The translations under genes and the position numbers were made by a program. DNA of 64,000 nucleotides. It comes from Hymenobacter sp. CRA2 (GTDB taxonomy: Bacteria; Bacteroidota; Bacteroidia; Cytophagales; Hymenobacteraceae). The DNA is taken from assembly GCF_002007105.1 (NCBI RefSeq), contig NZ_MVBC01000012.1, forward strand, positions 124,001 through 188,000, given 5' to 3'. Under the pieces are notes generated by a model, which saw only the letters and a program-made list of their open reading frames with translations, had not been told where the DNA came from and did not search any database. Position 1 is the stretch's first letter, and each line of letters begins with the position of its first letter. Shown here in pieces: positions 1 to 64,000 of this stretch.

Positions 1-135
1 GCGCGTGCAGGAGCCTTTAGATTCAGGTCATGCTTCGGAGGGCTCAGCACGCCATACTACGTAGCCGGCCGCTTGCTAGCCAGCCTGGTCTCGTGTGCTT
101 ACCTTGTAGCCGCTCACTCGTCACCTTCCGCAGTT

Positions 136-336
136 ATGAAAACGACCCACGGTGTACCCGCCCTGCTTTCGGCTTTTATTCCGGGCCTTGGTCAGCTCAT
201 CAAAGGCCAGATCCTCAAAGCCGTGTTCATCTGGGTGATGAGCGGCATCGTGGGCTTCTTGCTGTGGTGGACGGTGGTGGTACCGCTGGCGCTCTGGGCC
301 TGGAACGTATACGACGCCTACAACTCGCCCGCTTAG
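136..336 (+). CDS. Small TM2-like membrane protein
   Basis: A 66-residue protein with two hydrophobic helices (about residues 8-24 and 28-55). The segment ALLSAFIPGLGQLIKGQ resembles the proline/glycine turn of TM2-type small membrane proteins, and the tail WAWNVYDAYN is typical of short Bacteroidota membrane proteins of this kind. The ATG at 136 is preferred because the in-frame upstream extension to 73 adds only a poor leader. It ends 6 bases before the DUF167 gene, so the two are probably co-transcribed. Function is unknown. Confidence 0.7.
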   Translation: MKTTHGVPALLSAFIPGLGQLIKGQILKAVFIWVMSGIVGFLLWWTVVVPLALWAWNVYDAYNSPA

Positions 337-342
337 GCCCGC

Positions 343-612
343 ATGGCTACGCTGCACCTCAAAGCCAAGCCCAACGCCTCCCAGAACGCGCTGCTGCAAG
401 CCGCCGACGGCACGTGGACGGTGCGCCTGAACGCCCCCGCCCAGGACGGCAAGGCCAACGGCTGCCTGCTGCGCTTTCTGGCGCAGGTGCTGGGCGTGCC
501 GCGCACCTCGCTCACGCTGCTGAGCGGCCACACGGCCCCGTTCAAGAAAGTCGACGTGCCCACCCTCACCGACGACGAGCTGCGCGCGGCCCTAGCGGCG
601 CATCTGAAGTAG
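343..612 (+). CDS. DUF167 (YggU-like) family protein
   Basis: An 89-residue protein with the DUF167 pattern: an early KAKPNASQN segment, then VRLNAPAQDGKANGCLLRFLA, where the conserved AP..GKAN signature lies, then a VPRTSLTLLSGHTAPFKKV strand-turn. Family members are small soluble alpha/beta proteins of 80-100 residues, so this one is full length. The cellular role of the family is not established. It follows the small membrane protein by 6 bases. Confidence 0.85.
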   Translation: MATLHLKAKPNASQNALLQAADGTWTVRLNAPAQDGKANGCLLRFLAQVLGVPRTSLTLLSGHTAPFKKVDVPTLTDDELRAALAAHLK

Positions 613-687
613 CCTTTGGTGCGTAGAGCCTAGCGCACGGTCGAGCTGCGGGAACAAGCCACGCGCTGCGCACCGGGCCCCCTCTAC

Positions 688-1551
688 ATGACATTTCCTC
701 TCTGGCTGATGGCCGGCTTCTGGGGCCTGGTTTCGGGCTCCGCCCTGCTGCTGGGCGCCGCCATCGGGTACTTTGCGCACGTGCCGCAGCGGATTATTGC
801 GGCCGTTATGGCCTTCGGCAGCGGCGTCCTGATTTCGACCTTGTCGCTGGAACTGATGGAAGAAGCCTACGCCCGCGGCGGCTTCGATGCCGCGGGGCTG
901 GGTTTTGTGGGCGGTGCGGCGGCCTACACTTTCGCCAACTGGCTACTGGCCCGCTACGGGGCCAAGCACCGCAAACGTTCCGGCCACCAGCAGGCCGCCG
1001 AACGGCAGGAAGTAAAGCAAGGTGCCACGGAAGGCAACGATGCGGGCGACGACAACGGCATGGCGCTGGCCGTGGGCGCCCTGCTCGACGGCATTCCCGA
1101 AAGCATCGTCATCGGGCTGAGCATGCTGGCCGGGGGCGTGGTGAGCACCGTGGCGGTAGTGGCCATTTTCCTGTCGAACCTGCCCGAGGGCCTGAGCAGC
1201 GCCGCCGGTATGAAAAAAGCCGGCCGCTCAGCCTCCTACGTGTTGCTGCTCTGGGCCGGCATTGCCGCGGTGTCGGGCATGGCCGCCTGGGCCGGCTACG
1301 CCGTATTCAGCCACTTTTCGTCCAACGTGGTGGCGGCTACCACCGCTGTGGCTGCCGGCGCCGTGCTGGCCATGATTGCCGACACGATGATTCCGGAAGC
1401 CTTTGAGGTGGCCCACAACTTCACCGGTCTGATTACAGTACTGGGCTTTCTAGCAGCGTTCTACCTGAGCAAACTTGACGACCAACCGGAAGGCAAGGCG
1501 CCAACGGTTACGAAGCAACACGCCCAGACGGCGTCCCAGCCCGCCCGCTAA
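688..1551 (+). CDS. ZIP family divalent metal transporter
   Basis: A 287-residue inner-membrane protein with about eight hydrophobic helices. The paired metal-site helices of ZIP carriers are visible as LLDGIPESIVIGLS and LSNLPEGLSSA, with a third acidic helix IADTMIPEAF. A hydrophilic loop rich in His, Lys, Glu and Asp (about residues 90-122) sits between helices 3 and 4, where ZIP proteins carry their variable metal-binding loop. Zinc or iron uptake is the likely role; specificity cannot be read. Its last 44 bases overlap the 3' end of the convergent membrane-protein gene. Confidence 0.85.
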   Translation: MTFPLWLMAGFWGLVSGSALLLGAAIGYFAHVPQRIIAAVMAFGSGVLISTLSLELMEEAYARGGFDAAGLGFVGGAAAYTFANWLLARYGAKHRKRSGHQQAAERQEVKQGATEGNDAGDDNGMALAVGALLDGIPESIVIGLSMLAGGVVSTVAVVAIFLSNLPEGLSSAAGMKKAGRSASYVLLLWAGIAAVSGMAAWAGYAVFSHFSSNVVAATTAVAAGAVLAMIADTMIPEAFEVAHNFTGLITVLGFLAAFYLSKLDDQPEGKAPTVTKQHAQTASQPAR

Positions 1552-2206
1552 GCCAGAGCGCGGCGGCTATGCCCCCGTTGAGCGCGACGATGCGCAAGCT
1601 GTATTCCAGGATGAACATCATCCGTATCTGGTCGGTATCGTTGCGCATCACGCGCTCCAGCACATACACGAACACGGTGCCGGCGTAATAGCACACCACG
1701 CCCACGCTGGCCACAAACATGGCTTCTCGTTTCAGCGGTACCTGGGGCGGGTTGCTGAGCAGCTGCTCGAAGTACGCCAGGACTACGCCGATGAGCAGCA
1801 CGGCCTGCAGCACGTGCAGGTACGGCCCGTTGCCGACGCGCCAGTCCATGAACCAGACCGTTTCGACAACGGCGCCCAGGGTAAATGCCGCGAGCAGCCC
1901 CGGCAATACCCGACGGGTAGTGGAGTCGGGCAAGGTGTAGTAGTAAGCCGCCGTGAGCAGCACCGTTTCCAGCCAGACCTGGCTGCGCAGGGGCAGGATG
2001 TTGTTGTGCCACACGATGCGCCCGTATTCACACAGCACTCCCAGCAGCAGGCTGGCCAGCAAGGAGCACGCCCACAGGCAGCGCCCGGAGGCATTCAGGT
2101 GCCGCCACTGCAGCAGGCCTACTATCACCGGCAACAGCGCGGCGGCCACGCTCAGCCCATTCAGCTGCTTGGAAAGCGCCACCAGCCACTCGGAGGATGT
2201 TGTCAT
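1508..2206 (-). CDS. Seven-helix membrane protein of unknown function
   Basis: A 232-residue protein that is almost wholly hydrophobic, with about seven predicted helices and no extramembrane domain. It resembles the stand-alone seven-helix proteins common in Hymenobacter, but I recognise no named family. Its 3' end overlaps the ZIP gene by 44 bases in convergent orientation, so the last codons of both genes share sequence. Role not assignable; a sensor-like membrane input is only a guess. Confidence 0.65.
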   Translation of the reverse strand: MTTSSEWLVALSKQLNGLSVAAALLPVIVGLLQWRHLNASGRCLWACSLLASLLLGVLCEYGRIVWHNNILPLRSQVWLETVLLTAAYYYTLPDSTTRRVLPGLLAAFTLGAVVETVWFMDWRVGNGPYLHVLQAVLLIGVVLAYFEQLLSNPPQVPLKREAMFVASVGVVCYYAGTVFVYVLERVMRNDTDQIRMMFILEYSLRIVALNGGIAAALWLSGRAGTPSGRVAS

Positions 2207-2272
2207 TCAGGTTGCAAAGTAGGTCGTTGGTGCGCAAGGCCCAGGCAGCCAGCATCGGCCCACCAAAAAAAC

Positions 2273-2306
2273 GAAAAGCCGCCAGTTTCCCCTCTGGCGG
2301 CTTTTC
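2273..2306 (-). terminator. Intrinsic terminator downstream of the ammonium transporter
   Basis: A perfect 13-base stem (2273-2285 with 2294-2306) and an 8-base loop, followed on the minus strand by a run of T (the A run at 2264-2270). It lies 88 bases past the amt stop codon and matches a Rho-independent terminator. Confidence 0.85.
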
Positions 2307-2394
2307 TGCCTACTGCACTATACCTCCCCCCTGGTCCGCGCCGTGGGTGATCAGTCAGCCCCGGACGGCGACTGACGGCGCGAAGTCAGCTTGG

Positions 2395-3789
2395 TTAATG
2401 CACCTCCGCGGGCAGTAGCTCCTTGCGGTAAGTGCGCTCAAACTCTTCGTCCACGTGGTAGGTGGATTCTTCGTGCTGGCTCAGGTCGAGACCGAGCTCT
2501 TCCTCGGCCGGCTTCACGCGCAGGGCGAAGAAGCGGCCGGTGAGCTTCAGCAGCACCCAGGCTCCGCCGAAGGAATACGCCACCACAATCAGCAGGGCCA
2601 GCACGTGGTAGCCAAACACCGTGGCCGTACCATGAATCAGCCCTACCTTATCGGCAAATATACCGGTGAGCAGCATGCCCACAATACCGCCCAGCCCGTG
2701 GCAGGGAAATACGTCGAGCGTGTCGTCGATGCCGGTGCGCGAGTTTTGCCAGTGCACGGCCACCTGGCTGATGAGCGCCGACACCACCCCAAACAGGATG
2801 CTCTGCCCGTAGCTGACGTAGCCGGCCGCCGGCGTAATGGCCACCAGCCCGACCACCGCGCCCACGCAGGCGCCCACCGCCGTGGGCTTGCCGCCCCGGG
2901 CTATTTCCATCAGCAGCCAAGCAAACAAGGCGGCGGCCGAGGCCAGGTTGGTATTGACGAAAGCCGTGGCCGCCAGCTCGTTGGCCGCCAGCGCCGAACC
3001 TGCATTGAAGCCAAACCAGCCGAACCACAGCAGGCCCGTGCCCAGCATCACGTAGGGCACGTTGGGCGTCGAAAACACCGTATTGCGCTGGTGGCGGGTG
3101 CGCGGACCCAGAACCAGGGCGCCGGCCAGGGCCGCAATACCGGCCGAAATATGCACCACCGTGCCGCCCGCAAAATCAAGCACGCCCCACTGCCGCAGGA
3201 AGCCCTCGGGGTGCCACGTCCAGTGGGCCAGCGGGCAATAAATAAACAGGCTGAACAGCACCATAAACGCCAGGTAGCCCTTGAAGCGCACCCGCTCGGC
3301 AAAGGAGCCGGTAATCAGCGCGGGGGTGATGATGGCAAACTTGAGCTGAAAGGCGAAGTAGAGGATAAACGGAATGGACGGCGAGAGCAGCGGGTGCGGG
3401 GCCGTGCCCACGCCGCGCAGCATCAGAAACGTGAGTGGGTTGCCAATCAGGCCGTGCCAAGAGTCGCCGTAGGCCAGGGAGAAGCCTACGAAGTAAAACA
3501 CCAGCGTAATCACGCCCAGCGCCACGAAGCTCTGCAGCATGGTGCTGATGACGTTTTTGGGGCGCACCATGCCGCCGTAGAAAAACGAAAGGCCCGGCGT
3601 CATGATAAGCACCATGGCCGTGGCGGTGAGCATCCAGGCAATGTCGGCGCCATTAAGGGTGCCGGGCGCTGCTGCCGGGTGCTCGGCCGGCGTTACGGCC
3701 GCCACAAGTGCCGCCAGCAGCAAGCCCCCCAGCGCAACGCGGGCTACAGACAGACGAGGTGTTACGTTTGAAACCATAGGTACCTTCAT
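2395..3789 (-). CDS. amt: Ammonium transporter (Amt family)
   Basis: A 464-residue inner-membrane channel for ammonium. An N-terminal signal-like helix is followed by ADIAWMLTATAMVLIMTPGLSFFYGG, the typical Amt first helix, then about ten more helices including the signature region with DFAGGTVVHISAG and FGWFGFNAGSALA. A C-terminal acidic extension (EEELGLDLSQHEESTYHVDEE) is longer than in E. coli AmtB and is common in Bacteroidota members. The ATG at 3789 is chosen; 3777 is an alternative. No glnK/PII gene lies next to it, unlike many amt loci. An inverted repeat upstream may regulate it. Confidence 0.93.
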   Translation of the reverse strand: MKVPMVSNVTPRLSVARVALGGLLLAALVAAVTPAEHPAAAPGTLNGADIAWMLTATAMVLIMTPGLSFFYGGMVRPKNVISTMLQSFVALGVITLVFYFVGFSLAYGDSWHGLIGNPLTFLMLRGVGTAPHPLLSPSIPFILYFAFQLKFAIITPALITGSFAERVRFKGYLAFMVLFSLFIYCPLAHWTWHPEGFLRQWGVLDFAGGTVVHISAGIAALAGALVLGPRTRHQRNTVFSTPNVPYVMLGTGLLWFGWFGFNAGSALAANELAATAFVNTNLASAAALFAWLLMEIARGGKPTAVGACVGAVVGLVAITPAAGYVSYGQSILFGVVSALISQVAVHWQNSRTGIDDTLDVFPCHGLGGIVGMLLTGIFADKVGLIHGTATVFGYHVLALLIVVAYSFGGAWVLLKLTGRFFALRVKPAEEELGLDLSQHEESTYHVDEEFERTYRKELLPAEVH

Positions 3790-3830
3790 TTCTATAGGGT
3801 AAATGTAAATAACAACCCATAAAATAAGCA

Positions 3831-3855
3831 ATACCCCCTCCTTATTTAGGGGTAT
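3831..3855. promoter_or_regulatory. Inverted repeat upstream of amt, possible operator
   Basis: Perfect arms ATACCCC (3831-3837) and GGGGTAT (3849-3855) flank an 11-base AT-rich spacer, centred 54 bases before the amt start. Related fragments (TAGGGGTA, CACCCCTAAA) recur nearby in an otherwise AT-rich promoter region (3790-3990). Placement suits a nitrogen-responsive operator; no regulator can be named. Confidence 0.4.
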
Positions 3856-3991
3856 AAACCAATAAATAACCTATGATGAACAATATCACCCCTAAACATA
3901 TAAGTCGTTTCCCCTTACTGCTTCTATTTTGCTACAGCAGCGCACTAAATACACACTGACGAACACTCACAGTAAATAAGCCCATAAACGT

Positions 3992-4037
3992 CCTGCGCCC
4001 GGTAGCTCCAATCAGACGTGGAGCTACCGGGCGCAGG
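3992..4037. terminator. Hairpin downstream of threonine synthase
   Basis: A perfect 19-base stem (3992-4010 with 4019-4037), GC-rich, with an 8-base loop, located 27 bases after the thrC stop codon. There is no clear T run, so it may act as a transcript-stabilising 3' hairpin or a weak terminator. Confidence 0.7.
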
Positions 4038-4063
4038 GCCAAGTGCGGTATGTCTATCAGCGC

Positions 4064-5257
4064 CTAGTGCTTGCCGACGACGTTATCCAGGTACTTTTGG
4101 CCGGAGCCCGTGTTAAGGATCAGCAATTGTTCATCGGCCCGCAGCCAGCCGCTAGCCAGCAGCTTGCGGGCAGCCATCCACACGGCGGCCCCTTCAGGCG
4201 CCACAAACAGGCCCTCGTGCTGCGCCAACTCGCGCATGCCCGCCAGCATTTCGTCGTCGTCGATGCTCAGGGCGGTGCCGCCCGACTCGGCCAGCACTTC
4301 CAGCATCAAGGCTTCGCCCAGGGGACGCGGTACGGCCAGGCCGTTGGCAATGGTCGGGCGCCCCTGGTACTGCTGGCAATTGGCTTGCCGGCCGGCCAGC
4401 GTCTCCACCAGCGGGCAGCAATTGCTGGCCTGCACGGCCACCATGCGCGGTAGCTTCACGTCAGCCACCAGCCAGCCCATGGTTTGCATTTCGCGGAAGG
4501 CCTTCCAGATACCAATCAGGCCGGTGCCGCCGCCGGCGGGGTACAGAATCACGTCGGGCAGCTGCCACTGCAACTGCTCGGCTATTTCGTAGCCCATGGT
4601 TTTTTTGCCCTCGATGCGGTACGGCTCCTTCAGCGTCGATACGTCGAGCAACTGGCCTGCGGCGTTCAGTTCGCGCACCAGGGCTGCGCAGTCGTTGATG
4701 AGCCCGTCGACCAGCTGCACATCGGCCCCGTACCAGTAGCATTCTTCTTTAAAAGCAGCCGGCGTGTGCCGCGGCATGACTACAGTAGCCGGCAGGCCGG
4801 CCTTGGCGCAGTAAGCGGCCATGGCCACGCCCGCGTTGCCGGCCGTAGGGATAATGCAGCCCTGCGCCCCTAGCTCCTTGGCCTTTGACACGGCCATGCT
4901 CAGGCCGCGGGCTTTGAAGGAGCCGGTTGGGTTCTGGCCTTCGTCTTTGAGCAACAAGGAACGCAGTCCGTAACGGGCGGCCAGGTTGCCGAGCGTCAGC
5001 AGCGGCGTCATGCCTTCGCCCAGGCTCACTTGGTTGGCCTCGTCGAGCAGGGGCAGCACTTCGCGGTAGCGCCACATGGTGGCCGGGCGCATAGCCAGCA
5101 CGCTACGGGGCGGCGCGTCGCTGAGCGTGTAGCGAGCCAGCAGGGGCACGCCGCAGCACGCGGATACAGTTTGGGCCACGAAAGCGTCGTGCGGGGCGTG
5201 GCAGCGGCTACATACCAGCGTGCGCAGCTGGCTGGGGGTTTCTACGTCGATGATCAT
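4064..5257 (-). CDS. thrC: Threonine synthase
   Basis: A 397-residue PLP enzyme that converts O-phosphohomoserine to threonine in the cytoplasm. An N-terminal zinc-ribbon-like piece (C16-x2-C19, C34-C35) is followed by the fold-type II core: EGMTPLL, then GSFKARG with the PLP lysine at K115, then the phosphate-binding PTAGNAGVA and the GGGTGLIG loop. The start ATG at 5257 gives the normal family length. It lies 110 bases downstream of a LysR regulator on the same strand, which may control it or be co-transcribed. Distinguishing it from other PLP lyases (threonine ammonia-lyase) rests on the zinc-ribbon N-terminus and the phosphate-type loop. Confidence 0.88.
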   Translation of the reverse strand: MIIDVETPSQLRTLVCSRCHAPHDAFVAQTVSACCGVPLLARYTLSDAPPRSVLAMRPATMWRYREVLPLLDEANQVSLGEGMTPLLTLGNLAARYGLRSLLLKDEGQNPTGSFKARGLSMAVSKAKELGAQGCIIPTAGNAGVAMAAYCAKAGLPATVVMPRHTPAAFKEECYWYGADVQLVDGLINDCAALVRELNAAGQLLDVSTLKEPYRIEGKKTMGYEIAEQLQWQLPDVILYPAGGGTGLIGIWKAFREMQTMGWLVADVKLPRMVAVQASNCCPLVETLAGRQANCQQYQGRPTIANGLAVPRPLGEALMLEVLAESGGTALSIDDDEMLAGMRELAQHEGLFVAPEGAAVWMAARKLLASGWLRADEQLLILNTGSGQKYLDNVVGKH

Positions 5258-5365
5258 GTGCGGCGGCTTTCAGGGAGATAATGCGGAACCGAGGGCAGGT
5301 TCCGACCTGAAAACGTCGGCAAGTAGGTCGACGGTTATGCCTGGCGCAAATGGTATTTTGGCATA

Positions 5366-5388
5366 TACTATTCCGCTTTGGAATAGTA
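5366..5388. promoter_or_regulatory. Hairpin spanning the lysR stop codon
   Basis: Arms TACTATTCC and GGAATAGTA (9 bases each, perfect) with a 5-base loop straddle the end of lysR, 110 bases before thrC. It could attenuate read-through into thrC or bind the regulator; the dyad has the general form of a LysR site but its position inside the stop region is unusual. Confidence 0.4.
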
Positions 5389-6276
5389 GCGCAACGCAAA
5401 CTGCATGAACTCCCGGAATGGCGCCAGGTTTTCGGTGCCGCGGCGCTGCACAAACTCGAAGTGCCGCTTGAGCTGCAGGTCCTGCACCGTGACTTCGGCC
5501 AGCTCACCCGCCGATAGGGCCCGTGCCACGGCCTGCCGCGGCAAAAAAGCCAGCACGCCGTCGTCGGCGCGTACGAAGTTTTTCAGCGCTTCGGTGCCGC
5601 CGAGGCGCACGGGCACGCGCAAATCGGCCAAACGGATGCGCTGGGCCAGCAGGGCCTGCTCCAGCACGGCCAGCGTGCCCGAGCCGGCTTCGCGCAGGGC
5701 CAGGGGCACGTCGTACAGCTCCGATACGGCCAGGGTGCGGTGGCGCAGCGGGTTGCGGGCCGAGCACACAGCCACCACGTCGTCGGTGAGCAGCGGGGTG
5801 TAGGTGACCTGGCTGACGCGGTGAATGCCCTCCACCACGCCTAGGTCAATTTCGTGCTCCAGCAGGGCCTTCAGTATATTCTCGCTGTTGCGGTTTTTGA
5901 GCGTCAGCTGGGTGTGCGGGTGCTCGGCCAGGTACGCCGACAGCACCGGCGGCAGCACGTACAGCGACACGGTGGTGCTGGCCCCGATGGTCATCTGGAT
6001 TTGCGGAGCAAAGCGGGGGCTCAGGGCCGCCATTTCCTCGCGCAGCTCGGCCTGCAGCTGCTGGGCCTGCAGCAGCTTGCGGTAGAGCAGTTGACCGGCC
6101 GGCGTCAGCGCTACAGAATTGCCCAGGCGCTCAAACAAGCCCACCTTGTAGTACTCTTCCAGCGCCTTCACCTGCTTGCTCACGGCCGATTGGCTGATAA
6201 ACAGGCTTTGGCTGGCCTTGGTGAAGCTCAAGCGGCGCGCCACTTCCAGAAATACCTCGTGCTGCGAAGACAACAT
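5368..6276 (-). CDS. LysR family transcriptional regulator
   Basis: A 302-residue regulator with an N-terminal winged helix-turn-helix (residues 1-60, with SFTKASQSLFISQSAVSKQV as the recognition region) and a LysR substrate-binding domain from about residue 90 (IGASTTVSLYVLPPVLSAYL). The effector is unknown. It starts 20 bases after the stop of the M28 peptidase gene and precedes thrC by 110 bases, all on the minus strand. Regulation of thrC or of a distant target is inferred only from position; LysR genes are more often divergent from their targets. Confidence 0.9.
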   Translation of the reverse strand: MLSSQHEVFLEVARRLSFTKASQSLFISQSAVSKQVKALEEYYKVGLFERLGNSVALTPAGQLLYRKLLQAQQLQAELREEMAALSPRFAPQIQMTIGASTTVSLYVLPPVLSAYLAEHPHTQLTLKNRNSENILKALLEHEIDLGVVEGIHRVSQVTYTPLLTDDVVAVCSARNPLRHRTLAVSELYDVPLALREAGSGTLAVLEQALLAQRIRLADLRVPVRLGGTEALKNFVRADDGVLAFLPRQAVARALSAGELAEVTVQDLQLKRHFEFVQRRGTENLAPFREFMQFALRYYSKAE

Positions 6277-6296
6277 ATCCCCGCGAAGTAACGCGC

Positions 6297-7292
6297 TTAT
6301 TCGGTAGCCAGCGCCACCACGGCGGCCACCGCCCCGTTGACGACCTCCGCCATCCGCCGAAAATCGAGCGTGTCAATGGTATCCGACTCCAGGTGGTAAT
6401 TGGGGTTGCGCAGGAACGAGGTGTCATTGATCATGAGGGCCGGAAAGCCGAAGCGCCAGTAGTTGCGGTGGTCGGAGAGGCGCGCCAGGGCCAGCGAGTC
6501 GGGCAGGTTGATGCGCTGCACATCGATGGCCGCGCTGTCTTGCATGAGCTGTTGCACGCGGCGGGTGAAGTCTTCTTCGCCGGCGCGCCCGACCACCACG
6601 ATAAAATTGCCAACGTTGGGAAACAGCGAGGCCAAGGCTTCGTTCGGGAAGCGCTGCGAGCCGGGCTCGTCGCGGAAGTAGCCGATCATCTCGTAGCACA
6701 GCATGGCCCGCACGGGCACTTTGGCTTCGTGCAGGGCCTGGGCGTGCACGAAGCTGCCCATATCGTCGGTGGCGAAGAAGGGCGGCTCCTCGTTGGGGTA
6801 CGCGACCAGCTCCACGGGGCGCCGCAGCTGCGGGGCCTGGGCGTGCAGCAGGCGGGCCGTTTCGAGCAGGCCGGCCACGGCGGAGGCGTTGTCGTCGGCG
6901 CCGGGCGTGTCGCCGCACACGTCGTAGTGGGCGCCCACCACCACCCGTTCGCCCTCGGCGGGCCCGAAGCAGGCAATGATGTTGCGGTAGCGGCGCCCAT
7001 CGACGGTAAAGGCCTGCTCCGTGACGCGGCAACCGAGCTTGCTGAACTCGGCCTTGATGTAGTCGGCGGCCTGGTTAAGGGACGTCAGGTTGCGGTAGTT
7101 GCGGGCAGGCTGCAGCTCAGTGAGAAACTGGACGTCGGCGTAGAGGCGGTCTTGGTCGGCGCGCATGCGGTGGGAAGTGGGGGAACGACTTGCCGTATAC
7201 GCCCGCCGGCTTCGGCTGCACGTCAACAATACGCCTGCCGCCACAACCACTACCAGCAGACCTAGTACCAGTAAGTAGCGGCGAGCGAGCAT
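6297..7292 (-). CDS. M28 family metallopeptidase
   Basis: A 331-residue envelope peptidase. The N-terminus is one hydrophobic helix (LARRYLLVLGLLVVVVAAGV) with a nearby Cys that is not a clean lipobox, so it is probably a membrane anchor. The M28 di-zinc core follows: GAHYDVCGD (His and Asp), GADDNASAVAG (bridging Asp), NEEPPFF (catalytic Glu and metal Glu), and a late HLESDTIDTLD with the last His ligand. Members are aminopeptidases or glutaminyl cyclase-like enzymes; the substrate cannot be read. It may form a transcription unit with the downstream lysR (20-base gap). Confidence 0.85.
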   Translation of the reverse strand: MLARRYLLVLGLLVVVVAAGVLLTCSRSRRAYTASRSPTSHRMRADQDRLYADVQFLTELQPARNYRNLTSLNQAADYIKAEFSKLGCRVTEQAFTVDGRRYRNIIACFGPAEGERVVVGAHYDVCGDTPGADDNASAVAGLLETARLLHAQAPQLRRPVELVAYPNEEPPFFATDDMGSFVHAQALHEAKVPVRAMLCYEMIGYFRDEPGSQRFPNEALASLFPNVGNFIVVVGRAGEEDFTRRVQQLMQDSAAIDVQRINLPDSLALARLSDHRNYWRFGFPALMINDTSFLRNPNYHLESDTIDTLDFRRMAEVVNGAVAAVVALATE

Positions 7293-7359
7293 ACAGCAAC
7301 GAATGTGTGTTCTTCCCTGTCCGCCAACGCAGACCCGAAACCGTGCTTATCAGCCGCTT

Positions 7360-8130
7360 TTACTGCACGGCCAGCGTACGCAGGGAGTTGGCGTAATCGA
7401 CCAGCCGCGCCAGGTGGAAGCTGTCGGTGAAGCTCAGGCCGTTGTCGCGGGCGTACTGCTCGATGGCATCGGCTTCGGCCGGAAAGTACGCCAGCAGGTC
7501 ACGCTTGGGCCGCCGCAACGCCACGACCGTGCCCTGGGGCGTGCCCAGGTAAAAGCTTTCGCGCACGTCAGTGTAGTAATACCGCGCGCTGCTGCGCCGG
7601 TACGGCAGGTTGCCCAGGGCCGACGGCAGGTACGGATCGGAGGCGGCCGTGGAGCGCTGCACCAGCTGCTGGCGGCGCAGCAGAACGAACGGGCCACCGT
7701 TCAGGCGCTCAAAAAAAGCGGGCGTGGTCATGGCCGAATTATCCCGGTCGTGGTCCCAAGGGTACACCAGAAACGGGCGCGCGCGCTGCACGTCGTGCCA
7801 GCGCCGCCGCACCTGCACCGGGCTGATGCCGGGGCCCAAAGGGTCACGGGTCGTAGCGAGCAGGCCTTCGTGCCGAATCAGCTCCCCACGCACGGCAAAG
7901 GTGCGCACGGCCAGCGCCGGCACCGTGCGCACGGTTCTATCGGGCATGGTGATGAGCAGCAGGTCCATGTCCTGGCGCAGCGCGAGGGGGCCGTGCAGGG
8001 TGTCGCCGTTGGTCAGCACCACGGTGCTACCCATAAAGGTTTGCACCATGCCACCCTTCTGGGCTGATGCCGTAAGGGTCCCGAGCGTGAGGGCAAAGGC
8101 GCCGAGAACAGGAAGTAGAAATGGTCGCAT
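7360..8130 (-). CDS. Exported protein of unknown function
   Basis: A 256-residue protein with a clear signal peptide (RPFLLPVLGAFALTLGTLTASA, cleavage before Q). The mature part opens with a strand-rich segment containing GSTVVLTNGDTLHGPLAL, like small beta modules in Bacteroidota exported proteins, then an alpha/beta tail. I recognise no catalytic motif or named family. The ATG at 8130 is preferred to 8157 because it places the signal peptide at the N-terminus. It lies 67 bases upstream of the M28 gene on the same strand. Confidence 0.65.
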   Translation of the reverse strand: MRPFLLPVLGAFALTLGTLTASAQKGGMVQTFMGSTVVLTNGDTLHGPLALRQDMDLLLITMPDRTVRTVPALAVRTFAVRGELIRHEGLLATTRDPLGPGISPVQVRRRWHDVQRARPFLVYPWDHDRDNSAMTTPAFFERLNGGPFVLLRRQQLVQRSTAASDPYLPSALGNLPYRRSSARYYYTDVRESFYLGTPQGTVVALRRPKRDLLAYFPAEADAIEQYARDNGLSFTDSFHLARLVDYANSLRTLAVQ

Positions 8131-8229
8131 ACGAATAGGGGAAAGATAACAATTCAAACGCAGGCAGCCACGCTTTAGTTAGCGCCGGCTCAAGCCTTTA
8201 TGCAGCTCGTCAGTCAGACTTCGAAAGTA

Positions 8230-8937
8230 CTACCGGTTGCGTAAAATTTGCGGGCCGGGCAAGGAAAATTCAGCCAGCGGCTGCACCGATGCGCGCCGGT
8301 GGCACCAGTCGTTGTATACCAGCTCCAGGGTATAGACGGGCACGGCCCCGAACGGCTGCGCCCGCCACCGCTCCAGCGCCTGCCGAAACGCCCCCGGCTC
8401 GCGCAGCGGCCGCCGAAAACGCATAACGGTGGTGTGGGCCGTCTGGAGCACGTAGCGCTGATCCACCGTTTGGGGCAGGCCCGAGGCCATGAGCGCCGCT
8501 CGAAGCGTCGCGCGCAACTCGCTCAGGGCAGTACCCTGCGGGAAGCCTTGCAGTAGCACGGCCTCGGCCGACAGCGTAAGGCCGCGAAAATCAATACTAA
8601 AGGCGGGCACCCGGGCCAGCGCCGTTGCAATGACGCGGCTGTAAGCGGCTGCATCGACGTGCTCCAGACGAAACCCCGCCACCGCCGACAGGGGCGTCAG
8701 TACGGTCACGTGCAAATCGGTGAGCGGGTAGTAGTACTGTTCGGGCTCCAGAGCCCGCAGCTCGGCTAGCAGTTCTTGCACGGCTGCCTGCAGTGCAGCG
8801 TCGGGCCGGGCAATGAGCGTGAGGCCGCGCCGTGCGTCCTGCGGGTCGTCGAGTGGCGCATCGAGGCGCAGGGCATTGGCTTGCAGCTGCGGGAGGGCCC
8901 GGGCCCACATGGCGGCGTAATGAGTAGCTAAGTCCAT
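8230..8937 (-). CDS. 2H phosphoesterase superfamily protein
   Basis: A 235-residue soluble protein with the two HxTx motifs that define 2H phosphoesterases: LHVTVL with H76 and AHTTVM with H168, spaced as in the 2'-5' RNA ligase and cyclic phosphodiesterase group. Such enzymes open 2',3'-cyclic phosphates or act on tRNA-splicing and nucleotide by-products; the substrate here is unknown. The ATG at 8937 is used because the extension to 8970 adds no family sequence. It is transcribed divergently from YceI. Confidence 0.75.
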   Translation of the reverse strand: MDLATHYAAMWARALPQLQANALRLDAPLDDPQDARRGLTLIARPDAALQAAVQELLAELRALEPEQYYYPLTDLHVTVLTPLSAVAGFRLEHVDAAAYSRVIATALARVPAFSIDFRGLTLSAEAVLLQGFPQGTALSELRATLRAALMASGLPQTVDQRYVLQTAHTTVMRFRRPLREPGAFRQALERWRAQPFGAVPVYTLELVYNDWCHRRASVQPLAEFSLPGPQILRNR

Positions 8938-9236
8938 TCGGTAGGTACCCGCTCCACTGGGGTCAGGCAACTAGGTACTTGGAAAGGCCCCCAAGCAGCA
9001 AATAGGTTAGAATCAGGTTGCGGTGCATTGGATCGGGTATGCAGGTGTACTCATCTGAAGCACGTGTGAACAACGCAGATAAGCTTCAGCGGCTTCAAAG
9101 GCCGGATTACATGAGCCTGGCACTATTCACAGTTTTTTTCCTGCATTACCACGAACTATGTATGTACATCAAAAATATATTTATATTTCACCTCGCCATT
9201 AGTCATTTCCACCATTTCGGCAGCCTCTTCTACTAC
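8938..9236. other. AT-rich divergent intergenic region
   Basis: Between the 2H phosphoesterase and YceI starts. The half nearest YceI (about 9110-9240) is much more AT-rich than the surroundings and contains TATATTTC at 9182-9189, one mismatch from the Bacteroidota -7 box, without a convincing -33 partner. No small gene is supported. Confidence 0.4.
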
Positions 9237-9908
9237 ATGAAACATTCGTTACTCCTTTTTACTGGCCTGCTGCTGGGCACCGCTGGCGCGGCTTCGGCCC
9301 AAAACACGGCTCAAGCCACGACGCTACCTCCGGCGGCGCACATCAAACCTGCCTTCAACAACGTCAAGGCCACGGCCACTTTTCAGGTGGAACCCCAGGT
9401 GAGCAGCGTAGGCTGGATCGGGCGCAAGGTCACGGGCCGCCACAACGGCACGGTGGAGCTGAAAGAGGGCCAGCTGCAGGTACACAACAACCAGTTGGTG
9501 GGCGGCTCCTTTGTGGTCGACATGGGCACCATCCTCGATGAAGACGTGGAGGACGCCGAAACCAACGCCAAACTCGTCACCCACCTCAAGTCAGACGACT
9601 TCTTCGGGGTGGCGCAGCACCCCACGGCCACGTTCGTCATCAAAAGCCTGAAATACACGAAGGTGGACGACTCCGGCAACAACACCCTGATTGCAGGCGT
9701 GCTCACCATCAAGGGCAAGTCGATGGGGCTGCTGTTCCCGGCCAAAGTGGGCATCAAGAACGGCCTGGCCGCCGCCTCGGGCAGCGTCAACGTGGACCGC
9801 ACCAAGTTCGACATCCGCTACGGCTCCAACTCGTTTTTTGACCGGCTCGGCGACAAGGCCATCGACAACGATTTTACGCTGAATTTCAACATCATTGCCA
9901 AGCAGTAA
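9237..9908 (+). CDS. YceI family periplasmic protein
   Basis: A 223-residue protein with a signal peptide (KHSLLLFTGLLLGTAGAASA) followed by a YceI lipocalin-like barrel: VSSVGWIGRKVTGRHNGTVELKEG near the N-terminus, then LKSDDFFGVAQHPTATFVI and LTIKGKSMGLLFP. YceI proteins bind long polyisoprenoid lipids in the periplasm and are often induced by stress. The ATG at 9237 is chosen over an upstream in-frame ATG at 9018 because it begins directly with the signal peptide. A strong hairpin follows the gene. Confidence 0.9.
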   Translation: MKHSLLLFTGLLLGTAGAASAQNTAQATTLPPAAHIKPAFNNVKATATFQVEPQVSSVGWIGRKVTGRHNGTVELKEGQLQVHNNQLVGGSFVVDMGTILDEDVEDAETNAKLVTHLKSDDFFGVAQHPTATFVIKSLKYTKVDDSGNNTLIAGVLTIKGKSMGLLFPAKVGIKNGLAAASGSVNVDRTKFDIRYGSNSFFDRLGDKAIDNDFTLNFNIIAKQ

Positions 9909-9927
9909 GGGTTAAGCCTTGCTGCCT

Positions 9928-9973
9928 CGCGCCGGCGGCCGAACGGATGCTAATCCATTCGGCCGCCGGCGCG
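9928..9973. terminator. Terminator hairpin after YceI
   Basis: A 20-base GC-rich stem with one mismatch (9928-9947 with 9954-9973) and a 6-base loop, 19 bases after the YceI stop and before the convergent gene pair at 10011-10903. It can serve both directions. Confidence 0.8.
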
Positions 9974-10010
9974 GGTGTTATAGGCCGGCCTGATTCCAAT
10001 GGACTACTCT

Positions 10011-10349
10011 TTACCGTGGCGACAGAAGGATGCGCAGGTAGCCATCGTTGGTCACGCTGAAGGAGAGACTGGCACTCTTCAGTTGTCGGGTGAGGTCGGC
10101 CGTATGATCGGCCACCTGCGGGGGAATCAAACGTCCTTGAAAGGTCGTGACAACCGGGTTGACTTCTACCCATTCCACCTCCCGCACCGGCCACGGGCCA
10201 TTGATTTCGATGTAGCCGGGCACAGGCACACCCAGCCACTGCCCCCAGCTTACCGGCTCGGTTTCGTTCTTGGTTTTCAGGCGCAGTGCGTAGCCTTGGC
10301 CATTGAGTAGAGCCGCCAGGCGCTGTTCGATGGGTTTGGGGCTGCTCAT
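10011..10349 (-). CDS. Hypothetical protein, coupled to upstream gene
   Basis: A 112-residue soluble protein with no motif I recognise; it looks alpha/beta with a central EPVSWGQWLGVPVPGYIEI segment. The start ATG at 10349 overlaps the stop of the upstream gene in an ATGA arrangement (TGA at 10346-10348 in minus-strand reading), which indicates translational coupling. Codon use matches its neighbours, supporting a real gene. The two proteins probably act together. Confidence 0.6.
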   Translation of the reverse strand: MSSPKPIEQRLAALLNGQGYALRLKTKNETEPVSWGQWLGVPVPGYIEINGPWPVREVEWVEVNPVVTTFQGRLIPPQVADHTADLTRQLKSASLSFSVTNDGYLRILLSPR

Positions 10350-10903
10350 TCTTCGTCGGATGGGGCCAACGGGAACCACTGCCAGTCCCAGTGCGCCAAT
10401 AGCCGCCTTACCTGCTCGTCGTTTTCGGCGTGGAAGTGATGGGCGTGCGGAACGGGGAAGCCAAACGCCTGCTCACGGTAACTGAGGGCTTCCAGGGCCG
10501 TTTTATAGGCTTCCAGCGGGCCGTAGGCGTAAATCACGTTGTGCCGATCATAGATAAGCAGGCCGCTCTTGTCTGTAGCACCGGCCCAGAGGTGGTGCCG
10601 CCCGTCGGTAGTCAGCAACGGGGCAAATTCCTGCAGGAAGTCGGTCAGCTCGGCCGTGGTTTCCAGCGGCGGGGACTGGTAGCGCCCCTGCTCCTCGCCT
10701 TCCCGACTGACCACTAGCACATACAGGCAGAAATATGGCGCGGGCAGGCACTCGCTCAGTTGGCGCAGCAGGCCGATGGCGGCGCTGGAAGCCCCGATTT
10801 TGAGCCGCTCGAATTGCTCAAACCGCTCGTGCTCAAACACCCGGCCGTAGTCATGGGCTACCTCGTTGCTGGCGGCGTCGAAAGCGGTGAATTTGGGGAG
10901 CAT
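10346..10903 (-). CDS. Hypothetical protein, first gene of a coupled pair
   Basis: A 185-residue soluble protein of unknown family with no signal peptide. The sequence alternates helices (residues 1-50) and strands, and carries DKSGLLIYDRHNVIYAYGPL and a His-rich stretch HAHHFHAEND near the C-terminus. The general shape recalls small immunity or SMI1-like proteins, but no diagnostic motif is present. Its stop codon overlaps the start of the next gene by four bases. Confidence 0.65.
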   Translation of the reverse strand: MLPKFTAFDAASNEVAHDYGRVFEHERFEQFERLKIGASSAAIGLLRQLSECLPAPYFCLYVLVVSREGEEQGRYQSPPLETTAELTDFLQEFAPLLTTDGRHHLWAGATDKSGLLIYDRHNVIYAYGPLEAYKTALEALSYREQAFGFPVPHAHHFHAENDEQVRRLLAHWDWQWFPLAPSDEE

Positions 10904-11061
10904 AGCGCGGCGGAATAAGGCTTAAGAACGGGGTTAGGAAGCAGGGCAAAAGTAGGCGAATCTACCCTGCAACTCCGCGACAAGCGGGCATACTACCGCT
11001 TATCCATTCGCGTTTTTATATACCTTTCCGGCCGCCGCCACCCTCCTCCCCTATCCATTTT

Positions 11062-14000
11062 ATGCCTACCCCCCGATTGCTCCGCCTGCCGCTGCTGGTG
11101 CTGCTGGCCTTGCTATGCGCGTGCTCCAAACCCAATAATGACAACGCGGCAACCAACGCCGCCGACGGCGAGGAAATCGACCCGTACGAAAATCTGGTCT
11201 TCAACTTCGACGAACCGGTGGCCACCGACGCCCAGCTCAACCGCTGGGACACCACCCAGGTCGTGCGCTTCGAGCCGGCGGTGCGGGGCAAGTTTAAGTG
11301 GACCTCGGAGCGGGAGCTGGTGTTTTCGCCGGCCGAGCCGTTTCGGCCGAGCACGGCCTTCAAGGCCGAGCTGCGGCCCGAAAGCCTGCCCAGCGGCAAG
11401 CAGAAGGCCAAAATCAACCGCACCGAGTTTCACACGCCCTACCTGCGCATGAGCGAGCCGCAGGTGTTCTGGACGGCTTCGCAGCAGGGCAGCGAGCCGC
11501 AGGCCCGGCTCAACGCGGTGTTTAACTACGCCGTGCGCCCCGCCGACCTCCGCCCGCGCCTGCGCCTGACGGCGGGCGGGCAGTCGGTGCCGTTCGAGGT
11601 TATATCCGCCGAACCCGACCGCGTGGTGGGCATCCGGCCCACGCAGCCGCTGGCGCCGGGCGCCCTGGTGGAGCTGCACGTAGAGCCCGGCCTCAAGCCC
11701 GTAGGCGGCGGCAAGGGCACGGCGGGCACGCTGGAATCCTCAGCCCCCGTACCGGACCCGCGCCAACTGCAGGTGCGCGAGCTGACCGGCTCCCTGCTCA
11801 ACGGCGAGCCGGTGGTGACGGTGCTGACCGACCAGCCCATTTCGGCCGAGCAGGCGCAGACGGTGGTGCGGGTGTCGCCCACGGTGCCGTTTGCGGTGGA
11901 GGCGCTGGAAAGCGGCTTCGTGCTGCGCGGTGGCTTTGAGGTGGGCAAAAGCTACACGGTGAGCCTCGCGCCGGGCGCTTACGGCAGCCTGGGCGGGCAG
12001 ATTACCGAGGCGTTCAGCCAGACGGTGTCTTTCGGCGACGAGCGGCCCAGCATCAGCTTCGCCAACGGCGACAAGGCTATGTACCTCGGCGCCCAGGGCC
12101 TGCGCAACCTCGGCCTGCGCATCAACGAGGTGGACAAGGTGAAGGTGAGCATCTACAAGGTGTACGCCAACAACATCCGCGAGCTGCTGCGCAACGGCCA
12201 GCAGTACGGCTACGGCGGCGAGGACGGGGAAGGCGGCGACGAAGGCAGCAGCTACGAGGACGGCGAGTATGTCGACCACAGCTACAACTACTACAACACC
12301 GAGGACTTCGGCAACCTGCTCACCGAGCGCACTTACACGACTTCGGGCCTGCCCAAAGCCGGGGCGCTGCGCCTGTTGCACCTCTCGCTGGATGAGCTGG
12401 AGTTTGGCAATCAGCTGAAAGGGCTGTACGTGGTGAAGGTGCAGGACACCGAGCGGCAGTGGCTGCAGGTCTCGAAGCTGGTGGCCGTGTCGGACCTGGG
12501 CGTGGTGGTGAAGCGCGACCAGAACGGCGGGGCCATGGTGTTCGTGAATTCCCTGCGCACGGCCAAGCCGGTGGGCGGGGCCGCGGTGCGCTTCGTCAGC
12601 CAGAACAACCAGGTGATGTTCAACGGCTCGACCAACTCCGGCGGCGTGGCCATGCTCGGGCAGGCCGACAGCGTGGCCAGCTCGCGCTTTCAGCTGGCTA
12701 TGGTGATGGTGCAGAACGGCGCCGACTTCACCTTCCTGGAGCTGGAGCGGGCCCGCGTGGAAACCTCGCGCTACGACGTGGGCGGCCTGCAAGCCAACCC
12801 GGCCCACTTCCAGGCCTTCCTCTACGGCGACCGGGACCTGTACCGCCCCGGCGACACCATCCGCACCAACACCGTGGTGCGCACCGACGACTGGCGCGCG
12901 CCCGGTGCGGTGCCCATGAAAATCCGCCTTCTGCTGCCCTCGGGCAAGGAATACGCCAGCTACCGCCGCACCCTGAGCAAGAACGACGGCTCGTTCGAGG
13001 CGCAGTTTATCCTGCCGCCGGCGGTGATGACCGGCCTGTACACGATGGAAGTGCTGACCGGCAACGACGTACTGCTGACCTCGCGGCAGGTGAGCGTGGA
13101 GGAGTTTATCCCCGACCGCCTGAAAGTAACCGTGACGGCCACGCCCAAAGCCGTGCAGCCCGGCCAGACGGTGCGCGCCGCAGTGCTGGCCCAGAACCTA
13201 TTCGGCCCGCCCGCTACCGACCGCAAGGTGGAAGTGGAATTCTCGCTTAAGCAGAAGCCCTTCGCCCCCAAGGACTACCAGGACTACGATTTTACCATCC
13301 AGAGCGGCACCGAGCGCCGCGGCTCCTACGGCGAAGAAGGCTCCGACAACTCCCTGAACGAGCGGTTCGAAAAGGCCGTGCGCGAGGCCCGCACCGACGA
13401 GCAGGGCCGCGCCGTGGCCGAGTACGAAGTGCCCGCCTACACCGACCTCGGCACGCTGGAAGGCACCGCCTTCGCCACCGTGTTCGACGAAACCGGCCGC
13501 CCGGTCAACCGCCTCGCTAGCTTCGAAGTGCAGACCCAGCAGGTGATGTTCGGTATCAAGCAGCTGCCCGAGCTGGTGAGCACCCGGCAGGCCCTGCCTT
13601 TGCGCATCGTGGCGTTGAATCCGAAAGGCGCCGCCGCCCAGGCCAACGGGCAGGTGCGCATTGTGCGCATCTTGTGGGAAACGGTGCTGGAGCGCCAGGG
13701 CGGGCGCTACACCTACAACTCCCAGCGCAAGGAGCAGACGGTGCTCAACACGCCCATCGTGGCCGGACCGGTGGCGGCCGTGGACTTCACGCCGGTGTAC
13801 TCCGGCGAGTACGAGGTACGCGTGTCGCGGCCCGGTGCGGCCACCTACGTGGCCCAGCGCTTCTACGCCTACGGCTACGGCGATACCCAGAGCAACGCCT
13901 TCGAGGTGAGCAACGAGGGGCAGGTGCAGATCGAGGCCGACAAGGAGAAGTACCAGCCCGGCGACAAGGCCACGCTGCTGCTCAAGACGCCCTTCCCCGG

Positions 14001-16626
14001 TCGCGTGCTGGTGACGGTGGAGCGCAACCGCGTGCTGGAGCACTTCTACGTGGATACCGACGAGAAATCGGCTAAGGTGACGGTGCCCATCCGCGCCGGC
14101 CACGTGCCCAACGTGTACGTGACGGCCACGGCCATCCGCCCGCTGTCGGCCGATTCCAAGATTCCGCTGACCGTGGCCCGGGGCTTCGTGCCGCTGACGG
14201 TGGAGAAGCCCGACGCCCGCCTGCCCGTGGCCATCAAGGCCGTGGCGCAGAGCCGCTCCCAGACCTGGCAGACGGTGGAAGTGCAGACCAAGCCCGGCGC
14301 GGCCGTGACCCTGGCTATGGTCGACGAGGGCATTCTGCAGATGAAAAACTACCGCACGCCCGACCCCTTCGGCTACTTCTACCAGAAGCGCGCCCTGGAA
14401 GTCTCGGCCCACGACGTGTACCCCTTCCTGCTGCCCGAGCTGGGCACCTCCTCCTCGGGCGGCGACGGGTACGGCCTGAACCGCCGCACCACGCCCGTGC
14501 CCTCGCGCCGGGTGCAGCTGGTGGCCCGCTGGAGCGGCGTGAAGCGTGCCGACGCCAACGGCCGCGTGCTGGTAAAGATGCGCGTGCCGCAGTTTAGCGG
14601 GGCCCTGCGCCTGATGGCCGTGGCCTACAAGGGCGACGCCTTCGGCTCGGCCGAGCACACCATGCGCGTGGCCGACCCGGTGGTCATCAGCACCGCCCTG
14701 CCCCGCTTCATGAGCCCCGGCGACACGATTGACGTGCCGGTGACGCTGACGAATACGACGGGGAAGGAAATGATTGTGGCAGTAAGACAGAAAACGACTG
14801 GCGCTATTGAGCCATCTGAATGGACATCTGCCGGCGGCGTTGATGGGGTGCCCTTGCAACGAATGCGTGCCAACGACAACTATAGTAAAGTCGCCAAACT
14901 TCGTCCCAATGCCGAACAACGAGTTGTTTTTCGCATCAATGCAAAACCAGAAGTTGGTAGCGGCAGTGTAACAGTCACCGTAACTGTTCCCGCGAAAGTT
15001 GGACGCGAAACCTTCACCGAAACCATCGAACTACCCGTCCGCCCGGCCTCGCCCTTGCAGATGCGCACCGGTTCGGGCGTGGTGGCGGGCGGCAAGGCGC
15101 AGGCGCTGGACTTGCGCACCGACTTTATAGCCGCGGCCCAGCGCAGCCAGCTGGTTCTCAGCCGCTCGCCGATGACGGAGTTCAGCAAAGACCTGCGCTA
15201 CCTGTTGCAGTACCCCTACGGCTGCCTGGAGCAAACCGTGTCGGCCGCCTTCCCGCAGCTTTACTACCCCGACCTGGCGGCTACGCTGGGGCAGACCAAA
15301 AAGGCCCAGCGCTACAACCCTAACTACCACGTCCAGGAGGCCATCCGCAAGATTGAGAGCATGCAGCTCTACAACGGCGCCCTCAGCTACTGGCCCGGCG
15401 GCGACTACGACAACTGGTGGGCCACCGCCTACGCCGCCCACTTCCTGCTCGAAGCCAAGCACGCCGGCTTTGCCGTGAACCAGAGCATCCTCGACAAAAC
15501 GCTGCGCTACCTGCAGTACCGCATCCGCAAGCGCGAAACCGAGGACTACCAGTACTTCGACGCCGCCAACATTGCCCGGCAGAAGACCATTGCCAAAAAG
15601 GAAATTGCCTACTCGCTCTACGTGCTGGCCCTGGCCGGCCTGCCCGATCCGGTGGCGCTGAACTACTACCGGGCGAACCAGCGCCTGCTGGCCCAGGATT
15701 CGCGGTTCGTACTGGCCAGCACCAGCGCCTTGTCGGGCCAGACCAAGGGCTTCCGCGACCTGCTGCCGCGCACCTTCAACGAGCCCGCCGCCCACCGCGC
15801 CTTCGACGGCTCGTTCTACTCGCCGGTGCGCGACCTGGGCCTGGCCCTGAACACCCTCATCGAAGCCGACCCGCAGAACCCGCTGGTGGCCCAGATGGCC
15901 CGGCAACTCTCGCGGCAGGTGAAGCAGGCCGGCTGGCTGAACACGCAGGAACGCAGCTTCGCGCTGCTGGCCCTGGGCAAAGTGGCCCGCCAGAACAAAA
16001 ACGCCACCGTCACGGCCACCCTGGCCGATGCCACCGGCGCCGTGCTCGGTCAGTACAAAGGCCCGCAGGACTTGGCAGTAAACAACGTAGCCAACCGCCG
16101 CCTGAGCCTGCGCACCGCCGGCACCGGCAACCTGTACTACTTCTGGACGCTGGAAGGCATTTCGCCCACTGGCCGCGTGCCCGAGGAAGACCAGTTCCTG
16201 CAGGTGCGCCGGCAGTTCCTGGACCGCACCGGCAAGCCCCTTGGATCAACCACAGGCCGCGCCGAGTTCCGCCAGAACGACCTCGTGGTGGTCAAAATCA
16301 CTTTGCAGGCCAGCCAGTACGCCGGCGAGGTGCCCAACGTGGCCGTGACGGACCTGCTGCCCGCCGGCCTGGAAATCGAGAATCCGCGCATCGGGGCGGT
16401 GCGCGAAATCACCTGGGCCACCGACGCGGCCACGCCCGACTACCTGGACGTGCGCGACGACCGGATCAACCTGTTCACCACCGCGTCGCCGCAGCCGAAG
16501 TCGTTCTACTACCTGGCCCGGGCCGTGTCCAAGGGCACGTTCAAGCTCGGCCCGGTCAGCGCCGACGCCATGTACAACGCCGAATACCACTCCTACGCCG
16601 GCGCGGGCACGGTGCGGGTGCGGTAA
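11062..16626 (+). CDS. Bacterial alpha-2-macroglobulin lipoprotein with thioester
   Basis: A giant 1854-residue envelope protein, predicted to trap proteases attacking the cell. It has a lipoprotein signal (LLALLCAC, lipid Cys at C21), a string of macroglobulin beta-domains, an acidic Gly/Tyr/Glu-rich insert at about residues 380-415, the A2M_N_2 and A2M domains (about 950-1230), and the thioester motif CLEQ at residues 1388-1391 inside an all-helical domain with YGCLEQTVSA. The C-terminal region (about 1700-1854) is again beta. In Proteobacteria such proteins partner PBP1C, and a PBP1C gene lies 1.9 kb downstream here. Bases 14761-15020 (residues about 1234-1320) have markedly different codon use from the rest of the gene. 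Confidence 0.93.
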   Translation: MPTPRLLRLPLLVLLALLCACSKPNNDNAATNAADGEEIDPYENLVFNFDEPVATDAQLNRWDTTQVVRFEPAVRGKFKWTSERELVFSPAEPFRPSTAFKAELRPESLPSGKQKAKINRTEFHTPYLRMSEPQVFWTASQQGSEPQARLNAVFNYAVRPADLRPRLRLTAGGQSVPFEVISAEPDRVVGIRPTQPLAPGALVELHVEPGLKPVGGGKGTAGTLESSAPVPDPRQLQVRELTGSLLNGEPVVTVLTDQPISAEQAQTVVRVSPTVPFAVEALESGFVLRGGFEVGKSYTVSLAPGAYGSLGGQITEAFSQTVSFGDERPSISFANGDKAMYLGAQGLRNLGLRINEVDKVKVSIYKVYANNIRELLRNGQQYGYGGEDGEGGDEGSSYEDGEYVDHSYNYYNTEDFGNLLTERTYTTSGLPKAGALRLLHLSLDELEFGNQLKGLYVVKVQDTERQWLQVSKLVAVSDLGVVVKRDQNGGAMVFVNSLRTAKPVGGAAVRFVSQNNQVMFNGSTNSGGVAMLGQADSVASSRFQLAMVMVQNGADFTFLELERARVETSRYDVGGLQANPAHFQAFLYGDRDLYRPGDTIRTNTVVRTDDWRAPGAVPMKIRLLLPSGKEYASYRRTLSKNDGSFEAQFILPPAVMTGLYTMEVLTGNDVLLTSRQVSVEEFIPDRLKVTVTATPKAVQPGQTVRAAVLAQNLFGPPATDRKVEVEFSLKQKPFAPKDYQDYDFTIQSGTERRGSYGEEGSDNSLNERFEKAVREARTDEQGRAVAEYEVPAYTDLGTLEGTAFATVFDETGRPVNRLASFEVQTQQVMFGIKQLPELVSTRQALPLRIVALNPKGAAAQANGQVRIVRILWETVLERQGGRYTYNSQRKEQTVLNTPIVAGPVAAVDFTPVYSGEYEVRVSRPGAATYVAQRFYAYGYGDTQSNAFEVSNEGQVQIEADKEKYQPGDKATLLLKTPFPGRVLVTVERNRVLEHFYVDTDEKSAKVTVPIRAGHVPNVYVTATAIRPLSADSKIPLTVARGFVPLTVEKPDARLPVAIKAVAQSRSQTWQTVEVQTKPGAAVTLAMVDEGILQMKNYRTPDPFGYFYQKRALEVSAHDVYPFLLPELGTSSSGGDGYGLNRRTTPVPSRRVQLVARWSGVKRADANGRVLVKMRVPQFSGALRLMAVAYKGDAFGSAEHTMRVADPVVISTALPRFMSPGDTIDVPVTLTNTTGKEMIVAVRQKTTGAIEPSEWTSAGGVDGVPLQRMRANDNYSKVAKLRPNAEQRVVFRINAKPEVGSGSVTVTVTVPAKVGRETFTETIELPVRPASPLQMRTGSGVVAGGKAQALDLRTDFIAAAQRSQLVLSRSPMTEFSKDLRYLLQYPYGCLEQTVSAAFPQLYYPDLAATLGQTKKAQRYNPNYHVQEAIRKIESMQLYNGALSYWPGGDYDNWWATAYAAHFLLEAKHAGFAVNQSILDKTLRYLQYRIRKRETEDYQYFDAANIARQKTIAKKEIAYSLYVLALAGLPDPVALNYYRANQRLLAQDSRFVLASTSALSGQTKGFRDLLPRTFNEPAAHRAFDGSFYSPVRDLGLALNTLIEADPQNPLVAQMARQLSRQVKQAGWLNTQERSFALLALGKVARQNKNATVTATLADATGAVLGQYKGPQDLAVNNVANRRLSLRTAGTGNLYYFWTLEGISPTGRVPEEDQFLQVRRQFLDRTGKPLGSTTGRAEFRQNDLVVVKITLQASQYAGEVPNVAVTDLLPAGLEIENPRIGAVREITWATDAATPDYLDVRDDRINLFTTASPQPKSFYYLARAVSKGTFKLGPVSADAMYNAEYHSYAGAGTVRVR
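14761..15020 (+). other. Segment of atypical codon use inside the alpha-2-macroglobulin gene
   Basis: Within an open, uninterrupted frame, this stretch of about 260 bases switches to codons such as GTT, ACT, CGA, CGT, CCA, GAA, AGA and TCT, while both flanks use almost only GC-ending codons. The change begins just after a threonine-rich turn (TNTTGKEM) and ends at ETIELPVRP, covering about one beta-domain before the thioester domain. It looks like a recombined or newly acquired domain segment. Confidence 0.7.
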
Positions 16627-16648
16627 CTGGGAGCAACGTGGGTTTGCA

Positions 16649-16686
16649 GTGCCACGGTCAGTGACCGTGGCACCGCTTTTTTGTAT
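16649..16686 (+). terminator. Intrinsic terminator of the alpha-2-macroglobulin gene
   Basis: A perfect 12-base stem (16649-16660 with 16662-16673) followed by a short C/G step and a run of six T, 22 bases after the stop codon. A textbook Rho-independent terminator. Confidence 0.9.
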
Positions 16687-16696
16687 GCTTTTGGTC

Positions 16697-16880
16697 GTCA
16701 TGCTGAGCCTGCCGAACCGAAGGTCGGCGTAGCCAAGCATCTCTACCGCTTCGTTGGTTGATGACCGTTGAACGTCATTCCGAGCGCAGCGAGGAATCTT
16801 GCCAGATAGTAACCTTCTCGTCAGGTTGGCCACCTGCTGTCAGCACGCGAGATGCTGCGCTGCGCTCTGCATGACGTTCC
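16697..16880. repeat. Intergenic repeat cluster (CATTCCGAG...GAGGAAT type)
   Basis: Within the 427-base gap between 16626 and 17054. It holds GTCATGCTGAGCCTGCCGAA, then a 19-base block (16713-16731) identical to 58372-58390, then GTCATTCCGAGCGCAGCGAG with its pairing GGAAT (from about 16772), and a degraded inverted copy ending in GCATGACGTTC. Related copies lie at 29135, 38818, 58372 and 60085. It is probably a non-coding palindromic repeat family of this genome. Confidence 0.7.
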
Positions 16881-16981
16881 GCTGTGCACTTTCATTAAAG
16901 GTCCACCATGCTCTTGCCGCTTAACCAGTTGCGTCACTAGCCTCAAGCCCGGCCATAGCCTTTCAGTAGCGCGGCCGTACA

Positions 16982-17044
16982 ACCGAACCGCCAGTCTTGC
17001 GTGGGAAATTCCTGCGCCGGGCTGGCGGTTCGGTCGTTCAGCCT
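16982..17044 (+). promoter_or_regulatory. Leader hairpin before the chagasin-like gene
   Basis: Perfect 13-base arms (16982-16994, starting ACCGAACCGCC, with 17032-17044) enclose a 37-base loop that includes GGGAAATTCC. The downstream arm ends 9 bases before the ATG at 17054, so in the mRNA it would cover the ribosome entry region. Confidence 0.5.
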
Positions 17045-17053
17045 CTGCCACCT

Positions 17054-17818
17054 ATGCTACCAACTCCTTCATTGCGCCAGCGCCCACTACTGGCGTTGCT
17101 CCTACTCGTATTCGTCGTATTTGCGGCCCCGGCGCGGGCCGATATCATCAACCTCACCGCCGCCGACAACGGCAAGCAGATACAGGCCACCCAAGGCGAC
17201 GTTATCGTGGTGCGCCTGCCTACGGCCAATGCCCGCTACGGCTGGCGCCTGACGCAGAACTACCCCGGCCTGCTGACGGTGACGCGCAACCTGGTGCTAC
17301 CCGGCCTGAGCAGCGGCGTACCGGGCGCGCCAGCTACCCACGAAATCCAGCTCCAGACCCTCGGCACCGGCGGCGTGGACCTCACGTTCATCTCGGCCGT
17401 GCCGGGCGCGGGCTACTCGCCGCTCGGCGACTTTTTCCACGTCTACCTCACCATCGACAAGCCCGGCGTGGCCAAGCGCGTCAATATCACCGAGTACGGC
17501 AACCACAGCCGCGTCACCGTGAACCAGGGCGACGATTTGCAGATCAAGCTGGGTACCACGGCGGGCTCCAGCATGCGCTGGGAGGTGATGCCCATCAACG
17601 ACGGCGTGGTGGAGCTGATCAATCCCGAGGAAAAACCCTCGAAAAAACGCCCCAAAAAAGCCAAGCCCGGTACGCCGGAGGACGTCGCGTTCAACTTCCG
17701 GGCCCTGAAGCCGGGCCACTCCACCGTGCGCTTCCTCTACCGCGACTCGGCTCAGCCCGATGCCGCGCCTGCCCGCGACTTTGAGCTGCAGATTGACGTG
17801 CCGGTGCCGCCGCGGTAG
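17054..17818 (+). CDS. Exported protein with two chagasin-like domains (candidate I42 protease inhibitor)
   Basis: A 254-residue protein with a signal peptide (LLALLLLVFVVFAAPARA). Two similar halves follow. The first (about 31-135) has GDVIVVRLPTANARYGWRL (RYGWR at 61-65) and LGTGGVDL (GTGG at 104-107); the second (about 141-250) has GDDLQIKLGTTAGSSMRWEV and LKPGHSTVRFLYR. Order and spacing recall the three inhibitory loops of chagasin (NPTTGY-W, GxGG, RPW), which block papain-like cysteine proteases, but the first loop is diverged. A Lys-rich insert lies at about 185-195. It sits next to the alpha-2-macroglobulin gene, which suits a protease-defence role. Other Ig-like periplasmic roles are possible. 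Confidence 0.55.
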   Translation: MLPTPSLRQRPLLALLLLVFVVFAAPARADIINLTAADNGKQIQATQGDVIVVRLPTANARYGWRLTQNYPGLLTVTRNLVLPGLSSGVPGAPATHEIQLQTLGTGGVDLTFISAVPGAGYSPLGDFFHVYLTIDKPGVAKRVNITEYGNHSRVTVNQGDDLQIKLGTTAGSSMRWEVMPINDGVVELINPEEKPSKKRPKKAKPGTPEDVAFNFRALKPGHSTVRFLYRDSAQPDAAPARDFELQIDVPVPPR

Positions 17819-17820
17819 GA

Positions 17821-17861
17821 CTGGCCGTTTTGGCCAGCCCCGACGTCTTTACATCGGGGGC
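17821..17861. terminator. Back-to-back hairpins between convergent genes
   Basis: A 6-base stem with T-rich loop (17821-17837, CTGGCC/GGCCAG) directly followed by an imperfect CCCCGA/TCGGGG stem (17838-17861). They separate the chagasin-like gene from the convergent Uma2 gene, whose stop is at 17861. Confidence 0.6.
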
Positions 17862-18457
17862 TACACATTTTCGAACACGTCGTCCCAGGCCAGGATCAGC
17901 CCCGGCAACATGTGCACCGGTACTTCGCAGGGTTCGGCGTACTCGCCCTGTAGCTGGTACTGCCCCTCAATCAGCAGGTAGACGACGATGTTCTTCAGGC
18001 CGGGCGTGACCATCCAGTACTCGCGCACGCCGGTTTCCTCGTAGAGGTCGAACTTGGTTTTGGTGTCGTGGGCGGTATTGCCGGGCGAAAGGATTTCGAT
18101 AATCCAGTCGGGCGCGCCCAGGCAGCCACGCACATCGAGTTTTTGCGGGTCGCAGATGATACAGATATCGGGCTGCACCACCGTTTCCACCGCTGCGTCG
18201 CCGTTGGGCGTGGCCCGGCTCAAGCGCACGTCAAATGGTGCTGCGTATGCCCGGCAGGTTTTGCCACGTAGGGCTGGCTTCACCAAGCCGATGATATTGG
18301 TGGTGACTTCCTGATGAGCGCGTAACGGAGCTGGGCTCATCAGGCGTACTTTGCCCCGAATAAGCTCCACTAGCTCGTCGAAGCGCCACGTCAGGTAGTC
18401 GGCGTAGGTATAGTGCTTGTTAGGATCGAGTTGGGAAACGCTGGTGACCGTCATCAT
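17861..18457 (-). CDS. Uma2 family (DUF820) endonuclease-like protein
   Basis: A 198-residue cytoplasmic protein of the Uma2/DUF820 group, a PD-(D/E)XK nuclease-like fold. Visible hallmarks are TYADYLTWRFDELVELIRGKV at the N-terminus, VVQPDICIICDP (the catalytic Asp strand), PDWIIEILSPGN (the E-x-S/K strand) and the late YWMVTPGLKNIVVY. No biological target is known for the family, which is expanded in Cyanobacteria and Hymenobacteraceae. It is divergent from pbpC with 90 bases between starts, and is probably unrelated to the neighbouring envelope genes. Confidence 0.85.
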   Translation of the reverse strand: MMTVTSVSQLDPNKHYTYADYLTWRFDELVELIRGKVRLMSPAPLRAHQEVTTNIIGLVKPALRGKTCRAYAAPFDVRLSRATPNGDAAVETVVQPDICIICDPQKLDVRGCLGAPDWIIEILSPGNTAHDTKTKFDLYEETGVREYWMVTPGLKNIVVYLLIEGQYQLQGEYAEPCEVPVHMLPGLILAWDDVFENV

Positions 18458-18535
18458 GGTTCTGGCGCGGAAGATTCCGCGAAATATACGCTGAAAGCAG
18501 CCCGCCGATGGCGCGCAGTGCGCAGCGTGGCGCTG

Positions 18536-18543
18536 TATCTTGC
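18536..18543 (+). promoter_or_regulatory. Candidate -7 box of pbpC
   Basis: TATCTTGC lies only 4 bases before the pbpC ATG at 18548 and resembles the Bacteroidota -7 element TAnnTTTG. If used, the transcript would start at or next to the start codon. No clear -33 TTG is visible. Confidence 0.35.
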
Positions 18544-18547
18544 GGGC

Positions 18548-20899
18548 ATGAACAAGCGCCGCGGGCTGCGTTTTCTGGGCGGGTTGGCCATTTTAGCCTT
18601 GCTGCTGGCAGGGCTGGACTGGCTGTTTCCGCTGCCGCCCGTTCCGCCCGCCTCGCCCGTGGTGCTGGCCGCCGACGGCTCGGTGCTGCACGCTTACCTT
18701 TCGCCCGACCAGAAGTGGCGCCTGCCGGCCCAGCTGCGCGACATCACGCCCACGCTGCGCAAGGCCTTGGTGGCGAAAGAAGACCGGTGGTTTTACTGGC
18801 ATCCGGGCATCAACCCGGTGGCCTTGCTGCAGGCGGCCGCCCGCAACGCGCTGGGCCGGGGGCGCCGCACCGGGGCCAGCACCATCACCATGCAGGTAGC
18901 GCGGCTGCTGGAGCCCAAGGAGCGCACCGTGGGCGGCAAGCTGCAGGAAATGCTGCGCGCCCTGCAGCTGGAGGCCCATTATTCCAAGGACGAAATCCTG
19001 CAGCTGTACCTTAACCTGGTGCCCTACGGCTCCAACGTGGAAGGTGTAAAATCGGCTGCGCTGCTCTACTACGGCCAGCCCCCGCACTACCTCTCCCTGG
19101 CCCAGACGGTGACGCTGACCATCGTGCCGAACAACCCCACCGGGCTCACGCCGGGCCGGCACAACGCGGCGCTGCTGGCCGCGCGCAACAAGTGGCTGCG
19201 CCGCCTGGGCGCGCAGGGCGTATTTCCCGCCCGCGACATCGAAAACGCCCTGCTGGAGCCGCTGCTGGCCCGCCGCCAAAGCGCGCCGCAACTGGCCCCG
19301 CACCTTTCGCGCCGCCTGGTGCAGGACTTTTACCGCCAACGGGCGGCGCTTTCCCCGCTGGCGGGCGGCAATGGCGGCGTAACCTCCACGCTGGTGCGGG
19401 CCAAACAAGCCAAGGCCGAGGACCTGACGCGCCACTACGTGCGCCGGCTGGCCCCGCTGGGCATCACGCAGGCGGCCGTGCTGGTGGTCAACAACCGCAC
19501 CCGCGCCGTGGAAGCCTACGTGGGCTCGGCCGACTTCCGCGACGTGCTCAATCAGGGCCAGGTCGACGGCATCCGGGCCGTCCGCTCGCCGGGCAGTACC
19601 CTGAAGCCTCTGCTCTACGCCGTAGCCCTGGACCGCGGCTTGGTCACGCCCAAGCGCGTGCTGCCCGACGTGCCCACCAACTTCGGCGGTTTCCGGCCCG
19701 AAAACTTCGACAAGCGCTGCAACGGCGAAGTAACCTTGGAACGGGCCCTGGCTTTTTCGCTCAACATCCCGGCCGTGCACGTGCTGCAGCAGGTGGGCGT
19801 GGGCGAGTTTGCCCAGCAGCTGCGGCGCGCCGGCTTCCGCACGGTGGCGCGGCAGGCGCCGCAACTGGGGCTGAGCACCATTCTGGGCGGCTGCGGGGCT
19901 TCGCTGGAAGAGCTGGTGGGCGTGTACGCGGCCCTGGCCAACGGCGGGCGGTGCCAGCCGCTGCGGTTTTCGGCGCCGAGTGGCGCTGCAGCGCCGGCCC
20001 CGGAGACGCGGCTGGTATCGGAAGCTTCAGCCTTTCTGGTCACCGATATTCTGTCGCAGCTGGTGCGGCCCGACTTGCCGGTGGGCTACGAAAATGCCCT
20101 GCGCCTGCCGCGCATTGCCTGGAAAACCGGCACCAGCTACGGCCGCCGCGACGCGTGGAGCATCGGCTACAACCGCCACTACACCATCGGGGTGTGGGTG
20201 GGCAACTTCGGGGGGCAGGGCGCTCCGGCCCTCACCGGCACCGACGTGGCCACGCCCCTGCTCTTTGACCTGTTCAATACCCTGAGCTACAACGACGGCG
20301 GCGAGTGGTATGCCCCGCCCAAGGAGCTGGACTTCCGCCTGGTGTGCCCCGTGAGCGGGCAGGTGCCGGGCGAGCATTGCCCCGATCAGGTCATGGATTA
20401 CTTCCTGCCCGGCGTGTCCGACGTGCGCCGCTGCGAGCATCAGCAGGAGGTGTTTGTGTCGGCTGACGGGGCGGTGAGCTACTGCCGCGTGTGCCTGCCG
20501 GCCGCGGGCTACCGGCGCGTGCTTTATCCCAACTTCACGCCTGAGGTGCTGGCCTTCAAAGCGGCGCAGGGCCTGCCGCACGCCGTACGGCCACCGCATA
20601 ACCCCGCCTGCGCCGTCGTGCGCTCCGACGACGCGGACACCCAGGCCCCGCGCATCCTCTCGCCCACGCCCAACGCCGAGTACGCGCTGGAGCGCGGCAA
20701 CTCCCAGCAGCTGCAGCTGCGCTGCGCGGCCGCCAACGACGTGCGCCGGGTGTACTGGTACGCCAACGACCGGTTTGTGCAGGCCGCCGCGCCCACCGAG
20801 GCCGTGTTCATCCGGCCCGCGGCCGGGCCGCTGAAGATTTCCTGCGCCGATGACCACGGCCGCAACACCGACGTGCAGGTGCTGGTGCAGCGGCTCTAA
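18548..20899 (+). CDS. pbpC: Penicillin-binding protein 1C
   Basis: A 783-residue bifunctional peptidoglycan synthase anchored by one N-terminal helix. The GT51 glycosyltransferase domain has its catalytic Glu in VAKEDRWF (E78) and GASTITMQVARLL. The transpeptidase domain shows S350-x-x-K353 in GSTLKPL, S404-L-N406, and K526-T-G528 in KTGTSYGRRDAW. A C-terminal BiPBP_C beta-domain (about 695-783) marks it as PBP1C rather than 1A or 1B. The ATG at 18548 is preferred over an upstream in-frame start at 18413, which would run through the Uma2 start region. PBP1C and alpha-2-macroglobulin are a known genomic pair. Confidence 0.93.
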   Translation: MNKRRGLRFLGGLAILALLLAGLDWLFPLPPVPPASPVVLAADGSVLHAYLSPDQKWRLPAQLRDITPTLRKALVAKEDRWFYWHPGINPVALLQAAARNALGRGRRTGASTITMQVARLLEPKERTVGGKLQEMLRALQLEAHYSKDEILQLYLNLVPYGSNVEGVKSAALLYYGQPPHYLSLAQTVTLTIVPNNPTGLTPGRHNAALLAARNKWLRRLGAQGVFPARDIENALLEPLLARRQSAPQLAPHLSRRLVQDFYRQRAALSPLAGGNGGVTSTLVRAKQAKAEDLTRHYVRRLAPLGITQAAVLVVNNRTRAVEAYVGSADFRDVLNQGQVDGIRAVRSPGSTLKPLLYAVALDRGLVTPKRVLPDVPTNFGGFRPENFDKRCNGEVTLERALAFSLNIPAVHVLQQVGVGEFAQQLRRAGFRTVARQAPQLGLSTILGGCGASLEELVGVYAALANGGRCQPLRFSAPSGAAAPAPETRLVSEASAFLVTDILSQLVRPDLPVGYENALRLPRIAWKTGTSYGRRDAWSIGYNRHYTIGVWVGNFGGQGAPALTGTDVATPLLFDLFNTLSYNDGGEWYAPPKELDFRLVCPVSGQVPGEHCPDQVMDYFLPGVSDVRRCEHQQEVFVSADGAVSYCRVCLPAAGYRRVLYPNFTPEVLAFKAAQGLPHAVRPPHNPACAVVRSDDADTQAPRILSPTPNAEYALERGNSQQLQLRCAAANDVRRVYWYANDRFVQAAAPTEAVFIRPAAGPLKISCADDHGRNTDVQVLVQRL

Positions 20900-20933
20900 T
20901 GGCGTGGGCGGCTAATTACCTACTGCACGGGCT

Positions 20934-21410
20934 TTAAGGCTCGACCAGCAAACCGGCCGCCTGCTCCTGCTGTCGGGCCCGGATCAGCCACTCGGTAGCC
21001 TCACCTTCCTGGCTGGCGTAGTGAATCTGGTAGGGCAACTCTGCGTCGGCGGCTTCCTGCATGCGGCGGAAGCTCTCGGCATCGAGCAGGTGCAGAGGCG
21101 AAATGAGGTAGCTGAAGTACAGCCGGCCGTTCAGCTGCCGGGCCATTTCCGGGGCAAACTCATCGAACACCCAGCGCGTGGTGACGGGGCTGGAGCTAGG
21201 CCGGCGGCGGGCATCGAGCAGCCAGTAGCGGCAGCGCGGCTCGTTTACGTGCTCCAGGTGCCGGTACAGCCGGCGGATTTCGTCGTCGGTAGTTACGCTC
21301 AGCCAGCGCACGACCAGGATGTGCAAATCGGGGCGGTACGACAGCTCAACGAGCGGCGACGGGGAGGGCAGGCGCATGCGGGCAATGAGGAGTAGAAACT
21401 GCGGCCTCAT
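20934..21410 (-). CDS. STAS-like small protein of unknown function
   Basis: About 158 residues with alternating strands and helices: LVELSYRPDLHILVVRWLS, then IRRLYRHLEHVNEPRCRYWLLDARRR, FAPEMARQLNGRLYFSYLISP. The layout resembles the SpoIIAA/STAS-type proteins common in Hymenobacter, but this is inference. The start at 21410 is chosen because a near-consensus -7 box (AACTTTTG at 21434-21427) lies just upstream; in-frame ATGs at 21440 and 21464 would begin before it. It is divergent from the esterase gene. Confidence 0.6.
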   Translation of the reverse strand: MRPQFLLLIARMRLPSPSPLVELSYRPDLHILVVRWLSVTTDDEIRRLYRHLEHVNEPRCRYWLLDARRRPSSSPVTTRWVFDEFAPEMARQLNGRLYFSYLISPLHLLDAESFRRMQEAADAELPYQIHYASQEGEATEWLIRARQQEQAAGLLVEP

Positions 21411-21501
21411 ACGCAGAATGCCTCCGCAAAAGTTGAACATTGGCACCAAAAGCGCGTTTTTCATCCCGGCCCGGCTCCCAGGGCCGTTAACTCATCTTGT
21501 C

Positions 21502-22422
21502 ATGCGCACCCTGTTGCTGGCCCTGCTTGTGTCTACTGCTTCCCCGCTGCTGCTCCGCGCCCAAAGCGTAGAGCCCCTGTACTCCGGTACCATCCCCGAC
21601 TCCAAACCCAGCGACGTGAAGGAAACCAGCGTGACGCTGGCCAACGGCGGCGTGCGCATTTCCAACGTGGTGCAGCCCAACCTGACCGTATTTCGGGCGC
21701 CGGCCGACAAGGCCAACGGCACGGCCGTCATCGTGTGCCCGGGCGGTGGCTACGCCCGCCTCTCCATCGACCACGAGGGCTACGACGTGGCCAAGCGCCT
21801 GAACGAAATGGGCATCACGGCCTTCGTGCTGAAGTACCGCCTGCCCAACGACCAGAGCCAGCCCGACAAAACCATTGCCCCGCTGCTCGACGCGCAGCAG
21901 GCCATCCGGCTGGTGCGCCAGCGCGCGGCCAACTACGGCATCAACCCCGCCCGCGTGGGCATCCTGGGCTTCTCGGCCGGTGGCCACCTGGCCAGCACGG
22001 CCGGCACGCACTTCGCCCGGCCCGCGGGCGACGCCAGGGACAATACTTCCGTGCGGCCCGACTTTCAGGTGCTGCTTTACCCCGTCATCAGCTTTTCGGA
22101 TAGCCTGATGCACGCCGGCTCGCGCACCAACCTCCTTGGCGCCACGCCCACGCCCGAGCAAATCCGGCTTTACAGCAACGAGCTGCAGGTAACGGCCCAG
22201 ACGCCGCCCACCTTTCTGGTGCACGCCGCCGACGACAAGACGGTGAAAGTGCAGAACAGCCTGCGCTTCTACGAGGCCTGTCTGCACCACGGCGTGCCGG
22301 TGGAAATGCACCTATACCCCAAGGGCGGCCACGGCTTCGGGCTGAACAACAAGACTACCAAAGACGACTGGATGGGCCGCCTGCAGAACTGGCTCGACGC
22401 CAATGGCTGGCTGACGAAATAA
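21502..22422 (+). CDS. Exported alpha/beta hydrolase (acetyl-esterase type)
   Basis: A 306-residue protein with a signal peptide (RTLLLALLVSTASPLLLRA). The hydrolase core has the oxyanion-hole CPGGGYARL, the nucleophile elbow GFSAGG, the acid in HAADDKTV and the catalytic His in KGGHGFGL. The pattern matches the BD-FAE/acetylxylan-esterase-like family that removes acyl groups from carbohydrates in the periplasm. The start ATG at 21502 begins the signal peptide. A 60-base perfect palindrome follows the stop. Confidence 0.85.
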   Translation: MRTLLLALLVSTASPLLLRAQSVEPLYSGTIPDSKPSDVKETSVTLANGGVRISNVVQPNLTVFRAPADKANGTAVIVCPGGGYARLSIDHEGYDVAKRLNEMGITAFVLKYRLPNDQSQPDKTIAPLLDAQQAIRLVRQRAANYGINPARVGILGFSAGGHLASTAGTHFARPAGDARDNTSVRPDFQVLLYPVISFSDSLMHAGSRTNLLGATPTPEQIRLYSNELQVTAQTPPTFLVHAADDKTVKVQNSLRFYEACLHHGVPVEMHLYPKGGHGFGLNNKTTKDDWMGRLQNWLDANGWLTK

Positions 22423-22426
22423 ATTT

Positions 22427-22486
22427 TCAGCAGCACGTAAAAACCGCCTTAACACGCGTGTTAAGGCGGTTTTTACGTGCTGCTGA
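22427..22486. terminator. 60-base perfect palindrome, bidirectional terminator
   Basis: Both 30-base halves are exact reverse complements with no loop, centred at 22456/22457 and starting 5 bases after the esterase stop. The inner part AAAAACCGCC/GGCGGTTTTT has the form of an intrinsic terminator for either strand; the outer arms CAGCAGCACGT/ACGTGCTGCTG are extra. Confidence 0.85.
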
Positions 22487-22528
22487 GCTGGTGCGCCACG
22501 CGTTGTTTTGGCCCGTGTAACCTTCTTT

Positions 22529-22558
22529 TGGCTACACCAGTTTAGGGGCTTGTAGCCA
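22529..22558. promoter_or_regulatory. Inverted repeat upstream of the sigma-54 promoter
   Basis: Perfect 8-base arms TGGCTACA (22529-22536) and TGTAGCCA (22551-22558), centred about 46 bases before the predicted transcription start. It may be an enhancer-binding-protein site, although such sites usually lie further upstream. Confidence 0.4.
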
Positions 22559-22561
22559 GTT

Positions 22562-22578
22562 TTGGCACAGTGCTTGCA
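22562..22578 (+). promoter_or_regulatory. Candidate sigma-54 (RpoN) promoter
   Basis: TTGGCAC-N5-TTGCA matches the -24/-12 consensus (YTGGCAC-G-N4-TTGCW) with one mismatch and exact spacing. The predicted start point is near 22589, giving a 65-base leader to the glycine-zipper gene at 22654. A perfect inverted repeat lies directly upstream. Confidence 0.65.
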
Positions 22579-22653
22579 AAACCTGAGTCAGAAGTTGGAA
22601 ACAAAAGTTAACTGCCGGTTCCCTAACCAGAACCCCTAAACCGAGACCCAGCC

Positions 22654-23235
22654 ATGAAAAAGCTCCCGTATATCTTCAGCCTGCTGCTCGCCTTTGTGAT
22701 GCTCGCCCAGTCGGCCACGGTACAGGCTCAGAATAAAGTAAGCCCGCAAGCCAAAGGCGCCATCATCGGTGGCCTGGGCGGTGCCGCCGCCGGTGCCATC
22801 ATCAACAAGAAAAACCGCGTGGTGGGCGGTGCCGTGGGTGCCGCTGCCGGTGCCGGTACTGGTTACATGATTGGCCGCAACATCCAGAACAAGCGCAAGG
22901 CCCAAGCCGCTGAGGCCGCCCGCGTAGCCGCCGCTAACCGCGCCGAACGCGCTGAGCGCAGCGCCGCTGCCGCCCGCGCCGAGCGCAATGCCCTGGCCAA
23001 GCGCGCCGAAGCTGCCGAGCGCAAAGCAGCCCTGGCTCAAACGAACCAACAGCCGCAGATCCTGCAGCAGCAAGCGCTGCAGCCCGCGGGCCTGGCCGCT
23101 ACCGGCTTCGCCTCGGGTGCCCCGGCCATGATGTACAACACCAACAACATGGCGGGCGCTTACCTGCCGAACAACTCCTACGGCGACCGTTCGACCCCGT
23201 ACGCTTCCTCGGAAGTGCGCCGCAAGAGCTGGTAA
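22654..23235 (+). CDS. Glycine-zipper envelope protein with coiled-coil tail
   Basis: A 193-residue exported protein: signal peptide (KKLPYIFSLLLAFVMLAQSATVQA), then two glycine-zipper segments (GAIIGGLGGAAAGAIIN and VVGGAVGAAAGAGTGYMIG) at about residues 35-75, then an Ala/Arg/Glu-rich helix (about 78-130) that is a likely coiled coil, and a Gln/Asn-rich tail. Such proteins usually sit in the cell envelope and are stress induced. A candidate sigma-54 promoter precedes it and a terminator follows, so it is probably a single-gene unit. Exact function unknown. Confidence 0.8.
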   Translation: MKKLPYIFSLLLAFVMLAQSATVQAQNKVSPQAKGAIIGGLGGAAAGAIINKKNRVVGGAVGAAAGAGTGYMIGRNIQNKRKAQAAEAARVAAANRAERAERSAAAARAERNALAKRAEAAERKAALAQTNQQPQILQQQALQPAGLAATGFASGAPAMMYNTNNMAGAYLPNNSYGDRSTPYASSEVRRKSW

Positions 23236-23258
23236 GCGGCCGCTGAGCTGACCGTCCC

Positions 23259-23290
23259 CGAAAACCCAGGCCTTCGGGCCTGGGTTTTCG
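23259..23290 (+). terminator. Intrinsic terminator of the glycine-zipper gene
   Basis: A perfect 14-base stem (23259-23272 with 23277-23290) closed by a TTCG tetraloop, with TTTT in the descending arm, 23 bases after the stop codon. Confidence 0.85.
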
Positions 23291-23321
23291 CTTTCCCTCC
23301 TACTCCAACCAAAACCGTCCC

Positions 23322-23780
23322 ATGAAAGCATTTGCAGCCATTCTGCTGGCTTCCGCCCTCACCGCGGCGTGCACGAAAGAAGCCGAAAAGCCGGCCGTGA
23401 ACGTGCAAACCCTCGACCAGCAGTTCATCACCGCCTGGAACGCGCGCAACGCCATTCAGCTCGACACCCTGCTGGCCGACGACGTACACTTCCTGCAGGG
23501 CGAAGCCCACTACCAGGGCAAGTCGGAAGTATCCGACAAGTGGATCCGGGCCACGATGGGCACCATCGAGAACCTGCGCCTGAACGTGGCCACCTCCGCC
23601 AACGATGCCCAAACGGCCTTTGAAGGCGGCACCTACTCGGTGGATGTGCTGCCGGCCGGCCCGGGCCAGCCCAGCGGCATCGGCGAAGGCAACTTCGTGC
23701 TGATCTGGAAAAAGAACCCCAAAGGCCTCTGGAAACTTGGCTACGCCCAGCTGGAAGGCCTGCCGGTGCGCGCCCGATAG
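23322..23780 (+). CDS. NTF2/SnoaL-like lipoprotein
   Basis: A 152-residue lipoprotein; the lipobox LTAAC places the lipid Cys at residue 17. The mature part resembles the cone-shaped NTF2/SnoaL-type fold: LDQQFITAWNARNAIQLDTLLADDVHF, then GKSEVSDKWIRATM, and the closing strands GNFVLIWKKNPKGLWKLGYAQ. Proteins of this type in Bacteroidota are of unknown function (DUF4440-like). It lies between two terminators and is probably transcribed on its own. Confidence 0.75.
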   Translation: MKAFAAILLASALTAACTKEAEKPAVNVQTLDQQFITAWNARNAIQLDTLLADDVHFLQGEAHYQGKSEVSDKWIRATMGTIENLRLNVATSANDAQTAFEGGTYSVDVLPAGPGQPSGIGEGNFVLIWKKNPKGLWKLGYAQLEGLPVRAR

Positions 23781-23795
23781 CCGATTCTACTAGCT

Positions 23796-23855
23796 CGACA
23801 AACGCCAAACAGGCCCCGACCAACTAAGTGGTCGGGGCCTGTTTGGCGTTTGTCG
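23796..23855. terminator. Bidirectional terminator between convergent genes
   Basis: A perfect 27-base stem (23796-23822 with 23829-23855) and a 6-base loop between the NTF2-like lipoprotein gene and the convergent manganese catalase gene, whose stop is at 23865. Confidence 0.9.
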
Positions 23856-23864
23856 CCGGGCAAG

Positions 23865-24800
23865 CTATGCCTTGCTGCTGTCGCCGGAGCCGCCAAGCGG
23901 GCCGTGGCCGCCAGTGCCGCTGCCACTCATGGCGCCTTTCACCTTGTCGCTGACGGTGCCCATTGCAGCCCCCATGGTGGTCATCTGCTCGGTTTGGGCG
24001 TGGCCGCGCGGGTCGGGCGGAGCCAGCATCGGTACGCCGCCGATGGGCGCGGCCTTCACTACCTGGAACTCACCTTTGCCGTCGATAGACGGACCGCTGG
24101 TCCAGCGGCCACCCTCGGTGGTGTCGTTGCCGATGTAGGTGCTGACGAAGGCGTAGTTGAAGTTCTGGTTTTCCTCGCTCTGGGGGAAGCTGTTGGGGAT
24201 GGGGTGCGCGCCCAGGCCGCCAATTTCCTCCAGCACGGCCATCCACTGGTTCTGGTGCATGGTGTCGCGGGCGATGAGGAAGGCCAGCATGTCCTTCATG
24301 CCGGGGTCGTCGGTGGCTTCCCAGAGACGGGTGGCCAGCACGCGGCCGGTGGCTTCGGCCATCACGTTGGCGTGCATGTCGGCGGCGAGGTTGCCGCTGC
24401 CCACTACCCACGAGCCGTTGAACGGCACGCCGTTGGCGTCTACCGCCATGGCGGCCAGGCCCGACGACAGCACGTGGCGCGGGTCCATGCCGCCGAGAAC
24501 GGCGCCTACTACTTTGTCCTTGGCAAACTCATCCTGCACGCTCATCGGAGCGCCTTCCAGGTTCAGGGCCACGGCCGTGGCCAGCATCTCGATGTGGGAG
24601 ATTTCCTCGGTGCCAGTTTCCAGCAGCATGTTGCGGTACTTCACCGGGCCGCGGGCGCCCCAGCCCTGAAACAGGTACTGCAGGCACACGCGGATTTCGC
24701 CTTCGATGCCGCCGATGGCCTGCTGCAGCATGCGGGCAAACACGGGGTTGGGCTTATCGACCCGGACTTTGTACTGCAGTTCTCTATCGTGGTAGAACAT
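23865..24800 (-). CDS. Manganese catalase
   Basis: A 311-residue non-haem catalase that breaks down hydrogen peroxide at a di-manganese site. With the start at 24800 (MFYHDRELQY) the ligands fall at E35, E66, H69, E149 and H182, within one residue of the numbering in the Lactobacillus plantarum enzyme, which strongly supports this start over the ATG at 24839. Motifs are GIEGEIRV, TEEISHIEML, MAEATGR and DTMHQNQW. The C-terminal tail (about 275-311) is Gly/Ser-rich and probably disordered. It is usually stress or stationary-phase induced; no promoter is evident in the 221-base gap upstream. Confidence 0.93.
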   Translation of the reverse strand: MFYHDRELQYKVRVDKPNPVFARMLQQAIGGIEGEIRVCLQYLFQGWGARGPVKYRNMLLETGTEEISHIEMLATAVALNLEGAPMSVQDEFAKDKVVGAVLGGMDPRHVLSSGLAAMAVDANGVPFNGSWVVGSGNLAADMHANVMAEATGRVLATRLWEATDDPGMKDMLAFLIARDTMHQNQWMAVLEEIGGLGAHPIPNSFPQSEENQNFNYAFVSTYIGNDTTEGGRWTSGPSIDGKGEFQVVKAAPIGGVPMLAPPDPRGHAQTEQMTTMGAAMGTVSDKVKGAMSGSGTGGHGPLGGSGDSSKA

Positions 24801-25021
24801 AACGTGAAAGGGGTTTTGGATGTGGTGTTGTAGCCCCATCGTTGGGGACGTAGGCTACCTGTACGCCCCTTGCACTCCTTCAAGCCAATGAAAAAACCCG
24901 CATTTCGCGGTGGTTTACCGCCACTGCATCCGGATTAATACGTACCGGAGGCGGTTACTAAAAGGTAATTCTGAAGAAATTCTGTTTTCCTCCCCCGGTA
25001 TTGTTGAGTATGCTCAGCGCT

Positions 25022-25432
25022 TCAGGTATCGGCTACGTGCGATAAGTACTCTTCCCCGTCGTACACCGGCGCCAGGTTCTGTTCCTCCTCTTCGGTGAAC
25101 AACCTCGACCGGATCAGGAACCGAACGCCCAGCGGAATTTCCAGCGAGAAACTGGCGCCGCGGCCCTTGGTCACATCCACCGTGAGCAAGGTGTGCTTCC
25201 AGTACTCAAACTGCGCCGCGCTCATGAAAAAGTCGCAGCCGTGGATGCGGCCCAGCCACACGTCGTTGGTGCTGACGCGAAACTCGCCCGCCGGAAAGCA
25301 CATCGGCGAGGAGCCGTCGCAGCAGCCGCCACTCTGGTGAAACATCAGCGGGCCGTGCTCGTCGCGCAGCACATCAATGGTGGCCTCGGCGGCAGTGGTA
25401 ACGAGCACGCGGGGCGTGGGAGTAGCAGACAT
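25022..25432 (-). CDS. DUF779 family protein
   Basis: A 136-residue soluble protein with the DUF779 signatures LMFHQSGGCCDGSSPMCFP (three Cys in a cluster), IHGCDFFMSAAQFEYWKHT and a strand-rich core. Its function is unproven, but members are commonly encoded next to aldehyde dehydrogenases of the AcoD/acetaldehyde type, as here (289 bases downstream of the dehydrogenase on the same strand). A role in coping with reactive aldehydes is likely. Confidence 0.9.
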   Translation of the reverse strand: MSATPTPRVLVTTAAEATIDVLRDEHGPLMFHQSGGCCDGSSPMCFPAGEFRVSTNDVWLGRIHGCDFFMSAAQFEYWKHTLLTVDVTKGRGASFSLEIPLGVRFLIRSRLFTEEEEQNLAPVYDGEEYLSHVADT

Positions 25433-25641
25433 AGATGTCGGGTGGGATTAGCAGAACACAGGACCAATGCTCAGCAGGCCGTGCTGACGCCGTAAGGGGC
25501 GGGCACGGCCTGCGGCGGCACAAAGCGCGGGGCAGCGTGGCTCGGGGGCGAAGTACCGGCCGGGCCGGGTGCGCCTACAGAAGGCAGGCGCCCTGGGCCC
25601 GGACCGGTATCAGCGCGCCCCCACGCGCTGAGAGGTGAGTG

Positions 25642-25710
25642 GTGAGGTGGTGAAATGGTGAGTACTGTTCTGAATACAGGAACATCAAACTCACCAATTC
25701 ACCACCTCAC
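25642..25710 (-). terminator. Hairpin of GTGAG words after the aldehyde dehydrogenase
   Basis: A 22-base stem with one mismatch (25642-25663 with 25689-25710) directly after the stop of the dehydrogenase at 25721. The arms are built from repeated GGTGAG/GTGGTGA words. There is no strong T run, so it may work as a terminator or 3' stabiliser between the dehydrogenase and DUF779. The rest of the 288-base gap (25433-25720) is GC-rich with nothing else recognised. Confidence 0.65.
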
Positions 25711-25720
25711 TATTTCACTG

Positions 25721-27247
25721 CTAGAAGAAGCCCAGCTTTTGCTGGCTGTAGCTGATGAGCATGTTCTTGTTCTGCCGGTAGTGGCTGAGCATCATCTTGT
25801 GATTTTCGCGCCCGAAACCGGACTTGTGGTAGCCACCGAAGGGGGCGTGGGCCGGGTAGTGGTGGTAGCAGTTGACCCACACGCGGCCGGCCTCGATGGC
25901 GCGCGGCACCTGGTACAGCTCGTGCGCGTCGCGCGTCCACACGCCGGCGCCCAGGCCGTAGAGCGTGTCGTTGGCAATCTGCAGAGCTTCTTCGGTGGTT
26001 TTAAACGTCGTCACCGACACCACCGGACCGAAGATTTCCTCCTGGAAGATGCGCATCTTGTTGTGGCCGCGGAACAAGGTCGGCTGGATATAATAGCCTT
26101 CCGACAGCGCGTCGTCTTCCTGCTGGTACGCGTCGCCGCCGGCCAGCACTTCGGCGCCTTCCGCCTTGCCGATTTCCAGGTAGCTCAGGATTTTCTCGAA
26201 CTGGTCGTTGGAAGCCTGCGCGCCCATCATGGTTTCCTTGTCGAGCGGGTTGCCGAGCTTTATGGCCTTCACGCGGGCCACCACGCGCTCGATGAACTCG
26301 TCGTAGATGTCTTCGTGCACGAGCATGCGCGAGGGGCAGGTGCAGACCTCGCCCTGGTTCAGGGCAAACATCACGGCGCCTTCGATAGCCTTGTCGAGGA
26401 AGTCGTCGTCGGCATCCATTACCGACTTGAAGAAGATGTTCGGCGACTTGCCGCCCAGCTCCAGCGTTACGGGAATGATGTTTTCGGAGGCGTACTGCAT
26501 GATGAGGCGGCCGGTGGTCGTCTCGCCGGTGAAGGCCACCTTGGCAATGCGCGGGCTGCTGGCCAGTGGCTTGCCGGCTTCCAGCCCGAAGCCATTCACC
26601 ACGTTCAGCACGCCGGCCGGCACCACATTCTGAATCAGCTCCATGAGCACCATAATGCTGGCGGGCGTCTGCTCGGCGGGCTTCACTACCACGCAGCAGC
26701 CGGCGGCCAGCGCGGGCGCGATTTTCCAGGTAGCCATCAGCAGCGGGAAGTTCCACGGAATGATCTGGCCCACCACGCCGATGGGCTCGTGCACGTTCAG
26801 GGACACGGTGGTAGCATCCAGCTCGGCCACCGAGCCTTCTTCGGCCCGGATGACGCCGGCGAAGTAGCGGAAGTGGTCGACGGCCAGGGGCAGGTCGGCG
26901 TTCAGGGTTTCGCGGATGGGCTTGCCGTTTTCCACGGTTTCCACCGCGGCCAGGTGCTCCAGGTTTTGCTCGATGATGTCGGCAATCTTCAGCAGCACGT
27001 TGCTGCGCGTGGTGGCCGAGGCGTGCTTCCAGGTCTTGAAGGCTTCGTGGGCCGCGTCGAGGGCCAGTTCCACGTCTTCCTTGGTGCTGCGGGCCACCTT
27101 GGTAAACGCCTTGCCGTCGATGGGCGAGAGGTTGTCGAAGTACTGGCCTTTAACCGGTGCCACCCACTTGCCACCGATGAAGTTGTCGTAGTGGTCCTTG
27201 AACTGGGGGCGGTCGACGAGGGTGGTGGTTCTTTCTAGCGTTTCCAT
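25721..27247 (-). CDS. Aldehyde dehydrogenase (acetaldehyde/AcoD type)
   Basis: A 508-residue NAD-dependent aldehyde dehydrogenase. Catalytic residues are present: N166 in PWNFP, E263 in [10 protein letters not shown] and the nucleophile C302 in GEVCTCPSR. Length and the GQIIPWNFP and LELGGKSP motifs match the acetaldehyde/chloroacetaldehyde group. The ATG at 27247 is preferred to 27283, which would add an unrelated leader. It forms a module with DUF779 (same strand, downstream) and a divergent AraC regulator, a recurring arrangement for aldehyde detoxification. Confidence 0.93.
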
Positions 27248-27576
27248 GCGGATGGGAAGTGTTGTGGTTTTTGGGTAGCCCAATCTCCTTCCTTTTCTGC
27301 TCGCAGCGCTGCACTATTGTCGCAACAACCTCACCGATCGTCGCAAGTTGGTAAGGACTCGCTCACCCCGCGCCGAAGCCGTGCAACTCCTTCGCGCAGG
27401 TTCGTTATATTAGCAGAGCTTGGATGCGCGCTGCTCTTCCGCTCAGCCGCCTGATCCACCATCTAACCACTGGTTATCAGTCTGTAGCGCCTCCCTATTT
27501 CGCAACCATTACCGCTACTCCGGGTTGTTTCAGTACCGGAAGTAGCGTTGTCAGTTTAAGGCTTCCCCCGTTGCCC
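27248..27576. other. 329-base divergent control region
   Basis: Between the aldehyde dehydrogenase and AraC starts. It holds the two GTCGCAA copies described at 27319-27346 and TATATTAG at 27406-27413, two changes from the -7 consensus. No small gene is supported. Confidence 0.5.
27319..27346. promoter_or_regulatory. Direct repeat GTCGCAA, candidate AraC operator
   Basis: GTCGCAA occurs at 27319-27325 and again at 27340-27346, 21 bases apart (two helical turns), in the gap between the divergent aldehyde dehydrogenase and AraC genes. AraC-family proteins typically bind such direct half-sites, so control of both genes by this regulator is plausible. Confidence 0.5.
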
Positions 27577-28509
27577 ATGAGCCGAACGTTGTTGCCCTCC
27601 CCCATTGCCCTGCACCACCCCGCCGACCTCACCACGCTGGTCGAGCACCGCACGGTGTATTCGCTGAACGCCTACGAATTGAACATCTTCGAGACGCACC
27701 AGCAGGCGGCGCGCGTGCCGCTGAACCTCGGCTCGTTGGTGCTGACCACCATGCTGCGCGGCAAGAAGGTAATGCACCTGCCCGGCCGCGCCGCTTTTGA
27801 CTACCTGCCGGGCGAGTCCGTCATCGTGGGCGAAGAGCAGACCATGGAAATCGACTTTCCGGAGGCCGACGAGCAGAACCCCACGCAGTGCCTGGCGGTG
27901 GCCATTCCGGCCGATACCATCCGGGCCACCGTGGACTTGCTCAACGAGCGGTACCCGCGCGTGGAGGAGCACCAGCCCTGGCAACTCGACGCGGAGGACT
28001 ACGCGCACCTGCGCAACACGCCGGAGCTGACCGGCACGCTGGAGCGCATCATCCGGGTGTCGCAGGAAACCACGCCGACCAAGGACCTCTTGGCCGGCTT
28101 TACCCTGCAGGAGCTGCTGGTGCGCCTGATGCAGACCCAGGCCCGCAAGCTCATCTTCGACAACTACGCCCAGCACCTCACCTCCCACCGCTTCGCCCAC
28201 GTGGTGCAGTTCATCAAGCGCAACCTGGCCGAGCCACTGTCGGTGGAAAAGCTCAGCGAACTGGCCTGCATGAGCAAAGCCACCTTCTTTCGCCTGTTCA
28301 AGCGTGAGTTCGGCCTTACGCCCGTGGAGTTCATCATTCAGGAGCGGCTGAAGGAGGCCAAGCGCCTGCTGCGCCACCCGCTGAGCACCGTGGCCGAGGT
28401 GTGCTACCGCACTGGTTTTAACAATCCAGCCTACTTCCAGAAGCTGTTTCGCAAGCACGAGGGCCTTACGCCGGGCCTGTACAAGAAGCAACAGTGCGCC
28501 ATCGGCTAG
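27577..28509 (+). CDS. AraC family transcriptional regulator
   Basis: A 310-residue regulator with an N-terminal sensory domain (about 1-200) and a C-terminal AraC double helix-turn-helix: LSVEKLSELACMSKATFFRLF then STVAEVCYRTGFNNPAYFQKLF. The ATG at 27577 is chosen; the extension to 27424 adds a low-complexity leader through the promoter region. It is divergent from the aldehyde dehydrogenase gene, its likely target, with two operator-like repeats between them. The inducer is probably an aldehyde or its alcohol, by inference from context. Confidence 0.9.
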   Translation: MSRTLLPSPIALHHPADLTTLVEHRTVYSLNAYELNIFETHQQAARVPLNLGSLVLTTMLRGKKVMHLPGRAAFDYLPGESVIVGEEQTMEIDFPEADEQNPTQCLAVAIPADTIRATVDLLNERYPRVEEHQPWQLDAEDYAHLRNTPELTGTLERIIRVSQETTPTKDLLAGFTLQELLVRLMQTQARKLIFDNYAQHLTSHRFAHVVQFIKRNLAEPLSVEKLSELACMSKATFFRLFKREFGLTPVEFIIQERLKEAKRLLRHPLSTVAEVCYRTGFNNPAYFQKLFRKHEGLTPGLYKKQQCAIG

Positions 28510-28514
28510 CTTTG
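28507..28514 (+). promoter_or_regulatory. Consensus -7 box abutting the DUF416 start
   Basis: TAGCTTTG matches TAnnTTTG exactly and ends 4 bases before the ATG at 28519, overlapping the araC stop codon. Bacteroidota start points lie about 5-7 bases past this box, so the transcript would be leaderless or nearly so. No -33 TTG is evident. Confidence 0.5.
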
Positions 28515-28518
28515 CGGC

Positions 28519-29112
28519 ATGGCCGACGACTCAGCAACCCTCATCTACAGCTTATCCGACCGACAGAAGGCCGCCTTTGCCGGGCTCGTCTGCGAACGGC
28601 TGCTGCCGCAGTACGAAGCGTTTTGCCGGGCCGTGAGCTGGGGCAGCCCGGCCGTGTACGAGCGCGGCGTGGAGCTGCTGTATAACTCCGCGCTGGGTGA
28701 GTTCTTCGCCGAGGAAGCCGCCGCGCTGCTGGAAAAGCTGGATTTCGTCACGCCCGGCCTGACGGATTTCAGCACGCCGCTCACGCCCTACGCCGTCGAT
28801 GCCTGCATTGCCCTACACGAGGCGCTACAGTTCCTCGTAGACAAGCAGGAAAGCCACATCAGCCACTGTGCAACGGCCACTGTGGACAGCGTGGAAATGT
28901 TTGTGGAGGAGTACCGGCAGCTGCCCAGCTTGCAGCGCGGCCAAACGGCCATCATTGCCGCCGACCCGTTCATGCAGGCCGAGCTGGCGCGGCAGCACCG
29001 CCTGATCGAAGCTCTGCTCAGCATCCACGAGTTCGACGCGGCCAGCATCCACCAGCTGCGCCGGCTCAACGGCAGCGGCGGCATCGTAGATCTGACGCGG
29101 CTGCCGCAGTAG
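28519..29112 (+). CDS. DUF416 (YjaG-like) family protein
   Basis: A 197-residue all-helical soluble protein. The DUF416 pattern is visible as LSDRQKAAFAGLVCERLLPQYEAFC at the N-terminus and SVEMFVEEYRQLP in the middle, with a conserved CIALHEALQFL helix. Length equals the family norm. Function is unknown. It starts 9 bases after the araC stop with its own -7 box inside that gap, so it may be both read through from araC and separately transcribed. Confidence 0.8.
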   Translation: MADDSATLIYSLSDRQKAAFAGLVCERLLPQYEAFCRAVSWGSPAVYERGVELLYNSALGEFFAEEAAALLEKLDFVTPGLTDFSTPLTPYAVDACIALHEALQFLVDKQESHISHCATATVDSVEMFVEEYRQLPSLQRGQTAIIAADPFMQAELARQHRLIEALLSIHEFDAASIHQLRRLNGSGGIVDLTRLPQ

Positions 29113-29134
29113 CACAGCGCCTAACGTTGCCTTT

Positions 29135-29230
29135 CATCCTGAGCCCAAGGCAAAGGACCTTCCCACGTGTGAACGAGTCGTTGTCACGATTATCGTTCTA
29201 GCGTAGCAAGGTCCTTTCTTCGTCAGGATG
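29135..29230. repeat. Intergenic inverted repeat (CATCCTGA...TCAGGATG)
   Basis: Arms starting CATCCTGA (29135-29161) and ending TCAGGATG (29208-29230) pair imperfectly, with AAGGACCTT and AAGGTCCTT as the best-matched inner part. It lies between the convergent DUF416 and bestrophin genes. It is another member of the palindromic repeat group seen at 16697, 38818, 58372 and 60085, though the core word differs. Confidence 0.65.
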
Positions 29231-29247
29231 ACAGACGGTTCTTGGGA

Positions 29248-30174
29248 TTACTGCACCACGCTGTAGGGCGCGTCGGCCAGGGCTTTTTTGGCTTCGGGCA
29301 GCTCCACGCCCAGGATTTCGTGGATGTTGACGCGCATGCGGTGGGCCATCTGGGCCAGCGGCAGGTCGTTGCTGTCACGGCCGAAGGGGTCTTCGATTTC
29401 GTCGCCGATCATTTCCACCCCGAGCAGCGCATAGGCGCCGAACATGGTGATGGGTATCATGAAGTAGTCGTAGGCGTTGATCAACACCCAGGGCATGGCC
29501 AGCAGAAACACCGTGATGAAGCCCTTAATGAAGAAGCTGTAGGAAAACGGGATGGGCGTGCGCTGAATTCGCTCGCAACCGCCGCACACGTCGAGCAGGG
29601 CCTCGTGGTGGCGCTGAATGGTGATGAGGTGCGCGGGCAGGATGGCGTCCTCGCGCAGCAGCAGCTCGTAGAATTCCTGGAGCAAGGCCGACAGCAACGA
29701 GGGCACGTGGCCCGATTCGCGCAGCTTCTGCGTCAGGTTGCCGGGCAGGTCTTCCAGCTGCTCGAACCGTACGCCGTCGCGCAGGTGGCCTTCGAGGGCA
29801 ATAGGGAAATTGGAGAGCAGCTTGGCCAGGTGGTAGCGGTGGCTGCGGTCGTGGGTGGGCAGGCGGGCGTGCAGCAGGGCGGCCAGGTTGCGGCAGTTGT
29901 TGGTGAGCTGCCCCCACAGCCGCCGGCCTTCCCAGAACCGGTCGTAGGCGGTGTTGGTGCGAAAGGCCAGCAGCAAGCTCAGCAGGATGCCCAGCAGCGA
30001 GAAGTACTGCGGATCGATGGTGACCTTGAAGCCCATGAAGCGGTGGGCGACAATAATCACGGCGGTACTGTATACGCCCAGCAGCAGCACGCGCTGCAGC
30101 AGCTTCTGGATGATGGGCGACTTGCGCAGGTGCCGGAAGGCATCCCACCAGTCAGCCGATTTGTAAACGATCAT
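29248..30174 (-). CDS. Bestrophin-like chloride channel family protein
   Basis: A 308-residue membrane protein of the bacterial bestrophin (UPF0187) family, pentameric anion or cation channels. Visible elements are the amphipathic N-terminus KSADWWDAFRHL, helix pairs at about 30-75, LLAFRTNTAYDRFWEGRRLWG (the family signature) and a later pair with MPWVLINAYDYFMIP, followed by GVEMIGDEIEDPFG. An exact -7 box (TAGCTTTG on the minus strand at 30210-30203) lies 28 bases before the start, so it probably has its own promoter. Confidence 0.9.
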   Translation of the reverse strand: MIVYKSADWWDAFRHLRKSPIIQKLLQRVLLLGVYSTAVIIVAHRFMGFKVTIDPQYFSLLGILLSLLLAFRTNTAYDRFWEGRRLWGQLTNNCRNLAALLHARLPTHDRSHRYHLAKLLSNFPIALEGHLRDGVRFEQLEDLPGNLTQKLRESGHVPSLLSALLQEFYELLLREDAILPAHLITIQRHHEALLDVCGGCERIQRTPIPFSYSFFIKGFITVFLLAMPWVLINAYDYFMIPITMFGAYALLGVEMIGDEIEDPFGRDSNDLPLAQMAHRMRVNIHEILGVELPEAKKALADAPYSVVQ

Positions 30175-30202
30175 GCGACCTGTTCGGGGTTAGGGGTTGC
30201 GG

Positions 30203-30210
30203 CAAAGCTA
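30203..30210 (-). promoter_or_regulatory. Consensus -7 box of the bestrophin gene
   Basis: Reads TAGCTTTG on the minus strand, an exact TAnnTTTG match, giving a leader of about 20 bases to the ATG at 30174. No -33 TTG is visible at the expected spacing. Confidence 0.5.
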
Positions 30211-30238
30211 CGCCCGACCCGAAAATCTGCCGACGGCG

Positions 30239-30766
30239 CTACGTTCCGGCGTCGTAGCTGATGCCCACGATTTCCACCAGCTCCTCGCGGGCGCCAAACT
30301 GCAGGGGCACCGTCTGGCCGATGCGGGCCCCCAGCACGGCCCGCGCAATGGGCGCCACAAAAGCCACCTTGCCCTCCGCCACCGAAGCCTCGTCCACGCC
30401 CACGATGGCAAAGCGACGCTCCAGCCCCGCTTTGCCGCCGCTCTTGGTGCGCAACGTCACGGCGGCCCCGAAACGAACCTCCTCGGGCGGCTGCTGGCGT
30501 GGGTCCACCACTTTGGCGCTGGCAAGACGGGCATTGAGCAGGCTGAGTTTGCCGTTGAGCAGGCTCAGCTGCCGCGTGCGGTCGGTGTCGTTGTCGCGGT
30601 TGGCTTCGGCCTGGCTGCGCTCGGCATCGAGGGCTTCCAGCTCCTCGCGCAGCAACTCCAGCCCGCGGGGCGTCACGTAGTTGGGCGTATTGGGTGGCAG
30701 GGCCGCCCGGGGCGGAATGATAGGCGGCTGCTGCGAATCGTCTTCTTTTACAAAACCTCGGCTCAT
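30239..30766 (-). CDS. GreA/GreB family transcription elongation factor
   Basis: A 175-residue protein with a disordered Pro-rich leader (about 1-28), an N-terminal coiled-coil (YVTPRGLELLREELEALDAE to LNARLASAKVVD) and the C-terminal FKBP-like Gre domain (VRFGAAVTLRTKSG to the end). Gre factors enter the RNA polymerase secondary channel and rescue backtracked complexes by transcript cleavage; the acidic tip (DNDTDRTRQ) is present. It resembles the GreB-like paralogues of Bacteroidota more than classical GreA. Confidence 0.85.
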   Translation of the reverse strand: MSRGFVKEDDSQQPPIIPPRAALPPNTPNYVTPRGLELLREELEALDAERSQAEANRDNDTDRTRQLSLLNGKLSLLNARLASAKVVDPRQQPPEEVRFGAAVTLRTKSGGKAGLERRFAIVGVDEASVAEGKVAFVAPIARAVLGARIGQTVPLQFGAREELVEIVGISYDAGT

Positions 30767-30913
30767 GCCGGAAGAAACGCAAGCCGCGACGCGAGGTTGT
30801 AGCCCGAAGTGGAGCTTTGCGCATTCCGAACGGTAGTTATCGGCTGAGATTGTAACAATGACTGACGTACGAAATACGCGCGGCGGCTCCCCCCACTACT
30901 CCCAGCTACGCCT

Positions 30914-33904
30914 TTACGAGCGCGGCAGGTACTGCTCAAACAAGCTGGCAATGCGCTGGGCCCGGGCCGTGTCGTTGGTATCGGCGGCGGCCTGGTAAAG
31001 GCGGCTAAGGGTCAGGGCTTCGGTCTGAATTTCGCGCTCGAAACGGGCCGGTTCGTGGGTTGTGTAGTAGGCCAGGCTCTGCTGGGCGCGGTTGGTGAGC
31101 AGGTCCATGAGGCGGTGCGCCCGCGGGGCCTCACCGAGCTTGACCAGCGGGGCTACCAGATCGGCCGTGGTGTAGTCGTAGGGTACGGTATCATCGGGCA
31201 TCACGCGCAGGCAGCGGTCGATGACCTGCTTGGCGCGGGCGTGGTTGCCATCGTGCATGTAGGCCTGGGCGAGGCGGGCAAACTGCTCGCGGTAAGCCCC
31301 TACGATGCGGCGCTGCGGCTCGTCGTAGTACACGCGCGGGTTGGCCAGGTTGCGGTACGAAAACTTGCGCATCAGCGAGTCGAACAGCGCCTCCCGGGCC
31401 ACGTAGCCGATTTCCTGGGGCTTGGCTTCGGGGTTCTGGCAAGGCAGCACGCGGTAGGCCATGCCTTCCAGCTGCAGGTAGGGCTCCAGTCCGGCGTACT
31501 CGCTCGGGGCCATGTAGCCCGACAAGTACACCGGCCGCTGCCAGTTGGCCGAAGCAATGATATCGAGCAAAGCCAGCTCCTTTTTCTCCATCACGCCACC
31601 GGCACCGGCCTGCCACTGCATGCGCGGCACCAGCTGCCCCCGCCGCTCCCGCGGCACAATGCCGGCGCGGCGCACGGCGGCGGTGTCCACGTCGAGGTAA
31701 AAGGCGCGCGTGGGGTACGAAAGCAGCGTACGGCCGCTTTGCGTCTGCACTTGCAGCAGGGGCGAGTTCTGGCGCACCAGCTGCATGAATTCGCGCAGGT
31801 TGACGGCCGGCACCGCCGGGTTGGCTACCAGTGGCAGGTAGTCGTTGGTGCCCTGGGTATAGTCGGGGTGGCTCAGCGTCATGGGCAGCGGCGCCGATGG
31901 GCCCATGCGCTGCTGCATCTGATCGATGTACCAATCGGTGTTGAGGTACGGCGACACGGCCACGCGCACGTCGGGCCGGATGCCTTCCACCTGTTGGGCG
32001 TACCAGAGCGGAAACGTGTCGTTGTCGCCGGCGGTGATAAGCAGCGCATTCGGCGCCACGCTGTTGAGCATGTTGCGGGCCCAGTCCAGCGCCAGGTAGC
32101 GGTTGGAGCGGTTGTGGTCGTCCCATCCCTGCTGGGCCATCAGCGCGGGCACCGCCAGGCCGAGGGCCGTGGCCAGCGCCACGCGCAGGCGCTCCGGCCG
32201 CAGCAGGCTCCGCAGGGCCTCACTCAGCGCCAGCACGCCCAGCCCGATCCAGATGGCAAAGGCGTAGAACGAGCCGACGAAGGTGTAGTCCCGCTCGCGC
32301 GGCTCGATGGGCGGCTGGTTCAGGTAGAGCACAATGGCCACGCCCGTCAGCCCGAAAAGCAGGCCAACCACCAGGGCATTGCGGCCGTCGCGGCGCAGGT
32401 GAAAGAGCAGGCCGGCCACGCCCAGCAGCAGCGGCAGGACCAGGTAGTTGTTGCGGGCGGCACTGTCGGCCAGTCGTTCGGGCAGGCCGTTGCGGCGGCT
32501 TTCGGTAGGCCACAACACGCCGGCCTGCTGCACATCGGAGTCGCGGCCAACGAAATTCCACAGGAAGTAGCGCCAGTACATGTGTCCGATCTGGTAGCGC
32601 AGCAGAAAGCCGAGGTTGTCGGCCATGGTGGGACGCTGGTCGGGCTGCACATCCACCCACTTTTGGTACTCGCGCAGGTGGCCGGGCTGGTTGCTGTAGA
32701 GGCGCGGCAGCAGCATTTTGTCCGCGTCGGCGTAGCGGGTTTCGGGCTTGTGCTCCACCACCACGTAGCGGCCGTTTTGCCGCTCGTAGCGCGGGGCACC
32801 GTCTTGCTGTTCCACCGGTTGGGCATTGAACTGCGGCCCGTAGAGCAGGGGCCGGTCGCCGTACTGCTCGCGCTTCAGGTAGCTCACGAAGGACAGCACG
32901 TCGCCGGGGTTGTTTTCGTCGATGAGCGGGTTGAAGCCCGAGCGGATCGGCACGATGAGGTAGGACGAGTAGCCGATGAGCACGAACACCAGCCCCAGCA
33001 GAGCCGTGTTCAGCAGGTGTTTCTGGCGCCGGATGGAGTAGCGGAAGCCAGCTGCCAGCAAGCCCACAAGCAGCAGCCCAAACAGCACGACGCCCGAGTT
33101 ATAGGGCAGACCGAAGGCGTTTACGCTGAGCACTTCCAGGCCGCCGGCCAACGACGGCAGCCCCGGAATGACGCCCACCAGAATCAGTAATACCACGGCG
33201 CTACTCAGGGCGAGGGTGAGCAGCGCCCCCCGCATGGTGGGCTGCGCAGCGCGGCGGAAGTAGAAAATGAAGCCCAGCGCTGGCAGGGCCAGCAGATTCA
33301 GCAGGTGCACCCCGATGCTCAGCCCGATGACGTAGGCAATGAGCACCAGCCATTTGTCGGAATCGGCTTCGCTGGCGCGATTTTCCCACTTCAGCATCAG
33401 CCACACCACCGCGGCCGTGCCCAACGACGACAGCGCGTACACCTCGGCCTCCACGGCGTTGAACCAAAACGAATCGGAGAAGGCCAGGGCCAGGGCCCCG
33501 ACGGCACCGCTGCCGAGGATAAGGGCGGTTTGGCCGGCGGTGGGCTCAACCGGCCGGTCGTCGTGCATGCCTGGACGGTGCAGCGTCAGCTTCCTGGCCA
33601 GCATGGTGATGGTCCAGAACAGCAGCAGCACCGTGAGGGCGCTGCTCAGGGCCGAGAGCAGGTTGACGAGCACCGGCACCCGCGCCCCGTCGCCGAAGGA
33701 AAGCAGGGAAGCCAGCCGGCCCAGCAGCAGGAACGTGGGCGCGCCGGGCGGGTGCGGCACCTGTAGCTTGTGGGCGCTGGCAATGAATTCGCCGCAATCC
33801 CAGAAGCTCACCGTGGGTTCCAGGGTGAGGGCGTAGGTGGCCAAGGCCAAGGCAAAAATCAGTCCGCCGGCGAGGTTGTTGAGCGTGGAATAGGAGTAGC
33901 GCAT
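30914..33904 (-). CDS. DUF2723 multi-pass membrane protein (O-mannosyltransferase-like)
   Basis: A 996-residue protein. The N-terminal DUF2723 domain resembles the GT-C fold of protein O-mannosyltransferases: LTLEPTVSFWDCGEFIASAH carries the conserved acidic pair in the first extracellular loop, and PHPPGAPTFLLLGRL follows. About 12-13 helices run to residue 600; the rest is a periplasmic part with ITAGDNDTFPLWYAQ and helical TPR-like repeats towards the end. Bacteroidota members are thought to add sugars to exported proteins, but this is not shown here. Full length for the family. Confidence 0.88.
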   Translation of the reverse strand: MRYSYSTLNNLAGGLIFALALATYALTLEPTVSFWDCGEFIASAHKLQVPHPPGAPTFLLLGRLASLLSFGDGARVPVLVNLLSALSSALTVLLLFWTITMLARKLTLHRPGMHDDRPVEPTAGQTALILGSGAVGALALAFSDSFWFNAVEAEVYALSSLGTAAVVWLMLKWENRASEADSDKWLVLIAYVIGLSIGVHLLNLLALPALGFIFYFRRAAQPTMRGALLTLALSSAVVLLILVGVIPGLPSLAGGLEVLSVNAFGLPYNSGVVLFGLLLVGLLAAGFRYSIRRQKHLLNTALLGLVFVLIGYSSYLIVPIRSGFNPLIDENNPGDVLSFVSYLKREQYGDRPLLYGPQFNAQPVEQQDGAPRYERQNGRYVVVEHKPETRYADADKMLLPRLYSNQPGHLREYQKWVDVQPDQRPTMADNLGFLLRYQIGHMYWRYFLWNFVGRDSDVQQAGVLWPTESRRNGLPERLADSAARNNYLVLPLLLGVAGLLFHLRRDGRNALVVGLLFGLTGVAIVLYLNQPPIEPRERDYTFVGSFYAFAIWIGLGVLALSEALRSLLRPERLRVALATALGLAVPALMAQQGWDDHNRSNRYLALDWARNMLNSVAPNALLITAGDNDTFPLWYAQQVEGIRPDVRVAVSPYLNTDWYIDQMQQRMGPSAPLPMTLSHPDYTQGTNDYLPLVANPAVPAVNLREFMQLVRQNSPLLQVQTQSGRTLLSYPTRAFYLDVDTAAVRRAGIVPRERRGQLVPRMQWQAGAGGVMEKKELALLDIIASANWQRPVYLSGYMAPSEYAGLEPYLQLEGMAYRVLPCQNPEAKPQEIGYVAREALFDSLMRKFSYRNLANPRVYYDEPQRRIVGAYREQFARLAQAYMHDGNHARAKQVIDRCLRVMPDDTVPYDYTTADLVAPLVKLGEAPRAHRLMDLLTNRAQQSLAYYTTHEPARFEREIQTEALTLSRLYQAAADTNDTARAQRIASLFEQYLPRS

Positions 33905-34037
33905 AAGCCGTTCGGGGTTGCGTGAAGCGTCGTCTCAAGCGGCTCAGATGCCGCAGCCGGGGAAAGGGTTGCCTGAGCGGTGCGGGCAGCTTGCCGAAAG
34001 CTCGTACCCCGCTGCCTTGCGGCGGCTGATAAGCTGA

Positions 34038-34068
34038 TTTGTCCGTACTTACCAGCGCATTATTTTTC
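34038..34068 (+). promoter_or_regulatory. Bacteroidota-type promoter of the Kelch gene
   Basis: TTTG (34038-34041), a 19-base spacer and TATTTTTC (34061-34068), one mismatch from TAnnTTTG. Predicted start near 34075, giving a leader of about 34 bases to the ATG at 34109. Confidence 0.55.
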
Positions 34069-34108
34069 ACCGCCCGACGACCGACCGGTTCTTTATTTCC
34101 GCTACTCT

Positions 34109-35383
34109 ATGACGCACATTTCCACAACTGTACGAACAAAGCTGGCTTCGCTCCTGCTGGCCGCTGGCGTCGCGCTGCCCAGCCACGCCCAGGTTCCGTC
34201 TTTCACCTGGGCCACCATGGCGCCGGCGCCGCTGGGCCGCTACGAAGCCTTGGGCACCGTAGCCGAGGGCCGCCTGTACGTATTTGGCGGCTTCTACACT
34301 ACCAGCATCATCGATGCCACCGCCCGCTGCGACGTGTACGACCCGGCCACCAACACCTGGACGCAGCTGGCCAACATGCCCGAGGCCATGACCCACACCG
34401 GCCTTGCCTACGACGGCGCCGGCCACCTGTACATGGCCGGCGGCTATGTGGGCCGGCACCCCGGGCCCATCACCGAACACGTCTGGCGCTACGACATTGC
34501 CACCAATACCTGGAGCGCGGGCGTGCCCCTGCCCTCCGGGCGGGGCGGGTGCATGCTGGTGGCTCGCGGCCGCACGCTGCACGTATTCGGCGGCGCGGCC
34601 CGTTTCGGCGGCGTCTCCTCCTACGATATTGCCGAACACCTCACCCTCGACCTCGACGCGCCCAACCCGACGTGGGTAGCGCGCGCTCCGCTGCCAAACC
34701 CGCGCAACCACCTGGGCGGCGTGGCGCTCAACGGCAAGGTCTACGCCATCGGCGGGCAGCACCTCGACAACGAAACCACCGAAAACCAGGCCTCGGTGCA
34801 TGAGTACGACCCCGCCACCGATACCTGGACCGCCAAAGCCAACATGCCCCGCACGCTGGGCCATATCACGAGCACGGTGCTGGCCCTGAACAACCGCATT
34901 GTGGTAGTGGCGGGCGTCACCAACATTGCCGGCGCGGTGCCGAACCTCATCGAATTTGACCCGGTGGCCAACACTTGGCGCGAAATCACGCCGCTGCCGG
35001 AGCGCCGCCACTCGCCGGTAGCAGGCGTGGTGGGCGGGCGTCTGCTGGTCACGGGCGGCACTTACACCCAGCTGCACACCGAAACCTGGCAATCGGCCCA
35101 GGTGCTGAGCGCGGCTTCTCCCCTACCGCTGACGTTGGCTGGCTTGTACCCCAATCCGGCCCGGACGACGGAAACCGTACAGCTTACCTGGCCGGGCGCG
35201 GCCTCGGGCCCGGTGCAGGTGGAAATTGTGGATGCGCTGGGGCGGGTGCGTCACCGCGCGCAGTACCTGTGGCGTGGGGCGCAGGCCGGCACGTTGGCTA
35301 CCACGGGCCTAGGCGCTGGGCTGTATACCGTCCGGCTACAGCAAGGCCGGCAAAGCGCTGCTGCTCGGCTGGTTATCCAATAA
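34109..35383 (+). CDS. Secreted Kelch-repeat protein with T9SS sorting domain
   Basis: A 424-residue exported protein: signal peptide (to about residue 28, SHA-Q), six Kelch-type blades forming a beta-propeller (examples LYVFGGFYTTSI, LYMAGGYVGR, LHVFGGAARF, VYAIGGQHL, with NTW closing strands), and a C-terminal type A T9SS domain from about residue 345 (LYPNPARTTETVQL to GLYTVRLQQG). It should be exported across the outer membrane and cell-surface attached or released. Ligand unknown. It is divergent from the DUF2723 gene and has its own promoter. Confidence 0.88.
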   Translation: MTHISTTVRTKLASLLLAAGVALPSHAQVPSFTWATMAPAPLGRYEALGTVAEGRLYVFGGFYTTSIIDATARCDVYDPATNTWTQLANMPEAMTHTGLAYDGAGHLYMAGGYVGRHPGPITEHVWRYDIATNTWSAGVPLPSGRGGCMLVARGRTLHVFGGAARFGGVSSYDIAEHLTLDLDAPNPTWVARAPLPNPRNHLGGVALNGKVYAIGGQHLDNETTENQASVHEYDPATDTWTAKANMPRTLGHITSTVLALNNRIVVVAGVTNIAGAVPNLIEFDPVANTWREITPLPERRHSPVAGVVGGRLLVTGGTYTQLHTETWQSAQVLSAASPLPLTLAGLYPNPARTTETVQLTWPGAASGPVQVEIVDALGRVRHRAQYLWRGAQAGTLATTGLGAGLYTVRLQQGRQSAAARLVIQ

Positions 35384-35543
35384 AGCTTCGGATTTCGCCC
35401 GTTTTCCGGGGGCCAAGCGCAGCTTGCCTACCGCTGCTGCCCGTAGAACATGACCCGGCTTCGCTGTTTAGCGAAGCACGGGCGGCGCGTTAGGCTCCGC
35501 TCGGGTTGTTACTGCTGGCGCAGCTGCTGCGCATCTCTCCCTT

Positions 35544-36764
35544 ATGACGTCCTCTTCCGTTAGCCCTTCGGCTCCATCGGCTCCGGCCCACGCGCTGCCC
35601 ACGTCCCTGGTCTGGCTTATGTCCCTGACCTGCGGCCTGGTGGTAGCCAATATCTACTACAACCAACCGCTGCTGGGCGAAATCGGCCGCAGCTTCGGGG
35701 TGGCCGAAAGCCAGGCCAGCCTCGTGGCCACCATCACGCAGGTGGGCTACACGCTGTGCATGCTATTGGTCGTGCCACTCGGCGACAAGCTCGAACGTAA
35801 GCGGCTCATTCTGATTATGCAGCTCGGCGCGGCCCTGTGCATGGCCGCCGCGGCCTGGGCTCCCAGCTTCGGGGTGCTGCTCGGCGCCAGCCTGCTGATT
35901 GGCGTGTGCTCGGCCGTGCCCCAACTGCTGCTGCCCATGGCCGCCCACCTCGCCCCGGATGAAGACCGCGGCCGCATCGTGGGCCAGATCATGAGCGGAC
36001 TGCTGGTGGGCATTCTGCTCTCGCGTACCGTCAGCGGCTACGTGGGCGCGCACCTGGGCTGGCGCACCATGTTTGGCGGCGGCGCGGCGGCCATGGTGCT
36101 GCTCGGCGCGGTGCTGGCCTGGCGCCTGCCCACCGACCGGCCCAACTTCACCGGCTCCTACGCCTCCCTGATGACCTCGCTGCTCACACTCACGCGCCAG
36201 TTGCCGCTGCTGCGCCGCTCGGCCCTCATCGGCGGCACCATGTTCGCCGGCTTCAGCGTGTTCTGGACTACGCTGGTCTTCCTACTCGAAGGCGCGCCCT
36301 ACCACTACCACAGCGACGTAGCCGGCTTTTTCGGCCTGATCGGGGCCTGTGGCGCCCTGGCAGCCCCGCTGGCCGGCAAAACCGCCGATACCCGCGGGCC
36401 GGATTTTGCCATCCGCATCGGCATAGGCCTGGCGGTGCTGGCATACGGCATCATGTTTCTGGGCAGTAGCTACATCGCCGCGCTGGTCGTGGGCGTTATT
36501 CTGCTCGATGTAGGCGTGCAGGCCACGCACATTTCCAACCAGTCGCGCATCTTCTCGCTGATTCCGGAAGCCCGTAGCCGCCTGAATACCGTGTACATGA
36601 CAGCCTACTTCATCGGCGGCGCCGTCGGCTCGCTCGTCGGCGGCTGGGCCTGGACGCATGGCCGCTGGCCAGGGGTGTGCGCGGCTGGCCTGGGGTTCGT
36701 GGCGCTGGCTTTCCTGGCCAGCCGCATGTACGGGCGTAGCAGTGCCGAAAAGCAGGTTGCCTAG
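35544..36764 (+). CDS. MFS transporter (drug or sugar efflux type)
   Basis: A 406-residue inner-membrane transporter with 12 helices. The first periplasmic pattern VANIYYNQPLLGEIGRSFGV and the loop 2-3 motif VPLGDKLERKRLI (MFS signature G-x-x-x-D-R/K-x-G-R-K) place it in the YnfM/arabinose-efflux-like group. A Ser/Pro-rich cytoplasmic leader of about 20 residues precedes helix 1. Substrate cannot be read. It stands alone, followed by a strong terminator. Confidence 0.88.
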   Translation: MTSSSVSPSAPSAPAHALPTSLVWLMSLTCGLVVANIYYNQPLLGEIGRSFGVAESQASLVATITQVGYTLCMLLVVPLGDKLERKRLILIMQLGAALCMAAAAWAPSFGVLLGASLLIGVCSAVPQLLLPMAAHLAPDEDRGRIVGQIMSGLLVGILLSRTVSGYVGAHLGWRTMFGGGAAAMVLLGAVLAWRLPTDRPNFTGSYASLMTSLLTLTRQLPLLRRSALIGGTMFAGFSVFWTTLVFLLEGAPYHYHSDVAGFFGLIGACGALAAPLAGKTADTRGPDFAIRIGIGLAVLAYGIMFLGSSYIAALVVGVILLDVGVQATHISNQSRIFSLIPEARSRLNTVYMTAYFIGGAVGSLVGGWAWTHGRWPGVCAAGLGFVALAFLASRMYGRSSAEKQVA

Positions 36765-36784
36765 CCACGTTAGTCCGTTAAAAT

Positions 36785-36823
36785 ACAGGGCGGCCGGAGC
36801 TGACATAGCTCCGGCCGCCCTGT
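36785..36823. terminator. Bidirectional terminator between MFS and rfbD genes
   Basis: A perfect 17-base GC-rich stem (36785-36801 with 36807-36823) with a 5-base loop, followed by TTTATAT. It lies 21 bases after the MFS stop and 20 bases beyond the convergent rfbD stop. Confidence 0.88.
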
Positions 36824-36842
36824 TTATATCAACAGTTGGCAG

Positions 36843-37703
36843 CTATTGGCTGGCCAAACGGCGCATGCACTCCTGCAGGCTCGTCCGCCAGTGCGGAATG
36901 GCAATGCTGAGCCCGGCTTTTGCTTTGCTCTTGTCCATCACTGAGTAAGCGGGGCGCGTAGCCTTGGTCGGATACTCGCTCGTGCGGATAGGAACGGTTC
37001 GGGTCGACAGCCCGCCCAGCTCAAAGATGGCCACCGCGAAATCGTACCACGACGTGATGCCCTCGTTGCTGTAGTGGTACAGCCCGTATTGCGTGTTACC
37101 CGTCTGGATGATGTGCAGCAGCACCCCGGCCAGGTCGATGGCGTAGGTGGGCGTGCCCAGTTGGTCCCAGATGACGCGCATCTCGTCCCGCTCGCGGCCG
37201 AAGCGCAGCATGGTCTTGACGAAGTTGCCGGCGTACTCGGAGTAGAGCCAGCTGGTGCGCAGGATGAAATACCGCTCCGTGTGCGTCGGAATTACCTGCT
37301 CGCCTTCCAGCTTGGTCAGGCCGTAGGCGCTGATGGGCGCCGTTTCGTCGGTTTCCAACAAGGGTTGATTGCCGGTGCCGGCAAACACAAAATCGGTGGA
37401 GATGTGTAGCAGCGTGGTGCCGAACTCGCCGCACAGGCGGGCCAGATTTTCCGCCCCGTCGCGGTTTACGCGGCGCGCAATGTCCAGCTCGTCTTCGGCC
37501 TTGTCCACGGCCGTGTAGGCGGCGCAGTTGATGCAGTACTGCGGCTGGTACTGCTCGAAGGCTTTGCGCAGCACTTGCGGGTCCAGAATATTCGCCTGCT
37601 CCTCGGGCAGCATCACCAGCCCCGAGATGTTTCGCTCGGCTGCCACGTGGGCCAAGCACTGCCCCAGTTGCCCGGAGGCGCCAAAAACCAGAATGCTGTT
37701 CAT
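36843..37703 (-). CDS. rfbD: dTDP-4-dehydrorhamnose reductase
   Basis: A 286-residue short-chain dehydrogenase that reduces dTDP-4-keto-L-rhamnose, the last step of dTDP-L-rhamnose synthesis. The nucleotide-binding GASGQLGQ (residues 8-15), CINCAAYTAVDKAE, STDFVFAG and the catalytic YGLTKLEGE are all present. Rhamnose supplies cell-surface polysaccharide. The other rml genes are not in the window. It lies downstream of the DUF4130 gene on the same strand (129-base gap). Confidence 0.9.
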   Translation of the reverse strand: MNSILVFGASGQLGQCLAHVAAERNISGLVMLPEEQANILDPQVLRKAFEQYQPQYCINCAAYTAVDKAEDELDIARRVNRDGAENLARLCGEFGTTLLHISTDFVFAGTGNQPLLETDETAPISAYGLTKLEGEQVIPTHTERYFILRTSWLYSEYAGNFVKTMLRFGRERDEMRVIWDQLGTPTYAIDLAGVLLHIIQTGNTQYGLYHYSNEGITSWYDFAVAIFELGGLSTRTVPIRTSEYPTKATRPAYSVMDKSKAKAGLSIAIPHWRTSLQECMRRLASQ

Positions 37704-37832
37704 GTAGTATCGCGTCGAGGGTAGCTGTCCGGCCGCGAAAATGCGAAATAAACGCCGGCCAACCGGTGCTACGCCCCCTAGGCCACGCTCCAGCCCAGCT
37801 CAACGCCGGTAGCTGCACCGCCCCAGACGCGG

Positions 37833-38771
37833 CTAGTGCGGCGCGGTCGGGTTCTTGTTGTCGATGGGCCGGAACTGCCGCTCGCGGGGCTGCTTTTCGG
37901 TCAGGTATTTCCAGTAGCGCTTGGGCATGTGGCGGCGGTGCAGCTTCACGTTTTTGCGCTCGGGAATGTTGACGTGGTCGAAGTAGGCCTGCCAGAGCAC
38001 CTGAAACAGCGGCTCCCGCTCATCAAGCACGGCCGCCGATACGGCCGAGCTGCTGGCCGCCACCGCCTCCACGGCCGCGTCGAAGCTCACCACGTCGGTG
38101 CGGTGCAGGTCGTAGTAGAGGCCGTAGCGGCGACGCCGGTCGAAGATGAGCCAGCGCTGGTCGGCGTAGCGCTTGGTGAAGTGCTCGGCAATGAGCGGCA
38201 GCACATCGTAATCGGGCTCGATACTGGCGTGAAACAGCCCGTCCTGCGTCCGCTCGAAGCGCACAAACGCTTCCATGCGGTGCTTCTCGCGAAACAGCTG
38301 CTTGGTCACGTCGGCCACGGCGCGCACGGTGTCGTTGCTGAAATTCTCGCTGATGTCCTGCCCGCCGGCTTCGGTGGCCAGCTGCACGTAGCGAAAAATC
38401 AGCTGCTCCCGGTCGGCCCGCTCCGACAGGAAGGTTTTGTACAGGTTGGTACGCGCCTCGGCGGGCATGTACTTCAGCAGCCCGTCCCACACGCGCCGGG
38501 CGCGGTCCTCGTCGGTGAGCACGGCAATGGTTTGGCTGAACAGGCCGCCCTGCGCCGCGCCCTCCGGCTCAATGGCCTCGGGCCAGAGCCGCTGCTCCCA
38601 GCACGTGAGCAGCACCGACAGCAGCCCATCGAACGAGCAGTCGTAGGTGAAACGCGCGGCCGCGTCGAAGCTCGGCGGCAGCTGACCAGCGCGCTGTAGC
38701 GAAGTAATGGGGGGCTGCGCCGGCAGCCCCGGCGCCCGGCGGGCAAGTGAAGTATTGCGCGGCTTTTTCAA
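37833..38771 (-). CDS. TIGR03915/DUF4130 putative DNA repair protein
   Basis: A 312-residue soluble protein with a basic disordered leader (about 1-38), then the DUF4130 core: FTYDCSFDGLLSVLLTCWEQ, FLSERADREQLIFRYV, DVTKQLFREKHRMEAFVRF, DVLPLIAEHFTKRYADQRW and IFDRRRRYGLYYD. The C-terminus with NVKLHRRHMPKRYWKYLTEK is strongly basic. This family is found with the radical SAM family TIGR03916 and, in some bacteria, fused to a uracil-DNA-glycosylase-like domain, hence the repair label; its chemistry is unproven. Its partner is encoded 1.4 kb upstream on the same strand (40206-41531). Confidence 0.85.
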   Translation of the reverse strand: MKKPRNTSLARRAPGLPAQPPITSLQRAGQLPPSFDAAARFTYDCSFDGLLSVLLTCWEQRLWPEAIEPEGAAQGGLFSQTIAVLTDEDRARRVWDGLLKYMPAEARTNLYKTFLSERADREQLIFRYVQLATEAGGQDISENFSNDTVRAVADVTKQLFREKHRMEAFVRFERTQDGLFHASIEPDYDVLPLIAEHFTKRYADQRWLIFDRRRRYGLYYDLHRTDVVSFDAAVEAVAASSSAVSAAVLDEREPLFQVLWQAYFDHVNIPERKNVKLHRRHMPKRYWKYLTEKQPRERQFRPIDNKNPTAPH

Positions 38772-38817
38772 AGGAGAATACGACTTCTTGAAGCTTTATA
38801 GGCAGTCTGATTAGGGG

Positions 38818-38988
38818 GTCATGTCAAGCTTGTTGAGACATCTCGCGGGCTTCGTTGAACGACTCGGAAAAGGTTCGTCATGTCGAGCTTGTCGAGACAT
38901 CTCGCGTGCTGACGGCCGATAGTCACCTCACTTCTTCAACGAGCAGATTACTATCCGGCGAGATGTCTCCACTGCGCCCGACATGACG
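38818..38988. repeat. Two direct copies plus one inverted copy of a GTCATGTCGAG repeat
   Basis: A 30-base unit, starting GTCATGTC(A/G)AGCTTGT, occurs at 38818-38847 and 38877-38906, 59 bases apart, and an inverted copy ends in GACATGAC at 38957-38988. Each unit is itself a dyad around GAGCTTGTC. It fills most of the 284-base gap between the epoxide hydrolase and DUF4130 genes. Confidence 0.75.
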
Positions 38989-39055
38989 TTCTTTCTTGGA
39001 TGCTCTGGTGACTGGCCCGCCACTCTTCTTTTTGAGCTTAGGATTGGTTGATTTT

Positions 39056-39940
39056 TTACCGCATTGGGGTATTGTGCGCCTCGCCCAGAAACTCCAGCAG
39101 CAGCTGATTCACCCGCTCGGCTTCTTCGTGCTGAACCCAGTGCGTGGCCTTATCAAAGTACGTCAGCCGGCCCTGGTCGCAGTAGTGCAGGCTTTCGGCC
39201 GCCATGTGCGCTTCCAGAAAAGCGTCGCGGCGTCCCCAGATGAGCTGCAGCGGCACCTCGATGCGGCCGCCCTGGATGCTCTGCCGCCCTTGTCGGGCGG
39301 CGGCCCGGTACCAGTTGATCATGCTGCGCATGGCGCCAGGCTGGCTCCACGCCAGACGGTAGCGGCGCAGGTCGTCGTGGGAGAAGGTGCCGCGCCGGCT
39401 CGTGCCGACCAGCGCCTGCCGCCCGGCCCACCAGTGGTTCAGGCGCGTCAGCTGCTCGGGCAGCCACGGCAGCTGGAAAAACAAGGCGTACCAGCTTTTG
39501 CGTCGCTGCCGGCCGCTGTGCCGCAGCGTGCGCCCGAATACCGCCGGGTGCGGCACGTTCAGAATAGCTACGCGCGCCACGCGTTCGGGGTGCTGCATGG
39601 CCAGGTGCCACGCCACGATGCCGCCCCAGTCGTGGCCCACGACGCAGGCCTGCGGCCGGCCGGCTGCATCCAGCAACCCAATGATATCAGCCACCAGCTT
39701 CGGCACGGCGTAGGCGGCCACGCGGCCGGGTTTGTCGGAGAGGTTGTAGCCGCGCTGGTCGGGCGCCCACACCCGATAGCCGGCCGCCGCCAGCGCCGGT
39801 ATCTGCCGGTGCCAGCCGTACCAAAACTCCGGGAAGCCGTGCAGCAGCACGACCAAAGGGCCGTCGACGGGGCCGCTCTGCACCACGTGCAGCCGCAGGC
39901 CGTTGGTCTCGACGTAATGGTGTTCGAGGGCGTGTTCCAT
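39056..39940 (-). CDS. Epoxide hydrolase-like alpha/beta hydrolase
   Basis: A 294-residue soluble hydrolase. LLHGFPEFWYGW carries the HGFP oxyanion motif of epoxide hydrolases, APDQRGYNLSDKP follows, and the nucleophile elbow is GHDWGGIVAW, with Asp as nucleophile, which sets this family apart from serine esterases. The lid region and the last WVQHEEAERVN with the catalytic His are present. The ATG at 39940 is used; the longer form to 40054 reads through the small upstream gene. It lies between the radical SAM and DUF4130 genes. Confidence 0.88.
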   Translation of the reverse strand: MEHALEHHYVETNGLRLHVVQSGPVDGPLVVLLHGFPEFWYGWHRQIPALAAAGYRVWAPDQRGYNLSDKPGRVAAYAVPKLVADIIGLLDAAGRPQACVVGHDWGGIVAWHLAMQHPERVARVAILNVPHPAVFGRTLRHSGRQRRKSWYALFFQLPWLPEQLTRLNHWWAGRQALVGTSRRGTFSHDDLRRYRLAWSQPGAMRSMINWYRAAARQGRQSIQGGRIEVPLQLIWGRRDAFLEAHMAAESLHYCDQGRLTYFDKATHWVQHEEAERVNQLLLEFLGEAHNTPMR

Positions 39941-39983
39941 ACCTCCTATACCGCCGCGGCGGCCAGAAGGTGACACCCCGGGC

Positions 39984-40166
39984 TTAAGCGGCTTCGGCGG
40001 GGCGCTGCTGGGCGGCCAGTTGCTCGCGGCGAGTCTGAAGCTGCTGGCGCACAATGGGCAGCAGCTCCGAAAGCTTGCAGCAGCAGGCCATACGGGCCAC
40101 TTTATCGGCTTCGTCGAGCGTCGGGCCGAGGGGCAGCGCGGGTTGGTCGTGGTGCAGAATGGTCAT
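39984..40166 (-). CDS. Small Cys-rich protein downstream of the radical SAM gene
   Basis: A 60-residue protein with a run of three cysteines in KVARMACCCKLSELLP followed by an amphipathic Arg/Gln-rich helix. GC-ending codons dominate as in real neighbouring genes. It starts 39 bases after the radical SAM stop on the same strand. I know no family. A metal- or cluster-binding accessory to the radical SAM protein is a speculation based on the cysteines and position. Confidence 0.5.
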   Translation of the reverse strand: MTILHHDQPALPLGPTLDEADKVARMACCCKLSELLPIVRQQLQTRREQLAAQQRPAEAA

Positions 40167-40205
40167 GGCAGTGTTAAGAGAGGAGAGGTTGCTAGAGTCG
40201 GGGGC

Positions 40206-41531
40206 TTAGCCAGCCTGCCGAAACAAATCGAGCTGGGGCGAGACGAGGTCGGGCGGGGTGATGATGGTGGGCTCGGGCGCAAACAGATCGAGCTGGCGCT
40301 TCACCAGGGCCGAGCGCGTTTGCCCGTCGCCGTAGAGGATTTTGCGGCGCACGGTCTGCTCGTCGTACTCACGCTTTTCCAGGGCCATGCCCCGGCAGGT
40401 AATGAAGTAGCGCGCCCGGCGCAGCACCACGCCGAACTTGTGCAGGTGGTCGAGGGTGAGCGGGGCGAAGCGGCGGGCGGCCACGATGCGCTTGGCCGAC
40501 TTCATGCCCACGCCCGGCACGCGTAGAATCAGCTCGTAGTCGGCCGTGTTTACATCGACGGGAAACACGTGGCGGTGGCGCAGGGCCCAGGCCAGCTTCG
40601 GGTCGATTTCCAAGTCGAGGTGCGGGTGCGCGGGGTCGAGGATTTCGTCGGCCTCGAAGCCGTAAAAGCGCATCAGCCAGTCGGACTGGTAGAGGCGGTG
40701 CTCACGCATCAGCGGGGGCTGCACCACCTGTGGCAGGCGCGCATCGCCGCTCACCGGCACGTAGCCCGAGTAGTACACGCGCTTCAGGCCGTAGCCCTTG
40801 TAGAGGCCGTCGGCGAGCTTGATGATCTGGTGGTCGGTTTCGGGCGAAGCACCCACCACGAGTTGCGTGGTCTGGCCGGCCGGGGCAAACTGCGGGGCTT
40901 TCTTGAACAGCTCCCGCTCCTCGCGGTTCTCGGCCACAGTGCGCTGAATCTGACTCATCGGAGTCAGAATTTCGGCGTAGTTTTTCTCGGGTGCCAGCGT
41001 GGTCAGGCTCAGCTCCGAGGGCAGCTCGATGTTGACGCTGAGGCGGTCGGCGTACAGCCCGGCTTCCTTGATCAGCTCTTCCGAAGCGCCGGGAATGGTC
41101 TTGAGGTGGATGTAGCCGTTGAACTTCTCCTCGGTGCGCAGCTTTTTGCAGATGCGCACCAGCCGCTCCATGGTGTAGTCGGGCGAGGAAAAAATGCCGC
41201 TGCTCAGGAATAGGCCCTCGATGTAGTTGCGGCGGTAGAAATTCATGGTCAGGTCCACCACCTCGTCCACCGTGAAGGCGGCGCGCTTCACGTCGTTGGA
41301 CTTGCGCGAGACGCAGTAGGCGCAGTCGAAAATGCAGTGGTTGGTGAGCAGAATCTTCAGCAAGGACACGCAGCGGCCGTCCTCGGTGTAGCTGTGGCAG
41401 ATGCCCATGCCCTCCGCGTTGCCCAGGCCGCGGTTCTCATTTTTGCGCTTGCCGCCGCTGCTCGAACACGAGGCATCGTACTTGGCGGCATCGGCCAAAA
41501 TGCTTAGCTTTTCTATGATTCGCTCGTTCAT
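40206..41531 (-). CDS. TIGR03916 putative DNA modification/repair radical SAM protein
   Basis: A 441-residue radical SAM protein. The 4Fe-4S motif C-x3-C-x2-C is C66, C70, C73 in TNHCIFDCAYC. A second Cys group (C22, C45, C54) lies in the N-terminal extension. A helix-hairpin-helix DNA-binding motif is visible at about 325-355 (DVNTADYELILRVPGVGMKSAKRIV), so DNA is the probable substrate. The paired family TIGR03915/DUF4130 is encoded downstream on the same strand. Reaction and lesion are unknown; spore photoproduct lyase-like repair or base modification are both possible. Confidence 0.9.
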   Translation of the reverse strand: MNERIIEKLSILADAAKYDASCSSSGGKRKNENRGLGNAEGMGICHSYTEDGRCVSLLKILLTNHCIFDCAYCVSRKSNDVKRAAFTVDEVVDLTMNFYRRNYIEGLFLSSGIFSSPDYTMERLVRICKKLRTEEKFNGYIHLKTIPGASEELIKEAGLYADRLSVNIELPSELSLTTLAPEKNYAEILTPMSQIQRTVAENREERELFKKAPQFAPAGQTTQLVVGASPETDHQIIKLADGLYKGYGLKRVYYSGYVPVSGDARLPQVVQPPLMREHRLYQSDWLMRFYGFEADEILDPAHPHLDLEIDPKLAWALRHRHVFPVDVNTADYELILRVPGVGMKSAKRIVAARRFAPLTLDHLHKFGVVLRRARYFITCRGMALEKREYDEQTVRRKILYGDGQTRSALVKRQLDLFAPEPTIITPPDLVSPQLDLFRQAG

Positions 41532-41635
41532 GCTGGGGCTGCGCTTCGGGGTGTAAATATTCAGGAAAACCCGCCTTTACGCAACAATGTTCCAGTGTTT
41601 TTAGCCACTAAATTTTTTAGAAATAGTTCCGCACC

Positions 41636-41667
41636 TTGACCGCCCCGGGGCGGCTTTCGTATCTTCG
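41636..41667 (+). promoter_or_regulatory. Promoter of the Omp85-like gene
   Basis: TTG (41636-41638), a 21-base spacer and TATCTTCG (41660-41667), one mismatch from TAnnTTTG. The predicted start near 41674 gives a leader of about 32 bases to the GTG at 41706. Confidence 0.6.
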
Positions 41668-41705
41668 GCTGCAACCGCCCTGGCCTGGGGCGTGTTTGCT
41701 GAGCT

Positions 41706-43616
41706 GTGTTACCCTCCTTGCCGCGCGTTTTTTCTTCGCTGTTCTGCTTGCTCACGCTGGCCCTTGCGGTGCCTGCGCGCTCGGCCATGGCCCAGCAGCC
41801 CACCACGGCCCCGCCCGACACGGTGTTGCTCCGGCCGGCGCCGGTAGTCGATTCGCTGCGGCGCGGCTTCGATCAGCAACGCTTTCTGGGCGGGCTGCAG
41901 GCGTACACCAAGCGCAAAACCATTCTGGGTAAGGCCGCTTCGGCCATCTTCAACTTCACCGAGCGCCGCGAAGAGCAGGGCGGCCTGGATGCGGGCCTGC
42001 TCGACCGGCAGTACGACCGGCACAACTACAAGGTGGTGCGCCGCGTGGACATCCGCGCCCTCGACGCGTTCGGCTACAACATCAACGACACGACCCGCGT
42101 GCCGCGCAACATCCTGGAGAAGGGCGGCAACGCGCTGCACATCACCACGGCCCGGCGCAAGATCCGCAAGCTGCTGCTGTTTCGGCCCGGCGAGGAATTG
42201 CAGCCGCAGGCTTTGTCGGAAACGGAACGTCTGCTGCGCCAGACCAACTTCATCCTCGACGCCCGCGTGGTGGTCAACGAACGGACGTCCACCAAGGACA
42301 GCGTCGACATCAAGGTCATTACCAAGGACGTGTTCAGCCTGAGCGGAGGCCTGCAGATCCGCGACGTGGGGGCGGGCCTGCTCACGCTGCGCGACAAGAA
42401 CTTCCTTGCCCGCGGCCACGACTTCCGTAACCGCTTCGACTACGGCCGCAGCGACCCGCAGGGCTGGCTCTACGACGGCAGCTACACGGTGCCGCTGCGC
42501 AACTACCTCACGGCCCAGGTACACTACCGCAACCAGTGGCAGCTGGAGGAAGCGTCGGCCTCGCTCGCGCGCGGGTTCGTGTCGGTAAACACGCGCTACG
42601 CCTACGCGCTGGCCGTGTCGCAGAACCGCCAGGGCATTCAGCTGAACTACCCGCCCGAGGGCGAAATCCCGGATTACACCCCGCTGCACTTCCGCGTGGC
42701 CGATGCGTGGCTGGGCCGCTCCTTCCGGCTGCGCTCCTACGACCTGGGCTACGAGAACCCCGCGCGCGTCATTCTGGCCGGGCGCGCGGTGCGCACCGAT
42801 TTTCAGGTCCGGCCCGACCGCACCTACGGCAACAGCACCACCGGGCTGCTGAGCCTGGGCTACAGCGTGCGTCATTACTACAAGGACCGGTATCTGTTCG
42901 GCTTCGGCCGCACCGAAGACGTGCCCACGGGCAGCCTGCTGACGATGACCGGCGGCTATGACTTCAACGACGGCGGCAACCGGCCTTACCTGGCCAGCCG
43001 CATTGCCCTGGCCGGCTTCAACACCCTGCGCGGCTACCTCTACGTGAGCGGCGAATACGGTCGCTTTCTGCGCAACGGGCACTGGGACCAAGGCGCTTTC
43101 ACGGGCGAGCTGCTGGCCTTTACGCGCCTGTACCACACCGGCAACTGGCAGTGGCGCCACTTTCTGTGGAACCGCAGCCTGATCGGCATCGGGCGCCCGC
43201 CCGACGCGCTGACGCTGAGCATTGCCGGGGAGCGGGGCCTGCGCGGCTTCCACGACGACGGCACGCTGCGCGGCACCAGCCGCTTCGTGCTCAACTACGA
43301 GGCCAACGTGTTTACGCCGGTATCGTTTTTGGGCTTTCGCCTCGCCGGCATTGCCTTTCTGGATGCGGCCTGGCTAAGCACCAACGGCCGCCCCTCCCCC
43401 TTTCAGCAGAAGCCCTACACCGGCTTTGGCATGGGCCTGCGCTTCCGCAACGAGTACCTGGCCGTGAATACCATCCAGATTCTGTTCGGCTTTTACCCTT
43501 CGGGCTTCGGCGACGGCTACGGCACGCGCATCTACCAAACCACGCGGCCGTACTACCGCTTCAACGATTTCAGCTTCGGCCAGCCCGGCATCGTGCGCTA
43601 CGATGCGCTGCAGTAA
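41706..43616 (+). CDS. Omp85-like outer-membrane protein with POTRA domain
   Basis: A 636-residue outer-membrane protein that starts with GTG. Signal peptide (LPSLPRVFSSLFCLLTLALAVPARSAMA), then a leader with a basic segment, then one POTRA-like domain (about 145-210: LLLFRPGEELQPQALSETER and NFILDARVVVNERTS) and a beta-barrel from about 215 to the end, with alternating strands ending in aromatic residues. The closing segment IVRYDALQ is not the classical C-terminal Phe. Related Bacteroidota proteins are of unknown cargo; it may insert or export outer-membrane proteins. Confidence 0.7.
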   Translation: MLPSLPRVFSSLFCLLTLALAVPARSAMAQQPTTAPPDTVLLRPAPVVDSLRRGFDQQRFLGGLQAYTKRKTILGKAASAIFNFTERREEQGGLDAGLLDRQYDRHNYKVVRRVDIRALDAFGYNINDTTRVPRNILEKGGNALHITTARRKIRKLLLFRPGEELQPQALSETERLLRQTNFILDARVVVNERTSTKDSVDIKVITKDVFSLSGGLQIRDVGAGLLTLRDKNFLARGHDFRNRFDYGRSDPQGWLYDGSYTVPLRNYLTAQVHYRNQWQLEEASASLARGFVSVNTRYAYALAVSQNRQGIQLNYPPEGEIPDYTPLHFRVADAWLGRSFRLRSYDLGYENPARVILAGRAVRTDFQVRPDRTYGNSTTGLLSLGYSVRHYYKDRYLFGFGRTEDVPTGSLLTMTGGYDFNDGGNRPYLASRIALAGFNTLRGYLYVSGEYGRFLRNGHWDQGAFTGELLAFTRLYHTGNWQWRHFLWNRSLIGIGRPPDALTLSIAGERGLRGFHDDGTLRGTSRFVLNYEANVFTPVSFLGFRLAGIAFLDAAWLSTNGRPSPFQQKPYTGFGMGLRFRNEYLAVNTIQILFGFYPSGFGDGYGTRIYQTTRPYYRFNDFSFGQPGIVRYDALQ

Positions 43617-43758
43617 GGCCTTTTTGCGCCAGCCTGCGGCCACTCCCGGCCTTGGCCTTGCGGCCGACTGCGCGCAAAACCCGCACCTTTGCATTGCGCT
43701 GCACCGCCCGGCATCCGTATGCTAGGCTGATTGCTCCACTTATGCCCCTTTCCTGCCC

Positions 43759-44595
43759 ATGAACCTCGGCGATTATAACGACCTGGAAGTAGCCCGCTTT
43801 GTCGAATTCGGCGTGTACCTGACCTCCGACGACGGTGATATCCTGATGCCCGACCGCTACGTGCCCGCCGGGGTGCGCGTGGGCGACGTGCTGCACGTGT
43901 TCGTGTACCGCGACTCGGAGGACCGCCTCGTGGCCACCACCGAGCAGCCGCTGGCCCGCGTAAATGAGTTTGCGGCTCTGCGCGTCACCCAAGCCGGGCC
44001 GCTCGGCGCCTTCCTCGACTGGGGCCTGCCCAAGGACCTGCTGCTGCCGCTGCGTAATCAGCCCAAGCGCGTGCAGGCCGGCGACACGGTGCTCGTCTAC
44101 ATCTACCTCGACGAAACCTCCGACCGCCTCGTGGCCACGGCCAAGTGGGAGCGGTACACCGAGCGCGCCCCCGAGGAGTTGGAACCCGGTGAGCAGGTGC
44201 CGCTCATCATTGCCGGCCAGAGCGAGCTGGGCTATGCTGTGCTCGCCGATGGGCGCTACCAGGGCATGCTCTACCGCAACGAGGTGTTCCGCCCGCTGAG
44301 TATCGGCGACGCGGCCACCGGCTACGTGCGCCAGGTACGCCCCGACGGCAAACTGGACGTGAGCCTGCAGCGCCAGGGCTACGACGAGGCGCTGGTCGCC
44401 GCCGAAAAGCTGGTGGAGAAGCTGCGCAAGGCCGGCGGCACGCTGCCGGTAACCGACAAAACCGACGCGGAGGAAATCTACCGCCGCCTGGGCATGAGCA
44501 AAAAGGTGTTCAAGAAAGCCCTTGGCACGCTGTACCGCCGCGGGCAGGTGCAGTTGTACCCCGACCACACCCGCCTCATCGACGACGCGGAGTAA
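43759..44595 (+). CDS. S1-like RNA-binding protein, CvfB family
   Basis: A 278-residue cytoplasmic protein with tandem OB/S1-like folds and a C-terminal winged-helix. Visible are LEVARFVEFGVYLTSDDGDILMP (first S1-like), LRVTQAGPLGAFLDWGLPKDLLLP (second), RPLSIGDAATGYVRQVRPDGKLDVSLQ (third), then AEEIYRRLGMSKKVFKKALGTLYRRGQ (helical tail). This architecture is the CvfB type, regulators of virulence and RNA in Firmicutes; the Bacteroidota role is not known. Confidence 0.88.
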   Translation: MNLGDYNDLEVARFVEFGVYLTSDDGDILMPDRYVPAGVRVGDVLHVFVYRDSEDRLVATTEQPLARVNEFAALRVTQAGPLGAFLDWGLPKDLLLPLRNQPKRVQAGDTVLVYIYLDETSDRLVATAKWERYTERAPEELEPGEQVPLIIAGQSELGYAVLADGRYQGMLYRNEVFRPLSIGDAATGYVRQVRPDGKLDVSLQRQGYDEALVAAEKLVEKLRKAGGTLPVTDKTDAEEIYRRLGMSKKVFKKALGTLYRRGQVQLYPDHTRLIDDAE

Positions 44596-44614
44596 CGGCG
44601 CGGCCAAGTCGCCA

Positions 44615-44765
44615 GTTTAGCTGGCAAAGACAGCGTAACCGGTGCCGGAAATAAAGCAGGCTTTCAACCTGCTTGCTGCGTCCGTCCTACAGGCCGGCTG
44701 GATGACTACGTAGGCTGGAAGCCTGCCTGATTTTAGGCACCGGTTACGCCACTGCGTGGCTAAAC
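44615..44765. repeat. 151-base inverted-repeat element
   Basis: Outer arms GTTTAGC (44615) and GCTAAAC (44759-44765) and inner 14-base arms (44633-44646 with 44736-44749, core GTAACCGGTGCC) enclose another inverted pair, GCAGGCTTTCAACCTGC against AGGCTGGAAGCCTGC. The whole folds into one long hairpin between the CvfB-like and NAD-binding genes. It has the size and symmetry of a non-coding mobile repeat, without a coding sequence. Confidence 0.7.
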
Positions 44766-44862
44766 CGGCGCCAGCCGGGCTGTCGGGCATCATCTTACCC
44801 GAACCTTCGGCCGCTAGTCCCGTTGGGGAAACCGTCACCCCTTCCCTGACCATTTGCCAAAC

Positions 44863-45552
44863 ATGGACCCTTCTTCGTCGGCGCCGCAGAAAGTGGCTCT
44901 TATTGCGGGCGCCAGCGGCCTGGTGGGCAGCCAACTGCTGCCGCTGCTGCTCAGCAGCGGCCGCTACACCAAGGTCATCAGCGTGGGGCGCCGCCAGTTG
45001 CCGCTGATGCACCCCCGGCTGGAGCAGCGCATCGTGGATTTTGAGCGCCTGGAGGAGCAGCGCTTCGCCCTCATTGCCGACGATGTATACTGCTGCCTGG
45101 GCACCACCATGCAGCAGGCCGGCTCCAAACAAGCCTTTTACCAGGTGGATTACCTGTACGTGGTGAAGCTGGCGGCCCTGACGGCGGCCAATTTTGCCGC
45201 TCAGTTCCTCGTGGTATCCGCCATGGGGGCCAACGCTGCGTCGGCCTTTTACTACAACCGCGTGAAGGGCGACATGGAAGCGGCCGTGCGCCAAACGCCG
45301 TTTCGGGCCATTCACATCTTCCGGCCCTCGCTGCTGCTGGGCCCGCGCCCCGAAAAGCGCCTGGGGGAGCAAATCGGGGCGGTACTGCTGCGCCTGGTCA
45401 GCCCGCTGCTCCTTGGCCCGCTCCGCGCGTACCGCGGCGTGCCGGCGCTGGCGGTGGCCCAGGGCATGCTCAACGCCGCTTATCAGGAAGGCGGCGGCAT
45501 CCGGGTATACTCATCCGATGAAATTGCGCGCGGCATTCCGTCGGAAGCCTGA
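44863..45552 (+). CDS. NAD(P)-binding oxidoreductase, HTATIP2/atypical SDR type
   Basis: A 229-residue protein with an N-terminal Rossmann fold: LIAGASGLVGSQLLPLLL, then VISVGRRQLPLM, DVYCCLGTTMQQAGS and LVVSAMGANAASAFYYNRVKGD, where the YxxxK pair (Y and K of YYNRVKG) is retained. The pattern matches the atypical short-chain group including HTATIP2-like proteins. Substrate unknown. The ATG at 44863 is preferred over an upstream TTG. Confidence 0.85.
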   Translation: MDPSSSAPQKVALIAGASGLVGSQLLPLLLSSGRYTKVISVGRRQLPLMHPRLEQRIVDFERLEEQRFALIADDVYCCLGTTMQQAGSKQAFYQVDYLYVVKLAALTAANFAAQFLVVSAMGANAASAFYYNRVKGDMEAAVRQTPFRAIHIFRPSLLLGPRPEKRLGEQIGAVLLRLVSPLLLGPLRAYRGVPALAVAQGMLNAAYQEGGGIRVYSSDEIARGIPSEA

Positions 45553-45568
45553 ATTGCACTACAACTTG

Positions 45569-45576
45569 TAAGTTTG
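45569..45576 (+). promoter_or_regulatory. Consensus -7 box of the small OMP gene
   Basis: TAAGTTTG, an exact TAnnTTTG match, 53 bases before the ATG at 45630. No TTG lies at the normal 19-21 spacing. Confidence 0.45.
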
Positions 45577-45629
45577 CTTTTCTGATTCACCAGAAACAAA
45601 CTTACCAGCACGGCTTATTGCATTCTGAC

Positions 45630-46229
45630 ATGAAGAAAACAGCTTACCTGTTTTTACTCCTGACGCTGCTTCTTGGTTTTGGCCAAGTATCGGCGCAGAC
45701 GAAAAAGAAAACCACTTCCACTAAGAGTAGCAAATCGTCGGGCGGCGGAGGCGGCTCGGCTGGTTACACCACCGGCGTAGGGCTGCGGGGCGGCAGCTTC
45801 TCTTCGGGTCTCACCGTCAAGCACTTCTTCAACCCCGGCAAGAACGCCGCGGTGGAGGGCCTGGTAACTACGGAATACCTGGGCAAGGGTGCCCGCGTCA
45901 CCCTGTTGTTTGAAAAGCACTGGCCCCTGCTGCCAGAAGTAAAAAACCTGCAGTGGTACCTCGGCGCGGGCTTGCACGCCGGCGCTTACCGCGCCCGCTA
46001 CTACTACGTGGCCGAGTACCGCCGCAAAAACAAGGGCTACTCCTACTATTACTACCGCGACGACAAGGTGTACCCGGTGTTTGGGGCCGACGTGATTCTG
46101 GGCCTGGAATACAAGATTCCGGATCTGCCGGTGGCCCTGAGCGTCGACTACAAGCCCTACTTCGACGTATACCGCGGCTACAACGCCGTGTACCACGACG
46201 CGGCTCTGAGCGTACGCTTCAGCTTTTAG
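45630..46229 (+). CDS. Small outer-membrane beta-barrel-like exported protein
   Basis: A 199-residue protein with a signal peptide (KKTAYLFLLLTLLLGFGQVSA), a Lys/Thr/Ser linker and a Gly run (GGGGGS), then eight or so strands rich in aromatic residues (YLGAGLHAGAYRARYYYVAEY, VYPVFGADVILGLEYK), ending in LSVRFSF with a terminal Phe. The final Phe and alternating pattern suggest an 8-stranded outer-membrane barrel. No enzyme motif. A terminator follows at 46258. Confidence 0.7.
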   Translation: MKKTAYLFLLLTLLLGFGQVSAQTKKKTTSTKSSKSSGGGGGSAGYTTGVGLRGGSFSSGLTVKHFFNPGKNAAVEGLVTTEYLGKGARVTLLFEKHWPLLPEVKNLQWYLGAGLHAGAYRARYYYVAEYRRKNKGYSYYYYRDDKVYPVFGADVILGLEYKIPDLPVALSVDYKPYFDVYRGYNAVYHDAALSVRFSF

Positions 46230-46257
46230 CCCCTTCAGCTTTGGGCCTAGCCACACG

Positions 46258-46282
46258 CGGCTCCCGGCAATGCCGGGAGCCG
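46258..46282 (+). terminator. Intrinsic terminator after the small OMP gene
   Basis: A perfect 12-base stem CGGCTCCCGGCA (46258-46269) with 46271-46282 and a single-base loop, followed by TTTCTGTTT. It lies 28 bases past the stop. Confidence 0.85.
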
Positions 46283-46458
46283 TTTCTGTTTCCGGTCGGT
46301 TCTGCTTTTAGGCCAGAAATCACAGCAACAGTCACATACACAATTATTTTCTTTGCTATCCAACCGCCGCTGTGGCTTCGGCGCTCTATGTAGCAGCCTT
46401 CCGCATATTGGCTGCTTTCTGGCGGCGGTAATCTGCTTTTTATCCTTCATTCATTTTT

Positions 46459-47802
46459 ATGCATTCACCTCGACTGCTCTCTTTACTGACGCTTGGCCTG
46501 AGCCTGATGGCCGCGGCCGCTCAAGCCCAAATCCCGTCGCCGTGGCACAAGGCCGCGCACAGCCTGGCTCGCTTGCCCGAGCTGGCGGCCCGCCGTACCC
46601 AGGCCACGGTGCTGCGCCCCGCTGCCCTCACGCGCTACCGCTGGGATGAGCTGCTGAACACGTGGAGCACCGACGTGCGGAGCCGCGCCTTTACCTACGA
46701 CGCGCAGGCCCGCCTCACCAGCGAAACCGTAACCGACTCGGCCACGACTACGCCCTATTCGCGCATCCTGCACACCTTCACCGCCCAGGGGCAGCCGCTG
46801 GAAGACATCGACCAGGACTGGAACGGCACCGCCTGGGCAAACAGCGCCCGCGTACTGGCCCTCTACGACGCCCGCGGGCGCTACGCCGGCGAAGAGCTCC
46901 AGGAGTGGAACAATAATGCCTGGACACCGGTGGCCGGCACCCGCGAAACGCACACCTACAACGCGGCCGGCCAGCTGACCGAAACGGTGTATGAGGATTT
47001 CGACGCCAATCAGAACAGCTACCGGCGGGCCGGGCGGGAAACGTACACCGTCGGGCCCAACGGCGAGTGGACCGATGCCCTGGGCGAAGACTGGACCAAC
47101 GGGGCTTATGTAAAGTCTTACCGGACCCGCAACATCACTTGGTACAGCTTTGCCGAGCTGAAGCCTTCGTTTTACGACTACCAGGACTGGAACGACGCCT
47201 CCGGCAGTTGGATCAACGACTCGCGCACCACCACGGTGTATCAGTCGAATGGCAGCTTTATATCGACGCGCCAGGTGCTGACCGGGCCGAACGTGTACGC
47301 CAACGTCCAACGGAAAACCGAAACCTACGACAACTTCGGCACCCCACTTCTGAGCCAGGACGAGCGGTGGCAGGGCGGCCAATGGGTGGTGGAGGACGCC
47401 AGCCGCCACTTGCTCTCCTACAACGCTGACAACACCCTCCGGCGCGACGTGCAGCAGAATTACGACAACGGCACGTACACCAACACCGTCCGCGACGTGT
47501 ACGGCAGCTACCAGTCCATCGTGCTGGCAACCCGCACGGTGGCTGCCACCGTACCGGCTCAGCTATACCCCAACCCTACCACCGCCACTGCCTGGCTGGA
47601 ACTCGGCAGCGCCCGTACCCAGGGGCCCCTGAGCGGGCAGCTGCTCAACGCTCTGGGCCAAACGGTGCGCCCGCTGCGCCTGACCCCGGCCGCCAGCACC
47701 CAGCGCTACGCCCTGGACCTTACCGGGCTGGCCCCGGGCGCGTACACCGTCCGGCTGCACGCCGATACGGGCAGTGTGGTGCAGCGCATCGTGAAAGAGT
47801 AG
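46459..47802 (+). CDS. Secreted repeat protein with T9SS sorting domain
   Basis: A 447-residue exported protein: signal peptide (to about residue 24, AAQA-Q), then a region (about 50-355) of short degenerate repeats with W, Y and DWN/EWN words (RYRWDELLNTWS, DIDQDWNGTAWAN, EEWNNNAW-like, EDWTNGAYV, DYQDWNDASGSW), similar to RHS/YD-type or bacterial surface repeats. A C-terminal T9SS type A domain begins near residue 370 (AQLYPNPTTATAWLEL to GAYTVRLHAD). Probably a cell-surface or released protein; partner unknown. Confidence 0.82.
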   Translation: MHSPRLLSLLTLGLSLMAAAAQAQIPSPWHKAAHSLARLPELAARRTQATVLRPAALTRYRWDELLNTWSTDVRSRAFTYDAQARLTSETVTDSATTTPYSRILHTFTAQGQPLEDIDQDWNGTAWANSARVLALYDARGRYAGEELQEWNNNAWTPVAGTRETHTYNAAGQLTETVYEDFDANQNSYRRAGRETYTVGPNGEWTDALGEDWTNGAYVKSYRTRNITWYSFAELKPSFYDYQDWNDASGSWINDSRTTTVYQSNGSFISTRQVLTGPNVYANVQRKTETYDNFGTPLLSQDERWQGGQWVVEDASRHLLSYNADNTLRRDVQQNYDNGTYTNTVRDVYGSYQSIVLATRTVAATVPAQLYPNPTTATAWLELGSARTQGPLSGQLLNALGQTVRPLRLTPAASTQRYALDLTGLAPGAYTVRLHADTGSVVQRIVKE

Positions 47803-47824
47803 CAGCTCACAGTGCGGACAGAAA

Positions 47825-47861
47825 GACAAAGCCCCGGCAGAAATTCTGCCGGGGCTTTGTC
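47825..47861. terminator. Bidirectional terminator hairpin
   Basis: A perfect 18-base stem (47825-47842 with 47844-47861) with a single-base loop, AAAG and CTTT in the arms, between the T9SS protein gene and the convergent small lipoprotein gene. Confidence 0.88.
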
Positions 47862-47904
47862 GTACGGTGGAGGTCAGTAGCTGGACTGCGGAAGCTCCTG
47901 CTCG

Positions 47905-48153
47905 TTAGCGCACCACAATCACGCGGTGCGGGCGGGGCACCGGACGGTAATACCCGCCGCGGCCGTAGTACGGGCGCACGGGGCGGGGTCGGTAATAGGG
48001 CCGCGGCTGATAGTAAGGCCGGGGCGTGACGATGACAGCGGGCGGCGGAGGGGGCGGGCCCACCACGGTATAGCCCGGCGTGACGCAGCTCGTTAGCAGG
48101 CTGCCCACGGCCAGCATCGTTAGCAGCAGGAAGATTTTCAGCGGGTTCTTCAT
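47905..48153 (-). CDS. Small Pro/Tyr/Arg-rich lipoprotein
   Basis: An 82-residue lipoprotein with lipobox LLTSC (Cys at residue 23) and a tail of PRPYY/YRP words: TPRPYYQPRPYYRPRPVRPY, then GRGGYYRPVPRPHR. The motif PPPPPP precedes the repeats. Such short basic proline/tyrosine tails occur on many Bacteroidota lipoproteins and could bind cell wall or polysaccharide. No further function can be assigned. Confidence 0.7.
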   Translation of the reverse strand: MKNPLKIFLLLTMLAVGSLLTSCVTPGYTVVGPPPPPPAVIVTPRPYYQPRPYYRPRPVRPYYGRGGYYRPVPRPHRVIVVR

Positions 48154-48262
48154 ATGGCAAAGCGCCGGCGGGCGCGGTTGGGTTCTACCCGTTTAGACGC
48201 AAGCCGCGCCCGCAGGTTTAATCCGCTCTGCCTAAGAATTTTGCCGACTGCGCCGCAGCGGG

Positions 48263-49234
48263 CTACAGGCGTACCTGGGCGCGGCTATCGGTGGCCCCGC
48301 CAAAGATGCCGAAGCCCGGCTGCACGTTGGAGTACAGCGGCGTGGGCTCGGCAAAGGGGTTGCCGTCGTTGTCGCTGTACTGGATGTAGCTGTTCAGAAA
48401 CTGAAACAAATCCGGCGTGAGGTGGGTGAGCGTTACCAGCAGGTAACGCGCGTTGCTGGGGTTGTAGGTTCCGTTGTCATAGTACTCCACGTTGTTGGAG
48501 AAGCTCACGCGCTGCCCGTTCACGGTGGCGTCGGAAAAGGGGTACATGTCGTAGGGGCTGCTGCCGGACAGGCGCAGGCTGGTGATATCCAGGCCGTTTT
48601 CGTCGTCTTCCACGCTCACGTAGCCCATGCCGCGGCCCTGCTGATCCACGATCTGAGCCGTGGCCAGGTAGTAGTCGCGGCTGCCGGCCGGGTCGTCGAA
48701 GCTCACCGTCACGCGGGCGCGGGTCAGCCCATTGGAGTTGCTGCTGAGCGGTGCCACATTCACCTGCACCGCCACTTCGTCGGGCAGGGTGAGGCTGCTG
48801 GTGGCCGGCTCCACACCGGGCACGCTTACGCGCACGGCGTACTGCTGGCCGGGCCGGAACCGGTAGCGCAGCACCGGGCGGTACATCCCGTTCTGGTAGC
48901 CGTAGGGGTTCTGGCTGGGCGGCGCCACGGGGCGGTAGCGCTCCACCACGTTTCCGCTGCCGTCGCTGATTTCGATAGTGGCGTTGTTGCGACCCTGCAG
49001 GGGCGTCAGGTCATACAGGCGCTGGCTCACGCTCACGAAGGGCTGGCGCGTGATGTACAGCTGGCGCACCACCGAGTCGCTGGGCGCGAGGTTATCAATG
49101 GTCAGGGCCAGGGCCACGCGGGGCGTATGCTCGGGCTCGGGCACGTCGATGGCCGTGTCGCAGCCGGTCAGCAGCAAGGCCAGGGCGCCCAGTCCGGTGG
49201 CTTTATGGAAAAACGAAGTCAGTACAGAGTTCAT
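48263..49234 (-). CDS. DUF4249 lipoprotein
   Basis: A 323-residue lipoprotein (lipobox LLTGC, lipid Cys at residue 25) with the DUF4249 pattern: early VALALTIDNLAPSDSVVRQLYITRQPF, YDLTPLQGRNNATIEISDGSG, and strand-rich mature part. DUF4249 proteins are encoded directly after TonB receptors in Bacteroidota and are probable outer-membrane accessory lipoproteins for uptake. It starts 12 bases after the receptor stop, so the two form one operon. Confidence 0.88.
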   Translation of the reverse strand: MNSVLTSFFHKATGLGALALLLTGCDTAIDVPEPEHTPRVALALTIDNLAPSDSVVRQLYITRQPFVSVSQRLYDLTPLQGRNNATIEISDGSGNVVERYRPVAPPSQNPYGYQNGMYRPVLRYRFRPGQQYAVRVSVPGVEPATSSLTLPDEVAVQVNVAPLSSNSNGLTRARVTVSFDDPAGSRDYYLATAQIVDQQGRGMGYVSVEDDENGLDITSLRLSGSSPYDMYPFSDATVNGQRVSFSNNVEYYDNGTYNPSNARYLLVTLTHLTPDLFQFLNSYIQYSDNDGNPFAEPTPLYSNVQPGFGIFGGATDSRAQVRL

Positions 49235-49246
49235 CGGACGGGGCGA

Positions 49247-51667
49247 TTAGAAGCGGAAACTTTTGCTGAAGGAAGGAATGACGGGGAACAGGCTGATCTG
49301 CCGGTAGCTCGGCTTGCGTTCCACGTTGCCGTAGGGGTCCTGGTAGCCGCTCTGGAAGTAGATGAAGTAGGGGTTGTTGCGGCTGTAGGCGTTGTAGAGC
49401 GAGAAGCTGTTCACGACTTCGCCCCACTTCTTCTTCTTGGTGTGGCTCAGGTCGAGGTCCATGCGGTGGTAGGCGCGCATGCGGTAGGAGTTGCGCGGCC
49501 CGTAGTCGTCAAACTCGTACAGGTTGGGGCCCAGGGTGTAGCGCCCGCGCGAGAGCGTGACGGCGTTGCCGGTACCATATACCCAGGTGCCGGACAGCCG
49601 CAGCGTGGGCGAAAACTGGTGAATGACCACCAACGTTGCGTCGTGGCGCCGGTCGTATTTGTAAGGGAAAATCTGGCCGTTGTTCAGCTCGGCAAACTTG
49701 CGCTTGCTCCACGCGAGCGTGTAGCCGATCCAGCCGGTGGTGCGCCCCGATTTCTTCTGCAGAAACACCTCCGCTCCGTAGGCCCAGCCCTTGCCGCTGG
49801 TCACCTTGTCCTCCCAGTTGCTGTCGGTGGTGCCGAGGAAGCTGGCGCCCTCGCGGTACTCGATCAGCCGCTGCATGGGCTTGTAGTAGGTTTCCAGGCT
49901 CAGCTCGTAGTCCTCGTCCTTGAAGCGCAGGTTGCGGGCCGCGCCCAGCGCCACCTGCTGGGCCTTCTGCGGCTTCACCTTGGGCGTGGCGGGCACCCAC
50001 AGGTCGGTGGGCAGGCCGATGCCGCTGTTGGTGAGCAGGTGAATGTACTGCGTGGTGCGGGCGTACGAGGCTTTCAAGGACCAGTCCTCGGTGAGCAGGT
50101 AGCGGGCGGCCACGCGCGGCTCCACCGAGGGGTAGAGCTTGCTGCGCACCAAGAAGCTGTTGAGGCGCAGGCCGCCGTTCAGCTTCAGGCGCTCCGTTAC
50201 TTTATAATCGTCCTCGGCGTAGAGGCTGGCTTCCTGCGCTTGGGTGCGCGTGCCAATCTTGAAGTTGATGTTGTCGTTGGGGTCGTTGCTCTTGGCCTGG
50301 GCCGCGCCGGGCCGGAACTGGTGCCAGATGAATTGCCCGCCGAAGCGCACGTAGTGGTCGGGCAACGGCACATAATCGAAGTCCGACTTCAGGCTCCAGT
50401 CGCTGATGTTGGAGAGGTACTTGAGCGAGAACTTGTCGGTGCGGGGCACGCCGTTGTCGCGGCGGCGCTCCTCCTGCTCAATACCCACGTCGAACTGGTA
50501 ACGACTGAAGGTCAGGTGCGTGTTGACGAACAGCCGGTCGTGAATGACGTGGTTCCAGCGCAGGGCCGAGGTCAGGTTGCCCCAGCCCAGACCGTCGCGC
50601 TCCTTGGAGTACTCGCCGTCGTTGCCGTAGGTGTCCTTGAAGCGGGAGTAGAACTTGTCACGGCCGGTGTAGGCGCTCAGGTACAGCCGGTCGCGCTGCC
50701 CGAGCTTCCAGTTCACCTTGGCGTTGAGGTCGTGGAAAAAGTAGCCCACGGTGGGCCGCTCGTCGCGCGGGATGCCCTCCGAGGCCATGACCAGGTTGAT
50801 CAGCGGGCGGGCCAGCAGGTCGATGTAGGTACGGCGTGCCGACACGATAAAGGAGGCCGTATCCTTCTTGATGGGCCCTTCCAGCGTCACGCGCGAGGCA
50901 ATGATGCCGATGCCACCCTCGCCGTGAAACTCCTGCATGTTGCCCTCCTTCATCGAAATATCGAGCACCGAGGACAGGCGCCCGCCGTAGCGGGCCGGGA
51001 AGCCGCCCTTCACCAGCTCCACGTTGTTCAGCGCGTCGGCGTTGAACACGGAGAAGAAGCCAAACAGGTGCGAAGCGTTATACACCGGCGTACCATCGAG
51101 CAGAATCAGGTTCTGGTCAGGCGAGCCGCCGCGCACGTACAGGCCGTTCTGGCCCTCGCCGCCGCTCTGCACGCCGGGCAGCAGCTGCAGCACCTTCAGC
51201 ACGTCCCGCTCGCCGAACAGCGCCGGCACGGCCTTTATCTGGCTCAGCGGGATGTTGACGGTGCCCATGCGCGTGGTCTGCGCAATCTGCTCCTCCCGGG
51301 CGCCCACCACCTCCACCGATTGCAGCTCGCTGGTAGCCGGCTGCAATCGGATAGTCAGCGCCTGGCTTTTGTCGAGGCGCACGGGCACGAGCTGGCGCTG
51401 GTAGCCCAGGTACGACACCAGCAGGCGCGTGGTGTCGCCGGTGGCCGGCAGCGTGAGGGAGAAGAAGCCGTAGGTGTTGGTGCTGGTGCCCTGGTGCGAG
51501 GCTGGGTGCACCACGGCTACCCCGATGAGGTTTTCGCCGGTGCTGGCGTCGCGCACGTAGCCGCTAAAGGTGGCGCGCGCCGGGGCGGGCTGCTGGGCCC
51601 GCGCCGCTGTAATAGCTATGGGGCTACACAATGCTACAAACACGCCAATGCGTAATCTTGTATTCAT
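49247..51667 (-). CDS. TonB-dependent outer-membrane receptor
   Basis: An 806-residue receptor: signal peptide (to about residue 25), an N-terminal carboxypeptidase-like regulatory domain (about 28-110, ATFSGYVRDASTGENLIGVAV), a plug (about 130-240, with GERDVLKVLQLLPGVQ and YVRGGSPDQNLILLDGTPV) and a 22-strand barrel ending in SFSKSFRF with a terminal Phe. The ligand is unknown; pairing with DUF4249 rather than SusD suggests a non-glycan or metal-type substrate. A near-perfect promoter lies upstream (51701-51732, minus strand). Confidence 0.92.
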   Translation of the reverse strand: MNTRLRIGVFVALCSPIAITAARAQQPAPARATFSGYVRDASTGENLIGVAVVHPASHQGTSTNTYGFFSLTLPATGDTTRLLVSYLGYQRQLVPVRLDKSQALTIRLQPATSELQSVEVVGAREEQIAQTTRMGTVNIPLSQIKAVPALFGERDVLKVLQLLPGVQSGGEGQNGLYVRGGSPDQNLILLDGTPVYNASHLFGFFSVFNADALNNVELVKGGFPARYGGRLSSVLDISMKEGNMQEFHGEGGIGIIASRVTLEGPIKKDTASFIVSARRTYIDLLARPLINLVMASEGIPRDERPTVGYFFHDLNAKVNWKLGQRDRLYLSAYTGRDKFYSRFKDTYGNDGEYSKERDGLGWGNLTSALRWNHVIHDRLFVNTHLTFSRYQFDVGIEQEERRRDNGVPRTDKFSLKYLSNISDWSLKSDFDYVPLPDHYVRFGGQFIWHQFRPGAAQAKSNDPNDNINFKIGTRTQAQEASLYAEDDYKVTERLKLNGGLRLNSFLVRSKLYPSVEPRVAARYLLTEDWSLKASYARTTQYIHLLTNSGIGLPTDLWVPATPKVKPQKAQQVALGAARNLRFKDEDYELSLETYYKPMQRLIEYREGASFLGTTDSNWEDKVTSGKGWAYGAEVFLQKKSGRTTGWIGYTLAWSKRKFAELNNGQIFPYKYDRRHDATLVVIHQFSPTLRLSGTWVYGTGNAVTLSRGRYTLGPNLYEFDDYGPRNSYRMRAYHRMDLDLSHTKKKKWGEVVNSFSLYNAYSRNNPYFIYFQSGYQDPYGNVERKPSYRQISLFPVIPSFSKSFRF

Positions 51668-51700
51668 AGAGTACGGAATAGGAAAAGAGGAAGTAGTAAA

Positions 51701-51732
51701 CAAAGCTACCAATACCGTGCCGCTGAACGCAA
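51701..51732 (-). promoter_or_regulatory. Consensus promoter of the TonB receptor operon
   Basis: On the minus strand TTG (51732-51730), a 21-base spacer and TAGCTTTG (51708-51701), an exact match of both Bacteroidota elements. The start point is expected near 51694, 27 bases before the ATG at 51667. Confidence 0.75.
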
Positions 51733-51821
51733 CCACACAATGATGTGTGGCAACAACTTGTCAATCAGCGCGCCTTTATGCCTCCAGAGTCAGGCCTGCA
51801 CCGCGAAGTTGTATCGGCTAT

Positions 51822-51859
51822 AAAAAAAGCCCCCGCCCGGTACGAAACCGGGCGGGGGC
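51822..51859 (-). terminator. Intrinsic terminator of the OmpH gene
   Basis: A perfect 13-base GC-rich stem (51829-51841 with 51847-51859), 5-base loop and, on the minus strand, a run of seven T (the A run at 51822-51828). It is 18 bases past the OmpH stop. Confidence 0.92.
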
Positions 51860-51876
51860 CAATGCTAAAGTGTGCG

Positions 51877-52569
51877 TTATTTCCGGGCCGCGTATTGGGC
51901 ATTGAGCCGCTTGAGCACGATGTCGGTGATGTCGAGGCCCGGGCGGGCGTAGGCAATGGTGCCGCCGCCCGCTACCAGAATCAGGTCGTAGTTGTTTTCC
52001 TTGCCGTAGCCTTCCAGCAACTTGTTCACCTTGGTGAGCACCTGCTCGGTCATCTTGGCTTCTTCCTGCTGGGCCTGCTGCTGCAGTTGCTGCTGCTGCT
52101 GGGCCACCTGCTGCTCCTGGGCCTGCAGGCGCTGCTCGGTGGCGGCGCGCTGCTCGTCGGTCATACCGGCCGCCGACTTCTGATAAGCCTGCACGGCGCT
52201 TTGCAGGGCGCGCACGCTCGTTTCGTGCTGACGCTGCCAGCCGGCGGCTTTCCGCTCAAAGGCTTTGCGCGCGTCCTGCAGCCCTTTGTAGCTGTCCAGC
52301 AGCTTGTTCGATTCCACGTAGGCCACTTTGCGCAGGTTGTCGGCCGGGGCGGTGGCGGCGGTAGCGGCTGGTGCCGGAGTGGCCGAGGCCGTAGCCGCCG
52401 GAGTTTCGGCCGAGTCGACCGTTGCCACGGTAGTTTCCTCCTGGGCGGGTGCAGCGGCGGGTGCGGTGGCCGGGGCAGCCGGCTTCTGGGCGAAATGCAG
52501 GTAGAACAGCACCCCGACGGCAATCAGCAGGATGGCGTTGAGGGCAAGTTGGAGCGAGGAGTTTTTCAT
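51877..52569 (-). CDS. OmpH/Skp family periplasmic chaperone
   Basis: A 230-residue protein anchored by an N-terminal helix (SLQLALNAILLIAVGVLFYLHF), then an Ala/Pro/Thr-rich linker (about 25-75), then the OmpH core: VAYVESNKLLDSYKGLQDARKAF, a long Gln-rich coiled coil (about 125-180) and a conserved tail KVNKLLEGYGKENNYDLILVAGGG. Skp-type chaperones hold unfolded outer-membrane proteins; the inner-membrane anchor and linker are typical of Bacteroidota. The ATG at 52569 is preferred to 52617, which lacks anchor-like start. Confidence 0.88.
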   Translation of the reverse strand: MKNSSLQLALNAILLIAVGVLFYLHFAQKPAAPATAPAAAPAQEETTVATVDSAETPAATASATPAPAATAATAPADNLRKVAYVESNKLLDSYKGLQDARKAFERKAAGWQRQHETSVRALQSAVQAYQKSAAGMTDEQRAATEQRLQAQEQQVAQQQQQLQQQAQQEEAKMTEQVLTKVNKLLEGYGKENNYDLILVAGGGTIAYARPGLDITDIVLKRLNAQYAARK

Positions 52570-52668
52570 GCGAATCAAAAGAGCCGCCGCGGCGTTGGCG
52601 GGGCCCAAGGTCAACAAAGAAACGGGGAAATACTGAGTTTATTGGCCGGCGCTACGGCTGCGCCGCGC

Positions 52669-53676
52669 TTACGCCGACGCGGCCGTAGCGCCTGGTTCCG
52701 GCACGGCAATGTGCAGCAGCGCGTCGCCCTGGTTGACCACCGGCATGTGGTTCAGCCCGATGATGTAGCCGCTCAGGGGCGACTCCAGCCGCACGGCCAT
52801 TTCGCCGTACGGGTCGGCCACGATGCCGTACTCCTGCCCTTTTTCCAGGTACTGCCCGGTTTTCAGTCTCGTCCGAAACAGGCCCGAATACTTGGCCCGC
52901 AGCCAGGTATGGCGGCGGCACACCACCGTGGCCTGCGTGGGCGCGGGTGCCTCGTCCAGCATGCCCAGGTACTGCAGAAAGCGGAACGTGCCGGCCGAAG
53001 CCAGCTCGATGCCGGGCTCATCCAGCCGCAGCGACTCCCCGGTTTCGTACACGATGATGCGCCGGCCCTGGCGCATGGCCGCCTCGCGCAGGGAGCCCGG
53101 CCGCAGCTCGGCGTGCAGCGTAAAGGGGGCGGCAAACGCGGCCGCCAGCGCGTCGGTTTCCGCATCGACGCCGAGCAGGCAGCGCACCTGCGGGTGGTTG
53201 GAGCGGGCCGCGCCGCCGGTATGAAAATCAATGCCGTAGTCCACCAGCGGCATGATTTCGCGCATGAAGCGGTGGGCCACCCGGCTGGCTACCGAACCGC
53301 GCGGAGAGCCGGGAAACGAGCGGTTGACGTCCTTGCCGTCGGGCACCTCGCGCGAGAAGTTCAGGAAGCCGTAGATGTTCAGGATAGGAATGGCAATGAT
53401 GGTGCCGCGCAGCGGATGCTGCAGCTGCCCGCGCCGGATCATGCGCCGGATGGTTTCGATGCCGTTCACTTCGTCGCCGTGCATGCCGGCCATCAGCAGC
53501 ACCGTGGGGCCGGGCACGGGGGAGCGGAACACGTGCACCGGCACGTCGATAACGGTGCCGGAAGGTAGTTTGGCGATGATCAGGCGGGTGAGCACCTGCT
53601 CGCCGGGGCGAATGGTAAGGCCGTTGAGCAGGAAGTCGGCAGGGCCGTGGTGCGTGGCGGCGGGCGTGTCGGACAA
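52669..53676 (-). CDS. AstE/AspA-like succinylglutamate desuccinylase family protein
   Basis: A 335-residue zinc carboxypeptidase-like protein. The metal motif is LLMAGMHGDEVNG (H and E), with the further His in YGIDFHTGGAARSNHPQ. A C-terminal beta-domain (about 240-335) with SPLSGYIIGLNHMPVVNQGDALLHI follows, as in the cytoplasmic family rather than the AstE arginine catabolism enzyme. In many genomes this family is linked to RimK and RimB, as here (both lie 1-3.5 kb upstream on the same strand), suggesting a role in removing or processing added amino acids. Confidence 0.85.
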   Translation of the reverse strand: MSDTPAATHHGPADFLLNGLTIRPGEQVLTRLIIAKLPSGTVIDVPVHVFRSPVPGPTVLLMAGMHGDEVNGIETIRRMIRRGQLQHPLRGTIIAIPILNIYGFLNFSREVPDGKDVNRSFPGSPRGSVASRVAHRFMREIMPLVDYGIDFHTGGAARSNHPQVRCLLGVDAETDALAAAFAAPFTLHAELRPGSLREAAMRQGRRIIVYETGESLRLDEPGIELASAGTFRFLQYLGMLDEAPAPTQATVVCRRHTWLRAKYSGLFRTRLKTGQYLEKGQEYGIVADPYGEMAVRLESPLSGYIIGLNHMPVVNQGDALLHIAVPEPGATAASA

Positions 53677-53697
53677 GGGCTAAGCGGTAAGAAGCAG

Positions 53698-53730
53698 AAG
53701 GCCGCCAACCCGGGCGGGTTCGGCGGCCTT
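53698..53730 (-). terminator. Hairpin between lipoprotein and AstE-like genes
   Basis: A 14-base stem with one bulged base (53698-53711 with 53716-53730), GC-rich, 33 bases past the lipoprotein stop. It probably ends the upstream transcript or lowers read-through into the AstE-like gene. Confidence 0.65.
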
Positions 53731-53762
53731 TAATTTCTCGATAATTCCGCACATCGGCATGG

Positions 53763-54593
53763 CTACTCCACCACCAGCCGCTGAGTGGCCGTAGTGCCGC
53801 GGGCGCCGGCGCGCACCCGCAGCACGTAGGTGCCCGGCGCACGGCCGGCCAAGGAAAGCGTCAGCTGTTCGGCGGCTTGCACCGGGGTTTGGTACACGCG
53901 CCGGCCGTGGCTGTCCAGCAGTTCCAGCGTGCCGCGGGCGGCCGCCGAGTCCAGCTGCACGTGCGCGTACTCGCGGGCCGGGTTGGGGTACACGCTATGG
54001 ATCAGCCCGGCCGCCATGGCCCTGGGCACAGCGGTTGGCCGCCGGACCGGTACCGGCAGCTCCACCACCCGGTAGGCCGGGCAGCTATCCACGGCCATTT
54101 CGAAGAAAGGGCGCAGGGTTGGGGCGTCGTAGCGCAGGCGCAGCACGTCTTTTTTGTCGTCGCGGAAGCTGATCAGCTCTTCGTAGTCGCCGTCGTCCAC
54201 GGCACGCCGCAGCAGCTCGGCCTGGCGCCAGGTGCCCACCAGGCCCTGCACCTGCCCACGCCCGATGCGCGCCGCGTGCACGTCGTAGACCGAGTCGGTA
54301 TACGGCTGGGTAATGTAGTACAGGCCCCGGTAGCGGTTTACCCAGCCGCGCAGCACCGTGTCGCCGGAGGCGGCGTTTGTTAAGATGTTCAGGCGGCTGC
54401 TGGGTTCGTAGCCCACGCGCAGCTGCAGCGTGTCACGCGGCCCGATGAGCGTCAGCTGCGGCCCGAGCACGCGCGCCAGGTTCAGCGGGTGGCGCACCGC
54501 GTACGGCTCAAACGTGACGGCGGAGTCGCAGCTGCTTAGGACCAGCAGCAGGGCCAGCGCGCTTATGCAGCGCCTAATGGTTAGGAGGTTCAT
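53763..54593 (-). CDS. Lipoprotein with a T9SS C-terminal sorting domain
   Basis: A 276-residue protein with a lipobox (LVLSSC, lipid Cys at residue 22), a middle of unknown fold (about 25-195) and a type A T9SS domain at the C-terminus (about 200-276: SVYPNPAREYAHVQLD, GTLELLDSHGRRVYQ, GTYVLRVRAGARG). A lipoprotein signal plus a T9SS sorting domain is an unusual combination, because T9SS cargo normally uses a type I signal. It sits between the RimK and AstE-like genes of a conserved module. Confidence 0.75.
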   Translation of the reverse strand: MNLLTIRRCISALALLLVLSSCDSAVTFEPYAVRHPLNLARVLGPQLTLIGPRDTLQLRVGYEPSSRLNILTNAASGDTVLRGWVNRYRGLYYITQPYTDSVYDVHAARIGRGQVQGLVGTWRQAELLRRAVDDGDYEELISFRDDKKDVLRLRYDAPTLRPFFEMAVDSCPAYRVVELPVPVRRPTAVPRAMAAGLIHSVYPNPAREYAHVQLDSAAARGTLELLDSHGRRVYQTPVQAAEQLTLSLAGRAPGTYVLRVRAGARGTTATQRLVVE

Positions 54594-54732
54594 AGCGGGG
54601 CTGGTTATTGGTTACCGTTGATAACCAGCCGGCTCGAAAGGTCACCCGCCACCCTATTCCTTGTTCGGGCTATGCCTGAAAACGCTCGTACGCCCTGCGT
54701 CGACTGCACTCAGCAGGACCGTTCAGCCAGCC

Positions 54733-55689
54733 TTACAGGTGCTGCTCGTCCGACTGCGTATCGGGCAGCAGCTTGGCGGCGGCCTTGGTGCTGGGCTTCT
54801 TCTTGGCCTTCTTCCTGGTGGTCAGCTCGGCGGTGTATTCGATGATTTTGCCGGCAATGTCCAGCCCCGTGGCCTTCTCGATGCCCTCCAGGCCCGGCGA
54901 CGAATTCACCTCCAGCACCAGCGGGCCGCGCTTGCTCTGCAGCATATCCACGCCGGCAATGCCAAGGCCCAGGGCCTTGGTAGCCAGCAGGGCAGCAGCT
55001 TTTTCGGCGCGCGTGAGCTTCACCAGTTTGCCCGTGCCGCCGCGGTGCAGGTTGGAGCGGAATTCGCCTTCCTTGCCCTGCCGCTTCATAGCGCCCACCA
55101 CTTCCCCGTTGACCACGAAAGCACGCAAATCAGCCCCCTTGCTCTCGGCAATGAACTCCTGCACGATGATGCGGGCCTTGAGGTTGTGGAAGGCTTCAAT
55201 CACCGACTGGGCGGCTTTTTCCGTCTCGGCCAGCACCACGCCCAGGCCCTGAGTACCTTCCAGCAGCTTGATGATAACCGGCGCGCCGCCCACCTGCTGA
55301 ATCATTTCCAGCACCTCGTCGGAGTAGTTGGTGAAGGCCGTTTTGGGCATGCCCACGCCGGCGCGCGAGAGAATCTGCATGCTGCGCAGCTTGTCCCGGG
55401 AGCGTACAATGGCCTGGCTTTCCACGGCCGTGCGCACCTTCATCATCTCGAACTGCCGCACCACGGCCGTGCCGTAAAACGTCACCGAGGCCCCGATGCG
55501 CGGGATGATGGCGTCGAAGCCTTCCAGCTTGCGGCCCTCGTAGATGATGCCGGGCGTGCCCTGCTCCAGCACCAAGTTGCACTGCAGGTGGTCGATTACC
55601 TCCACGTGGTGGCCGCGCTGTTGGGCAGCTTCCACCAGGCGTTGGGTTGAATATAGTTTAGGCTCGCGGGAGAGAATCGCCAGATTCAT
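54733..55689 (-). CDS. rimK: RimK family ATP-grasp glutamate ligase
   Basis: A 318-residue ATP-grasp enzyme. RimK adds glutamate residues to the C-terminus of ribosomal protein S6. Visible are the N-terminal [37 protein letters not shown], the ATP-binding [37 protein letters not shown], and the metal-binding [16 protein letters not shown] Lys-rich tail of about 30 residues is extra. It follows rimB (59-base gap) in a probable operon. Confidence 0.9.
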
Positions 55690-55748
55690 AGGAGCGAAGA
55701 GAAGTAACGGGAGGAGAGAAACAGGTCCGACTGCGGGAAGTTGGGCGG

Positions 55749-56228
55749 TCAGTCGGAAACAGGCCTATGCTGGCTTTTGTAGGATACGTTGCGCCGCGCC
55801 ACGTCGACCACGAGCCGGGCGCGCCGCAGCAGCGAACGGCCGATGAGCACGGGGTATTTCATGTCGGAGCGGTCGGAAAGGGAAAATTCGGTTTCGAAGT
55901 CTTCGCCGAACAGCCGGATGACCGCCCGGATGACGTAGCGCTCCTGCACGTCGCCGTTGGAGGAGCGGATGTCGCGCAGCGAAAACTCCGAGAATTGCAA
56001 TGGCTGCCCGTGAAACGCGGGGTGGTCGGCGTCGAGCAGGAGCACGCGCAGCAGCGGCCGCCCGTCCGGCAGCGTATCGATGTGAATATCGGAGCAGTGG
56101 ATGGCGCCGGTGAATGCGCCCGTATCAACCTTCGCCTCGACCCCGCTCAGCCCAAACTGCGGGAAGTCGACCAGCTCGCGGCGGCCGACGATGCGTTTCG
56201 GGGGTCGACGTGGGCGAGCTTTCTTCAC
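55749..56228 (-). CDS. rimB: RimB-like retropepsin-type protease
   Basis: A 159-residue protein of the family once called ATP-dependent zinc protease (Zn_protease), now known to be a retropepsin-like aspartic protease. The active-site motif is [14 protein letters not shown] (D-T-G) with a later [13 protein letters not shown], as in RimB, which trims poly-glutamate from S6. It starts with GTG at 56228 after a basic leader and precedes rimK by 59 bases. The element TATTTTG sits just 5 bases before the GTG. Confidence 0.88.
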
Positions 56229-56363
56229 GAAGGCAAAATACGGGTACGGCCGCCAGAGGGTCGGCAGGTGGGGCCGGTTTTTTTTCGGTGGGTTGGGCTT
56301 TGCAGGTCAGAAGCGGTGGCACCGGTTCACCCCGTTGTCATTGCGAAGTGAACCGGTGCTTTG

Positions 56364-57470
56364 CTACCCGGCGTAGCTGATGCGGTAGACGCAGTCGTTC
56401 TGGTCGTCGGAAACGAGCAGGGAGCCGTCGGGCAAGACCAACAGGGCCACGGGCCGGCCCCAGGACGATTGGCCCTGCAACCAGCCGGAGGCGAAGGTTT
56501 CGTAGGAGGTGGCCTTTTTGCCGGTGGCATCGAGCCGCACCAGCGTGATGCGGTAGCCGAGCTTGCTGGAGCGGTTCCAGGAGCCGTGCTCGGGGATGAA
56601 TATCTGGTTGCGGTACGCGGCCGGGAACATCTTGCCGGTGTAGAACTTCATCCCCAGCGCAGCCACGTGCGGCCCGAGCTTGCGGGCCGGCGGCGTGTAG
56701 GTCGTCACCGCTTTGCCGCGGCCAAACTGCGGGTCAAGGATGTCGCCCTGAAACACGTAGGGGAAGCCGAAGTGCAGGCCGGGCGTAGGGGCGCGGTTCA
56801 GCTCGTCGGCGGGGCGGTCGTCGCCGAGCATGTCGCGGCCATTGTCGGTAAACCACAGAGCCTTGTCCACCGGGCTCCAGTCGAAACCCACGGAGTTGCG
56901 CACGCCGTAGGCCACGGTTTCGAGGCCGGTGCCGTCGGGGTTCATGCGGTTGATGGTGGCGAAGATGGGCTCTTCGGGCAGGCACACGTTGCAGGGCGCG
57001 CCCACGGGCACGTACAGCTTGCCGTCGGGCCCGAAGCTGATGTATTTCCAGCCGTGGTGCTCCTTGTCGGGCAGCTGGTCGTACACCACCACGGGCTTGG
57101 GCTTCTGCTTCAGCCGGGCGGCAATGTTGTCGTAGCGCAGGATGCGGCTGATTTCGCCCACGTACAGGGCGCCGTTGCGCACGGCCACGCCGTTGGGTTC
57201 GTTCAGGCCGGCGGCCACGGTCACCAACTCGTCGGCGCGGCCGTCCTTGTTGCGGTCGGGCAGGGCGTACACCTTGTCGCCGCGGGTGCCCACGTACACG
57301 GTGCCGTCGGGGCCGAGGGCCAGGGAGCGGGCGCCGCCCACGTTCTGGGCAAAGTAGCTGATGCGGAAGCCCGCCGGCAGCTTGATTTTGGCGAGGTTAT
57401 CGGGGGCCGGCGCCGGGCGTGAACCGGCCAGGGGGAGCAATAGCAGCAACGGAAGCAGTCGGCGTATCAT
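56364..57470 (-). CDS. PQQ-dependent sorbosone dehydrogenase-like protein
   Basis: A 368-residue exported protein: signal peptide (IRRLLPLLLLLPLAGSRPAPA), then a six-bladed beta-propeller of the soluble PQQ glucose/sorbosone dehydrogenase type. Repeated blade motifs are RSLALGPDGTVYVGT, WKYISFGPDGKLYVPVG and WGRPVALLVLPDGSLLVSDD; GAPCNVCLPEEP holds a Cys pair and HHGWKY is a plausible active-site region. It oxidises a periplasmic sugar or lactol if PQQ is available; no pqq genes are in the window. Confidence 0.85.
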   Translation of the reverse strand: MIRRLLPLLLLLPLAGSRPAPAPDNLAKIKLPAGFRISYFAQNVGGARSLALGPDGTVYVGTRGDKVYALPDRNKDGRADELVTVAAGLNEPNGVAVRNGALYVGEISRILRYDNIAARLKQKPKPVVVYDQLPDKEHHGWKYISFGPDGKLYVPVGAPCNVCLPEEPIFATINRMNPDGTGLETVAYGVRNSVGFDWSPVDKALWFTDNGRDMLGDDRPADELNRAPTPGLHFGFPYVFQGDILDPQFGRGKAVTTYTPPARKLGPHVAALGMKFYTGKMFPAAYRNQIFIPEHGSWNRSSKLGYRITLVRLDATGKKATSYETFASGWLQGQSSWGRPVALLVLPDGSLLVSDDQNDCVYRISYAG

Positions 57471-57537
57471 GGCTTACCAACTGCGGAGCCGCGGCAAAAG
57501 TTACCGCGCGGCGGGGTCCGACCCCGTTGGGCAGGGG

Positions 57538-57831
57538 CTACCGGCGTTCGGCGTCGCGCTGGCGCAGCAGCCGCTCGTACTCGCGCTCCGACCAGCTCTG
57601 CGCGCTATTGAAACCGTAGGTAGCCAGCCCCTGAATGCATACGCCCAGGCCCCAGAACAGCGTAGGCCACACCGGCCAGGGCAGGCCCAGGCCATCGGTT
57701 TCGGCGCCGCTGAAGTACCAAATGGCCCAGAGCAGCAGGTTGACGAACAGGTACGTCAGCAGGTGGGACTTGAATTTGGCGCGGGCGCGGGCAATGCGCC
57801 ACAGCTGCGGGTCACGTTCTTGCGGTTGCAT
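57538..57831 (-). CDS. 2TM domain protein, copy 2
   Basis: A 97-residue protein of the 2TM family: a basic N-terminus (RDPQLWRIARARAKFKSH), two membrane helices (about 23-41 and 52-72) and a C-terminal SWSEREYERLLRQR. It is a tandem paralogue of the next gene upstream (57866-58159), sharing the RDPQLW start, the FPWPxWxTxFWG helix and the EREYxxLLRQR tail. Short 2TM domains occur in Bacteroidota, often as stand-alone proteins of unknown function. Confidence 0.82.
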   Translation of the reverse strand: MQPQERDPQLWRIARARAKFKSHLLTYLFVNLLLWAIWYFSGAETDGLGLPWPVWPTLFWGLGVCIQGLATYGFNSAQSWSEREYERLLRQRDAERR

Positions 57832-57865
57832 GGCGGTAAAAGGGTAAAGGGCCTTTGGATACTCG

Positions 57866-58159
57866 TTAGCGGCGGCCGGCCTGGCGCTGGCGCAGCAGGT
57901 GCTGGTACTCGCGTTCCGTCCAGGATTGTCCGTCGCCGAGGCCGTAGCAGTTGAAGCCCCGCGTGGCCAGGTGGATGCCCCAGAACACCGTAGCCCAGAT
58001 GGGCCAGGGGAAGCCGTCGTGGTGGCCCGGCCGCTGCGTCAGAAACCAGATGGTCCAGAGCAGGGCGCTAACGAGCACGAAGGTCAGCAGTTGCGACTTG
58101 AACTTGCCGCGGGCTTGGGCTTGGCTCCAGAGTTGGGGGTCACGGTCGGTGGTGTTCAT
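57866..58159 (-). CDS. 2TM domain protein, copy 1
   Basis: A 97-residue protein with the same organisation as the downstream copy: TTDRDPQLWSQAQARGKFKSQ, helix pair, and SWTEREYQHLLRQR. The two genes are separated by 34 bases and are equal in length, which points to a recent tandem duplication followed by divergence. Probable membrane regulator or assembly factor; nothing specific can be said. Confidence 0.82.
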   Translation of the reverse strand: MNTTDRDPQLWSQAQARGKFKSQLLTFVLVSALLWTIWFLTQRPGHHDGFPWPIWATVFWGIHLATRGFNCYGLGDGQSWTEREYQHLLRQRQAGRR

Positions 58160-58371
58160 GGCGGGGTCGGTTTGGCGTTGATTGATGGCTCAAACCTACT
58201 CGCAGCCGGGCCCGGGGGCTACTAAAACTCTCCCGAACGGTAAGCGGCGGTGCCGAACCGTCAAAAAAGGCCGACGAGCTGCAACGGCGGCCCGCTGCTG
58301 CGGCCCCGCAGGGCGCTCCTGGCCGTGTCTGAATATTTCGGAAGGTCCGGCTGAACTTGACCTCCGCTTGT

Positions 58372-58470
58372 CGAACCGAAGGTCGGCGTAACTAAGCAGC
58401 GCTCCGCTTCGCGTGAACAGCCAACAAGACCGTCATGTCGAGCGCAGCCGCGACATTTCGCGTGCTGATG
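58372..58470. repeat. Intergenic repeat copy shared with 16.7 kb
   Basis: The 19 bases at 58372-58390 are identical to 16713-16731 (CGAACCGAAGGTCGGCGTA). Downstream lies GTCATGTCGAGCGCAG with GCGACATTTCGCGTGCTGA, related to the repeats at 38818 and 60085. Confidence 0.7.
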
Positions 58471-58511
58471 CGGCATAGTCAGCTTAGCTCTAGCTTATCA
58501 ACCACCCCCAA

Positions 58512-58533
58512 CCCCTCCTCAGCTGAGGAGGGG
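58512..58533. repeat. 22-base perfect palindrome
   Basis: CCCCTCCTCAG directly joined to its reverse complement CTGAGGAGGGG, followed by GAGCTAGC and further AGCT words (58532-58560), which form smaller dyads. Probable repeat-derived hairpin, not a clear terminator because no T run follows. Confidence 0.65.
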
Positions 58534-58656
58534 AGCTAGCTTTAGCTCTAAGCTCTAGCCCCGCTACTTGAGTTAATATCAGTACTTCACGCCAAAACGC
58601 GCCGGCTTCGTATAGCCCCTGCTGGCTACTCCTGACGGCTTTTGACTGCTTTTCCC

Positions 58657-59229
58657 GTGCCTCTCCCCTACTCCGCCCGCCGCGCCTTCGGCCGCATCCT
58701 CCTCGCCCAGGCTGATATTACCAAGCTCGACACCGATGCCATCGTCAACGCCGCCAATTCCTCCCTGCTCGGCGGCGGGGGCGTCGACGGTGCTATTCAC
58801 CGCGCCGGCGGCCCGGCCATCCTGGAAGAATGTCGCCGACTGCGCGCCGGCCATTACGGCAAGGGCCTGCCCACCGGCGAGGCCGTTATCACCACGGGCG
58901 GCCGCCTGCCCGCGCGCTACGTCATCCATACCGTCGGGCCGGTGTGGAACGGCGGCCACAAGCACGAGCCGGAGCTGCTGGCAGGTTGCTACCGCAACTC
59001 CCTGCAGCTGGCAGCCGATAAGGAGCTGCGCAGTGTAGCTTTTCCGGGCATCAGCACCGGCATCTACAGCTACCCCAAGCCTGCCGCCGCACGCATCGCC
59101 GTGCAGGTGGTGCAGGCGTTTCTAGCCGTACATGCGTTACCCGAAACGGTGGTGCTGGTGGCCTTCGATGAAGAAACGTACCGCCTCTACGAGCAGGAGC
59201 TGGAGGCCGCATCCGGCGAGGTCCGTTAG
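58657..59229 (+). CDS. Macro domain protein (O-acetyl-ADP-ribose deacetylase type)
   Basis: A 190-residue macro domain. The ADP-ribose-binding pattern [22 protein letters not shown] (split here by its key residues: N-A-A-N, GGGG, D-G-A-I-H) is complete, followed by [25 protein letters not shown] and [13 protein letters not shown]. Such enzymes hydrolyse O-acetyl-ADP-ribose or reverse mono-ADP-ribosylation. The start is uncertain: GTG at 58657 is used, but TTG at 58642 is possible. Its last four bases overlap the 3' end of the convergent hydrolase gene. Confidence 0.88.
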
Positions 59230-60038
59230 TTCCAGCGCAGCTCCTGCGGGTGGCGGCGCAGGTAGCCGGCCACGTCGTAAATCAGCCCAGCGTGCCCGGC
59301 TTCGAGCAGCACGGTGTGAGCGTTGCGCAGGGAGGCAATGAACTCGCGCAACCCCGCGTGCGGAATCACCCGGTCGTACTTACCTAAGAAGAAGGTAACG
59401 GGCGTTGGGCGCCGGTTCAGCAGCTGGGTCAGGCGCTTGGTATCGAACACGAGGTGGCGGAAGCCCGTCCAGCTGCGGTACACGCGTAGGCGCTTTTCGC
59501 GGCTGTCGAGCTGCCACTGCGCAAAACGCACCAGCCCGTTGTCGACGATGCGGCGCTGCCCCAGGGCCTCGATGAGGTTGAGCAGATGCTGCGGACGCAG
59601 CACGGCCCGGCCCAGCACGCCGCGCATCCACGGCGGGTAAGTAGCCAGCGAATACCAGAACTGCGTGCGGATGCCGTCCGGGGCAATCAGCCACAGGTGC
59701 GCCACGCGCTCGGGCAGGGCTTCCACCAGCGTGAGGGCAAACTTGGCGCCCATGCTGAAGGCCAGCAGCCCGAAGGTGTCGATGCCTTGCTCGGCCAGAA
59801 ACTGCGTCAGCAGCTCCGCCAGCCGCTTTTTGCTGATGGGCGCGTCGGCCTTGGCCAGGCGGCTGCGCCCGTGGTAAAACAGGTCGAAGGCGTACACCGT
59901 CACCCGCTCGCCGAGCAGCGCGGCCACGTTGCGCCAGTGGCTTTCGTTCTGCCCGTAGCCGTGAAAGGCCAGCACCGGCAGCGGCCCGCGGCCATAAACC
60001 TGGTAATGCAGCTTGGTGCGGCCCGATTCGACGAACAT
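59226..60038 (-). CDS. Alpha/beta hydrolase
   Basis: A 270-residue soluble hydrolase: [13 protein letters not shown] (oxyanion hole), [13 protein letters not shown], the nucleophile elbow [12 protein letters not shown] (Ser), the acid in LGKYDRVIP and the His in [10 protein letters not shown]. The pattern suits a lipase/esterase or a BioH/MenH-like member; the substrate is unknown. Its stop shares four bases with the stop of the convergent macro domain gene (TAA and TAG on opposite strands). Confidence 0.82.
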
Positions 60039-60084
60039 GTTTTTGGCTGGTTAAGGAACTAGGGAGTACGGCAGTTGCATAAAT

Positions 60085-60124
60085 CAGAACGTCATTCCGA
60101 GCGCAGTCGAGGAATGACGTTCTG
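60085..60124. repeat. Palindromic repeat with 14-base arms
   Basis: Perfect arms (60085-60098, ending GTCATTCC, with 60111-60124, starting GGAATGAC) enclose GAGCGCAGTCGA. The core GTCATTCCGAGCGCAG is the same as in the copy near 16772. It lies between the DUF502 and hydrolase genes and may work as a terminator for DUF502. Confidence 0.75.
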
Positions 60125-60154
60125 GGTTGGCCGCCACACTTGGCTACAAACACC

Positions 60155-60697
60155 TCACAGCTTGGCCACGCCGCCCGACACCACGAACTTCATCACCTGC
60201 GCGCTGGGCAGGTCGATAAACGTCACGTTTTCGCGGGGCACCAGCAGCAGTTCGCCCGAGAAGTTGTAGGAGTCGGGGAAGTACACCGCGGTCAGGTCGG
60301 GGCGGTGCACGGCGTCCATGGAGTCCTGCGTTACGAAGCCGAGCTTGTAGCACTCGGTGCCGGCAAATACCTTCACCAGCACCGGGCAGTTGAATTTCTG
60401 CTCCTCGCCCAGCAGTGCGTCGAAGATGTCCTTGATGCTGGAATAGAGAATGTTGACCACCGGCAGGCGGTTCAGGATTCGCTCCCCGAGCACGATAAAA
60501 GGGCGCACCTGCGAGCCGATAAAGCCCACCAGCGTGAGCATCACCACCATCAGCCCCAGGCCCAGGCCCGGCACGCCGTTGATATCGAAGATGGTGTCGA
60601 GCCAGTGGAAAAAGGAGTACAGGATGTACACCGTCAGGGATACGGGGGCCAGAATCAGCAGCCCACGCAGGAAGTAGCCGAGTACTTTTTTGATCAT
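60155..60697 (-). CDS. DUF502 membrane protein
   Basis: A 180-residue protein with two N-terminal membrane helices (about 3-28 and 48-70) and a cytoplasmic or periplasmic beta-domain. The DUF502 pattern is visible as GYFLRGLLILAPVSLTVYILY, LPVVNILYSSIKDIFDALL and VYFPDSYNFSGELLLVPRE. Function is unknown. The ATG at 60697 is chosen; the extension to 60736 lacks family sequence. It follows ispH by 63 bases in the same direction. Confidence 0.85.
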   Translation of the reverse strand: MIKKVLGYFLRGLLILAPVSLTVYILYSFFHWLDTIFDINGVPGLGLGLMVVMLTLVGFIGSQVRPFIVLGERILNRLPVVNILYSSIKDIFDALLGEEQKFNCPVLVKVFAGTECYKLGFVTQDSMDAVHRPDLTAVYFPDSYNFSGELLLVPRENVTFIDLPSAQVMKFVVSGGVAKL

Positions 60698-60760
60698 AAG
60701 CAGCAAGCAAAAACGCCCGGCCGAAGCCAGGCGCAAGGTAGTCGGAATCAGAAAGCGACT

Positions 60761-61648
60761 TTACAAGGCTACCGCCGCCCCGATTTCGCTGATGCGGTCC
60801 GATACGCGCTGCATCAGCCACATCGGCGTGCTGGTAGCCCCGCAGATGCCCACCGACGCGGCCCCGTCGAACCACTCGTCCTGCAGCTCCTGCTCGTTTT
60901 CCACGAAGTAGCTGCGCGGGTTGGTTTGGTTGACGACCTGAAACAGGGCCTTGCCGTTGGAGCTTTTGCGCCCGCTCACGAACACAATCACGTCGTGCTC
61001 GGCGGCGAACCTGCGCAGCTGCGGCTCGCGGTTCGATACCTGCCGGCAGATCGAGTCATTGGCGTCGAAGGATTCCAGAGCGCCGCCGGCCGCCGCGATG
61101 CGCTCCTCGATGAGCTGCTTCATGCGGTAGAAGCCTGCGGTGCTCTTGGTGGTCTGGCTGAACAAGGTCACCGGGCGGGTGAAGTCGATCTGGTCCAGGT
61201 CCTGCTCCGTCATCACGATGATGGCGCGGTTGCCGGTCTGGCCCGTCAGGCCCGCCACCTCGGCGTGGCCCGGCTGCCCATAGATGACGATTTGGCCGTT
61301 TTGCCGGCTGGTCGCGTCGAAAGCGTGCTTCACGCGGTTTTGCAGCTTGAGCACCACCGGGCACGAGGCATCGATCAGCTCGATGTTGTTTTGCAGGGCC
61401 AGCTGGTAGGTTTCCGGCGGCTCGCCGTGCGCCCGGATGAGCACCTTGCAGTCGTGCAGCTCGCGCAACTGGTCGCGGTCGATGATGCGCAGGCCCTGCT
61501 GATGCAGGCGCTCCACTTCCATGCGGTTGTGCACGATGTCGCCAAGGCAATACAGCTCCCGGGAATCCTGCAACTCGTCCTCCGCCATCTGAATGGCGTA
61601 CTCCACGCCGAAACAGTACCCGGAATTCTTATCGATGGTGACGTTCAT
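60761..61648 (-). CDS. ispH: 4-hydroxy-3-methylbut-2-enyl diphosphate reductase
   Basis: A 295-residue iron-sulfur enzyme, the last step of the MEP isoprenoid pathway, giving IPP and DMAPP. The three cluster cysteines are C12 (SGYCFGVEYA), C96 (IDASCPVVLK) and C201 (ANDSICRQVSNRE), with GQPGHAEV containing the catalytic Glu (E130), and SVGICGATSTP at the end. The start at 61648 reproduces the family numbering. It is preceded by DUF1963 and cmk on the same strand; the cmk-ispH linkage is common in Bacteroidota. A near-match -7 box (GAACTTTG) lies 6 bases before its ATG. Confidence 0.95.
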   Translation of the reverse strand: MNVTIDKNSGYCFGVEYAIQMAEDELQDSRELYCLGDIVHNRMEVERLHQQGLRIIDRDQLRELHDCKVLIRAHGEPPETYQLALQNNIELIDASCPVVLKLQNRVKHAFDATSRQNGQIVIYGQPGHAEVAGLTGQTGNRAIIVMTEQDLDQIDFTRPVTLFSQTTKSTAGFYRMKQLIEERIAAAGGALESFDANDSICRQVSNREPQLRRFAAEHDVIVFVSGRKSSNGKALFQVVNQTNPRSYFVENEQELQDEWFDGAASVGICGATSTPMWLMQRVSDRISEIGAAVAL

Positions 61649-61694
61649 GTGCTGCAAAGTTCGGTAAAAGACCGTTGGCAACCACCGCGCCAAC

Positions 61695-62471
61695 TCAGGT
61701 GGATTGCCAGGAAAAACTTAGCTGGTCAGGATGTTGAGAACAATACAGCAAATACGCAGTTCCCACATCGCAGAACATAAAATCTAGCCCTTCTTGCGAG
61801 GCAATTTGAAATAGCAAGCGCTGCGGTTGCTGGCAGCGCGGGCAAAGCGGATACTCAGCGTACTGCACCCAGGCGGGCCAGCCGCCGAGCTTGTCGCGTC
61901 CGAAACCGTGGGAGTCTTCCCAAGGCATCTGCGGCTCTTCTTCCTCATCAGGCAGCTCGTCGCCTTCCCATTCGTCCGCGGGAGGCAGTTGCTCGTAGCG
62001 CCGCCAGCGCATAATGCTGCGCGGCGGTAGCACTTTGGTATCATGACTTAGCAAGGCGGTTTGCCGTACCGCCGACGGCAGCAGGCGCGCCACGGCTGAG
62101 CCGTCCTCGGACAGCGGGGCCCCGCAGTCGGTGCAGCCGAACAGCTGGACAAGCCCCTGCCCTACTTCCCCCCGCATAGGTGCTTCGACTGGCAGGCTGG
62201 CAACGTCAAGCTGCAGAAACAGCGGCATCATCGCCCCGCAGTACCGGCAACGGGGCCAGGCTTCGTCCGGGGCTAGGTCAGGGGCACCGCCGAAGCGGTT
62301 GAGCTGGTTGGGAACCTGCCCTTCCTGAGTCTGAGGCAACCAAAGCGGCCGCCGATTGGCGTTGCGCCATTTTTCGTAGACTGCGGAATCTACAAAAGTC
62401 GTCGGGTGAACTGCCGGCCGCACCGGGGCCACAGGCCGAAGCCAGGGCATCAGCCAAGCCCACAGCCTCAT
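61695..62471 (-). CDS. DUF1963 (YwqG-like) protein
   Basis: A 258-residue protein with the DUF1963 pattern: PLWLPQTQEGQVPNQLNRFGGAP at the start, APDEAWPRCRYCGAMMPLFLQLD, MPWEDSHGFGRDKLGGWPAWVQY near the end. Three C-x2-C pairs (CRYC, CTDC, CPRC) suggest zinc binding, unlike most DUF1963 members. It starts 4 bases after the cmk stop. Function is unknown. Confidence 0.75.
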   Translation of the reverse strand: MRLWAWLMPWLRPVAPVRPAVHPTTFVDSAVYEKWRNANRRPLWLPQTQEGQVPNQLNRFGGAPDLAPDEAWPRCRYCGAMMPLFLQLDVASLPVEAPMRGEVGQGLVQLFGCTDCGAPLSEDGSAVARLLPSAVRQTALLSHDTKVLPPRSIMRWRRYEQLPPADEWEGDELPDEEEEPQMPWEDSHGFGRDKLGGWPAWVQYAEYPLCPRCQQPQRLLFQIASQEGLDFMFCDVGTAYLLYCSQHPDQLSFSWQST

Positions 62472-62475
62472 CGGT

Positions 62476-63180
62476 TTAGTTGTTTTCGGCCGCGCGCAGC
62501 CCATCGACCAATACCGAAGATACCCGCTCCAATACGAAATCTACCTGCTCATCGATGGTAATGTGCGAGGTATCGAGCAGCACCGCATCGGAAGCGCGGC
62601 GCAGCGGGCTTTCCGTGCGGGTCGAGTCGAGGTAGTCGCGCTTCTGCAGGTTCTGCACGATGTCGTCCAGGGATACTTCTTCGCCCTTGTCGGCCAGTTC
62701 TACCTGCCGGCGCATGGCGCGGGTATACACGTCGGCGGTCATGAAGATTTTCACTTCCGCGTCGGGGAAGACGGTGGTGCCGATGTCGCGGCCGTCCATC
62801 ACCACGCCGCGCTTGCGGGCCATGCGCTGCTGCTGGCGCACCATGGCGTGGCGCACGGCGGCAATGACGGACACCTCACTCACGGCGTTGGAAATCCGCA
62901 TCTGGCGAATTTCGTCTTCGCGGATGACGCCGTCGAGGCACAGCTCGTTGCGTCCCGTGCGGCGGTTGCGCTTGAAGGTAATCTGCATTTGGTGGAGGGC
63001 TTCCTCCACCCGCGGCAAGTCCTCGAACGGGATGCCGTGCTCGAGGAGGTAAAGCGTCACACCGCGGTACATGGCCCCGGTGTCGATGTAAGCATAGCCA
63101 AGTTCGGCGGCAACGGCCTTCGCCGTGGTGCTTTTGCCGCAGGAAGAGTAGCCGTCAATGGCTATGACGATATTTTTCAT
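62476..63180 (-). CDS. cmk: Cytidylate kinase
   Basis: A 234-residue (d)CMP kinase. The P-loop is GYSSCGKST at residues 10-18, the substrate region AYIDTGAMYRGVTLYLL follows, then DGRDIGTTVFPDAEVKIFM and RESPLRRASDAVLLDTS-like closing sequence (TESPLRRASDAV). It phosphorylates CMP/dCMP in pyrimidine supply. Its ATG overlaps the upstream gene's TGA (ATGA), so the two are translationally coupled. Confidence 0.95.
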   Translation of the reverse strand: MKNIVIAIDGYSSCGKSTTAKAVAAELGYAYIDTGAMYRGVTLYLLEHGIPFEDLPRVEEALHQMQITFKRNRRTGRNELCLDGVIREDEIRQMRISNAVSEVSVIAAVRHAMVRQQQRMARKRGVVMDGRDIGTTVFPDAEVKIFMTADVYTRAMRRQVELADKGEEVSLDDIVQNLQKRDYLDSTRTESPLRRASDAVLLDTSHITIDEQVDFVLERVSSVLVDGLRAAENN

Positions 63181-63602
63181 CTAGTGAGCGGTCGGCGGGC
63201 CGTCGTCGCGGGGAGCGGCAGCGGAATCCACGTCAACCGACGCGCGGGCTGAGCCGAAGACAGGCGCTCGGGTACCGATTGGTAAAACCCGACCACCGAT
63301 TCGGTGAGTCCGTGCGTCAATTGGCGGTCCACATGCTCGGACGGCCGCACAAAGGTATGGGTCCCGAGCTGGATACCCATCAACCCGGCCGTATTGTGTT
63401 GCCAGGAGCCGCCGAACGACTGAATGATGCACTCGCCCAGGAAGCAACCTAACGCATTGATTACGTTGTCTCTGTCGGCCGCGCCAAGGGCTTCGCGCTG
63501 CTGTTCAATAAAATCGGTTAATACCCGCACGGCGGCTTCGTCGAAGGCAGGTACTCGGAGTTGTTGCCGCACGGCTTCGGCAGCGGCTCGCAGCTCTTCC
63601 AT
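63177..63602 (-). CDS. Hypothetical protein, first of a tandem paralogue pair
   Basis: A 141-residue soluble protein: a helical first half (about 1-55) with VRVLTDFIEQQREALGAADRDNVINALG, then a beta-rich half with GCFLGECIIQSFGGSWQ and GLTESVVGFYQSVPERL. The last 20 residues are Pro/Arg-rich and low-complexity. A closely similar sequence lies just upstream (63790-64000). The pattern GCFLGECIIxxFGGxW resembles immunity- and DUF3806-like proteins, but I cannot name a family. It overlaps cmk by four bases. Confidence 0.7.
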   Translation of the reverse strand: MEELRAAAEAVRQQLRVPAFDEAAVRVLTDFIEQQREALGAADRDNVINALGCFLGECIIQSFGGSWQHNTAGLMGIQLGTHTFVRPSEHVDRQLTHGLTESVVGFYQSVPERLSSAQPARRLTWIPLPLPATTARRPLTR

Positions 63603-63708
63603 GGCAGTGGGTAGTAGAGAAATTGAAGGAACGAAAGAAAGACCAACCCGGGAGGGGTAGACTACGTAGTTACAAAATTTCTGCCAGGAACCGCCAAATC
63701 AAACAATA

Positions 63709-63732
63709 AAAAAGCCCCAAGCGGAGCTTTTT
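63709..63732 (-). terminator. Intrinsic terminator of the partial paralogue gene
   Basis: On the minus strand an AAAAAGCTCC / GGGGCTTTTT stem (63732-63723 with 63718-63709, one G-U pair) with a 4-base loop and trailing T run. It lies 58 bases past the stop at 63790. The rest of the gap 63603-63789 shows no gene. Confidence 0.8.
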
Positions 63733-63789
63733 ATGAGAAACAAATAAGATTATTCAACGATAATCCAATTTCTTACTTGCGCCGTTTCT

Positions 63790-64000
63790 TTAGATCCAGT
63801 TGCGCTTGGGCAGGGGTTCGGCCAGTCGCTGCGGAATGGAGGCGTAGAAATCGGCCACGGATTCCTTAAGGCCGTTGTCGAACTGGAGCATGACGCGGTA
63901 AAACGGGTTGTAGAAGCGCGTGCCCTGAAAGCCGACGCCGGTGGTGCCGTCGGGCCCACTGCCCCACTCGCCCTGGTAGCCATCGACGAGGCACTGGCCG
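63790..64000 (-). CDS. Partial paralogue of the 141-residue protein (cut by window edge)
   Basis: The C-terminal 69 residues of a gene that begins beyond the window. The minus strand reads GQCLVDGYQGEWGSGPDG, then GFQGTRFYNPFYRV, then FDNGLKESVADFYASIPQRL and ends ...PKRNWI with a TAA stop at 63790-63792. It lines up with GECIIQSFGGSWQHN and HGLTESVVGFYQSVPERL of the neighbouring gene, so the two are tandem paralogues. Other frames over this stretch are not coding. Role unknown. Confidence 0.7.
   Translation of the reverse strand, partial: GQCLVDGYQGEWGSGPDGTTGVGFQGTRFYNPFYRVMLQFDNGLKESVADFYASIPQRLAEPLPKRNWI

What the first reader, a model, noticed from the sequence alone, without database searches (positions are those of the whole stretch)
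14761..15020. Foreign-looking codon block inside the alpha-2-macroglobulin gene
Seen directly: in a 5.6-kb gene using almost only GC-ending codons, about 260 bases (residues about 1234-1320) abruptly switch to A/T-ending and rare codons (CGA, CGT, GTT, ACT, CCA, AGA), then switch back, with the frame intact. The block matches one beta-domain just before the thioester domain. Inference: recombination with a distant allele or domain swap, perhaps driven by selection on the protease-facing surface.
Basis: partly seen in the sequence, partly recalled or inferred. Interest (0 to 1): 0.7.

Follow-up and report, generated by a model that had tools for sequence, protein, structure and literature searches.

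The report
Swappable hypervariable domain in bacterial macroglobulin
In bacteria of the Hymenobacter group, one small domain of an otherwise conserved complement-like protein is replaced again and again by very different, AT-rich versions, which looks like a many-allele recognition site and is also an unusual natural test of what makes genomes GC-rich.

Summary
In an 1854-codon alpha-2-macroglobulin gene with 91% GC-ending codons, residues 1236-1324 (14767-15033) drop to 42%, in frame: the deepest internal dip among 301 sampled genes of this genome. It is not a one-off import. In 65 of 74 Hymenobacter-group orthologues the block is long, hypervariable and the GC3 minimum of its gene. Of 58 pairs with at least 95% identical flanks, 54 have blocks under 50% identical. 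Block identity is unrelated to flank identity (rho 0.04) but tracks it in short-form genes (0.83). Nine orthologues and all 23 outgroups have a shorter form, mostly of native GC; forms switch at least 8 times on the flank tree. One copy per genome was found, so no silent cassettes or templates. Best reading: recurrent allele replacement of the core of one beta-sandwich domain (probably MG9) before the thioester domain, under diversifying selection. Unexpected: AT-richness looks stationary, since allele pairs with about one or more silent changes per site in GC-rich hosts stay AT-rich. What the domain recognises is unknown.

The parts
11062..16626 (+). Bacterial alpha-2-macroglobulin gene (1854 aa; signal with a lipobox-like LLCAC seen in the sequence, not tested; MG, bait-region, A2M, TED and bMG10 domains; CLEQ thioester motif at residues 1388-1391)
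   Evidence: ORF; Pfam; relatives with solved structure 4u48, 4ziq, 5a42; C, E, Q of the motif invariant in 51 rows
14767..15033 (+). Hypervariable AT-rich allele block (residues 1236-1324): middle strands of a beta-sandwich domain (MG9 in the naming of Fyfe 2015; the assignment is my inference)
   Evidence: segment; variability and GC3 in relatives; fold
14731..14760 (+). 5' shoulder, codons 1224-1233 (first strand, DVPVTLTNTT): protein conserved, but synonymous sites as decoupled from species history as the block
   Evidence: close/distant synonymous ratio 0.98; gene mean 0.55; codons
15001..15030 (+). 3' shoulder, codons 1314-1323 (last strand, overlaps the end of the AT-rich segment): ratio 0.72, then 0.49 and lower further 3'
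   Evidence: (raw decay)
17048..17818 (+). Neighbour: chagasin-type protease inhibitor (Inhibitor_I42, two stretches)
18548..20899 (+). Neighbour: penicillin-binding protein 1C (Transgly, Transpeptidase, BiPBP_C), the usual partner gene of this A2M type (partner statement recalled; a passage mentions Pbp1C)
   Evidence: a PbpC relative lies within the flanks held for 49 of 80 loci

Best explanation
The block is one allele of a multi-allele, swappable domain core in the A2M of the Hymenobacter group. Shown: between closely related species the roughly 210-360 bp core of one beta-sandwich domain differs wholesale, together with the silent sites of about 30 bp of 5' shoulder and, more weakly, of the 3' shoulder, while the rest of the gene stays nearly identical; one copy per genome was found; alleles of one type recur in different species and are under purifying selection. 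Inferred: the replacement happens by recombination between strains, with the conserved first and last strands and their flanks giving the homology; many alleles are kept by diversifying or frequency-dependent selection, because this domain is the specificity-bearing face of a protease trap or of a recognition protein. Inferred: the AT-richness persists because such unalignable alleles escape the process that keeps the rest of the genome GC-rich, or because they live mostly in an unsampled AT-rich pool.
For: 54 of 58 Hymenobacter-group pairs with flanks at least 95% identical have blocks under 50% identical; the other 4 pairs share an allele. Spearman of flank with block identity is 0.04 over 2080 long-form pairs against 0.83 over 496 pairs of short-form genes (9 Hymenobacter-group, 23 outgroup). 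Pair with the most alike flanks, L007/L008: rest of gene dS 0.23, block dN 1.3 and dS 2.1. Allele types recur: L043/L047, L044/L081 and L061/L074 have blocks 87-99% identical in protein, dN/dS 0.04-0.27, block dS 0.13-0.46, below the gene's, while species nearer to them have unrelated alleles (L043/L049 flanks 98.8%, block 43%; L061/L095 98.5%, 30%). Synonymous sites of codons 1224-1233 differ as much between close as between distant pairs (0.98; gene mean 0.55, sd 0.14). One profile match in each of 91 matching genomes out of 120. Long and short forms change at least 8 times on the flank tree, 7 forced by starred branches. The second-longest allele, L085, folds as a beta sandwich with extra strands and a loop (mean pLDDT 81.6).
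Against: No donor or free allele pool was found. Only one genome per species was available, so exchange inside a species is not seen. Recurrence of a type need not be transfer: in L061/L074 and L044/L081 the block is only about as alike as the nearest 300 upstream codons (0.886 against 0.885; 0.865 against 0.858), so these alleles may have been kept since a common ancestor while neighbours swapped; in 6 of 9 allele-type pairs computed the block dS exceeds the gene's, which points to old shared alleles. Two of 9 short-form genes also have lowered GC3. Tracts of a few hundred bp are short for ordinary bacterial recombination (general knowledge). Pairs in the border test are not independent. No function was tested, and the 930-aa model is only moderately sure (pTM 0.49).
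Confidence: 0.7

Rival explanations
1. In-place hypermutation or very fast relaxed evolution: the segment mutates many times faster than its flanks and drifts to the AT-rich mutational balance; no exchange is needed.
For: Apparently stationary AT-richness (4-fold sites 63% AT against 9% in the rest; unchanged in allele pairs with D4 of about 1 or more). Fold core motifs are kept. In 6 of 9 allele-type pairs the block dS exceeds the gene's.
Against: Block dS is about 9 times the gene's in L007/L008 and L035/L036 but below the gene's in L043/L047, L061/L074 and L044/L081, so the segment does not simply run fast. Lengths differ by up to 50 residues among long forms. Short and long forms switch repeatedly. 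Synonymous sites in the protein-conserved 5' shoulder are decoupled too.
Confidence: 0.12
2. Directed exchange by a dedicated mechanism: site-specific cassette exchange, a diversity-generating retroelement, or gene conversion from silent copies.
For: Fixed place, short tracts. A 16-nt 88% inverted repeat at 14625/15045 brackets the block.
Against: One copy per genome by DNA in the own genome and by profile in 91 matching genomes. Border codons are not more conserved than elsewhere in the gene. The border 17-mer occurs once exactly in the genome, plus three places with two mismatches. In single pairs the raised divergence runs into one flank or the other to different extents. The codons of the repeat's 3' arm vary among relatives (residues 1330-1333).
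Confidence: 0.1
3. Plain foreign import from an AT-rich donor, fading with time.
For: Codon use unlike the host; block GC3 correlates more weakly with host GC3 (r 0.38) than a control segment of the gene (r 0.66).
Against: The same pattern sits in 65 of 65 long-form genes. Alleles of one type with D4 0.9-2.5 between two GC-rich hosts are still at GC4 0.26-0.48 each, with hosts at 0.87-0.96 (only 23-37 sites a pair). Outside the family the matched stretches in the order are 180-273 bp long, and the 20 genes of them that I examined have native GC3 there.
Confidence: 0.12
4. Assembly or sequencing artefact.
For: None.
Against: Separate assemblies of 65 genomes show a frame open through the block and a recognisable domain.
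Confidence: 0.01

Closest known systems
Bacterial alpha-2-macroglobulin of the YfhM/ECAM and Salmonella A2M type, paired with PBP1C
   Same: Domain make-up, CLEQ thioester, PBP1C gene nearby.
   Different: I know of no report of a swappable domain core in this family (my searches, listings only).
TraA variable domain of myxobacteria (PMC6372800; two passages, and the start of the abstract, seen)
   Same: One polymorphic domain in an otherwise conserved cell-surface protein; variable-domain groupings disagree with the whole-protein groupings, attributed there to horizontal transfer.
   Different: TraA is a kin-recognition receptor with tested specificities; here there is no recognition assay, the protein family differs, and the block is AT-rich across the group.
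VARTIG of Thermococcales (PMC8416519; abstract and section list seen)
   Same: A hypervariable Ig-type domain in a large protein, attributed to recombination between relatives.
   Different: There it is C-terminal with variable downstream genes; here it is internal, with fixed flanks on both sides, in an A2M.
Target-recognition domains of type I restriction HsdS (recalled)
   Same: Domain-sized segments swapped between conserved anchors.
   Different: Unrelated protein and function.

Membership tests
Bacterial alpha-2-macroglobulin | A2M, bait-region, MG and TED domains | tested here: met
   A2M_BRD, A2M, MG2, bMG3, bMG5, bMG6, bMG10 and TED_complement all above the curated cut-off
Bacterial alpha-2-macroglobulin | CxEQ thioester motif | tested here: met
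   C, E and Q invariant in 51 rows; CLEQ in the sequence
Bacterial alpha-2-macroglobulin | Protease-triggered covalent trapping | not testable with these tools
   needs biochemistry
Diversity-generating retroelement target | A near-identical template copy in the genome | tested here: not met
   the only DNA match in the own genome (E up to 0.001) is the block itself; reverse transcriptases were not searched
Silent-cassette antigenic variation | Further partial copies in the same genome | tested here: not met
   one match in each of 91 matching genomes of 120; copies without the anchors and core motif could be missed
Polymorphic recognition domain (TraA-like) | Variable domain whose history disagrees with the rest of the protein | tested here: met
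Polymorphic recognition domain (TraA-like) | Allele-specific recognition | not testable with these tools
   needs experiment
VARTIG | C-terminal hypervariable Ig domain | tested here: not met
   the block is internal, with conserved sequence on both sides
VARTIG | Variable set of downstream genes | not tested
   only relatives of three neighbour proteins were looked for

The most novel reading that the evidence does not exclude
A complement-like protein of bacteria carries a many-allele specificity domain (49 types at 50% identity in 65 genomes, so the pool is large), and this domain is a natural experiment on base composition. Because alleles are too different to pair, they escape GC-biased gene conversion and sit at the AT-rich mutational balance inside genes at about 91% GC at 4-fold sites, whereas the alignable short form at the same place mostly stays GC-rich (7 of 9). 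That would mean high GC in these bacteria comes mainly from recombination, not from codon selection.
Probability: 0.27. Interest if true: 0.88.

Novelty: new variant of a known kind. Interest (0 to 1): 0.74.

Why it matters
Bacterial A2Ms are seen as broad protease traps; I know of no allelic specificity described for them. A swappable domain across a whole group of species suggests a specific partner (a protease, phage, predator or kin factor) and arms-race or self-recognition selection. Separately, the seemingly stationary AT-richness of a segment that cannot pair with its other alleles offers a within-gene test of GC-biased gene conversion against codon selection in bacteria, a debated question (PMC4450053, abstract seen).

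Tried and rejected
A conserved DNA exchange site at the borders: the codons ACG CTG ACG AAT ACG ACG look strikingly constant by eye, but against gene-wide codon conservation the stretch is not exceptional and does not appear among the 25 most conserved 10-codon windows. The 17-mer occurs once exactly in the genome, plus three places with two mismatches. Rejected.

Inverted repeat 14625-14640 / 15045-15060: one 16-nt pair, 88% complementary. The codons of its 3' arm vary among relatives; judged chance, but I computed no expectation.

Promoter- or terminator-like signals inside the block: none (sigma-70 consensus only, which may not fit these bacteria).

Phage or plasmid origin: no match by tblastn of this one allele in plasmids or phages. 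The IMG/VR scan used only the peptide PVTLTNTT and confirmed none of 12 candidates, so it says little.

General link between local divergence and GC3 in other genes: 40 gene pairs, 266 windows, rho 0.09 (p 0.13); within-gene rho 0.19 (p 0.01, 189 windows); the 4 windows under 50% identity have GC3 0.69. Weak, only mildly in favour of a general rule.

Border test, other side: outside the block the largest ratio bin was 1.23; that bin is not in the list of bins with more than 50 comparisons, where the next value outside the block after codons 1224-1233 is 0.86. Seven allele-sharing pairs served as control: 0.13-0.47 inside the block and 0.31 in codons 1224-1233, within the 0.09-0.36 of the flank bins printed.

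Selections and rows dropped: the search for related loci kept the best 80 of 142 loci. Of 111 loci, 110 gave a gene, and 97 remained after 13 duplicates; L002, the window's own copy, was replaced by the window gene. Profile A1 used 33 of 65 long alleles and one outgroup short form.
Full report
What is there. The gene at 11062-16626 (+) encodes an 1854-residue bacterial alpha-2-macroglobulin with the expected domains, relatives of solved structure (Salmonella 4u48, E. coli YfhM 4ziq and 5a42) and the CLEQ thioester motif. A chagasin-type inhibitor gene with two I42 stretches and a PBP1C gene follow it. The nearest named relatives are Hymenobacter.

The observation. GC3 is 0.77-1.00 in all 30-codon windows except residues 1231-1320, where it is 0.40-0.47. 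The best-scoring AT3 segment is residues 1236-1324, nt 14767-15033, with a score of 70.1 against at most 15.0 in 2000 shuffles. In 464 kb of this genome (301 genes of 140 codons or more) no other gene has so deep an internal dip (0.35, next 0.27), and among 50 orthologue pairs with one contig of a same-genus genome none has so sharp an internal loss of identity. One gene outside that sample, a second A2M, has a comparable dip.

Relatives. Sixty-five of the 74 carry a longer block (84-134 residues anchor to anchor, this window 97) and 9 a 74-residue form; all 23 outgroups have the 74-residue form. In 65 of 65 long-form genes the lowest 80-codon GC3 window is centred in the block; mean block GC3 is 0.39 (range 0.26-0.72) against 0.85 for the rest, and 4-fold sites are 63% AT against 9%. 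The 9 short forms have mean GC3 0.75 against 0.87, but unevenly: 7 lie within 0.14 of their gene, L038 (0.50 against 0.86) and L052 (0.57 against 0.85) do not. Among outgroups four Pontibacter-type genes (L101, L103, L105, L110) show milder dips of 0.16-0.24 at this place, with blocks that still follow the flanks (block 86-93% identical at flank 92-96% in the pairs among these four). In 20 further genomes of the order (18 of family f11, 2 of f18) block GC3 stays within about 0.1 of the gene and block identity follows flank identity, though often lower (0.98 with 0.99, 0.96 with 0.88, 0.85 with 0.70 among the 25 closest pairs printed). So the strong form of the phenomenon was seen only in the Hymenobacter group among the genomes examined.

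Replacement, not drift. Of 58 Hymenobacter-group pairs with flanks at least 95% identical, 54 have blocks under 50% identical and 4 share an allele. Over 2080 long-form pairs block identity is independent of flank identity (Spearman 0.04), while over 496 pairs of short-form genes, outgroups included, it follows it (0.83). The pairs are not independent, so I use these as descriptions, not p-values. Allele types recur across species: L043/L047, L044/L081 and L061/L074 have blocks more alike than the gene as a whole (nucleotide 0.967 against 0.904, 0.865 against 0.798, 0.886 against 0.856) with dN/dS 0.04-0.27, but for the last two hardly more alike than the 300 codons upstream (0.858 and 0.885). 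They may have been passed between species or kept from a common ancestor while neighbours swapped; either way their neighbours did swap. In 6 of 9 allele-type pairs computed the block dS exceeds the gene's, so these types look old. At 50% identity there are 49 allele types in 65 genomes. On a flank tree the long and short forms change at least 8 times, no fewer than shuffled labels (mean 8.7).

Extent of the replaced tract. For each 10-codon bin I divided synonymous divergence in 59 close pairs with different blocks by that in 2027 distant pairs. The mean is 0.55 (sd 0.14). Inside the block it is 0.87-1.09; in codons 1224-1233, whose protein sequence is conserved, it is 0.98; in 1314-1323 it is 0.72; in 1214-1223 and 1324-1333 it is 0.56 and 0.49. 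Raw synonymous divergence next to the block is 0.34 upstream and 0.31 downstream against mostly 0.06-0.24 further out. So swaps usually carry the block plus tens of bases, and single pairs show longer spill on one side. No border motif is conserved beyond the gene's norm. The block is single-copy by DNA in the own genome, and by profile there is one match in each of 91 matching genomes of 120; 89 of these lie in frames of 1696-2025 aa and two in frames of 760 and 775 aa that I did not follow up. This speaks against retroelement templates and silent cassettes and, less firmly, against site-specific exchange.

Fold. In an AlphaFold model of residues 925-1854 (mean pLDDT 73.6, pTM 0.49) the block falls on the middle strands of a beta sandwich whose first strand (with PVTLTNTT) and last strand (with FTETIELPV) are the conserved anchors. 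Foldseek ranks bacterial A2Ms first. A second model, of the 133-residue allele L085 (176 residues, mean pLDDT 81.6), is also strand-only, with extra strands and a long loop; I did not superpose the two. By the domain list of Fyfe 2015 (PMC4498604, passages seen) MG9 belongs to the arm with CUB, TED and CTMG and comes after the bait-bearing MG8; placing the block in MG9 is my inference from position. The stretch of this protein that should be the bait is low-confidence in the model (residues about 1090-1153) yet has several invariant positions. The paralogue on contig C10 is the reverse: its variable, AT-richer stretch (residues about 1271-1390) lies just before its A2M domain, where the bait should be, and outgroups vary there too.

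Composition. If low GC were a fading donor signature, alleles that have diverged inside GC-rich hosts should have risen in GC. Allele pairs with 4-fold divergence of 0.9-2.5 still sit at GC4 0.26-0.48 in both members, with hosts at 0.87-0.96 (23-37 sites a pair, so single values are rough). Either they evolve mostly in an unsampled AT-rich pool, or this locus has its own AT-rich balance. The second fits the idea that GC-biased gene conversion, argued to act in most bacteria (PMC4450053, abstract seen), cannot act on alleles too different to pair. Against it stand the two AT-enriched short forms and the only weakly favourable general test on 40 other gene pairs.

Function. Not known. The pattern of many alleles, purifying selection within a type, conserved anchors and repeated replacement is that of a specificity domain. 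Candidates are docking of particular proteases, avoidance of a phage or predator ligand, or recognition among cells as in TraA (PMC6372800, passages seen) and as proposed for VARTIG (PMC8416519, abstract seen). I hold the replacement as well supported, diversifying selection as likely, and the specific partner as open.

Prior work. A search for Hymenobacter with alpha-2-macroglobulin gave 0 papers. Searches combining bacterial A2M with hypervariability, recombination or domain terms, and Hymenobacter with hypervariable and recombination, listed nothing whose title or abstract start describes this (listings of part of the hits, open-licence papers only).

Noticed in passing
L206/L208 (own genome, contig C10), residues about 1271-1390: A second A2M gene (2183 aa) has its own variable, AT-richer stretch, placed where the bait region should be; outgroups vary there too.
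   Followed up: partly
L207 (own genome, contig C40): A third A2M-like frame (2045 aa, CxEQ present) has no such dip (lowest 80-codon GC3 0.74).
   Followed up: partly
17048-17818: Chagasin-type (I42) protease inhibitor with two stretches directly after the A2M gene; a relative was found within the flanks held for 14 of 80 loci, suggesting a small anti-protease cluster.
   Followed up: partly
18548-20896, residues about 226-286: The PBP1C gene has a milder internal drop of identity to a close relative (0.67 between flanks of 0.93).
   Followed up: no
30917-33904 (-): TMEM260-like O-mannosyl-transferase gene with a local identity drop near residues 71-131 (0.60 between flanks above 0.9).
   Followed up: no
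14625-14640 and 15045-15060: A 16-nt, 88% complementary inverted repeat brackets the block; probably chance.
   Followed up: partly
L188, L189 (family f11): A longer 99-residue form of the same domain with native GC outside the Hymenobacter group.
   Followed up: partly
L101, L103, L105, L110: Pontibacter-type outgroup genes show a mild GC3 dip (0.16-0.24) at the same domain although its protein sequence is conserved.
   Followed up: no
L038 and L052, block: Two short-form Hymenobacter alleles are AT-enriched (GC3 0.50 and 0.57) although the short form is otherwise of native GC.
   Followed up: no
L212, L228: Paralogue A2M matches in two relatives are reported with in-frame stops (1 TGA, 2 TAA) inside the match; frame breaks or alignment across gaps.
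   Followed up: no
L078, L090: The A2M frame held for these two long-form genes ends early (703 and 566 aa after the start of the C-terminal half), beyond the block; not looked into.
   Followed up: no
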